A DNA stretch of 39,676 bases from Pyrinomonadaceae bacterium. Its GTDB lineage: Bacteria > Acidobacteriota > Blastocatellia > Pyrinomonadales > Pyrinomonadaceae. The stretch covers positions 1 to 39,676 of the forward strand of contig JABDJV010000394.1 in assembly GCA_013003295.1 (NCBI GenBank), in the 5' to 3' direction. A program made the translations under genes and the position numbers. Positions 1 through 39,676 of the stretch are shown piece by piece (within the stretch, counting starts at the first letter, position 1; every line of letters starts with the position of its first letter). The notes below the pieces were generated by a model. It ran no database searches. It was given only the letters and a program-made list of their open reading frames with translations, and was not told where the DNA came from.

Positions 1-38
1 CAACATGCAGAAACACGCACGCAGTAAGTGTGCCGACT
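1..38. repeat. Direct repeat copy 1, REP-like (core gcacgc-agtaa-gtgtgc)
   Basis: 36/38 identical to 107-144; the core can form a short hairpin with one G-T wobble. Confidence 0.75.
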
Positions 39-106
39 GTAGTCTAAGTGCATCGGGCTGCAAGAGTATCGTTAAATCCCTAGCACAGCGTCAACGTTTC
101 AGATAC

Positions 107-144
107 CAACTTGCAGAAACTCGCACGCAGTAAGTGTGCCGACT
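107..144. repeat. Direct repeat copy 2, REP-like
   Basis: 36/38 identical to 1-38. Confidence 0.75.
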
Positions 145-249
145 CTTCAACAGAAGCGCAATGGTCTTATATGACAAAAGTGCACACTCTTTGCAGCACC
201 GGTTTTGGCCTGTACAACCAACGCACTCTTTTGAGACGATAATCAGGCT

Positions 250-1032
250 ATGGCGAGAAAAAAAGTAGGACTGGCATTGTCGGGCGGTGCCGCAAGGGGT
301 TTCGCACATCTTGGCGTTCTCAAAGTGCTCAAAGAAAACAATATCCCAATCGATTTTATCGCCGGGACATCGGCGGGGTCATTTGCGGGCGGAGCCTTCG
401 CCGCGGGAATGTCGATCAATGAAATAGTCAAGATCGGAGAAAAGATCAGCTGGTTTAAGATCAGCGGGTTGTCGTTTTCCGCAAAGGGGTTGATCTCAAA
501 TGCGCCGATCGCACACCTTATTAAGGAGAGGTTTCCACATAATAGATTTGAGGATCTGATGATCCCGTTCGCGGCGGTTGCTACTGATCTTGAAACCGGA
601 AAAGAAAAGGTGTTCAAGGAAGCAGGCGATTTGGGTTTCGCTATTTGTGCAAGCTGCGCGATCCCCGGGATATTTGCTCCGCTCCAGGATACGGATGGCC
701 GGCTTTATATCGACGGAGGCGTTGTTTCACCGGTTCCGACGGAAGCTGTGCGCGGGATGGGGGCGGACATTGTCATTGCAGTGGATGTCATTTCCTCGGG
801 CGCAACTTACTGGGGAAAACCCTCAACGCTGGTAGGGATAATTTTTCAATCGGGCATGATGCTACTCAGAACGGCCTCGCAGCACCAGCATTTTCAAGCA
901 GATGTCGTCGTTATACCTGAGATAGCGCATTTGCGGCCCGATGAGATCCGGAAAATGAATGAATTCGTCGAATTGGGCGAAAAGGCCGCAGCGGATCAAA
1001 TCGATCAGATAAAACGAATTATCGAATCCTAG
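250..1032 (+). CDS. Patatin-like phospholipase (RssA-like)
   Basis: ALSGGAARGFAHLGVLKVL oxyanion motif, GTSAG nucleophile motif, DGG motif. Confidence 0.93.
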   Translation: MARKKVGLALSGGAARGFAHLGVLKVLKENNIPIDFIAGTSAGSFAGGAFAAGMSINEIVKIGEKISWFKISGLSFSAKGLISNAPIAHLIKERFPHNRFEDLMIPFAAVATDLETGKEKVFKEAGDLGFAICASCAIPGIFAPLQDTDGRLYIDGGVVSPVPTEAVRGMGADIVIAVDVISSGATYWGKPSTLVGIIFQSGMMLLRTASQHQHFQADVVVIPEIAHLRPDEIRKMNEFVELGEKAAADQIDQIKRIIES

Positions 1033-1035
1033 ATC

Positions 1036-2478
1036 CTAAGAATCCGATTCAACCGAATTAGTCATTAGACTCACGAGAATTGTTATTACAAAACTTCCTA
1101 GAAATGCGGGAATCAGCTCATAAATATTCCAGATATTCTCTTTGAAAAAGGGAACCAGTTTCCATAGAAAGATCAGAACACCGCCGGTTATGATCCCGGC
1201 AATAACACCTGCTCGGGTGCTGCCTTTCCAGAATAGTGTCAGCAGCGAGGTAGAGCCGATCGTTGCGCCCAATCCTCCCCACGCGAAAAGCACCAGCCAG
1301 AAGACCAGATCGCTTGCAAAAAGCCCAAAAAACAAGGCGAGCAAAACCAGAACCGCAACGACGCAGCGGCTGATGAACACTAAAGTCCGACTGTCAATTT
1401 CACTATCCTTGAGGATGAGTTTCTGATAGAAATCTCTGACGATCGCCGAGGCCGCGACGAGTAATTGTGAATCGGCTGAAGACATGATCGCAGAAAAAAT
1501 CGCGGCTATTATAAATCCGAATAGCAGCGGATTTAGCAATTGACTCGCCAGAAAAGGAAAGGCCTGTTCGGCATCTCCGGAGGGCAGTGTGGAAACTTCC
1601 GGGAAATAAGCACGGGCAGCAAAGCCTATCGAGATCGCTCCAAGAGCCAAGACCACGTTCCAAAAGGTTCCCATTATTGCGGCCGATCGAAGATCTTCCG
1701 GTTTGTCGATCGACATATAGCGGACCAATATATGCGGGTTTCCCGGAGCCCCGAGTCCGATCCCAAGATAACCGATCATCACTCCCCAGGAGACCGCCTC
1801 AAGATCAAAAAACATTTTGTCAGCCTGAACTACGGTCTCGACGATCGGCGTCCAACCTCCGAAATTAATTACCGCAACGATCGGCAGAACGACCAATGCC
1901 AGCAGCATAAAAAAGGCTTGAACAATATCGGTTTTACTCACTGCCATGAATCCGCCGAGGGTTGTGTAAATCAAAATTATTGCCGCCGTCAGAAAAACTC
2001 CGGTCGTTTGTTCGATCCCAAAGCTTCCAAAGAAGGCCTTTCCACCGGCAACAAACTGCGCCGAGACATACGCAACCATAAATACAGCTATAACTAAAAC
2101 AAGGAGCCCCCGAAGCAGGCCGGATCGGTCGCCCAACTGAGAAACGTAGAAATCCGGGATGGTGATGTCGTCATTCTCCTCTGTTAATTTCCGAAGTTTT
2201 GGAGCATAAAAAAAGAAAAGCAGGCATTCAACGACGATGTATCCGAGTGCCGCCCAAATCGCTGCGATCCCTTTTGCATAAGCGATCCCAACGAATCCCA
2301 AAAGCAGCCAGGCGCTTCTGCCCGATGCCACAGCCGAGATTGCAACGACATATTTATTGAGCGATCTATTTGCGAGGAAATATGCCCCAACTCCGGTGGA
2401 AGACGAGCGGGCGGATATCATCCCGATAGCTATCAAAGCGACCAGATAAATGACAAAACCGATGATCGAGAGATTCAT
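1036..2478 (-). CDS. putP: Sodium:solute symporter, PutP (sodium/proline) type
   Basis: Multi-TM SSS-family sequence; SGRSAWLLLGFVG, GAPGNPHILVRYMS and SSADSQLLVAAS motifs. Confidence 0.88.
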   Translation of the reverse strand: MNLSIIGFVIYLVALIAIGMISARSSSTGVGAYFLANRSLNKYVVAISAVASGRSAWLLLGFVGIAYAKGIAAIWAALGYIVVECLLFFFYAPKLRKLTEENDDITIPDFYVSQLGDRSGLLRGLLVLVIAVFMVAYVSAQFVAGGKAFFGSFGIEQTTGVFLTAAIILIYTTLGGFMAVSKTDIVQAFFMLLALVVLPIVAVINFGGWTPIVETVVQADKMFFDLEAVSWGVMIGYLGIGLGAPGNPHILVRYMSIDKPEDLRSAAIMGTFWNVVLALGAISIGFAARAYFPEVSTLPSGDAEQAFPFLASQLLNPLLFGFIIAAIFSAIMSSADSQLLVAASAIVRDFYQKLILKDSEIDSRTLVFISRCVVAVLVLLALFFGLFASDLVFWLVLFAWGGLGATIGSTSLLTLFWKGSTRAGVIAGIITGGVLIFLWKLVPFFKENIWNIYELIPAFLGSFVITILVSLMTNSVESDS

Positions 2479-2535
2479 AATGTCTATTTACAGGTCAAAT
2501 ATATCAAAAATAGTCAAAAGCGGCGCATTACGATA

Positions 2536-2569
2536 TAAAAAGGCCCCAAACGTTGTTTCGCCCGGGGCC
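2536..2569 (-). terminator. Rho-independent terminator downstream of the 2594-3205 gene
   Basis: GGCCCC/GGGGCC stem followed by TTTTT on the minus strand. Confidence 0.75.
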
Positions 2570-2593
2570 AAAAATGTTCTGGTTTTTGTGAGT

Positions 2594-3205
2594 TTATCTG
2601 GGTTTGATCTCGATCTTCAGTTTGAAATCGCCCTCGGTCAAGCCTTCCGCTCCGGCGACTCCGATCAGGATACTGTAAGGGCTTCCTACCGAAATATACT
2701 CTACCTTTCTTGTACCGTCGTCTTTATTTGTAACCCGCCTTGTTTTGCTGACGTTTGCATAGATCGGATAACTCGCTTCGCAAGAAATTGACGAAGTGAC
2801 ATTTGGTGGAACCTGCTGCCGCCGCATTCCCTGTCTTAAAGCATAAAGATTGATCGCTTTTCCTTCTTTTGGCGTTACGATAATCTTCATTGCCGAAGCT
2901 GCCGGAAGGGTAATTCGATAAAAAACGTGGTTTCCGTTAAACATTTCAAAACGGGTTCCGGGAAAACACGCGACCGAGCTTCTTTCCGCCCAGCGAAGTG
3001 AAGAGAGCCTTGCGCCGTCTTTAATGTTTCCGGTAACTTCACCTGCATTGTATCCGGCAGGTAACTTCAGCGGCTTTACCTTAATCGGTTTCTGCTTTTC
3101 CGTAACTTTCTTTGTGCCTTTTGGACCAACCCCGGTCATCACCTGGGCGAACGCAAGGCTGCTCAACACGAATACCATCATCAACAAACTGATCACTGAT
3201 CTCAT
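2594..3205 (-). CDS. Secreted hypothetical protein
   Basis: N-terminal signal peptide (MRSVISLLMMVFVLSSLAFA), intact ORF with its own terminator. Confidence 0.75.
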   Translation of the reverse strand: MRSVISLLMMVFVLSSLAFAQVMTGVGPKGTKKVTEKQKPIKVKPLKLPAGYNAGEVTGNIKDGARLSSLRWAERSSVACFPGTRFEMFNGNHVFYRITLPAASAMKIIVTPKEGKAINLYALRQGMRRQQVPPNVTSSISCEASYPIYANVSKTRRVTNKDDGTRKVEYISVGSPYSILIGVAGAEGLTEGDFKLKIEIKPR

Positions 3206-3586
3206 ATAAATTCTCTCCTTAGCAAGATTTCTACTTATATTGTGGTTTATTTTTATACTATTTCAGCCCAACCCATTTCCTTTCTTTTAACTGACGGAAG
3301 TTTTCGATTTTTTTGCAGCAAAAAATAAGTTAATTGTGTGTTTGCAACTATTTAGAAAAAAGTGCATTATTACATCCGTTAATCCTTCTCTTACACCTGC
3401 GTAGGGTGTGCAAAGTCAAAGACGGTTTTTGGATGAATTAGAGCAGGTAAGTTTAAGTTAATACAGAAGTCGCTCCAGATAGAGCATCCGAAACACGACC
3501 CTTCGCGAGCCGTCCGTTTTTCTCCGAAGCCAAATCGATTCGACACTTCTTTTGAATTTCCCCTTGAGGGAAAAAGGTAAATTATT

Positions 3587-3910
3587 ATGTCAAGCAAACT
3601 TTATGTAGGAAATCTTTCCTTTAGTACAACTGATCAAGAATTAGAAGATGTTTTTGCAGAACACGGAACAGTTGAATCAACAAATATCATCACAGATCGC
3701 GATACCGGACGCTCACGCGGATTCGGCTTTGTCGAAATGTCCAGCGCTGAAGAAGCTCAAAGCTGTATCGCAGAATTGGACGGCAAAGAAGTAGATGGTC
3801 GCAATTTGAAAGTAAACGAAGCTAAGCCACGCGAAAATCGCGGCGGCGGAGGCGGCGGCGGACGCGGCGGATACGGCGGCGGTGGAAATCGCGGCGGTTC
3901 ACGCTGGTAA
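3587..3910 (+). CDS. RNA-binding protein, single RRM plus Gly-rich tail
   Basis: RNP2 KLYVGNL, RNP1 RSRGFGFVEM, C-terminal RGGGGGGGRGGYGGGGNRGGSRW. Confidence 0.96.
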   Translation: MSSKLYVGNLSFSTTDQELEDVFAEHGTVESTNIITDRDTGRSRGFGFVEMSSAEEAQSCIAELDGKEVDGRNLKVNEAKPRENRGGGGGGGRGGYGGGGNRGGSRW

Positions 3911-3944
3911 GCATCTTGGGCATTTACTAGTGTCTGAAAAAAGA

Positions 3945-3973
3945 GCCCCTGGCATTTGCCGGGGGCTTTTTTT
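3945..3973 (+). terminator. Rho-independent terminator of the RRM gene
   Basis: gcccctggcatttgccgggggc hairpin followed by ttttttt. Confidence 0.9.
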
Positions 3974-3995
3974 GTTGAGTTGTTGTTTTTAGTCC

Positions 3996-4080
3996 TTTCG
4001 CCGAAGGTGACATATTTAACAGCCAAAGGTACGGCGTTTCACCGCAACCCTAGGCTATTCTCGTTGTCGCTTTCAGCGAC
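3996..4080. repeat. Palindromic intergenic element family A, copy 1
   Basis: cgccgaaggtgacat...agccaaaggta..cggcg..ccgcaaccctaggct plus gtcgctttcagcgac hairpin; similar to 4847-4904. Confidence 0.65.
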
Positions 4081-4122
4081 ATGAAAAGACGACGGCTTTG
4101 CCTGATTGGGGCAGCCGGGATT

Positions 4123-4728
4123 CTAAACGGGCTTCTTATCCTTTAAATGCCTCGTCGTCTCTTCAGTGACGGAAGAAAATTCTTGTCGGGCTGATGGGGG
4201 CATTAAGAGCTCATTGGTTGTCGAGGCAACACGATCGGGATCTTTCGTTCCGGGTGCATCCAGGAGATCTTCAGCTTTCGAATCCTCGCTGGGAAGCGAA
4301 AAATGCACACCGTTTACGAGCAGCGCCACGCCGACGCACAAGGTCACTAACCCGAAGGCCGCCGCAATAAACATCTCTTCTTCTACAAAAATTCCTGCCA
4401 AAAGAAATCCGATCGCAATTCCGACCCCGACAAAAGACACAATACTGCCATTTCGAATCCGCCGCATTTTTCTTTCTTCCGGCGTTTCAAGAAATTTCTC
4501 CACTTCCGGCAGGATCTTTTTGGCAAACTTGCTTAGGTCGCTGGAGGATTCGGTCCTTTGAATTTTGGCTGCGAGCGCGCGTCCGATCTCCTCGCGCGCT
4601 GACACCGCCGAGGCCGTAAATTTTTCAGGACCTTCCAACGCCGTAGTGACGGAACCCAGATCGGTGCCGCAAGACCTGCAATATTGATTTGAGTTATTGT
4701 CCTTTAAGCCGCAACTCGGGCAAAACAT
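4123..4728 (-). CDS. Zinc-ribbon membrane protein
   Basis: N-terminal CPSCG..CRSCG zinc ribbon, two hydrophobic segments. Confidence 0.8.
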   Translation of the reverse strand: MFCPSCGLKDNNSNQYCRSCGTDLGSVTTALEGPEKFTASAVSAREEIGRALAAKIQRTESSSDLSKFAKKILPEVEKFLETPEERKMRRIRNGSIVSFVGVGIAIGFLLAGIFVEEEMFIAAAFGLVTLCVGVALLVNGVHFSLPSEDSKAEDLLDAPGTKDPDRVASTTNELLMPPSARQEFSSVTEETTRHLKDKKPV

Positions 4729-4846
4729 AGTGTCTCTCCAGTTTTTCTTGGTTAACTTCTAAAATAAATACGCTATTTGATAAATATAGTTCGCAACGAC
4801 TCCGCTTTTCAATCCATAACGATTTTCACTGACAAATAATATTCCT

Positions 4847-4904
4847 GTCGCCGAAGGTGACAGATATTATAGCCCAGGGTAAGGCGATTAGCCGCGACCC
4901 TGGG
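4847..4904. repeat. Palindromic intergenic element family A, copy 2
   Basis: gtcgccgaaggtgac hairpin then agcccagggt..ccgcgaccctggg. Confidence 0.7.
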
Positions 4905-5163
4905 ATGGTTCGGAGTCCAAACCGACGCTGAAAGTGTCGAACCATTTAGTTGGGGTATGAGGTCAGAATGATTCGGAGTTATGTTCGACTCCTTCAGAGT
5001 CGGATCTATGTTTTTAACCTGTCCCTCATCTCAATCGCTTTACCCTTGGCTTGTATCGATTTTCTATATCGCTTTCAGCAAAGGGAGTTTGTCGATTGAC
5101 GCTACGGCACATGTTTAAATTGACCCTTGCGATTTGTGGGTATGAGGGAGCATACCTGGGCGG

Positions 5164-5721
5164 CTATATTTTTGTGACTATGTCGCCGGTTCGAATTGTA
5201 CCCTCCTGAATCACCTTTGCGTTGATCCCTCGCAAGTGGAGTTTCTTGCCTATTTCGGAATTTACAAATTTCATCGCTTCTAAACCAAAACGCTCGACAA
5301 ACTTTTTGCAGCCCGTGTGCGGTATCGGGGTAACTTCAATGACCGCTGATCCGATCTCAAGTCGCGCTCCGGGTGGAAGATTTTCATCGCTTAGATCCAG
5401 ATCGATGTAAAGTTGGTCGCCCGCGAGCTGCCATCTTGCCTTTTCTTGCGCGACCAAAGCGGTTGCGCGCGAATTCATGATATTCAGCTGCATTTCAGGG
5501 TGTCCGAATCCGTCGTTTGTACGGGAACTGCCGCGGGTTTTCCAGTTATCTCCAACGAGCCCGGCATCTTTATCCAGCTGTCCTTCCTTGAGGACCTCGC
5601 GTTCATTAATTTCGGGACGTCTAACTATCAATTCGAGCAAACCGTTGTTTTTCGGAGCTTGCTTGATCAGGTCCAATCCCGCTTCAAGTTCTTCATTTGT
5701 TAGGTGCCTGATATCAGTCAT
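5164..5721 (-). CDS. MOSC domain-containing protein
   Basis: GDNW, MQLNIMNSRATALVA, PHTGCKKFVERFGLEAMKFVNS signature, typical MOSC. Confidence 0.88.
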   Translation of the reverse strand: MTDIRHLTNEELEAGLDLIKQAPKNNGLLELIVRRPEINEREVLKEGQLDKDAGLVGDNWKTRGSSRTNDGFGHPEMQLNIMNSRATALVAQEKARWQLAGDQLYIDLDLSDENLPPGARLEIGSAVIEVTPIPHTGCKKFVERFGLEAMKFVNSEIGKKLHLRGINAKVIQEGTIRTGDIVTKI

Positions 5722-5741
5722 AAACTCTTACTATCCGAAAG

Positions 5742-6707
5742 CTAATGTCGCGTATATCGCTTCCATGGGTGTTTTCCGTGGAAAAAGTTTGTGAAGCTTT
5801 GAAAAGGAGTTATAAACGTACGCAGGAGTCGAACGCTCCTCCGGCTCCTTCTTTTTTCGAGCCATCCTTTAAGGATATATTTGTCGATGACGTCTTCCCC
5901 GATCAAAACCAGAGTGCCAGCCGTCGGAGTAATAACTAAATCGACCCATCCCATACGGTTTGGTCCCACCCTGTCGTAAAGGCCGACGTTCCCGATCGAG
6001 GCTTCACTGATGGGACCAAGCTCAAACTGAGTGCTCCAAGCTGCGGACCAGGCCATCGCCTTCGCGCGGCTTTTCCAATATTCCTTCGACCGGCCGAATT
6101 CTTGCCGTCGTGATCTTTCGCTGTTGTTAATAAAAATCCTACCGGTTACTGCTCCCTGCATTGGGTGGGCAACATAATTTGTGAAGACACTGTCGCCATC
6201 CCGCCATTTTCCGAGGTTTTTGACCGATCTTCCCCAGTCACGGAAAAATGGTCCTTTGATCTCTCTTCGAGTCTTTTTTTGGAGCATTCGCAGGCTCTGC
6301 TGAACTCCGAGGAAGTATAAGGATTCGACGATAGCAGTTTTCCAATGAAACTTATCGCCTGCGTTCGTCTGAGGTTTGAGCGACTTTCCGGAAAAACTCT
6401 TCGATTTAACTTCCTCCAGAATGTCGATCTTTTTTGGTTTGAGCGGTGAGAATTTCGCCGCGGGGACGGATTCCGGCTTGAGTTCTGCCAGCTTTTTGTT
6501 CAAATTTGTTCCCGGACTCTTTTCTTCAGCTATGTTTTCAGCGCTCGAAAATACTGGCGAAGGATCCTCTTCTACGGAAGCGGCTGGCGTCCGATCGTTT
6601 GCCTCCAAAGTCTCGTTTTTGGCAGGATTCGGGTCCGGTTGAGATTCCTGTGAAAAGACACAAGTAAGACTTAAGAGGACAGTCATGATGAGCAATACTA
6701 ACTTCAT
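5742..6707 (-). CDS. Secreted/membrane hypothetical protein
   Basis: Signal peptide, low-complexity linker, C-terminal conserved-looking region (SLYFLGVQQSLRMLQ..GPFFRDW..VAHPMQGA). Confidence 0.7.
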   Translation of the reverse strand: MKLVLLIMTVLLSLTCVFSQESQPDPNPAKNETLEANDRTPAASVEEDPSPVFSSAENIAEEKSPGTNLNKKLAELKPESVPAAKFSPLKPKKIDILEEVKSKSFSGKSLKPQTNAGDKFHWKTAIVESLYFLGVQQSLRMLQKKTRREIKGPFFRDWGRSVKNLGKWRDGDSVFTNYVAHPMQGAVTGRIFINNSERSRRQEFGRSKEYWKSRAKAMAWSAAWSTQFELGPISEASIGNVGLYDRVGPNRMGWVDLVITPTAGTLVLIGEDVIDKYILKGWLEKRRSRRSVRLLRTFITPFQSFTNFFHGKHPWKRYTRH

Positions 6708-6820
6708 ATACTTTTGTAGGAATTAACTCTTCAACGTCAAAGTACTCGATATTATCTCTTTGAGATATGAAAGCAAACTCGCCATGGACAGGACCAAGCA
6801 CGAGTCAGGCTATGAGTATA

Positions 6821-7993
6821 TCAACGGGTTCTCGCCGGCACGAGCCGGAAGATCCGGTCATCCCGATCACTTGGTTTGCCTCGTCCGTCGCGGTTTGAGG
6901 TCGAAAAATATATGTAACCTTCCGGGCTGACCGCGACCTCGCGAATGCGCCCAAATTTTTTATTTAAAAGATATTCCTGGCCGATCACTTTTTGGTTTTG
7001 AATTACCAATCTAACGATCATTTTCCCTTTGAGAGTTCCAAAAAAGAAGTTGTTTTTATATTTCGGGAACGCATCGCCTCGGTAAAAGGATCCGCTAGCT
7101 GGCGCGACCGCTGGAGAATATTCTACCAACGGGGCCTGCATCCCTTTCTTTTTCATCTTATGGCTGATCTTGGCCCAACCGTAGTTTTTGCCACCCTCTA
7201 CGATATTTATTTCGTCGCCACCGGTACGTTTCTTAAATAGAGAAACCCCATCAATGAAACTTGGTCCGTGCTCGGTTTGAAACATTACACCGGATTCAGG
7301 ATGCCAGTCCATTCCTTGCGCATTACGGTGGCCGAAACTCCAAATCTCCGGGCGGGCATTTTTTCTGTCTACAAATGGATTGTCTTCCGGGACGCTTCCG
7401 TCATCATTCAATCGAAGCGTCTTCCCATTTATCGAACTAAGTTTTTGCGCGCGCTTTTGTTTAGTTGCGTCACCGGTAGTGATGTAGAGCTTACCGTCCT
7501 TGGGACCGAATCCCAGACGGGTTCCCGCATGAAATTTTGCCGCCGGTATTCGTTCGATGATGGTTTTCCGGTCCGCTAGTGTGTTGTTCGTTTCCCGGTA
7601 CCGGCTGACGCGAACAAATTTGTCACCCGCGTTTTCATAAACGTATGCGAAGTATAAAAGTTGGTTCTCGGTAAAATTTGGATGAAGAACGATTCCCATC
7701 AGCCCGGTTTCGCTTGAGAGTTTAACGTCCGGCAGGGTAAAAAGAGGCTTTTCGCGCAATGTTCCGCGCTCGATCACCCGAATTCTCCCAGGTCTTTCGG
7801 TGAAGAATATTCTTCCGTCCGGGGCAAAAGCAATTGACCAGGGAACTTCCAGGTTTTCCGCGACCGTTTCAACCAAGAATTCAGAGCGGTCGGCCGGACG
7901 AGGAATATCAGAATCATCCAGCGTAATTTGTTGCGGGCAAACAGCATTTGGGATCAAAGATACTACCACAAAAATCAAGATCTTTAGTTTCAT
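6821..7993 (-). CDS. PQQ-dependent sugar dehydrogenase (glucose/sorbosone dehydrogenase family)
   Basis: ENLEVPWSIAFAPDGRIFFTERPGRIRV, GHRNAQGMDWHPESG, EHGP, GGDEINIVEGGKNYGW. Confidence 0.94.
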   Translation of the reverse strand: MKLKILIFVVVSLIPNAVCPQQITLDDSDIPRPADRSEFLVETVAENLEVPWSIAFAPDGRIFFTERPGRIRVIERGTLREKPLFTLPDVKLSSETGLMGIVLHPNFTENQLLYFAYVYENAGDKFVRVSRYRETNNTLADRKTIIERIPAAKFHAGTRLGFGPKDGKLYITTGDATKQKRAQKLSSINGKTLRLNDDGSVPEDNPFVDRKNARPEIWSFGHRNAQGMDWHPESGVMFQTEHGPSFIDGVSLFKKRTGGDEINIVEGGKNYGWAKISHKMKKKGMQAPLVEYSPAVAPASGSFYRGDAFPKYKNNFFFGTLKGKMIVRLVIQNQKVIGQEYLLNKKFGRIREVAVSPEGYIYFSTSNRDGRGKPSDRDDRIFRLVPARTR

Positions 7994-8032
7994 ATTAAGT
8001 GTTGAATTCCAAAACCCCGCAATTTTATCGTG

Positions 8033-9265
8033 CTAAAGAAGACTCTCGTAAACCTTGCCTAAGAATTCATCGATCTTAGAATTCTCGATCCAGCGCGCGA
8101 CGATAACCAGGTCATTCTTACGGTCGATGTAAACGATATTGGTGCCGTTGCCCAAAAAGGCGATCGTACCCTCCGGAGCTTTTGGATAAAGTTTCCGATC
8201 AGTGTTGAGGAAAAAGTTCATAAAGCCGTAGGTCGGACGTGCTCCTGTGGGTGTCTCGGCCAGTTTAAGAAATGCTTCTGAGAGGATTTGCCGGCGTTTC
8301 CATTTACCGTTTCTTTCGATGAGCAAGCCAAAGCGTGCCATATCACGGGCATTGATAAACATCCCGCCGCCCCAATGTCCGCCGCCGCTGACGGATTGAA
8401 TTATCTTTCCGTCCATCAAAACATAGGAGTTCTCATAGCCGTGCCAACGCCAGGTCTGTGAGGCACCGATCTCATCCATGATATTGTTTTTTAAGATCTG
8501 CGGGAGCGGCTTTCTCCACATATTCAGCGCAGCCAGGGCGAGCAGATTTACACGAACATCGTTATATTCGAAAGCGGCACCGGGCGCATTTCGTTTTCTC
8601 GTTAGCCAGGTTTTGCGATCGCGGGCGGGCCTGTCTGCCCAGTCAGGCTTGCCCCAGAGAGTACCCTCCCAGTCGCTGGTTTGGCGCAGAAGCGAATCCC
8701 AATCTATTCTTTTATTGTGTGCGGATTCGAATAGTGCAAGAAATTTAGATTTACCCAGTTTGTTTGGATCATCCGCCCTTTGAAGCGGATCATATCGAGA
8801 TACGGGGGCCATCTCTTTGTAGACGGGTGCTTTTAAATCTTTGATGATCTGTTGGTCATAGGCCAATCCAACCGTCGCAGTAAGAAAACTCTTGGTGACC
8901 GAATGGGTCATATCTACCCTAAACGGTTCACCCCATTCCGCGACGATATAACCATTCCTGATAATGATTCCGGTCATCGCGCCGCGGACCTTAAACGGGC
9001 CGGTCGCTTCGCCAAAAGGTTCTCTTCCAAAGGTCATCGCTTGACCGAGCTCCTGGTCTCTTGGAGCCGTTGCCTCATTCGATTTTGCGAATTCGATCGC
9101 GGCATTGAGCTTTGCCGCGTCAATCCGCACTTGTCCTGGACGTTTTGTATTCCAGTTATCAGCAGCTGGAAAATAATCCCTCTGTGCGTAAACTGCAGAA
9201 GAATAGACGACTGCAACTAAGATGCTTGCTGACAGAAGCCGAATGCGATGGGTTGATTTCTTCAT
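8033..9265 (-). CDS. Serine hydrolase, beta-lactamase-related
   Basis: Signal peptide; SVTK (SxxK), YNDVRVNLLA (YxN-like), GGHWGGGMFI. Confidence 0.88.
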   Translation of the reverse strand: MKKSTHRIRLLSASILVAVVYSSAVYAQRDYFPAADNWNTKRPGQVRIDAAKLNAAIEFAKSNEATAPRDQELGQAMTFGREPFGEATGPFKVRGAMTGIIIRNGYIVAEWGEPFRVDMTHSVTKSFLTATVGLAYDQQIIKDLKAPVYKEMAPVSRYDPLQRADDPNKLGKSKFLALFESAHNKRIDWDSLLRQTSDWEGTLWGKPDWADRPARDRKTWLTRKRNAPGAAFEYNDVRVNLLALAALNMWRKPLPQILKNNIMDEIGASQTWRWHGYENSYVLMDGKIIQSVSGGGHWGGGMFINARDMARFGLLIERNGKWKRRQILSEAFLKLAETPTGARPTYGFMNFFLNTDRKLYPKAPEGTIAFLGNGTNIVYIDRKNDLVIVARWIENSKIDEFLGKVYESLL

Positions 9266-9303
9266 AAAAATGGCTGAAAACAGATGGGTTTTCAGCCATT
9301 TTA
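9266..9303 (-). terminator. Rho-independent terminator downstream of the HDOD gene, possibly bidirectional
   Basis: aatggctgaaaac-agatg-ggttttcagccatt stem with A/T flanks. Confidence 0.8.
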
Positions 9304-9326
9304 CAATGAGTTAAATTAAAATAAAA

Positions 9327-10541
9327 TCAGGCTGCGACCGGTTCCTCTTCATCAACAAAAAAGTGTACAAACTCTTCGTGCCATTCGGGTACCTTTTCGA
9401 GGAGACCGAGTTTCGCAAGATAGGGAACATCGCAATTCTGCAGTCGCGGGGTTTGAGCTCTTGGATCGCGTGAATTATGAAAGACGTCTGCCATGTGTAC
9501 GGCAGTAAGTGCGCTGAACGAAGGCGTTAGGTATTCGCTGGGTTTGTGGTGATAAGCTACCGCCTCTACTACTGTCCAGGGGATCCCCCAAAGGCTTAAC
9601 AAATAGGCTCCGATCTCTGCATGCGTTGCCCCAAATAACTCTAATTCCGCATCGAGCAGAGAGATCTCCTGCTCCTTGGCAAAAGCACGCGATCTCGAAT
9701 ATTCCTCAGGCATGTTATAGGCGAGTACGAGCTCACCGATATCGTGAACGAGTCCGGCGGTAAATGCATCGCCTGCGGTTTCCGGTTTTTCCGTGGAAGC
9801 GAGGAGTTTTGCCATTGCTCCGACGGATTCGCTGTGAGCACGAAATTCTTCGACCATCCTGATATCGATGATCTTTTTGTCAAATTGCGCAAATATTCCG
9901 AGCGAGAGCGTAAGCGAGGTTATCGTATCTATACCTAAGTACATTACGGCGTCGGTTGCATTTGAAACATGACGCTGCAGGCCAAAAAAGGCAGAGTTAA
10001 CGATCTGAAGGATCTTAACCGTCATCCCTATGTCTTTCTCGACGATCTGCCCGATATGTTTGATCGATGGATCTGCCGAATTTACCTCATCCATTAGCTC
10101 TGAATAAAGTGTCGGCAAGCTGGGAACCGTGTTTAGTGTCGAAACCATTTCGCGCAGCGAATCACGTTTTAGCATATCCCGCAGCGCACAGGTTTTTCGT
10201 ATCGTCGACTGAATCGTTTTGACGTCGCTCGGTTTGGCAAGATATTGGTGGGCGGTTCCAAGTGATTTCATAACCATTGCCGTTTCTTCATAACCGGTAA
10301 GAATGATCCTGACGACATCAGGATGCCGGACCTTTGTATTTCTGAGAAGTTCGACTCCGTCCATTCCCGACATTTTCATATCAGAGATCAATACGTCGAA
10401 AGTTTCTTCGCCGAGTTTCGTCAGGGCTTCGATCCCGTCAGACGCGATCGATGTTGTCCATCCTGGATTTGATAATGCGGTCTCGGCTTGCATTCGTTTT
10501 AGAAAAACCGGGTCGTCGTCGACGAAGAGAATGTTTAGCAT
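9327..10541 (-). CDS. Response regulator receiver plus HDOD domain protein
   Basis: ILFVDDDPVF..DVLISDMKMSGMDG..ILTGYEE..YLAKP receiver; FFGLQRHVSNATDAVMYLG, HDIGELVLAYNMPEEY HDOD. Confidence 0.95.
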   Translation of the reverse strand: MLNILFVDDDPVFLKRMQAETALSNPGWTTSIASDGIEALTKLGEETFDVLISDMKMSGMDGVELLRNTKVRHPDVVRIILTGYEETAMVMKSLGTAHQYLAKPSDVKTIQSTIRKTCALRDMLKRDSLREMVSTLNTVPSLPTLYSELMDEVNSADPSIKHIGQIVEKDIGMTVKILQIVNSAFFGLQRHVSNATDAVMYLGIDTITSLTLSLGIFAQFDKKIIDIRMVEEFRAHSESVGAMAKLLASTEKPETAGDAFTAGLVHDIGELVLAYNMPEEYSRSRAFAKEQEISLLDAELELFGATHAEIGAYLLSLWGIPWTVVEAVAYHHKPSEYLTPSFSALTAVHMADVFHNSRDPRAQTPRLQNCDVPYLAKLGLLEKVPEWHEEFVHFFVDEEEPVAA

Positions 10542-10745
10542 GGTTGTTAACTCCGTTCAAAGCGCGTGTGATAAATAAGTGTGGGAGGATAAGAAAACGG
10601 TGAAAGTTCTGCCTCAAAATACCTATCGGCAATATTTCGGAATACTTAACTAAAATTATCGCTTATTTCTTGCCGTACCAGTCAGTTTAGAGGACGAAAT
10701 GATCTGGAACTGTTTAAAGAACCTGAGTTTGAGGTCTTTCCCGAT

Positions 10746-11198
10746 CTACTTTGCGGATCTGTGGAGCATTTCAACGGAAAATTCCCTACTCTTGGCGAGT
10801 TTTCCATTAAGGAGAATATCTACCCGGTATGATCCAACGATCCAGTCGTTTTCAGGTTTCCCGGTAAAGGTCACCGCATCTTCTCCTTTCTTGGTTTTAT
10901 AACTGATGGAAATGATTTTCGTGTTTGGGCGAAGACCCTTTACTTTTACGGCGATAAGATTTAGCTGCACTGACGTTGGTACGGTTGAGATAAGGTCAAC
11001 ATAGCAGAATATGGGAACGTCGTTTGTCGAGAAAATTTCGATATTTTCCTCGATGTTTCCCTCCGAATCCTGGCGGGCCAAAGTAAGTTTCTTAACTCCG
11101 TTCTTTTCGGCACTTTTGCTGAATCCGGTCTTTTCCGTTTGAGCCACGGCGCTAACGACTGCTAAAACGCACAATAATGCAGCAAGGATAAACTTCAT
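10746..11198 (-). CDS. Secreted hypothetical protein
   Basis: Signal peptide MKFILAALLCVLAVVSAVAQ; start moved to the internal Met. Confidence 0.65.
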   Translation of the reverse strand: MKFILAALLCVLAVVSAVAQTEKTGFSKSAEKNGVKKLTLARQDSEGNIEENIEIFSTNDVPIFCYVDLISTVPTSVQLNLIAVKVKGLRPNTKIISISYKTKKGEDAVTFTGKPENDWIVGSYRVDILLNGKLAKSREFSVEMLHRSAK

Positions 11199-11344
11199 CA
11201 ACTCCTCCAATTATCCAAAAGTTATTTAAAGAGGTGCGGGAAGTTTGAGATTGGTTGTATCGGGATTCATTCGACTTTTACTTACCTGGGTTCGATCGTC
11301 GGTGCAAAGCAAAGACTCTGAAAAAGGTTTAAGCGTTTCGAACC

Positions 11345-11857
11345 CTATTTTTTCGCATAGGCGAGTTTTACCACGCCGTTCTCGAATTTCTCGGTATCGA
11401 TCAGTTTCAGATCGATTTGATTCTCAAACGGCAGAAAAAGCGGCAAACCCTTACCGAGCAGAATCGGGTGAACAAATAGGAAGATCTCATCAACAAGGTT
11501 TTTGTCTAGAAACTGCCGGATCAGATCGCCCCCGCCGACGAGCCAAATATCCTTGCCTTTCTTTCGTTTCAACTTCGACGCGAACTTTTCCAGATCTTCG
11601 GATATGTATTCAAGCTCATCAATTTCGCTTTCCTTAATTGTCTTGGAGAAAACATAATTCTTCATTCCCTTATAGTGGGTTTGACCAAGCTCGTTTCCCT
11701 TTTCGATCGTTTTTCGTCCCATCAAAACTGTATCGACGGAAGCGTAAAACTCCGCCATTCCGTATTCGCCATCGATAAAAAGCCAGTCGACGTCTCCATT
11801 TTCACGGGCAATATAGTTGTCGAGGCTGTTGGCTATATATAACTTTATTTTTCTCAT
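11345..11857 (-). CDS. Dihydrofolate reductase/RibD C-terminal family protein
   Basis: MRKIKLYIANSLDNYIARENGDVDWL, VLMGRKTIEKG, IWLVGGGDLIRQFL. Confidence 0.93.
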   Translation of the reverse strand: MRKIKLYIANSLDNYIARENGDVDWLFIDGEYGMAEFYASVDTVLMGRKTIEKGNELGQTHYKGMKNYVFSKTIKESEIDELEYISEDLEKFASKLKRKKGKDIWLVGGGDLIRQFLDKNLVDEIFLFVHPILLGKGLPLFLPFENQIDLKLIDTEKFENGVVKLAYAKK

Positions 11858-11897
11858 CTACTGATTATATCCGAAATCGTGCTATTTTAATCTCACT

Positions 11898-12344
11898 ATG
11901 AAAATCCTGAATTTTGCTTTGACCTTGATTTTGATGCTCACCAGTATCGTTTTAGCCGGGCCTGATAAGAAAAATACAAAGGTCGAAACCGCTGTAAAAA
12001 AAGTTCTTGCTGATCAGACGGCGGCCTGGAATAAATGCGATATCGAAGGGTTTATGCAGGGTTATTGGAAATCTGAAGAATTGAGTTTCACATCTGGAAA
12101 TAAAAATACCCGAGGTTGGCAGGCGACCTTTGATAACTACAAAAAAGGTTATGATTCCTGCGAGAAAATGGGCAAGCTATCTTTTTCCGAATTGGATATA
12201 ACCGTTTTGAGCAAGAAATCTGCAATGGTTAGAGGGAGATTCCTGCTTGAGCGGAAAAGTGATAAACCTACCGGATTATTTACTCTGATTTTTAGAAAAT
12301 TCAAGGAAGGGTGGAAAGTGGTGCACGATCACACGTCGGTTTGA
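11898..12344 (+). CDS. SnoaL-like/DUF4440 (NTF2-fold) secreted protein
   Basis: Signal peptide; QTAAWNKCDIEGFMQGYW..LTLIFRKFKEGWKVVHDHTS pattern. Confidence 0.85.
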   Translation: MKILNFALTLILMLTSIVLAGPDKKNTKVETAVKKVLADQTAAWNKCDIEGFMQGYWKSEELSFTSGNKNTRGWQATFDNYKKGYDSCEKMGKLSFSELDITVLSKKSAMVRGRFLLERKSDKPTGLFTLIFRKFKEGWKVVHDHTSV

Positions 12345-12366
12345 GTTGGTTTGCTGCGGCCAAAAA

Positions 12367-13452
12367 TTAGACTATTCTCGTCATTTCTCCGCTCCTGTCC
12401 GATTCCCGGCAAGCGTCTAAAACTTTTTGAACTTTGACGCCGTCTTCAAAAGTCGCGGATTCGGGGATCTGTGTTCTTCCTTCTTTTAATGCTGAAACGA
12501 TCTCTTTTGAAAAACTCATAAACCCCCGGGACCAACCGCCGACCTTGGTATTCGGCGGCGTATCGCCCAAATCAATCTTGATTTCGTCCCATTTGTTTGA
12601 ACCCATTCTGGCGAACCAAAGTTCGCCGCTTTCGCCAACGATTATCGAGCCTTCGGTTCCAAAGATCTTGCAGTTGAAATCGTATTTTCCAGCTTCCACT
12701 ACTGACAAAGAGACCGTTCCACTCGAATCTTGCGTTAACTCTGAATCTGCAAACTTCAGAATAATATTGGTTTCGTCATCGGCCGTAACAGCGCGTTTGA
12801 TGCCTTCAGAATCCATCCGCTCCTTTACATTCGTTTTTAAGAAACAAAAAACGTCTGTTATTTCAGTATCTAGGAACCAATGAAAACCATCGATCGCATG
12901 TGATCCGATCGCGCCAAGTGCACCGCCGCCGGCGTCTATGTCTGACCACCAGTTCCAGGGGATATTTGCTTTTCCTCGCGAAGCGTTTCGAAACATCTGT
13001 TTGAAATGGAAAACTTTTCCGATTTTTCCATCGCGAATCATTTCGCGTGCTTTTTGTCTTCCGTTCAGAAAACGCAATTCGTGGTCGATCAAAGCTAACA
13101 AGCCTTTCCCCCGGGCGGCTAAGGCCATCTCTTCAGCCTCAGCGGTGTTCATTGCCATCGGTTTTTCGCACAATACGTGCTTATCGTGTTCGAGAGCAAA
13201 CAGCGTCATTTCGTGGTGCAGATTTGGCGGTGTCGTTATGCTGAGCAGATCTATATCTTCACGCCTTGCGGTCTCGCGCCAATTGTCAGTAAAATGACCG
13301 ATTCCGAATTCAGCGGCTGTCTTTTCAGCATTTGCCAAATTGGCACTCGCGACCGAAACTACCTGCGTGTCTTCACAGTTTAAAAACGCCGGTATTTGGG
13401 TTAAGCGTGCAAATCCGGTTCCGATAACTCCGATCTTCACCTGCTTTTTCAT
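12367..13452 (-). CDS. Gfo/Idh/MocA family oxidoreductase
   Basis: KIGVIGTGFAR, LLSITTPPNLHHEM, HVLCEKPMAMN; start moved to MKKQVKIG. Confidence 0.94.
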   Translation of the reverse strand: MKKQVKIGVIGTGFARLTQIPAFLNCEDTQVVSVASANLANAEKTAAEFGIGHFTDNWRETARREDIDLLSITTPPNLHHEMTLFALEHDKHVLCEKPMAMNTAEAEEMALAARGKGLLALIDHELRFLNGRQKAREMIRDGKIGKVFHFKQMFRNASRGKANIPWNWWSDIDAGGGALGAIGSHAIDGFHWFLDTEITDVFCFLKTNVKERMDSEGIKRAVTADDETNIILKFADSELTQDSSGTVSLSVVEAGKYDFNCKIFGTEGSIIVGESGELWFARMGSNKWDEIKIDLGDTPPNTKVGGWSRGFMSFSKEIVSALKEGRTQIPESATFEDGVKVQKVLDACRESDRSGEMTRIV

Positions 13453-13480
13453 ATCGAAAATTAGAACACGAATGTAGTTT

Positions 13481-13515
13481 AAAAAACAAAAACGCAAGGA
13501 ATTCGATTCCTTACG
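13481..13515 (-). terminator. Rho-independent terminator of the PilZ gene
   Basis: cgcaaggaattcgattccttacg hairpin with an A-rich plus-strand flank (T-rich on minus). Confidence 0.65.
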
Positions 13516-13538
13516 CAACACTTTTTTATTGAAAAATC

Positions 13539-14000
13539 CTAACTTTCTTTGATTCCGAGTTCGAGCGCGCCGCCCTCAAATCTCTTGTTCTTCAAACACT
13601 CTTTGTAGATCTCCTGATCTCCTGCGGACATTTTTAGGATCTTTGCACCGATCAGATATTTGCTCGCCGAAACATGTTGGCCGATCTGCTTATATCTTTG
13701 GCCCATCAGCTGCATTTTAACGATTCCATTTGGAAGGCTTACTTCTGCATTTAGAATGCGGCCTTCACCAACAAGGTAATTTTCCTGTAACCGAATCGAA
13801 TCAACTATAAACCCTACTCCCGTTTCGCTCAGATCCCGGGTTTCGCCGCGAACAAATACATCCTTCAAAGGCATTTGCAGGCTTCCGGTTGTCGTGTCCG
13901 GCTCGATCGAGATCTTGACCGGAACCCGCAGACCCTTTCTCTTCGAGACTGCACGTTTCGACATAGATTTCCGGAATTTATTTGTCCATTTTCGTATCAT
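13539..14000 (-). CDS. PilZ domain-containing protein
   Basis: RGETRDLSETGVGFIVDSI PilZ signature. Confidence 0.82.
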   Translation of the reverse strand: MIRKWTNKFRKSMSKRAVSKRKGLRVPVKISIEPDTTTGSLQMPLKDVFVRGETRDLSETGVGFIVDSIRLQENYLVGEGRILNAEVSLPNGIVKMQLMGQRYKQIGQHVSASKYLIGAKILKMSAGDQEIYKECLKNKRFEGGALELGIKES

Positions 14001-14112
14001 CTAATGTTCTTAGGGGTAGCATCGGCTGCCAAAGTGCAAAGATTATAGCGCTTTTAAGTCAGTATTCAAAGCCAATAACCGTTTAAAACCAAAAGGTTTA
14101 GTTAATTTCTTA

Positions 14113-15045
14113 TTAATTTTTCAAAGGCCTTCCCTTGAGATCTTTGAAGATCAGCTCAGGCTGTTTGTCTTTTGTGATCTTCAAGGCAAAAGAGAGTTTA
14201 CCCGTTTTACCATATTCGGCGGGTGTGGCGACCGCGGTATAGGTCGTATGATCTTCCGCGAGCAAAACGTCATATTTGTAGCCGGTCGTTAATGGAGTTT
14301 TCGCATCTTGCGGCACAAAACCTTTATTTATAAGCGTTTCAAGATTCCCAAACTTTCCGTTGTTTTTCATCGAGTAGATCATTTGCGCTTTCCCGATCCG
14401 ATCCAGCATCGCCTTGGCCTCTTTGTGGTGAACATCCATTCGAAGGGCAAAGAAATAGTTTTTGCCTTCGCGCTTCGCCATTTTTTCGCCGGCACCGTCG
14501 GCGACCAATACGATCCAGATATCTTTGTCTTTGCGTAATTTAATTTCGGCGGTTTCGAGCTTTTTTGTTTCTTCGTTTGGGAATTTTACCGTCACCGTTG
14601 CAGTATCTCCGGTCACGATCTCACCATTTATCGGCATATTTTCGGGAACTCTTTGTGCCAAAAAGCCGAAATCAACACCAAGGTCCTTCATTTCGCTGTC
14701 GGTCAGGCCTTCGATCGCCGGCCGTAAATTGGTAAGCATGATCGCCTCGCGAAACTGCTTGGCCCGCAGGCGTTTGTAGAAAACCCTGACGGTATCTGCC
14801 GGTGAATTCTCCTTGATCTTTATCATCGCGCCTTTTGAGCGCTCTTTATCGGCGATCTCAATTCTCTCGGCCTCGGTCTTCGGTTCAGATTTTGAGACCG
14901 GAACTTTTTCACTTTTGACCTCGGCCGCAGACTCTGTTTTCGCTTTTGATCCGCAGGATGCTGCAAGAAATATTAGCAGCAGTAGAAATGCGGTCGATGT
15001 GATCGGATTAAAGAAGAGTCTGTTAATCGAAAGGTTGGATACCAT
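14113..15045 (-). CDS. Lipoprotein, hypothetical
   Basis: Lipobox-like FLAASCGSK; start moved to the second Met. Confidence 0.72.
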   Translation of the reverse strand: MVSNLSINRLFFNPITSTAFLLLLIFLAASCGSKAKTESAAEVKSEKVPVSKSEPKTEAERIEIADKERSKGAMIKIKENSPADTVRVFYKRLRAKQFREAIMLTNLRPAIEGLTDSEMKDLGVDFGFLAQRVPENMPINGEIVTGDTATVTVKFPNEETKKLETAEIKLRKDKDIWIVLVADGAGEKMAKREGKNYFFALRMDVHHKEAKAMLDRIGKAQMIYSMKNNGKFGNLETLINKGFVPQDAKTPLTTGYKYDVLLAEDHTTYTAVATPAEYGKTGKLSFALKITKDKQPELIFKDLKGRPLKN

Positions 15046-15275
15046 AAAAATTCTCCGGGAAGCCATGTGCTGGAAATGAAAAGAAAAAGAAATGGGAATC
15101 TAAATTAGGATTTTGTTTTGGCAGGAGATGCATCGTCAAAGTGCGACACTAAAGACATTATACCTCGTAAAACTGTGTTGGTAAACATCTAATGTGCCCT
15201 TTCTTCCAGAAAAATTTCAAAAAAGTGGAAAATAGTTTAAAATCACGAAACCAAACACACAATCGAGTGGAAAAA

Positions 15276-17627
15276 ATGATAAAAAAAACTTTTGCTGCGT
15301 CTTTGATTCTTTGCGGGTTGATCCTGTTCCTGGTGGTTCCGGGTTTTGCGAAAAAAGCGGTTCCTGAGCCTAAAGAAGTCCTTGGATTTGTGCCCGGCGA
15401 TGATTACAAACTTGCTTCGTGGGCTAGCATTGTCGAGTATTTCAAAAAGCTCGACGCGTCTTCTGATCGAGTCATCCTCAAGGAAGCCGGTAAAACAACC
15501 GAAGGGAAACCTTTTGTTTACGCGCTTATATCCTCACCTGAGAATTTGAAGCGAATAGACTACTACAGGGGAATCAATGACAAGCTGGCCGATCCACGAT
15601 TGATAAACCGAAGCGATAAAAAGGCGGAAATGCTTATCAAACAAGGCAAGACCTTTGTCGCAATCACCCACGGGATCCACTCCACTGAGGTTGGATCAAC
15701 CCTTTCTTCAACGCTGACCGCGCACCGGCTGGCATCATCCGACGAGCCCGATATTAAGAAGATCCTCGATGAAACTATCATCGTAATGGTTCCAAGCTTA
15801 AATCCGGACGGGGTTGATATTGTAAAAAATTGGTATGACAAAACGCTTGGAACAAAGTTTGAGGGAACCCGCCCGCCGGAGCTATATCAAAAATATGTCG
15901 GGCACGATAACAACCGCGATTGGTATGCGTTTACACAGGTGGAAACGCAACTCACCGTAAAGCACATACATAACCAGTTTCATCCGCAGATCGTTCACGA
16001 CATACACCAGCAGGGATCAAACGGCGCGAGGTTTTTTGTGCCGCCGTATCTAAATCCGGTCGAACCAAATGTACCGAAAGAAATTATTGAGGGATATTCC
16101 GAGATCGGAAACTATATCGCCGGACAAATGAGAAAGGCCGGTATGAACGGAATCACGACCGGTTCGACCTATGACGCCTGGACACCCGCGAGAGCCTACT
16201 CGCATTACCACGGCGGTGCGAGAATTTTATCGGAAACTGCGTCGGCAAGATTGGCTTCGCCGATCACCGTCGACTATAAGAAAATGACCAGCCGCCGCGG
16301 GTTTGATGTTTTTAAAGTCTCTGAAAACTATTCGCCGCTTTGGACGGGCGGAGAATGGGGAATGCGCGATATCACCAACTACATGACCACAGGCGCATTT
16401 TATTTAATGAAACACGCTGCTGAAAATCGCGAAAAGTGGCTTAAGCGGTTTTATAGGATCGGGAAAGACGCGACGCAAAAACGGGAAAAGGGAAAGCTGT
16501 TTGCGTACGTGCTTCCGTTAACTCGGGATAAGAATGGAAACTACTCAGCTGAGTTTTACCGAGCGAATGGATTGCAGGAAAAACTGAGATTGGGAGGCGT
16601 TCAGGTACACACGGCAGAGTTTGATTTCACAGTTAACGGCGTCAAATACAAAGCCGGAAGCTTTGTGATACCAATGGCCCAGCCCTACGGTGGATTTGCA
16701 AAAGCCATGCTTGAAAACGGCGGATATCCGAATCTAATTGACAAAGAGGGAAATCCCATTCCCCCGTATGACGTGACGTCTCATTCCCTTTCACTATTGA
16801 TGGGTGTTACGGCAATGCCGATTTTTGAACCGGTGACGTATAGGAAAAAATTTAAAACCGGTGGCGGTTTTGGAAGGGGCAGTAATTGCGGATGCGGCAG
16901 CAAAGTAAGATTTGGGCTTTTTCGTTCCAGTATTCCCAGTAAGGATGAAGGATGGACCAGGTGGGTACTCAAAAATTACGGGAAAGCGACAAGTGTCTGC
17001 TGTTTTGAGTTTGAGCCGATCAGAGAAACCGAAGCCAGGTCTCAAATTTTAACCGGGACACGCGGCATCATTTTTCCCGATCAATCGCCAAACCAAATTC
17101 TAAACGGCTACCGCGAAGGCCGAATGCCAAAAGAGTATACGGGAGGACTCAAAGGCAAAGGAGTCGAAAACCTCAAGCAGTATGTCGCGGGCGGCGGCAC
17201 TCTTGTTTTCCTAAACCGCTCCTCGGATTTTGCGATCGAGCAATTTAATTTGCCGGTGAAAAACATCGCCAAGGATTGGAAACGAAAGGACTTTTTTATA
17301 CCCGGCTCGATTTTAAGAACGGAGTTGGATAAGTCGCATCCAATAACAAAGGGAATGCCGGAGAAATCCATCGCCTGGTTTGAGCGCTCGCCGGTTTTTG
17401 AATCGACCGACGATTCGCGGGTGAAGGTGATCGGAAAGTATCCTTCCGATTCGGATAAGATCCTGCTTTCGGGTTGGGCCTTAGGAAAAGAAAAGATCGC
17501 CGGAAAGGCCGCTTTGGTTGAAGTAAAAATGGGTAAAGGGAAGATAATTTTGTTTGGCTTCCGCCCGCAATACCGGGGCCAATCGCTGGCGACATTTCCG
17601 CTTTTGTTCAATTCGGTTTCAAATTGA
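15276..17627 (+). CDS. M14 family zinc carboxypeptidase with C-terminal amidotransferase-like region
   Basis: THGIHSTEVGS (HxxE), VPSLNPDGVDIV, HDNNRDWYA; start moved to MIKKTF. Confidence 0.92.
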   Translation: MIKKTFAASLILCGLILFLVVPGFAKKAVPEPKEVLGFVPGDDYKLASWASIVEYFKKLDASSDRVILKEAGKTTEGKPFVYALISSPENLKRIDYYRGINDKLADPRLINRSDKKAEMLIKQGKTFVAITHGIHSTEVGSTLSSTLTAHRLASSDEPDIKKILDETIIVMVPSLNPDGVDIVKNWYDKTLGTKFEGTRPPELYQKYVGHDNNRDWYAFTQVETQLTVKHIHNQFHPQIVHDIHQQGSNGARFFVPPYLNPVEPNVPKEIIEGYSEIGNYIAGQMRKAGMNGITTGSTYDAWTPARAYSHYHGGARILSETASARLASPITVDYKKMTSRRGFDVFKVSENYSPLWTGGEWGMRDITNYMTTGAFYLMKHAAENREKWLKRFYRIGKDATQKREKGKLFAYVLPLTRDKNGNYSAEFYRANGLQEKLRLGGVQVHTAEFDFTVNGVKYKAGSFVIPMAQPYGGFAKAMLENGGYPNLIDKEGNPIPPYDVTSHSLSLLMGVTAMPIFEPVTYRKKFKTGGGFGRGSNCGCGSKVRFGLFRSSIPSKDEGWTRWVLKNYGKATSVCCFEFEPIRETEARSQILTGTRGIIFPDQSPNQILNGYREGRMPKEYTGGLKGKGVENLKQYVAGGGTLVFLNRSSDFAIEQFNLPVKNIAKDWKRKDFFIPGSILRTELDKSHPITKGMPEKSIAWFERSPVFESTDDSRVKVIGKYPSDSDKILLSGWALGKEKIAGKAALVEVKMGKGKIILFGFRPQYRGQSLATFPLLFNSVSN

Positions 17628-17651
17628 AACTGACCTCCAGTTTTACTAATC

Positions 17652-17840
17652 CGTCCCGTTCGGGACGTTTGATAATAGCCCCGTCATTTATGGTGGGGTT
17701 TCGCGTCATAGGGATTTTGAGTCCCATCGGGACTGCTGACCCAAGACCGAATTCAGCCGTCCCAATGTGACTGTTGATTCCTGTCAACGAAACCCAACGA
17801 TGAATCGGTGGGCTATTTTCACAAGGTCCCTTGCGGGACC
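17652..17840. repeat. Palindromic intergenic element family B (gtccc-n-gggac hairpins)
   Basis: cgtcccgttcgggacg (17652), gtcccatcgggac (17721), ggtcccttgcgggacc (17825), plus cccc..gggg stem 17679-17698 and cccaacgatgaatcggtggg 17793-17812. Confidence 0.75.
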
Positions 17841-17996
17841 AGAAAGTAATAAATCCTCGCGACTTCGTTTTATCCAAAATCTCCGGGCGCTCGCTGGAGG
17901 CCTTCTATTTCTTGCTCAAAAGTTTGCTTATTGAAACATCAGGCTCTTTTTTCTCGTTAAATTCTACTAAGTCGCGCGAAAATAAGGAGCCTTTTA

Positions 17997-18485
17997 GTGA
18001 TCTATACAAGCAGCATCGGATTGTTTCATCTGATCGTATCGATTCTTGCCTTGATCTTCGGGACCTGGGTGATCGCAACTGAAAAGGGTACGGCGATCCA
18101 CAAAAAAATCGGCTATCTGTACGCCGCTTGTATGACTGCGGTGATCGTTACCTCGTTTATGATGTACCGCCTGTTTGGCGGATTCGGGATTTTCCACGTT
18201 GCGGCAGTGATAAGCGCGATCTCACTTCTTGGCGGGATGGTCCCCGTGATCTTGCGAAAACCAAAGAAATCCTGGCTTAGTCTTCATTTTAGTTTTATGT
18301 TTTGGTCGGTGATGGGGCTTTATGCAGCATTTGCTGCGGAGATATTTACGAGAATTCCCCGGATGAGATTTTTTTGGATGGTTGGCGTGGCGACCTTGCT
18401 TGTAATGGTCGCGGCAAATATTGCATTTGTAGTTTACAAAAAACGCTGGGAGAAACTCGAATCGGTCTATATCGAGGGAAAATGA
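17997..18485 (+). CDS. DUF2306-like four-to-six TM membrane protein
   Basis: GTG start; HLIVSILALIFGTWVIATEKGTAIHKKIGYLY pattern. Confidence 0.75.
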   Translation: MIYTSSIGLFHLIVSILALIFGTWVIATEKGTAIHKKIGYLYAACMTAVIVTSFMMYRLFGGFGIFHVAAVISAISLLGGMVPVILRKPKKSWLSLHFSFMFWSVMGLYAAFAAEIFTRIPRMRFFWMVGVATLLVMVAANIAFVVYKKRWEKLESVYIEGK

Positions 18486-18541
18486 AAACCGTGTATAACG
18501 GAACATTTTCTGATAAACTGTCGTAAAAACAGACTGAAGCG

Positions 18542-19180
18542 ATGGCAAAAAAATTCGATACAAATCCGCTTGATCCCAAGTTTCCGGAAAGTGTGAAAGA
18601 CACGCAGCCGGAGCTTGAGACCGTGACTCTGCCGAAATCGGGGGGGAAGACGACGAAGTTTGCCGAGCCGCTTGAGACAGAAGAGCAAACCAGAAAACTC
18701 GGCGCAACGGAATTTGAAGGCGTTAATCCTAATTACGGTAATGGGAATGCGGAAATCGCGCCATATCAGCCGCAGCAATTCTACGAAGAAGCTCCTGCCG
18801 AAACAAAAACCCACAATATCGGAAGTATTAGTTTGCCCGAAAATGTCTTAACCGCCTTGCCCTATATTCCGTTTGCGTACATTGGCATTATTGCGGGTGT
18901 TATCGAGCTTGTTTTTATACCGAAAAGCGAGCCGAAAGTTCGCTATCATGCAGCTCAGGGATTGGCGGCTCAGATTGCCGTTTGGATCGTTTTGACCGGG
19001 CTCGGTTTTCTTAGCTGGGGTACGGATGTGGCGGATGTCGCCGCGACGATCTTTAGTATAGTGACGAGCATTATGCTAATGATATTCGCGTATAAGGCTC
19101 TCAGAGGAAAACCGATTCACATCGAATCGGTGCAGGATTTGACAGATTGGATCGAAGAAAAGATCACGCCTAAAAGTTAA
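18542..19180 (+). CDS. DUF4870-like membrane protein with long polar N-terminus
   Basis: LPYIPFAYIGIIAGVIELVF..VRYHAAQGLAAQI. Confidence 0.75.
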   Translation: MAKKFDTNPLDPKFPESVKDTQPELETVTLPKSGGKTTKFAEPLETEEQTRKLGATEFEGVNPNYGNGNAEIAPYQPQQFYEEAPAETKTHNIGSISLPENVLTALPYIPFAYIGIIAGVIELVFIPKSEPKVRYHAAQGLAAQIAVWIVLTGLGFLSWGTDVADVAATIFSIVTSIMLMIFAYKALRGKPIHIESVQDLTDWIEEKITPKS

Positions 19181-19189
19181 AATATAAAA

Positions 19190-19645
19190 ATGACCTTTTG
19201 CTCAAACTGCGGAAACGAAGTGAAACAGGGATTGAATTATTGTAATCGCTGTGGAGGAAAGATTCAGGGAGAAGACGAGTCGGAATCGACGTCGGTCGCA
19301 AAGAGCCTTGCGACTTCGCTTGGCTATATCGGCGCTGCCGGATTTGGTGTCTTAATAGGAATAATAGCAATTCTGACGAAGAGCGATATTGATCCTCCCG
19401 CGTTGGTTGCCGTGATCGCTTTTTATCTCGTGGCGTTATTTGGAATCTGCTTTTCAATTCTTCAAATGATTCCAAAGGTATCCGGGAAGCGGGATCAATC
19501 TCGAACGACTTCACCGGACCATGCGAGTCCGGCTCAGCTCGATTCACCCACGACGAATCAGCTTGAAGAAGCGAAAGTTGCCCCGGCAAGTGTCGTTGAG
19601 AATACAACGCGAACCCTTGATAAGGTCCCGATCGAGAGAAAATAG
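19190..19645 (+). CDS. Zinc-ribbon membrane protein
   Basis: N-terminal CSNCG..CNRCGG zinc ribbon, two hydrophobic segments. Confidence 0.8.
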   Translation: MTFCSNCGNEVKQGLNYCNRCGGKIQGEDESESTSVAKSLATSLGYIGAAGFGVLIGIIAILTKSDIDPPALVAVIAFYLVALFGICFSILQMIPKVSGKRDQSRTTSPDHASPAQLDSPTTNQLEEAKVAPASVVENTTRTLDKVPIERK

Positions 19646-19669
19646 GTTTTCTGGGGTAGAATACCCGGA

Positions 19670-19798
19670 ATGCCATTCGCCGCAAAGATTTTTATATTTT
19701 TTCTGATCTTCTGCTTTATTTCGCTGCTGGTGTATTTCGCAGTAGTCAAGGCCTTTTATTGGGGAGATAAAAAGGAGCCTCCAAAAAAGCGAAAATAG
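19670..19798 (+). CDS. Small single-TM protein (42 aa), absent from the ORF track
   Basis: My translation: MPFAAKIFIFFLIFCFISLLVYFAVVKAFYWGDKKEPPKKRK*. Confidence 0.45.
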   Translation: MPFAAKIFIFFLIFCFISLLVYFAVVKAFYWGDKKEPPKKRK

Positions 19799-19824
19799 AC
19801 GGGAACTTGTTGAAAATAGGGTAG

Positions 19825-20520
19825 CTATTTTTTTTCCCGTTTTGCCTGCTTTTTGAGTTTCTTAATGCTCTTCTTATGCTTAATGAAAGCTGCCTCCGTT
19901 AGATAGACATTTAGCTCACAAATGTCCTTTACGTAATCACCGATTCTCTCGAGATGCTTGGCGACAAAAAGCAGATGCGCCGCGCTGGGAGTCGAGTCAG
20001 GGTCTCTGATCATCATTTCGATCAACTCACCAAAGACTTTGTCGTAAATTTTATCTATTTCTTCGTCACGCTTAATAACCTTTCTGGAAGTTTCGGCATC
20101 CTCAGACGTGAACGCATCCAAAGCGGCCTGCAGCATTTCGCCGGCGATCTCTGCCATTTTTGGGAAATCGACATAGCTTCTAACCTCCGGTTCGTTATTC
20201 AATATTATCGCGGCTTCGGCGATATTTGCGGCGTGATCGGCGATGCGTTCTAAAATGGGCGTGATCTTTGCGACCGATATTACAAAGCGAAGATCGTGAG
20301 CAGCCGGCTGCTGAAGCGCGAGGATCTCGACACTAAGACGGTCTATATCAACCTCCATCTTATTTATGACCTTATCATCGTCAATAACCTGCTGGGCGAG
20401 GTCGCTGTCGCGCTGCGTTAACGACTGCATCGCGCGGTGAACGGCTTTCTCGGTTGTGCCGCCAAGCAATAAAAGCTTGTCCCGCAGAACATCTAGTTGT
20501 GAATCAATTATCCTTTCCAT
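19825..20520 (-). CDS. phoU: Phosphate signalling complex protein PhoU
   Basis: LGGTTEKAVHRAMQSL, LQQPAAHDLRFVISVAKI, RIADHAANIAE, LERIGDYVKDICE. Confidence 0.96.
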   Translation of the reverse strand: MERIIDSQLDVLRDKLLLLGGTTEKAVHRAMQSLTQRDSDLAQQVIDDDKVINKMEVDIDRLSVEILALQQPAAHDLRFVISVAKITPILERIADHAANIAEAAIILNNEPEVRSYVDFPKMAEIAGEMLQAALDAFTSEDAETSRKVIKRDEEIDKIYDKVFGELIEMMIRDPDSTPSAAHLLFVAKHLERIGDYVKDICELNVYLTEAAFIKHKKSIKKLKKQAKREKK

Positions 20521-20558
20521 TTTCTTAATTATACATTGGCCCGTTTGGGTCAGCGCCT

Positions 20559-21317
20559 TTAGCCAAATCTTCCCGTAATATAGTCTTCTGTTAATTGATC
20601 TTCGGGGTTTGTGAACATTATTTCCGTAGGATTTACTTCGATCAATTTTCCGAGCATAAAAAATGCTGTTTTATCTGAAACGCGCGCGGCTTGCTGCATA
20701 TTATGCGTTACGATGGCGATCGTATATTCCTTCTTCAATTCAACCACAAGCTCTTCGATCTTTTGTGTAGCAATTGGATCGAGCGCCGAGGCAGGTTCAT
20801 CCATCAGAATCACTTCCGGCTGAACCGCAAGGGCGCGCGCGATGCAAAGTCTCTGCTGCTGTCCCCCCGAAAGGCCGAATGCGGAGGAATTCAAGCGGTC
20901 CTTTACTTCGTCCCACAGAGCAGCATCGACGAGTGCCTTTTCAACCCGGTCTTCCAAATCCGATTTGCCCGAATGCATCCGATTGATACGTATCCCATAG
21001 GCTACATTTTCGAATACGGATTTTGGAAAAGGATTCGATTTTTGAAACACCATTCCAACTTTTCGTCGCAGCGAGACGACATCGGTTTTCGGAGCGTAAA
21101 TATCTTTTCCGTCGATAAGCACTTCTCCGCTCACCTTTGCGATCGGGATCGTATCGTTCATACGGTTTATCGTTCGAATAAATGTAGATTTACCGCACCC
21201 TGAAGGCCCGATAAACGCCATCACTTCACGCTCCTTGATCTTAAGGTTAATATCAAACAGGGCTTGATTTGGGCCGTAATGAAAATCCAAATTTTTAATG
21301 CTGATTTTGCTTTTCAT
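20559..21317 (-). CDS. pstB: Phosphate ABC transporter ATP-binding protein PstB
   Basis: Walker [40 protein letters not shown]; PstB-specific [12 protein letters not shown]. Confidence 0.97.
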
Positions 21318-21458
21318 AAAAAACTGTAACGCCAACATCCACGCTGGCTTTTGTGGCGGCTTTTGCCGCCGCTCCCCAAGTGCGCAATAGAATCAAATAA
21401 TAAACAATACCTGTGAGCGGGACGAACCCACGCAAGCCGCCGAGACGGCCGCGCCACT

Positions 21459-22295
21459 TCAAAACTTCTTCCGCGTAAAAATTCTAACGATAATATTGAT
21501 CACCAATATCAAACCGACCAGTATTAGTGTCGCCGCCCAGGCCATCTGGTGCTCGACCTCAAACGGACCGGTCGCAAAGTTATAGATCTGTACCGTTAAG
21601 GACGACATCGGCTTGTCGTAATACCAGTTATAGAAACGGCTGTTCAACGCAGTAAACAATAAAGGTGCCGTTTCACCCGAAATCCGCGCGATCGACAACA
21701 TCGCCCCGGTCGCAATTCCGGAAGCCGCAGCCGGCATCACAATATCCCAGGTTACGCGCCATTGCGGAGCTCCCAGCGCAAGCGCACCTTCGCGCATCGA
21801 TTTTGGAACGAGCCGGATCATTTCCTCGGTGGTCCTCGCAACGATAGGGATCATTATTATCGCAAGTGCGATTGCGCCCGCGAGACCCGATTGTCTTTGC
21901 ATCGGCAAGACTATCAGGGTGTAAATAAATATCCCGACGATGATCGAAGGCACACCGATCAAGGTGTCAGAAAGGAAACGGATGGTGTTTCCGTACCATT
22001 TGTCGCCAAATTCCGCCAGGTAAACACCCGCTCCAATTCCGATAGGCAGACCGATCAACGACGCAAGCAGCGTCATCATTGCCGATCCGGCGATCGCGTT
22101 TCCGATCCCGCCGCCTTCGCCAACCGGCTTTGGAGTGCTGACAATAAACTCCCAGTTGATCGCGGCGATGCCGCGGTAAGCGATATAAGAGAGAATCAGG
22201 ATCAAAACAGCGATCGCGAAAATCGCACACGCCGCCGTAACCGTAGTCATAATGCTACTGACGAATTTCCTGCGATTGTGAATTGCTTCGCTCAT
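21459..22295 (-). CDS. pstA: Phosphate ABC transporter permease PstA
   Basis: GVPSIIVGIFIYT, PIVARTTEEMIRLVP, LALGAPQWRVTWDIVMP; gene order. Confidence 0.96.
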   Translation of the reverse strand: MSEAIHNRRKFVSSIMTTVTAACAIFAIAVLILILSYIAYRGIAAINWEFIVSTPKPVGEGGGIGNAIAGSAMMTLLASLIGLPIGIGAGVYLAEFGDKWYGNTIRFLSDTLIGVPSIIVGIFIYTLIVLPMQRQSGLAGAIALAIIMIPIVARTTEEMIRLVPKSMREGALALGAPQWRVTWDIVMPAAASGIATGAMLSIARISGETAPLLFTALNSRFYNWYYDKPMSSLTVQIYNFATGPFEVEHQMAWAATLILVGLILVINIIVRIFTRKKF

Positions 22296-22368
22296 TTACT
22301 TTGAATTCAAAACTCAAGATTCAAGATTCGATATTTCGACCCGTCCTTGAATCTTGAACTTGGAATTT

Positions 22369-23298
22369 TTACGTTACCTTCGCGGTTCCGGTGCCCTTGG
22401 CAACCCGCGCGACCAACAGTTTTGCAAATCCATTTACTACAAACGTTACCAAAAACAGCACCAACCCCATTTCGATCAATGCGCTTAAATATAAACTGTC
22501 CGTGGCCTCTGCAAAATTCGCGGCCAGAACAGAGGCGATCGTGTATGCAGGCTCAAAAAGGGAAGCAGAGATCTGCGGCGAGTTTCCTATCACCATCGTT
22601 ACTGCCATTGTCTCGCCAAGGGCCCTTCCAAGTCCTAAAACGACCGCTCCCGCGATCCCGGATGCTGCATTTCCGAGAACAATTTTAGTCGTTTCCCATT
22701 TTGTCGCACCAAGTGCCAGCGCTGCTTCTCTCTGCTGAGTCGGAACGACCTCTAATACATCCCGCACAACCGCGGTGATTATCGGAGTAACCATCAAGGC
22801 CATTATCATGCCGCCCGTGAGCATTCCGATTCCCGTCAGGCGACCCTGGAAAAGTGGCAGCCAGCCAAAATAATCCTGCAGAAATACGCCAAGATAATTG
22901 CGAATAAAGGGTGCGAGTACGAATATTCCCCAAAGTCCGTAGACGACCGAGGGGATCGCGGCCAGCAATTCGACCAGAAACGCGATCGGCGTAGCTACCT
23001 TCTTTGGTGCCTGCTCAACAAGAAAAATCGCTATTCCCAACGACAGTGGGACAGCGATTATCAGAGCAATCAATGATGACACGATCGTACCGTAGATAAA
23101 CGGCAGGGCGCCGTAAATATCCGATGCCGGCTGCCAGTCTCTCCCAAACAAGAACCCGATTCCGAACTGCTTGATCGTGGGCATCGAATTCCACACCATC
23201 ATAAATATCATCGCGACGACGGTCAGCAGGATCGTCGTCGCAAAGATAAGCAATATGGAACGGAAAACTTTGTCTCCGGTTGTTCCTGTTTTCGACAA
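22369..23298 (-). CDS. pstC: Phosphate ABC transporter permease PstC
   Basis: AAIPSVVYGLWGIFVLAP, ALALGATKWETTKIV, GRALGETMAVTMVIGN. Confidence 0.96.
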   Translation of the reverse strand: MSKTGTTGDKVFRSILLIFATTILLTVVAMIFMMVWNSMPTIKQFGIGFLFGRDWQPASDIYGALPFIYGTIVSSLIALIIAVPLSLGIAIFLVEQAPKKVATPIAFLVELLAAIPSVVYGLWGIFVLAPFIRNYLGVFLQDYFGWLPLFQGRLTGIGMLTGGMIMALMVTPIITAVVRDVLEVVPTQQREAALALGATKWETTKIVLGNAASGIAGAVVLGLGRALGETMAVTMVIGNSPQISASLFEPAYTIASVLAANFAEATDSLYLSALIEMGLVLFLVTFVVNGFAKLLVARVAKGTGTAKVT

Positions 23299-23304
23299 GG
23301 TAAG

Positions 23305-24423
23305 TTATTCTCCGGCGGCCTTGGCTTTTTCGCGAAGCGGCTTTCCATCAGCCGTTATCGAGTAGATCTTGGCTTCTACTTTTTCAACTACTTCTTTTGG
23401 CAATGGTGCATAATGCAGGGCTTTCGCATATTGCGAACCATCATGGACCGCCCACCAAAGAAAATCGACCAGCGCTTTTCCTTTTACTGCATCTTTCTGC
23501 TGCTTGTAGACCAAAATGTAGGTGTAGCTTGAGATCGGGTAGGTATTATCACCTTCAGCATTCGTGATCTTGACCCGCATGTCTTCCGGCATATCTTTAA
23601 TCGATCCCGCCGCGGCTGCCGAAACATTGTCGATCGTTGCATCTACAAAGTTTCCTGCTTTGTTCTTGATCAAAGCTGTCGGCAGCTTGTTTGCCTTTGC
23701 AAAAGCGATCTCCACGTAACCGATCGTATTCGGAGTTTGTTTAACTTGTCCCATTACCCCATCGTTTCGAGGCGCTCCGGCTCCAACACCTTTAACCCAA
23801 TTCGGCTGCTTGCTTGCTCCGATCTTTTCCTTAAATGCCGGAACGGTTTTGGCCAGGTAGTCGGTAAACACGGCAGTTGTACCGCTGGAATCGTTTCGAT
23901 AGATCGGTAGAATCTCAGCGTCAGGAAGCTTTACGTCACCATTGTCGGCGGCGATCTTTGGGTCGTTCCACTTTTTGATATCGCCGAGATAGATCGCGGC
24001 GATCACCTCCGGAGTAAGATTCAACGGTTTATCAACCCCCTCGAGATTATAGGTCATTACGACTGCACCCAGAACCGTTGGGATATGAAGTATTTCGCCT
24101 TTGGCTTTCTCCATATCCTCATCTTTCATGGGATCGTCGGAAGCACCGAAATTAACGATTTCAGCGATGATGTCCTTTTGTCCGCCGCCGGAACCTTTAG
24201 ATTGATAATCGATCCTGATTTTCGGATTTATCTTTTGATACTCGTTGACCCACTTCTCATAGATGGGCTTTGGGAAGCTTGCACCCGCACCCTGAAGGCT
24301 TATATTTCCGCTGCTATCTGTTGTTCCATCGCCGCCGCCGATCGGGTCGCCGCTGCACGCCAGTCCTAAAATAAGATTTAAAGTTAAGATCGTAGCCAAA
24401 AAAATTTTTGCAAAAGTTCTCAT
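23305..24423 (-). CDS. pstS: Phosphate ABC transporter substrate-binding protein PstS
   Basis: Lipobox LILGLACSG; LQGAGASFPKPIYEKWVNEYQK; YRNDSSGTTAVFTDYL. Confidence 0.97.
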   Translation of the reverse strand: MRTFAKIFLATILTLNLILGLACSGDPIGGGDGTTDSSGNISLQGAGASFPKPIYEKWVNEYQKINPKIRIDYQSKGSGGGQKDIIAEIVNFGASDDPMKDEDMEKAKGEILHIPTVLGAVVMTYNLEGVDKPLNLTPEVIAAIYLGDIKKWNDPKIAADNGDVKLPDAEILPIYRNDSSGTTAVFTDYLAKTVPAFKEKIGASKQPNWVKGVGAGAPRNDGVMGQVKQTPNTIGYVEIAFAKANKLPTALIKNKAGNFVDATIDNVSAAAAGSIKDMPEDMRVKITNAEGDNTYPISSYTYILVYKQQKDAVKGKALVDFLWWAVHDGSQYAKALHYAPLPKEVVEKVEAKIYSITADGKPLREKAKAAGE

Positions 24424-24505
24424 ATTAAATACGGAATCTCCTAATGTGATTTGTTCTTTATCTTTTAAAGCGAAGCGCGATTATAAGTTAATTTGGAGGA
24501 CGAAT

Positions 24506-24522
24506 TGTTAAATTATAGTTAA
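24506..24522 (-). promoter_or_regulatory. Pho-box-like direct repeat TTAACT-N5-TTAACA upstream of pstS
   Basis: 11-bp period on the minus strand; TATAAT at 24485-24480 downstream. Confidence 0.55.
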
Positions 24523-24555
24523 TTTTTTGCGCAAACAGGTTTTTTCGATGGAGAT

Positions 24556-24596
24556 TTAACACAAAGTTAACATTGTTCTAACATAGGGGGTATAAT
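24556..24596 (+). promoter_or_regulatory. Pho-box-like array TTAACA-N5-TTAACA-N5-CTAACA followed by -10 TATAAT
   Basis: Repeats at 24556, 24567 and 24578 (11-bp period); TATAAT at 24591-24596. Confidence 0.65.
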
Positions 24597-24689
24597 ATTA
24601 AGCATCTAGTACTAAAGATAGGTAAGATTACGTTTGAATCGCAGGAAAAGTGCGGCTTTTAAACGACCATTAACTTCTGACTCAAACAT

Positions 24690-24887
24690 ATGGAACTGAT
24701 ACACGACCTGGAAAGCGATCTGGCCCTCGCCATTTTATTGGAAAAGAAATATTCGGAAAAAATTGAAGCAAAAGATGTTGTTTCTTTAGTGACCCGCGTA
24801 AATGAAACCCTGAGATATGTTTCGCTGAAAGATCATACTTGCTCTGACGATCAGCAGGCATTGAATATTGCCGCAGGAACCCATTAG
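24690..24887 (+). CDS. Small hypothetical protein (65 aa), divergent from pstS
   Basis: ORF downstream of the Pho-box/TATAAT promoter; no obvious family, weak RBS. Confidence 0.5.
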   Translation: MELIHDLESDLALAILLEKKYSEKIEAKDVVSLVTRVNETLRYVSLKDHTCSDDQQALNIAAGTH

Positions 24888-25170
24888 TGCCGATCGAAGC
24901 ACCGTAGATTTGTGTGTTTTATCAGGGCGGCCTAACCTTTGGTGCGGTCAATCCTTTATTCATAGCGACCCGGAGCTGAAAATTCCCCCGACCTAAGAAA
25001 AATAAATGCCTGGATGATCGGGTCCCCGATTCCGGCAAACCCCCAACAACGCATTTTTCATCGTAGAAACCCTGGCAAGATCTTTATATTGCCTAATTTT
25101 GCACTATTGCTTAAACTAATAACACAATATCAATTAAATAAGATAACTGCAGTAAACTTCGGAGGAGAAA

Positions 25171-26613
25171 ATGAGAAGATTAAGACTGGGTAGAAACCTG
25201 ACTTCGGCGGCGATGATCTGGGTTTTGTTAGTGATGCCGATGGCGGTATTTTCACAAACGCAGGTAAAATTGGCCAAGAATAAGTATAAGGTCCAGCAAG
25301 ACGTTGAGATCGGCAATAAGTATTCACAGCAGGTAGAGCAGCAAATGCCCGTTTTGAATGATGCCGAGGCGACCAGATATATTCAGAATTTAGGGCGCAG
25401 ACTAGTAAATGCGATCCCGAGAGAATTTCAGCAGCCGGCCTTCAATTATAGATTCAAGATCATCAACGCGCGGGATATCAACGCATTTGCTCTTCCGGGT
25501 GGTCCGATGTATGTAAACCGCGGACTGATTCAAGTTGCAAAAAACGAAGGTGAATTGGCGGGTGTTATGTCACACGAGATCAGCCACGTCGCTCTTCGTC
25601 ACGGTACCGCGCAGGCAACGAGGCAGAGCGGCTTGGGGTCGCAGCTCGGAACGATCGGTTTGATTCTAGGCGGTGCAATCCTAGGCGGACAAGCCGGAGC
25701 GCAGGCCGGGGCGATCGCAGCAGCTGCCTGGCAAACAAAATACAGCAGGGCGTTTGAAAGCGATTCAGATATTTTAGGTGCACGGATCATGGCAAACGCC
25801 GGTTATGACCCAAGAGATCTTGCGAATATGTTCAGAACGATCGCTGCGCAAAGCCAGGGCGGACGACCGCCGGAATTTTTGAGCAGCCACCCGGATCCGG
25901 GCAAGCGCTATGAAAAGATCAACCGAGAGGCCGAATTGCTTCGGGTATCAAACAATCCGATCAAATTCACACAGGCGTTTGCGCGTGTAAGGGAAAGGCT
26001 TGGCGCAATGCCGCGGGCGAGATCGATGGCCGAAATTCAGAAGGAAGCAAAAGGTCAGCAAACTGGCGGCAACACAACCGGAGGCAATACAGGTAATACA
26101 GGAAATACGGAAATGTCTCGCGGCAGATACTCCAGCCGTGTTCAGTTACCTTCGTCCCGAACTTTGACTTATCAAGGTGGCAATCTTTTCACGGTGCGCT
26201 ATCCTCGAAACTGGAGACAGCTTCCGGCACAAAATTCGATCACATTTTCGCCAACAGGAGCTTATGGAGACCAAGGGTTTACCCATGGTGCGATGATCGG
26301 GATCATCCAACCTCAAAGAAGCGGTTTGGAGCGCGCGACCGAAGATTATGTGAAAGGTGTTCTCGAGGGAAACACCTACTTAAGGCAGCGTACTAATTTT
26401 TCGAGAACGTCGATAAGCGGAAGACAGGCATATGCGGTAAGATTGTCGGGCCCTTCGCCGATCACGCGAAGGACGGAAGAGGTGATCATTTATACGACGC
26501 TTCTTAGGGATGGAAAGCTGTTTTACTATGTCGGCGTCACGCCTCAGCGTGATCGATACAGGTATTACCGCGCGTTTAACAACATGGTTCGTTCAATAAG
26601 GCTGAATGCATAG
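25171..26613 (+). CDS. M48 family metalloprotease (secreted)
   Basis: Signal peptide; GVMSHEISHVALRHGT (HExxH), AFESDSDILGARIMANAGYDP. Confidence 0.95.
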   Translation: MRRLRLGRNLTSAAMIWVLLVMPMAVFSQTQVKLAKNKYKVQQDVEIGNKYSQQVEQQMPVLNDAEATRYIQNLGRRLVNAIPREFQQPAFNYRFKIINARDINAFALPGGPMYVNRGLIQVAKNEGELAGVMSHEISHVALRHGTAQATRQSGLGSQLGTIGLILGGAILGGQAGAQAGAIAAAAWQTKYSRAFESDSDILGARIMANAGYDPRDLANMFRTIAAQSQGGRPPEFLSSHPDPGKRYEKINREAELLRVSNNPIKFTQAFARVRERLGAMPRARSMAEIQKEAKGQQTGGNTTGGNTGNTGNTEMSRGRYSSRVQLPSSRTLTYQGGNLFTVRYPRNWRQLPAQNSITFSPTGAYGDQGFTHGAMIGIIQPQRSGLERATEDYVKGVLEGNTYLRQRTNFSRTSISGRQAYAVRLSGPSPITRRTEEVIIYTTLLRDGKLFYYVGVTPQRDRYRYYRAFNNMVRSIRLNA

Positions 26614-26634
26614 CATTCCTTCTGAAGTGAATTC

Positions 26635-26687
26635 GAGATTGCGATTTTCTGGCTACCAGGGCCTTCAAATCGCAATCTCATCTTTTT
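26635..26687 (+). terminator. Rho-independent terminator of the M48 protease gene
   Basis: gagattgcgatttt..aaatcgcaatctc stem, then tcttttt. Confidence 0.85.
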
Positions 26688-26717
26688 AGTAAAACTCCCC
26701 CTTTAGAGAAAACTATT

Positions 26718-27899
26718 ATGAAAATTAAGAATCTGATTTTGTTTACTTTCTTGTTTTGTTTGGTCGGTGCGCTTGCAGAGAGTGCGAGTGCGCAGCTGAT
26801 TAGCAATAACGCCGTGCAATGTTCCGGAGACTATATAACCCCGATCAAATGCGGATACCATGCCGAGGGATATCAGGATGGCATGAATGATGCACGGGCA
26901 AACCGCGATTACGACTACAAAAGGTACAAACGTAAATATGAGGATCAGTACGAATCTTATTACAGAGACGGCTATGACCGGGGCTACCGGAGCATAAATC
27001 CGAATGTGCGTTGGACGGGCAAACAGAGAGACGTTTACAACGATGGCTATGATGATGGCGATAAGGACAAAGATCGGGGAATCTCGAGGCTTCCGGCTAG
27101 ATACGAGGGGCAATATGACCGTTCGTATGAGGAATATTATCGAAAGGGCTATCTCGATGGATATGACCGTAGGCCGAAGCAGTATGATGTAGCGGTCGGA
27201 AACGCCAGAAGAATCGGCACTTTCGGGGGTAACACGACAACCGTTCCGATTCGAAACAGAGGAATAAACCGAAATCGTCGGGGAACACGGACGGGTACAC
27301 TGACCTGGACCGGAAGGGTCGATGCACGAACCAATTTGGTAATTCGAGGTTCAACCGTTCGAACTGATGCGATCACCGGAAGGAATCTTGGACAGGGAAC
27401 AAGCAATTGGGTCGGGGTTTTACCCCGACGGCAGGCTACCGTGGTTGCCCGCAGACTTGACGGACGCGGCAGCGTAATCGTTACCCAACAGCCGACTCGC
27501 GCGAATAATTTCACGACTATTGTGTCGGTCAACGATACAAGACGCGGATCCGATAATTATCGGATTCAGGTTTCCTGGCAGGCATCTAATACGCAGGAAG
27601 CTTACAGCCAGGGGAAAGTGATGTGGCGAGGACGAGTCGATCAAACGGCGAATATAACGATCTCTGGCGAAGATGTTTCTAGTTTTGCTCTATCGGGCCG
27701 TGCGCTAACCAACGTAACTTTTGACCTCGACGGATATCTTGCACGCCGTCGCGGAAATGTTTCCGTTAGAAAACTTGACGGCCGCGGAACGGTTACGATC
27801 TTAGAGCAGCCTTCGAGACAAAATGATTATGTTGCCGTTATTCAGGTCTTTGATCCAAAAGGCAATGATGACTTCTATGAGATCGAGGTAACCTGGTAG
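26718..27899 (+). CDS. Secreted hypothetical protein with two tandem 95-aa C-terminal domains
   Basis: Signal peptide; GYxDGxxD-type N-terminal repeats; internal duplication at 27294-27578 and 27612-27896. Confidence 0.8.
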   Translation: MKIKNLILFTFLFCLVGALAESASAQLISNNAVQCSGDYITPIKCGYHAEGYQDGMNDARANRDYDYKRYKRKYEDQYESYYRDGYDRGYRSINPNVRWTGKQRDVYNDGYDDGDKDKDRGISRLPARYEGQYDRSYEEYYRKGYLDGYDRRPKQYDVAVGNARRIGTFGGNTTTVPIRNRGINRNRRGTRTGTLTWTGRVDARTNLVIRGSTVRTDAITGRNLGQGTSNWVGVLPRRQATVVARRLDGRGSVIVTQQPTRANNFTTIVSVNDTRRGSDNYRIQVSWQASNTQEAYSQGKVMWRGRVDQTANITISGEDVSSFALSGRALTNVTFDLDGYLARRRGNVSVRKLDGRGTVTILEQPSRQNDYVAVIQVFDPKGNDDFYEIEVTW

Positions 27900-27923
27900 A
27901 TAGTTTTTATTGAATTTCAATTT

Positions 27924-27956
27924 GCGGGAAACGTTATCGTTTCCCGCTTTTTTTTT
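27924..27956 (+). terminator. Rho-independent terminator overlapping the 3' end of trmB
   Basis: gcgggaaac-gttatc-gtttcccgc followed by ttttttttt. Confidence 0.9.
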
Positions 27957-28572
27957 CGAAGATTCTTCGATAAATCGGAAGATCGCGGTTTTCTACAGAG
28001 ATCTCACGCTCGGTTTTTACCGCGAGTGGGTTTTCGTCGATCCCGATCGGTATTAAAAGTTTATGCTGCTCAAATAATTCAAACATTTCTTCTGCAAGAA
28101 ATTCTACGTCAGTTTGAACAAGAATCTCGCCTTCTTCAGCAAGTTTTGCCGAAATCGTTTCGACCAAATTATCTTTGACCATGCGTCTTTTTGCGTGCCT
28201 TTTCTTAAACCAGGGATCCGGAAACTGGATCGTTACAAACTTCAGAATGTCTGACGGTACATTTTCCAGCAGGGTTTCCAGATCCAGGGTCGCATTACAG
28301 AATTCATAGTGCAGGTTTTTCAGTTTCTGCGTATCCCGAATCTCGTTCGCCTGGATAACGATCGGCTCCCTGATATCGATACCGAGATAGTTCCAATCCG
28401 TTTGTTGTTTTGCCAATTGTAGAAGGAAGCGCCCGCGCCCGCAGCCGATATCCAGATGCAAAGGCATTTCCGGGTCGCCGAAAACATCTTTTAGGTTCAG
28501 CGGCTTGACCGGGAGTTCGCGATAGTACTTCGCTAGCGGATTTACGTGCTGGTGTACTCTGACTCTGGCCAT
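27934..28572 (-). CDS. trmB: tRNA (guanosine(46)-N7)-methyltransferase TrmB
   Basis: LHLDIGCGRGRFLLQLA, NYLGIDIREP, IQFPDPWFKKRHAKRRMV. Confidence 0.96.
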   Translation of the reverse strand: MARVRVHQHVNPLAKYYRELPVKPLNLKDVFGDPEMPLHLDIGCGRGRFLLQLAKQQTDWNYLGIDIREPIVIQANEIRDTQKLKNLHYEFCNATLDLETLLENVPSDILKFVTIQFPDPWFKKRHAKRRMVKDNLVETISAKLAEEGEILVQTDVEFLAEEMFELFEQHKLLIPIGIDENPLAVKTEREISVENRDLPIYRRIFEKKSGKR

Positions 28573-29318
28573 TATTGAAATTCCGTATAAGGCAAACCGA
28601 TCACACCGGTTATCAAGAGAATGCTAAAGAGGCACGTCAGAAGAAATATTCCGATCGAGATATAACCGAAGATGTTTGTTAATCCATCAGTTTCACGAGG
28701 GTCTTCATGAACATCCCTGGGAATTTGGACAAGTCCGTAAATTGCACCGACAAGAAAGCCTCCAAGGTGGGCGAAGTTGTCGACGTTTGGTATGACAAAG
28801 ACACCTAAAAATGTAATTAACCCAACGTTAAAAAGCATATTCTTTAGAAACGCGTTTGATAGAAGTGCGCGCCGTTTGAAACCGTAAACGGTCAGATAGC
28901 CAAGAAACCCGATCACGCCTCCCGAGGCGCCGATCGAAGGGGCATCCGGGCCGAAAACAAGGCTTAGGATGTTTCCGCCGATTACTGAACACAAAAACAC
29001 GACGGCTAAATGTGCGCGGTTTGAAAGTATTTCGATCAGTCTTCCGAGCACAAACAGTGCGTAGCTGTTAAACCCAATATGCATTAGTCCTGCATGGAGC
29101 GCGGCGCTCGTCAGGATCCGCCAGTATTCGCCGGCTAAAAAGAGTGGTTTTACAAAACCCGCAACAATAACCGACGCTTCCAAATCTGTTGCGATTTGGA
29201 CAAACGAAACCACCACAATTGAAACGACCAAAATGATCGAGTAATAAGGTGTGATCGGAGTTACCTGTGCAGCTTTTTCAGTCCGCTCTTCTATTTCCTC
29301 TTCAGTTACGTATTCCAT
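28572..29318 (-). CDS. Rhomboid family intramembrane serine protease
   Basis: HAGLMHIGFNSYALFVLG, GASGGVIGFLGY (GxSG), HLGGFLVGAIYG; start moved to MEYVTEEE. Confidence 0.94.
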   Translation of the reverse strand: MEYVTEEEIEERTEKAAQVTPITPYYSIILVVSIVVVSFVQIATDLEASVIVAGFVKPLFLAGEYWRILTSAALHAGLMHIGFNSYALFVLGRLIEILSNRAHLAVVFLCSVIGGNILSLVFGPDAPSIGASGGVIGFLGYLTVYGFKRRALLSNAFLKNMLFNVGLITFLGVFVIPNVDNFAHLGGFLVGAIYGLVQIPRDVHEDPRETDGLTNIFGYISIGIFLLTCLFSILLITGVIGLPYTEFQ

Positions 29319-29466
29319 AAATTTCGGACAAGTTCTTTCCCCCTTATGTCTTTCTTTGCACCTTTGCGGGAAACCCTCTACCTCGAAAGACGCCGACATC
29401 AAACAAAAAGACACTTGATTAATTATAAACCAAATGCCTATTGCTTTCAGACCCGCCGTTGATATT

Positions 29467-30222
29467 TTACATAGCGATTCCGCCGTCAGCCTGGATCACC
29501 TGACCCGTGATATATTTCGCCGAATCCGATAGCAGGAAACATACGATCTCAGCTACTTCCTGGGTATTTCCCAATCGCCCTAGCGGGATCTCGGACAGGA
29601 TCTTCTCCCGGTACTCCTCGTTCATTTCAGATGCCATATCAGTTTCTACCAATCCGAGCGCGAGCGCATTTACGGTTATGTTTCTGCTGGCGATCTCCTT
29701 CGCCAGAGACTTTGTCAAACCGATCATTCCAGCCTTCGATGCCGAGTAGTTTGATTGCCCCAGCATGCCTACGACACCGGAGATAGAGGAGATATTCAGG
29801 ATCGAGCCACCATTTTCATTGCGCATCATTGGTCGAACGGCCGCCTTTGAAAAATTCCAGGCGCCTTTCAGATTTGTATCGATCACCGAATCCCAATCAT
29901 CCTCTTTCATACGCATGATCAAATTATCCCGCGTGATGCCGGCATTGTTCACGAGAAAATCGATTCCGCCAAATTCTGATTTTACGTGCTTTACAAAATC
30001 CGCAGCGGCATTTGTGTCGGCGACATCGCAGGAATCTGCAAATGCTTTCACGCCAAGACCCTCAATCTCCGATTTGATCTTCTCCGCAGCTTCCGCGCTC
30101 GATGCGTAATTAAATGCCACATTGCATCCGCGATTTGCGAGTTGGAGTGCGATCGCCTTCCCGATCCCACGAGTTGCGCCGGTTACAATAGCCGATTTTC
30201 CTTCAAATTGTTTTTCGTTCAT
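29467..30222 (-). CDS. fabG: 3-oxoacyl-[acyl-carrier-protein] reductase FabG
   Basis: VTGATRGIGKAIA, NNAGITRDNLIMRM, YSASKAGMIGLTKSLA, ITGQVIQADGG. Confidence 0.95.
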   Translation of the reverse strand: MNEKQFEGKSAIVTGATRGIGKAIALQLANRGCNVAFNYASSAEAAEKIKSEIEGLGVKAFADSCDVADTNAAADFVKHVKSEFGGIDFLVNNAGITRDNLIMRMKEDDWDSVIDTNLKGAWNFSKAAVRPMMRNENGGSILNISSISGVVGMLGQSNYSASKAGMIGLTKSLAKEIASRNITVNALALGLVETDMASEMNEEYREKILSEIPLGRLGNTQEVAEIVCFLLSDSAKYITGQVIQADGGIAM

Positions 30223-30244
30223 AAATACGACCTTTTGCTTGCTA

Positions 30245-30336
30245 GCCCGCGTAGCGGGCTGCAGCGTTTAGCCCATAGCCTTGGCTATGGGGGAATGATC
30301 CAAAAATAGTTTGAGCAATCGTAGATTGCGACAGCA
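30245..30336 (-). repeat. REP-like element next to the tnpA 3' end (inverted relative to the 30797-31483 units)
   Basis: cccgcgtagcggg and cccatagccttggctatggg hairpins plus the 24-bp module. Confidence 0.75.
30313..30336. repeat. 24-bp direct repeat, left copy (gagcaatcgtagattgcgacagca)
   Basis: Identical to 31229-31252; contains gcaatc-gta-gattgc hairpin. Confidence 0.9.
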
Positions 30337-30338
30337 TC

Positions 30339-30785
30339 TTATTTCCAAAGGTATTTCAGATCGTAATCAATTTCGCTCTGCTTCAAAATACTCTCAAATT
30401 CTTGATCAAAATTCATCCTGCGGTGATGTTTTTCCTGATTTAGAATGTAACGTCGAACGATCTCCACTTGTGTTTGACCAACCGTAAATGCGCCATAACC
30501 GATCTGCCATTCAAATTTCGAATCGACGTTCTTTCGGGCCCATGTGGTAACGCTCGGTTTCAACTCGCGCATCAAGTTTGGAACAAGTAGTGTATGTTTC
30601 AATTTTACCAGCAAATGTACGTGATCCTCGATTCCGCCGATTTCAAGTGAAATACCGCCCAATCCGCGAATCGTGCCACCAATATATTCATAAATGGTGG
30701 GACAGAATCGTTTTGTAATAAATGGATACCGATCTTTTGTGGAAAAAACGATGTGATAGAGAAAATTTGTATATGTGTGAGGCAT
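30339..30785 (-). CDS. tnpA: IS200/IS605-like Y1 (HUH) transposase, REP-associated type
   Basis: HIVFSTKDR, GGIEDHVHLLVKL (HUH), WQIGYGAFTVGQTQVEIVRRYILNQEKHHR (catalytic Tyr), YDLKYLW C-terminus. Confidence 0.93.
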   Translation of the reverse strand: MPHTYTNFLYHIVFSTKDRYPFITKRFCPTIYEYIGGTIRGLGGISLEIGGIEDHVHLLVKLKHTLLVPNLMRELKPSVTTWARKNVDSKFEWQIGYGAFTVGQTQVEIVRRYILNQEKHHRRMNFDQEFESILKQSEIDYDLKYLWK

Positions 30786-30796
30786 ATTTTATTTCC

Positions 30797-31075
30797 TTCA
30801 CCCGTTAAACGGGTTCTGAGGTTTATTTTGTTCCGACCCACAGCGCCGCTGTGGGCTAGATGCTGACGCCAACTGACGTTGGCTCCGTCTTTCACCGGCT
30901 ACGCGGGCTCAGGTTTGTTTTTTGCGATTCAACCCACAGCGCCGCTGTGGGCTAAATGCTGACACTAACTGACTTTGGCTCCGTCTTTCGCCCGCTACGC
31001 GGGCTCCGAGATTCTTTTTTCGATTCAACCCACAGCTGCCGCTGTGGGCTAAATGCTGACACCAACATACGTTGG
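30797..31075 (+). repeat. Tandem palindromic repeat array, part 1 (about 96-bp units)
   Basis: Hairpin-1 starts at 30837, 30933 and 31029; hairpin-2 ccaactgacgttgg; hairpin-3 cccgctacgcggg. Confidence 0.9.
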
Positions 31076-31156
31076 TTTTGCTCTACGCTATGACAGTGCA
31101 CGCCATATTTCAGGCTAAATCGGGACGCGTATCGCCCTTTTGTTTTTCGACATCGG

Positions 31157-31252
31157 TCTTCGCTCGTGTAACGAGCGCCAGCATGTAGCCCATAGCGCCA
31201 GCTATGGGAACCGGCAAAAAGCCAAACGAGCAATCGTAGATTGCGACAGCAG
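31157..31252 (-). repeat. Inverted REP-like element inside the array
   Basis: cgctcgtgtaacgagcg, cccatagcgccagctatggg and gcaatcgtagattgc hairpins; reverse complement keeps the ctacatgctggcg linker. Confidence 0.8.
31229..31252. repeat. 24-bp direct repeat, right copy
   Basis: Identical to 30313-30336. Confidence 0.9.
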
Positions 31253-31300
31253 AGGTTTTTGGAGAATTTGCAGATCGAGGATTCATTCGCCTGGATTTCT

Positions 31301-31483
31301 TTCACCCGCTACGCGGGCTCTGAGATCCTTTTTCGATTCAACCCACAGCGTCGCTTTGGGCTAGATGCTGACGCCAACTGACGTTGGCTCCGTCTTTCGC
31401 CTGCTACGCGGGCTCCGGTTTTTTTGCGATTCAACCCACAGCGCCGCTGTGGGCTAAATGCTAACGCCAACTGACGTTGGCTC
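31301..31483 (+). repeat. Tandem palindromic repeat array, part 2
   Basis: Hairpin-1 starts at 31342 and 31435 (93-bp period). Confidence 0.9.
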
Positions 31484-31533
31484 GATATCAATTTAAACTA
31501 CGGGGCACTATCTCGACGAGATCTAAACCCATC

Positions 31534-32253
31534 CTAACTACCCAAAACCCCTCTCTGAATCTCAAACAGCTCGGTCACGCCCTTTTCTCCAAGCGCGAGC
31601 ATTTCATTCATTTGCTCACGGTTGAACGGTTCCTGCTCGGCGGTTCCCTGGATCTCGATAAATTTGCCCTCGCCGGTGCAGACGATATTCATATCGACTT
31701 CGGCGTTGGAATCTTCTTCATACTTAAGATCCGAGATCGCCGTTCCCTCGATGATCCCGACGCTTACCGCCGCGACTTCGCTTAGGATCGGTGAACTACT
31801 CAGTTTTCCGGTCGCAACTAGTTTTTTTGCGGCCAGTGCCAGAGCGACATACGCGCCCGTTATCGAAGCGCAGCGCGTTCCTCCATCCGCTTGAATAACA
31901 TCACAATCAAGAAATATTTGGCGCTCTCCGAGCTTTTTCATATCGACGACTGCCCGCAGGCTTCGTCCGATCAGGCGCTGGATCTCCTGCGTTCTCCCCG
32001 AGGGGTTTGGCCTTTCGCGGCGGATCCTCGTGTGGGTCGAGCGAGGAAGCATGGCATACTCCGCGGTGACCCAACCCTTGCCCTGATTTCTCAACCAATG
32101 AGGGAGTTTTTCTTCAACTGTTGCCATGCACAAAACCTTTGTTCCGCCCACTTCGATCAGTGCCGACCCTTCAGCGTATGGAGAAACATTCGGCGTGATC
32201 TTGGTCTTGCGAATCTCGTCTAATTGTCTGTTATCAATTCTTGTATAGCTCAT
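31534..32253 (-). CDS. rph: Ribonuclease PH
   Basis: GSALIEVGGTKVLCMATVEEK, YAMLPRSTHTR, EIQRLIGRSLRAVVD, DCDVIQADGGTRCASITGA. Confidence 0.97.
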   Translation of the reverse strand: MSYTRIDNRQLDEIRKTKITPNVSPYAEGSALIEVGGTKVLCMATVEEKLPHWLRNQGKGWVTAEYAMLPRSTHTRIRRERPNPSGRTQEIQRLIGRSLRAVVDMKKLGERQIFLDCDVIQADGGTRCASITGAYVALALAAKKLVATGKLSSSPILSEVAAVSVGIIEGTAISDLKYEEDSNAEVDMNIVCTGEGKFIEIQGTAEQEPFNREQMNEMLALGEKGVTELFEIQRGVLGS

Positions 32254-32297
32254 AAATCTTTTGTCCGCGAAAATACACGAAAAACCTGAAAGAAAAA

Positions 32298-32400
32298 TTT
32301 GCCGCGGATTACGCGGATGGACGCGGATAAAATCAAAAAGAGAAATTCAGGCCCTTGCTTAACCGGCCGATCCGCGTCATCCGCGCAAATCCGCGGCAAA
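32298..32400. repeat. Palindromic intergenic element family C, copy 1 (gccgcggatt..aatccgcggc)
   Basis: Inverted arms 32298-32329 and 32369-32400. Confidence 0.85.
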
Positions 32401-32435
32401 ATCTCTTTCTTTCTTCCTTCTTTGACCTCTTTCGG

Positions 32436-33320
32436 CTAATCTTCGTTCAATTTGTCGGCACCAAACACTTCGATCGCTTCGAGTTTTTCGGGCTTTTCGC
32501 CTAAAAATCTTTCGGCAACAAATGCAAATCGTTCTGCCGCATCGGTCACGTAAAAGTGGTCGAGATCATCACATAAACGGCGCTCACGATTATATGAGAT
32601 TTGCTCACTATTAGCTAAGCCCTTGCTCTTTAGCAGTTCTCCAACTTCCTCAGCCGTTGCCTCGCCTGAATCGATTAGAACTACTCCGTCTCCAACGGTT
32701 TGCTGGATCACGTCGCGTAAGATCCGGTAGTGGGTGCAGCCTAAAACCAATGCATCAGGCTCAAAACCGGTCATCCTATTGAGGTGTTTTTTTGCGATCG
32801 AAAACGTTTCGTCTTCATGTGTCCAACCCTCTTCTGCCAGCGGAACAAACAGCGGACAAGCGGTCTGCAGTATTTCGGCCGCTGACGAGGCCTCACGAAT
32901 CGAATCGGCGTAGGCATTGCTTGAAACGGTCGCTTCGGTGGCGATCACCCCGATTTTCGCCGCATCCTTTTCCCGTGTAATTTTCACTGCCTTTCTCGCA
33001 CCCGGACCGATCACACCCATAACGTCAATTCCGATCTTTTCACGGATCTTTGGAAGCGCCAGCGCAGAAGCCGTATTGCAGGCGACAACGAGAAGCTTGA
33101 TGCCGCGGGAGGCTAAAAAAGAGGAGTTTTCGAGGGCGTATCTTTCTACCGTTTCGAGCGATTTCGTTCCGTAAGGTACTCGCGCCGTATCGCCCAAATA
33201 AATGAAATGTTCATTTGGCAGACGGTTGTGAAGTGCGCGGTAAACAGTCAACCCGCCGACACCGGAATCAAAAATTCCGATCGGTAAATTTTGTATATTT
33301 TGTGACGGATCTCCCTTCAT
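32436..33320 (-). CDS. murI: Glutamate racemase
   Basis: IGIFDSGVGGLTVYRAL, YLGDTARVPYGTKS, VVACNTASA, LVLGCTHY. Confidence 0.97.
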   Translation of the reverse strand: MKGDPSQNIQNLPIGIFDSGVGGLTVYRALHNRLPNEHFIYLGDTARVPYGTKSLETVERYALENSSFLASRGIKLLVVACNTASALALPKIREKIGIDVMGVIGPGARKAVKITREKDAAKIGVIATEATVSSNAYADSIREASSAAEILQTACPLFVPLAEEGWTHEDETFSIAKKHLNRMTGFEPDALVLGCTHYRILRDVIQQTVGDGVVLIDSGEATAEEVGELLKSKGLANSEQISYNRERRLCDDLDHFYVTDAAERFAFVAERFLGEKPEKLEAIEVFGADKLNED

Positions 33321-33387
33321 GTTGAGCGAAGAGAAAGGATAAGTTTAGCGCGCTGATAAGTCAATAAACGCGGATGAATTTAAGGTT

Positions 33388-34197
33388 CTAACGGTTCAAT
33401 ACTCTTGATAGTACAACAGCGCAATACTCGACCGAAAGCGGGTCAAAGAATTTGATCGTTCTCAGCGCCGGATCATGGATCGTGGAAAATTGGATAGAAT
33501 CGATGAAAATGCGGAGCCCGATCAAGCCAAAGATCTCAGCGGAAAACCCGTCAGTGCCGGAAAATGTCAGCGTCGTGTTTGTTATAACCAGGAATCCATC
33601 GCTGATCTCAGAAAAGACCGATCCGATCAGCAAGTCACTTTTCTGCTGACCGACGCGGTAATCCACACCTCTTCCCAATTTAAAACCGCCGGATGCCGAG
33701 ACGTCGCCCGGAAGCCTCGTGAACGATTCTTCCCTGATCTCGGAAACCGGGAACTCCGCATAGGCCCGTTCGAACGGTTTTAATATGACCGATTCCGGTT
33801 GTATTTTTGGGATATCCTTAAACGGACACTTCTCAATAAAATGCAGGATCGTAAGAGTGCTGATCTCCTCTTCCATCCAGTCAATTATCGCGGGTGATAT
33901 CTCAAGTTTTGCCGCCAAGTGAAGCAGCCAACGCGTATCTTCCCGGGTCGAACCCTGGCTGACCAATTCCAGGTGCACCGCCCAGCGAAAAGCCTGATCC
34001 CGAACCCCTGACAGATTCTCATCAGAAATGTCATTCTGCACATAAAAATCTTTTAGACGCGTCAGGCCGCTCTCGGTCACCGTCTCTTCGTCGATTATCA
34101 AACTAAAGATTTCCCGTAACGCCCGAGCCTGTTTATCAATTCGTCCATTCGCTCTAAAAGGAACATCTACTACTGCGACTGAATCCATTTGGTTCAC
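33388..34197 (-). CDS. Hypothetical protein, possible TerB-like helical N-terminus and PH-like C-terminus
   Basis: Helical N-terminal pattern; GFLVITNTTLTFSG...GLIGLRIFIDSIQFSTIHDPALRTIKFFDP resembles bacterial PH-like domains; low-confidence fold guess. Confidence 0.6.
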   Translation of the reverse strand: MNQMDSVAVVDVPFRANGRIDKQARALREIFSLIIDEETVTESGLTRLKDFYVQNDISDENLSGVRDQAFRWAVHLELVSQGSTREDTRWLLHLAAKLEISPAIIDWMEEEISTLTILHFIEKCPFKDIPKIQPESVILKPFERAYAEFPVSEIREESFTRLPGDVSASGGFKLGRGVDYRVGQQKSDLLIGSVFSEISDGFLVITNTTLTFSGTDGFSAEIFGLIGLRIFIDSIQFSTIHDPALRTIKFFDPLSVEYCAVVLSRVLNR

Positions 34198-34249
34198 AAT
34201 TCCTTGGTTAAATCCAACTCGTTTGAAGCGGCTAAAAAGTGATTCTCAA

Positions 34250-34495
34250 CTAGTTTATTAAAATTTTGCGCTCAAAAAGCCGGTTTACGGTCATCGAAAC
34301 GACTCCTTCGCTGACCTTCATTCCGAGCTCCGTTTCCATCTCCTCGGCGATCTGCCGGGTGTCCCTTCTGCCGTCGCACTTCTTCCATACGTATGCGTAA
34401 ACAGGACTGAGTTGGACCCTTGTCTTCCCGGTAAAGTCCTCGATCAGAAGGTCTCCGGTTCTTCGTTGTATTTCGTTTGACTTATCTGCTTCCAT
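34250..34495 (-). CDS. PqqD-like domain protein (stand-alone)
   Basis: LLIEDFTGKTRVQLSPVYAYVWKKCDGRRDTRQIAEEM; start moved to MEADKSN, preceded by cggagag. Confidence 0.82.
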   Translation of the reverse strand: MEADKSNEIQRRTGDLLIEDFTGKTRVQLSPVYAYVWKKCDGRRDTRQIAEEMETELGMKVSEGVVSMTVNRLFERKILIN

Positions 34496-34710
34496 TTTTC
34501 TCTCCGTAAAAAAGTAATTTGGGGGGTAGCCCAATGCAGTATTTAGCAATGTGCGTGCCAAAAGCGGGAAATTGAGGTAAACCCCGTGTTTACAGGCTTA
34601 TAGGAGAATCTGGATGAAAGCTGATCTAAATGGATGCCGGGCTGAAATCAGTCAGTCTGACTGATAAGAGCCCGCCCATGAACGGAATTTGGGTGAAAGC
34701 TATTAACTTC

Positions 34711-34754
34711 TGGCATAAAAAGAAGAACGCTCCCGATCTGTTCGATCAAGAGCG
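34711..34754 (-). terminator. Rho-independent terminator downstream of the PqqD-fusion gene
   Basis: CGCTC..GATC..GATC..GAGCG stem followed on minus by ttcttcttttt. Confidence 0.75.
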
Positions 34755-34779
34755 AAACGGTTTAACCTTCTATTGAGGT

Positions 34780-35412
34780 TTACGTGCAGGCACAACTGAA
34801 TGGAGCCGCACCTGGTATAGGACCTGTACCTGGTACATGGCAGGTGAGCGTAGCCATCCCCGTACAACAATTGCCTCCCTGACCAGCGCATATATTAAAC
34901 GGATCTCCCGGAATGCAAACTCCGCCGGGATAGGTTGCTCCAGATGCTGTCACGGTTCCCGGAGCGAAGTTCGCTCCCACACCAACACACGTTTGCGCGT
35001 GAAATGACTGCGGAGCAACAAGCGAAGAAACGATCGGCAGCGCGATCATGCTCCCAATGCCTACTTTTCTTATAAGCTCGCGTCTTGAAAGCCCGCTAAA
35101 TCGTTGGGGAATTTCTTCCGATCCATCAAGTAGGTTTTCTTTATCGAGCTGTTCGATAGCAAACCACACCAGTTCTTCATCAACGGAATGACCGGTACTA
35201 TCTCCAATATTTTTTGCGATATCGGCGGCTGTATTTACGCCGTCGCAATTCTTCCAAACGAGAGCGGATGTCTCGTTTAAGCAAATCGCTCTATTTGTAT
35301 TCAGATCATATACAAGGAGCTCTTTTTCGGTTTCCTGAATGATCAACTGTGCTGTTCTCGCTTTTGTTGCTGCGGACAAAACGGTATCCGCCTCTTTCTG
35401 TGGTTTGGTCAA
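34780..35412 (-). CDS. PqqD-like domain fused to Tat-like signal and Cys-rich C-terminal tail
   Basis: LLVYDLNTNRAICLNETSALVWKNCDGVNTAADIAKNI; SRRELIRKVGIGSMIALPIVSSLVAP; 8 Cys in the tail; TTG start with aggag upstream. Confidence 0.82.
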   Translation of the reverse strand: MTKPQKEADTVLSAATKARTAQLIIQETEKELLVYDLNTNRAICLNETSALVWKNCDGVNTAADIAKNIGDSTGHSVDEELVWFAIEQLDKENLLDGSEEIPQRFSGLSRRELIRKVGIGSMIALPIVSSLVAPQSFHAQTCVGVGANFAPGTVTASGATYPGGVCIPGDPFNICAGQGGNCCTGMATLTCHVPGTGPIPGAAPFSCACT

Positions 35413-35534
35413 ACTGCAATTCTCCTGTTAAAACCAGATTTTCGATATGTGAGATGAATCGAAAAGATAGTAGCATGGCCTGAACATCAATGTGAAATCT
35501 GAATTGAAACTTTTATTGACTGGTAAAACAGACT

Positions 35535-36950
35535 CTATTTGATCGGCAACATCTTATCGATGACTTCGCGGTCTATGTCCAAACCGCCGACCGTATACCA
35601 ACTTCCTTTCAGGTTCACCATTCCGCGATGGTCCATCGAGGCGGTCGGTTTATCATTCAGCGCAATCCATTTGTCTCTTCCAAAATCCCAAACAAAAACG
35701 TGCTTTTTGGCTTGGGCGGGAGTGCCGTTATAACCGATGCCGCTGTAGTTGTATGCCGTCGGTGTGCCTCCAACGAAGATCACTCGGTTTGCAGTCGGAT
35801 CACCCGCGCCGGCCATTCGGTAATGACCCCTTCCGGGAAGCTGCGGAAGGCGCCTGTATGAAATTTTCGTATTGTCTCTTGGATCGATCGTTCCCATCCA
35901 GCCTTCATTCACCGTATCGAAGATCCTCTTTCCCTTATCGGTTTTTCCGACGACTGCGACGCCATCGGCGATTACAAATCGATTTCCGACGATCCCGCCG
36001 GCATGTCCGAAGACAGGTGTTCCGGGGTAATCCGACCCGCGTGCCCAAAGGTTCTCCTTGGTGTCGTAGATCTGAACTAAATTGACGTTACCATTGTCGT
36101 GCCAACCCGAGACCAGATAGATATAGCGATCCTTATAGGTAAAGGTAACCATGTCGTCTACTGGCGTCGGCATATCCTTCATGCGCCTGTATTTCATTCT
36201 TTTTGGATCAAACCGAAAAACTTCCGGAGTCGATTTCTCGCTTCCGTCTTTTGCGACGGTATAGCCTCCAAAAATGTAGACTGTTCCATTGACAGCCTGC
36301 GCCGAGGCCGCTAGCCGACCGAGCTTCACAGGAAGATCCGGAAGAGTCTGCCACGATGTATCACCTTCTACATACATAAATGCTTGCTTCGATGTGTCTT
36401 TCCAGGATTTACCCTTGGTCAACCCGGCAAAGGAGAATACGTGAGTCTTGCCGTCGATCACGGTTGACGCTACTGCATTATTTGCATGGGGAACCGTTAG
36501 CGCCGCGAGGCCAGCACTTATTTTAGGGTTTTTACCCTTAAACTTTTTTTGAAACTCTGCTTCGCGTTCTTTGAAAGCCAGCCAGGAGCAAAGGTTTGTC
36601 GTAAAACCCTTTTTGGTTTTCTGCGCTGCGACAAAAAACTCCTCATCCATTTTGTAGGGTACGCCGCAGGCAGCTCCATTAAGCGCGGTTATTACGGTAA
36701 CCTCATTTTTTCCCTCAACCCCTTTCCAATACCGTTCTACCCGAAAACGGACCGTTTTTATATAATTTTCTCTGTCTTTTTTGATCGAAACAACCTTGCC
36801 AAAAAAAACCGGACCCTTGTGTTCTTTAAGCCACTTCGCATAATCAAAAACCTTTGGCTTATCCGGAATGATGCAGGAGCAGGCATGGGTTTGTTTCGCA
36901 AAAATTCCCACGAATGCGATTGTTAAAACCAGCAGTGCGACCTTTTTCAT
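35535..36950 (-). CDS. Secreted protein with NTR/TIMP-like N-terminus and kelch-repeat beta-propeller
   Basis: CSCIIPDKP..FFGKVVSIKK..VERYWKG (NTR-like); YIFGGY, YLVSGW, VIFVGG, WYTVGG kelch motifs. Confidence 0.82.
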   Translation of the reverse strand: MKKVALLVLTIAFVGIFAKQTHACSCIIPDKPKVFDYAKWLKEHKGPVFFGKVVSIKKDRENYIKTVRFRVERYWKGVEGKNEVTVITALNGAACGVPYKMDEEFFVAAQKTKKGFTTNLCSWLAFKEREAEFQKKFKGKNPKISAGLAALTVPHANNAVASTVIDGKTHVFSFAGLTKGKSWKDTSKQAFMYVEGDTSWQTLPDLPVKLGRLAASAQAVNGTVYIFGGYTVAKDGSEKSTPEVFRFDPKRMKYRRMKDMPTPVDDMVTFTYKDRYIYLVSGWHDNGNVNLVQIYDTKENLWARGSDYPGTPVFGHAGGIVGNRFVIADGVAVVGKTDKGKRIFDTVNEGWMGTIDPRDNTKISYRRLPQLPGRGHYRMAGAGDPTANRVIFVGGTPTAYNYSGIGYNGTPAQAKKHVFVWDFGRDKWIALNDKPTASMDHRGMVNLKGSWYTVGGLDIDREVIDKMLPIK

Positions 36951-37230
36951 AACTTCTCCTTAAGTAAGTTTGATGGCTCAAAACGATCAGGTGATGTTTG
37001 CTTATTAATTTGTGAATCGATAAAGATCAAATTGTATATCAATTACTACTAATATTGCTCTTGTATGGAACGGAACCGGAATAAAATGTGGGTGAAATCG
37101 CGCTTGTATGGTCAACCGGCGTCTCGGAACAACAGGCCGGGGTGGTTACTAGTTCGGACTGTTTGATTGTTTGGACGGTTTGGAGTTTCTTGAGGTTGGA
37201 TTCCGGCAGGAGAATCAAACTGAAGAATTA

Positions 37231-37316
37231 TTTGCCGCGGATTGGCGCAGATGACGCGGATATATGGTCGAATGGATATATAACGCATCCTTTGATCCGG
37301 TTTAATCCGCGGCATA
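37231..37316. repeat. Palindromic intergenic element family C, copy 2
   Basis: tttgccgcggattggcgcagatgacgcgga ... tttaatccgcggca. Confidence 0.8.
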
Positions 37317-37400
37317 AGTGTCTTCTCGCGTATTTGTTGATCACGCGGGTTTTCGCTTCGCTCATTGGGCAGGGACAAGCCGCTGCGCCTACGTCGTCAA

Positions 37401-38423
37401 TTACCTTGAATGCTTTAAGAAGAAATCGAGGATCATTTCACTTGCGTTAATATCGCGCGATACCGTTCCGACAAGCCGCGAGGATAAGTATTGCTTTCCG
37501 CCCGGCCAGGTATGACCTCCGCCTATAACCTTTACTAAAACAACTTCGGTAGCGTCTTTTTCGCACTTATATTTTTCAACTTCCACAGTGGTCCCATCGT
37601 TTGGGTCGAGATCATTGAGCTTTTTCTTTTCAGGCAGATCGCTGCAGTCGTTGTGACGACGAAATCGATCAATTGTTTCAGCGGTCGACAAAATCTCACC
37701 CCGACTCCGGCCAAACCGAAACAGCCGTACGTGGCCGCCGTCATATGGGACCAGCGGATCCTCGGTTCCATTTAAAACCATGATCGAGATCGGAAGCTTT
37801 GGCTTCTTGTCTTTTATTGCGACAGAAAGCTGAGCGGTGACCGGCGCCACAGCAGTTATCTTTTCCGAGAGTTCCAAGGCAAGCCGTACCGACATAAAAC
37901 CGCCGTTTGAGATGCCGGTCGAGTACACCCGTTTTCTGTCGATACCGTATTCAGCCGCCATTTTGTCGATCAGTTTTGAAATGAAACCGACGTCGTCTTT
38001 TGGTTTACCCCGTCTGAAAATATCATTGCGCCCGTCGTTCCATTGCCTGTTTATTCCTTCAGGATAGACGATCACCACACCGCGCTCATCGGCCGCTTTT
38101 TCAAGTGTGCCTTCCGCGGTGAGCTCGTTAAACTTTGTTCCTTTGCCGCCTCCGCCATGCAGGGCAAGTACCAGCGGTGCCGGTTTATTCTTATCAAAAC
38201 CGGGAGGAAGGTGAATGTGGTATGTTCTCTCAACGCCGCCGTGCTGAAGCGACTTGGTAATGATCTTTGTACCTGGAGTTCCGAGTCCGCCATTTGCAGA
38301 TCCGACGCTACAGCCAATACACAAAGCAAAAAGAAGAGAAACCAAAACACCCTTTAGAAACCACAATTGTTTGTTACCAGCGTTGTTACGGATTCCTTTT
38401 ACACCCAAATATTTATTGATCAT
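37401..38423 (-). CDS. PHB-depolymerase/LpqC-like esterase, secreted lipoprotein
   Basis: LVLALHGGGGKG, VYSTGISNGGFMSVRLA (GxSxG), GGGHTWPGG; start moved to MINKYLG after ggaggaaaat. Confidence 0.92.
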   Translation of the reverse strand: MINKYLGVKGIRNNAGNKQLWFLKGVLVSLLFALCIGCSVGSANGGLGTPGTKIITKSLQHGGVERTYHIHLPPGFDKNKPAPLVLALHGGGGKGTKFNELTAEGTLEKAADERGVVIVYPEGINRQWNDGRNDIFRRGKPKDDVGFISKLIDKMAAEYGIDRKRVYSTGISNGGFMSVRLALELSEKITAVAPVTAQLSVAIKDKKPKLPISIMVLNGTEDPLVPYDGGHVRLFRFGRSRGEILSTAETIDRFRRHNDCSDLPEKKKLNDLDPNDGTTVEVEKYKCEKDATEVVLVKVIGGGHTWPGGKQYLSSRLVGTVSRDINASEMILDFFLKHSR

Positions 38424-38558
38424 ATTTTCCTCCAGCTCGTGACTCCTCCGCCATTTGATCTTACTATCGACGTCAAAAAAATAAGGCATCGTCTGTTACT
38501 TATTAGACAAACGCCAGGGCATATTAGACGACTTTTATTCAAAGTAGCAGCCCTCCCT

Positions 38559-38589
38559 AATCCGCGTCATCCGCGTAAATCCGCGGCTG
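38559..38589. repeat. Palindromic intergenic element family C, copy 3 (half element)
   Basis: taatccgcgtcatccgcgtaaatccgcggct. Confidence 0.8.
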
Positions 38590-38642
38590 ATCTTCTGCGT
38601 TCTTCCGGGTGCATCAAGATCGCTCTCCGGAGATACTTGCAA

Positions 38643-38687
38643 TAAAAAAAACGGTAAGCTGCAGTTTGCTAACTGGCCACTTACCGT
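38643..38687 (-). terminator. Rho-independent terminator downstream of the DinB gene
   Basis: acggtaag..cttaccgt stem, ttttttt on the minus-strand 3' side. Confidence 0.75.
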
Positions 38688-38748
38688 TATTAGTTTTCTT
38701 CACTATCCCGCGGCAAGACGAAATTAGCTTGCCAATCCTGCATGTGAA

Positions 38749-39411
38749 CTAGTTCTTTGGGAAATCCTTATTCGCTTTGATCTCAGCGATCTGCGCCAGG
38801 TGCCTTTCGGTATGCCCGTTTAAAAATAAAAAGGTTTGATAGGCATCGATCATTCCCATCAGCGGGTTTGGCGAAAAATGATTTCGCAGATCAACCTTTG
38901 TCGTCTTCAGGATCTCTACATTCACGGCTCTGGCCTTATTAAAACCGGCGATAAGATCTTCAATCGATTTTGATTCTGACTTGGGTTGAATTGCAGGCGG
39001 AGCGTTGAATTTTTGCTGCCGATTGGTGATTGCGAGTGTGACCGCCAGGTCGTTTACCCTAAATACACCGGGGTTTTCGTTAACAGGAGTTTTCATCGCC
39101 TGTTTAATAAAATTAAGAATTAGACTCTCTGACAACATAATGTGTTCAGCCGCCTGCCCGACCGACCAGCTTTTTTCATTTGGTTTAAAGTTCATTTGAG
39201 CCATTGAAAGGCCTTTAAGGGCGTTGGCGTAATTCGCTTGAGTCTCAGCGAATCGTTTTATCGCCGCATCGCGGTCCTTTTGGGTGAATGTTACCGGTTC
39301 TTTTTTCTCAGCCTGCGCTAAGCAAATTTGCGGCATCGCTGCGCATAGTACAAATGCAGCAAAAGCAAATGCTGCCAGCCTCTTCATCAAAAATGTATTT
39401 CGAATAATCAT
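38749..39411 (-). CDS. DinB family protein (secreted)
   Basis: MNFKPNEKSWSVGQAAEHIMLSE, LFLNGHTERHLAQIAEIK; start moved to MIIRN after aaaggag. Confidence 0.9.
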   Translation of the reverse strand: MIIRNTFLMKRLAAFAFAAFVLCAAMPQICLAQAEKKEPVTFTQKDRDAAIKRFAETQANYANALKGLSMAQMNFKPNEKSWSVGQAAEHIMLSESLILNFIKQAMKTPVNENPGVFRVNDLAVTLAITNRQQKFNAPPAIQPKSESKSIEDLIAGFNKARAVNVEILKTTKVDLRNHFSPNPLMGMIDAYQTFLFLNGHTERHLAQIAEIKANKDFPKN

Positions 39412-39430
39412 AATTTTACTCCTTTCCAAT

Positions 39431-39676
39431 TTATTTAGTCTTAAACGATCTTAAATGGGCGTAACACTCCCGTAGAGCTGCCTCCATACTTGCTTCATTT
39501 TTTTCTACCAATCCGATTATCAACGCGCCTTGAATAGCAGCAACTGAGAAACTAGCTAATGCCTTTGGCGAAGCGTCAGGTCTCAATCGGCCAGCTTTTT
39601 TTTCTTTTTCAAGAAATTCGATCAGCCGTCTTCTTATTCCATCAAGCGTTCGTTTGAGAGGCTTTCGCTCCTCATC
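39431..39676 (-). CDS. TetR/AcrR family regulator, C-terminal part (truncated by window edge)
   Basis: My translation: DEERKPLKRTLDGIRRRLIEFLEKEKKAGRLRPDASPKALASFSVAAIQGALIIGLVEKNEASMEAALRECYAHLRSFKTK*. Confidence 0.8.
   Translation of the reverse strand, partial: DEERKPLKRTLDGIRRRLIEFLEKEKKAGRLRPDASPKALASFSVAAIQGALIIGLVEKNEASMEAALRECYAHLRSFKTK

Follow-up and report, generated by a model that had tools for sequence, protein, structure and literature searches.

The closest described relatives of the locus reported here are found among the Y1 transposases. In the survey of Quentin et al. (2018, PMC6006769), TnpAY1 subclass 1.2 is listed in Table 1 as "REP: no" and as occurring mainly in Cyanobacteria and Bacteroidetes, and the text describes it as without IS properties; no role has so far been recorded for it. 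The automatic REP search of that survey accepted only GTAG or GTGG feet and covered genomes that encode TnpAREP. The invariant W-Q pair of subclass 1.2 is shared with several REP-associated subclasses, and for the E. coli TnpAREP the same paper discusses W94, Q95 and R104 as belonging to the region that recognises the foot (PMC6006769). Work with the E. coli and group-3 TnpAREP proteins has shown that a single-stranded hairpin with its foot is recognised and that cleavage occurs at CT or CA, with the foot helping in the choice of site (PMC8266576). Di Nocera et al. (2013, PMC3733652) have also reported GTAG repeats from Planctomycetes and Verrucomicrobia, and from Acidobacteria Y1 genes that are flanked by TIRs; some such repeats may therefore already be catalogued without a link to the subclass-1.2 gene. 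In the literature searched, with most subscription journals and preprints lying outside it, no REP or REPIN was found assigned to subclass 1.2.

The window, that is, the whole stretch of 39,676 nt analysed here, is contig JABDJV010000394.1 from a Pyrinomonadaceae bacterium (GCA_013003295.1). We think it quite probable that its tnpA locus is REPtron-like, with a subclass-1.2 transposase at its core, and works like REP/RAYT without itself being a RAYT. The initial annotation had placed a Y1/HUH transposase lacking a TnpB partner beside tandem palindromic units, and all of its coordinates were borne out on re-reading of the sequence. The open reading frame matches Pfam PF01797 (Y1_Tnp, E 4.4e-21) and no tnpB adjoins it. 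The hairpin-1 (hp1) starts at 30837, 30933, 31029, 31342 and 31435 are real (start-to-start spacing 96, 96, 313 and 93), as are the inverted elements at 30245-30336 and 31157-31252, which have the same three-hairpin layout and an identical 24-mer, GAGCAATCGTAGATTGCGACAGCA, in common. The third of the three palindromes described is likewise part of the unit, a complete end reading hp2-linker-NTAG-hp1-spacer-hp3.

Each unit of about 95 bp is one such end, in which hp2 is followed by a linker of about 9 nt, the NTAG foot, hp1, about 25 nt and hp3. On the sense strand of tnpA, hp2 is GCCAACGTCAGTTGGC, the linker GTCAGCAT, the foot [T/C]TAG, hp1 CCCACAGCGGCGCTGTGGG and hp3 GCCCGCGTAGCGGGC, followed by a short linker. 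Elements upstream and downstream of tnpA are mutually inverted, with tandem ends upstream and an inverted copy downstream, and the post-hp3 linker of that downstream copy, GACAGCATCTTA, includes the stop codon of tnpA (TTA on the + strand, 30339-30341). Since the ends are inverted on the two sides of the gene, the larger structure is an inverted one, of which the three-hairpin unit makes up one end. The features are collected in Table 1, where R1 denotes a covariance model of hp2-linker-NTAG-hp1.

Table 1. Coordinates of the transposase gene and of the hairpin-bearing ends in the window
Feature	Position	Strand	R1 match	Parts and remarks
tnpA, assigned to TnpAY1 subclass 1.2, 148 aa	30339..30785	-		DHVH, W93Q94, catalytic Y113 in YILNQEKHH
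3'-side end of tnpA unit, inverted	30244..30341	+	30239-30293	hp2 30244-30260; linker and TTAG foot 30261-30271; hp1 30272-30291; hp3 30315-30329; linker GACAGCATCTTA 30330-30341
5'-side end adjoining tnpA	30800..30883	-	30835-30887	hp3 30800-30814; hp1 30837-30855; CTAG foot/linker 30856-30867; hp2 30868-30883
Second tandem end	30896..30978	-	30931-30986	imperfect hp3 ~30896-30908; hp1 30933-30951; TTAG foot/linker 30952-30963; degraded hp2 to 30978
Third tandem end	30990..31076	-	31027-31080, best in window	hp3 30990-31004; hp1 31029-31048; linker/foot 31049-31060; hp2 31061-31076
Solo end, opposite orientation	31161..31251	+	31156-31210	hp2 31161-31177; GTAG foot; hp1 31189-31208; hp3 31230-31244; linker GACAGCA
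Fourth tandem end	31305..31388	-	31340-31392	hp3 31305-31317; imperfect hp1 31342-31360; CTAG foot/linker; hp2 31373-31388
Fifth tandem end	31399..31481	-	31433-31488	hp3 ~31399-31414; hp1 31435-31453; TTAG foot/linker 31454-31465; hp2 31466-31481
tnpA-less inverted pair (REPIN-like, diverged)	17646..17846		17646-17700 (+) and 17791-17846 (-)	linker TTTGATAATAG
Possible solo end, other subfamily	4841..4943	+	E 0.002	hp2 GTCGCCGAAGGTGAC, ATAG foot, long hp1, hp3-like CGACGCTGAAAGTGTCG

The window protein carries all of the subclass 1.2 motifs, and the C-terminal tail that follows its Y motif is conserved. Its HUH histidines and tyrosine are invariant among the relatives, 107 of 111 of which have Y---Q--[HQ]H, and its catalytic residues are intact. 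It scores 59 bits with the NCBIfam IS200 model (cut-off 55) and gives no match to REP_Tyr_transpos (NF047646, cut-off 80 bits); the class-2 motif Y---NP is also absent. A domain search of the 148-aa protein returned only Y1_Tnp, with no HTH-type C-terminal domain as in TIRYT. Profile searches and an AlphaFold model (pLDDT 90) placed the IS608/ISDra2 TnpA first, with TnpAREP (4ER8) found at E 3e-5. Judged by its sequence, then, the protein is a TnpAY1 of subclass 1.2, a sister of the IS200 transposases and not a RAYT.

The same kind of framing was seen around subclass-1.2 genes at other loci. The sample comprised 116 loci (paralogues of the window's own genome, relatives, and 80 loci from named genomes), the named-genome loci having been picked via FxWQxGY..F, so that conservation of WQ there is not independent evidence. 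Perfect hairpins with stems of at least 8 occurred at 2.76 per kb within 300 bp of the gene and at 0.34 per kb beyond 1.2 kb, an 8-fold difference. A TAG stood exactly at the 5' foot of 110 of the 187 near hairpins (up to 300 bp) as opposed to 11 of the 124 far ones, although the 110 stem from 52 loci and the counts are thus partly dependent. Perfect TAG-footed hairpins within 300 bp were present at those 52 of the 116 loci; about half had none, and several of the latter show imperfect ones on reading. The TAG-footed hairpins pointed inward in 94 of 110 cases, the first base of the foot being G in 50, T in 33, A in 22 and C in 5, and the element nearest to the start or stop of the gene usually lay at 35-70 bp.

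Among 63 ends within 120 bp of a gene, hp2 was found in 59 and hp3 in 52, where shuffled sequence would give 4.8 and 8.5, and the linkers after hp2 and hp3 within one end were alike (permutation p 0.0005). Stem sequences vary freely with pairing kept, and hp2 showed two-sided changes in five of five pairs. In alignment A3 the pairing of hp1 and the TAG foot are perfect and present by selection, while hp2 lay outside the selection criteria; independent evidence for the foot is therefore the near/far count, and for the structure hp2 and hp3. The transposase and its elements also diverge together, protein distance following repeat distance with Mantel p 0.005 for the hp1 arm and 0.001 for the linker. 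The three-hairpin layout frames relatives of the window gene in at least six bacterial phyla, the phyla with flanking ends including Acidobacteriota, Planctomycetota, Verrucomicrobiota, Bacteroidota, Myxococcota, Thermodesulfobacteriota and others.

The window belongs to a draft genome of 501 contigs and 3.85 Mb that is 85% complete. The exact 95-mer unit is confined to this locus apart from one short partial match, which on its own would have pointed to a local repeat. What is dispersed is the linker plus the structure, with differing stem sequences. The linker GGGCTAAATGCTGAC had 41 matches in the genome with up to two mismatches, compared with 6 for a reversed control, which puts the repeats far beyond what chance would give. 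The GTCAGCAT[N]TAG linker family is peculiar to this genome, its counts in relatives lying near background. R1 found 47 elements on about 25 contigs, and the elements are almost all intergenic: none of the 25 tested lay inside an ORF of at least 200 aa, where 11.9 were expected. In a relative, G050, the corresponding count was 3 of 47, where 35 were expected.

Inverted pairs lacking tnpA were also detected with R1. In relatives, the paired elements lie 100-190 bp apart in the order hp2-hp1-hp3, a few to about 40 nt, then hp3'-hp1'-hp2', with both ends and no tnpA. Dispersed inverted pairs, as in REPINs, occur with the same ends in five relatives (G007, G031, G013, G022 and G052), and the window has its own, diverged pair. 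In another genome, G041, which holds at least 96 R1 elements, near-identical tandem elements with a period of about 67 bp were seen at G041:C106:38199-38388 (L236).

Pairs of this kind would also be expected under a different explanation, namely that the locus is an ordinary IS200-like IS with complex ends, in which the inverted repeats with their three hairpins would be the ends of the IS, and the pairs without tnpA, carrying the same ends, its MITEs. The score above the IS200 cut-off and the framing of the gene by inverted repeats at a near-fixed distance agree with this explanation. However, no identical or near-identical tnpA is present in the genome, multiple identical copies being what the initial annotation had named as the mark of an ordinary IS. 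There are 11 further matches, all at most 50% identical to the window protein, two of which adjoin on one contig and resemble a broken copy, and all six of the paralogues tested fall apart in the tree, scattered, with one having a Pyrinomonadaceae protein as its sister; several tree neighbours of the relatives are named Acidobacteriota. Elements are, in addition, several-fold commoner than the genes and often stand in tandem arrays. An ordinary multi-copy IS was rejected, the best paralogue being 50% identical, and the IS explanation as a whole is, in our view, unlikely. By eye, paralogues L002-L004, L006 and L008 have the same inverted layout with linkers of their own, and genomes of relatives hold up to seven copies each (E <= 1e-20). 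A more diverged Y1 gene of the window's own genome (G000:C222, L010) sits within a different array, ATAG-CCACCCCGTTTACGGGGTGG plus CGCTTCCAGCGTCC repeats.

The REPtron-like reading on subclass 1.2 also accounts for the distribution of the elements among 60 genomes scored with R1. With counts of 96 taken as lower bounds (at least 96), the median number of elements was 38.5 in genomes with a subclass-1.2 gene and 1 in those without, and the association of gene and element was clear (Fisher p 3e-5; Spearman 0.57). In genus g39, G050 and G054 have one tnpA each, with 60 and 64 elements, and G046 has no tnpA and 0 elements. Two intergenic sites are syntenic between the genomes: G050 carries arrays of about 1.1-1.2 kb there, as against 28 and 68 bp in G046. 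The first of these sites holds six elements in G050 and two in G054, the differences between these two genomes being those of copy number within shared arrays. G046 is only about 70-84% identical to G050 and G054 in aligned stretches, which makes the insertion boundary unreadable, and the difference between G050 and G046 may reflect gain or loss alike. At G050:C1:231991-242274 (L208/L209), about 8.5-9 kb of extra DNA lies between element arrays, where G054 has one array (L215) and G046 about 40 bp (L188); this stretch may be a segment gained or lost between repeats.

The initial annotation had regarded the array in relatives lacking any related tnpA as evidence against its reading, and a few relatives do have elements of this kind: G016, G025 and G036 have 17-31 elements and no detectable subclass-1.2 gene. 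These may be orphan populations, or the genes may be missing from the drafts, G036 being 71% complete. In G001 and G011, tnpA is present and R1 found no matches.

Another candidate partner for the repeats exists in the genome itself, which encodes five class-2 RAYTs above the NF047646 cut-off (contigs C353, C250, C17, C199 and C130; L287-L290) beside its subclass-1.2 genes. Were these to mobilise the repeats, the subclass-1.2 gene would be a bystander, and the NTAG feet, often GTAG, could be cited in favour. Yet a linker scan at four of the five RAYT loci gave none in three and a single 2-mismatch match in the other, and the five RAYT contigs have no R1 match. Genomes with subclass 1.2 and no class-2 RAYT hold 4-94 elements, whereas those with a RAYT and no subclass 1.2 hold 0-3 (exact p 0.0013), a group in which G052 was placed although a more sensitive search finds a subclass-1.2 fragment in it. 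The number of elements across the 60 relatives thus tracks the subclass-1.2 genes, not true RAYTs, and it is with subclass-1.2 proteins that the repeat families co-diverge. RAYTs as the real partner of the repeats were rejected on the strength of the RAYT-locus linker scan together with the co-occurrence counts, and we find the bystander explanation highly improbable. NF047646 matches were also seen in long frames of 1252, 1255, 1324 and 1811 codons (G050:C1:1423681-1424013, G054:C1:1399266-1399598, G039:C75:22371-22703 and G046:C2:766216-766521, respectively); these may be large proteins into which a Y1 domain has been fused, or frames that are long by chance in GC-rich DNA.

That the hairpins act in RNA, as terminators or mRNA stabilisers, and were locally amplified by chance is hardly credible, for all their strength and intergenic position, given that an Rfam search of the window returned no match, that changes in the hp2 stem are nearly all Watson-Crick with few G-U, and that their inverted placement around tnpA and the dependence of element number on tnpA would be left unaccounted for.

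The concept put forward initially, a diverged, single-copy Y1 transposase tied to a dispersed family of palindromic repeats, is accordingly well backed by the tests of flanking, orientation, dispersal, co-divergence and co-occurrence, and repeats are not restricted to one locus; it is the RAYT label that has to be given up, the protein bearing the signature of subclass 1.2. For the window TnpA itself, both binding and cleavage, together with the place of the cut and mobilisation, are inferred. Once the region becomes single-stranded, TnpA would recognise hp1, folded and NTAG-footed, on one of the strands and, by analogy with the TnpAREP mechanism (PMC8266576), would cut at or near the linker via Y113. 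It could then move or duplicate non-autonomous ends, while the tnpA gene would stay low-copy and diverge along with its own repeat family. Recombination or slippage might expand the tandem ends into the 93-96-bp array. The tnpA-less copies of the ends (single, tandem or as inverted pairs) are scattered between genes.

The REP-like ends flanking these genes correct the published view that subclass 1.2 has no REP, and they link palindromic arrays in Acidobacteriota, Planctomycetota and Verrucomicrobiota to a partner gene. We lean towards the view that subclass 1.2 is a widespread further REPtron lineage, which took up the REP habit independently of class-2 RAYTs and directly from the IS200 branch. 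If this is true, a second, IS200-proximal REP lineage with a compact, patterned substrate (three hairpins, linker and NTAG) would make it testable by comparison how transposases become REP partners and whether this happened only once.

Among known systems, IS608 and ISDra2 of the IS200/IS605 group resemble the locus in their HUH/Y1 fold, catalytic residues and subterminal hairpins with a 5' tetranucleotide guide, but here there are no adjoining tnpB and no identical copies, the inverted ends have three hairpins and many elements lack tnpA. The TIRtron/TIRYT arrangement (PMC3733652) likewise has a Y1 transposase, flanking inverted repeats with possibly several palindromes, and copies elsewhere in the genome; TIRYTs, however, belong mostly to subclass 2.1, carry an HTH tail and often have GGGGWSAS repeats, whereas the window protein is without that tail and its ends are NTAG-footed. 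In the REPtron/RAYT systems (TnpAREP 2.2, 2.4 and 2.5, with REP/REPIN), as here, a single diverged tnpA goes with a repeat family of its own, whose hairpin has a GC base and is preceded on its 5' side by a tetranucleotide foot, and the repeats occur as inverted pairs, in tandem clusters and dispersed between genes. These systems differ in being class 2, not 1.2, and to some degree in their foot, GT[AG]G as compared with NTAG, of which GTAG is the commonest form; three hairpins per end and a conserved linker are found here. Finally, subclass 1.2 as published (PMC6006769) agrees in size (148 aa), in DH[IV]H, WQ and Y---Q--HH, in the conserved C-terminal tail and in low, diverged copy number; it was described as having no REP, whereas in the loci studied here the genes are flanked by REP-like ends with three hairpins, in the phyla named above.
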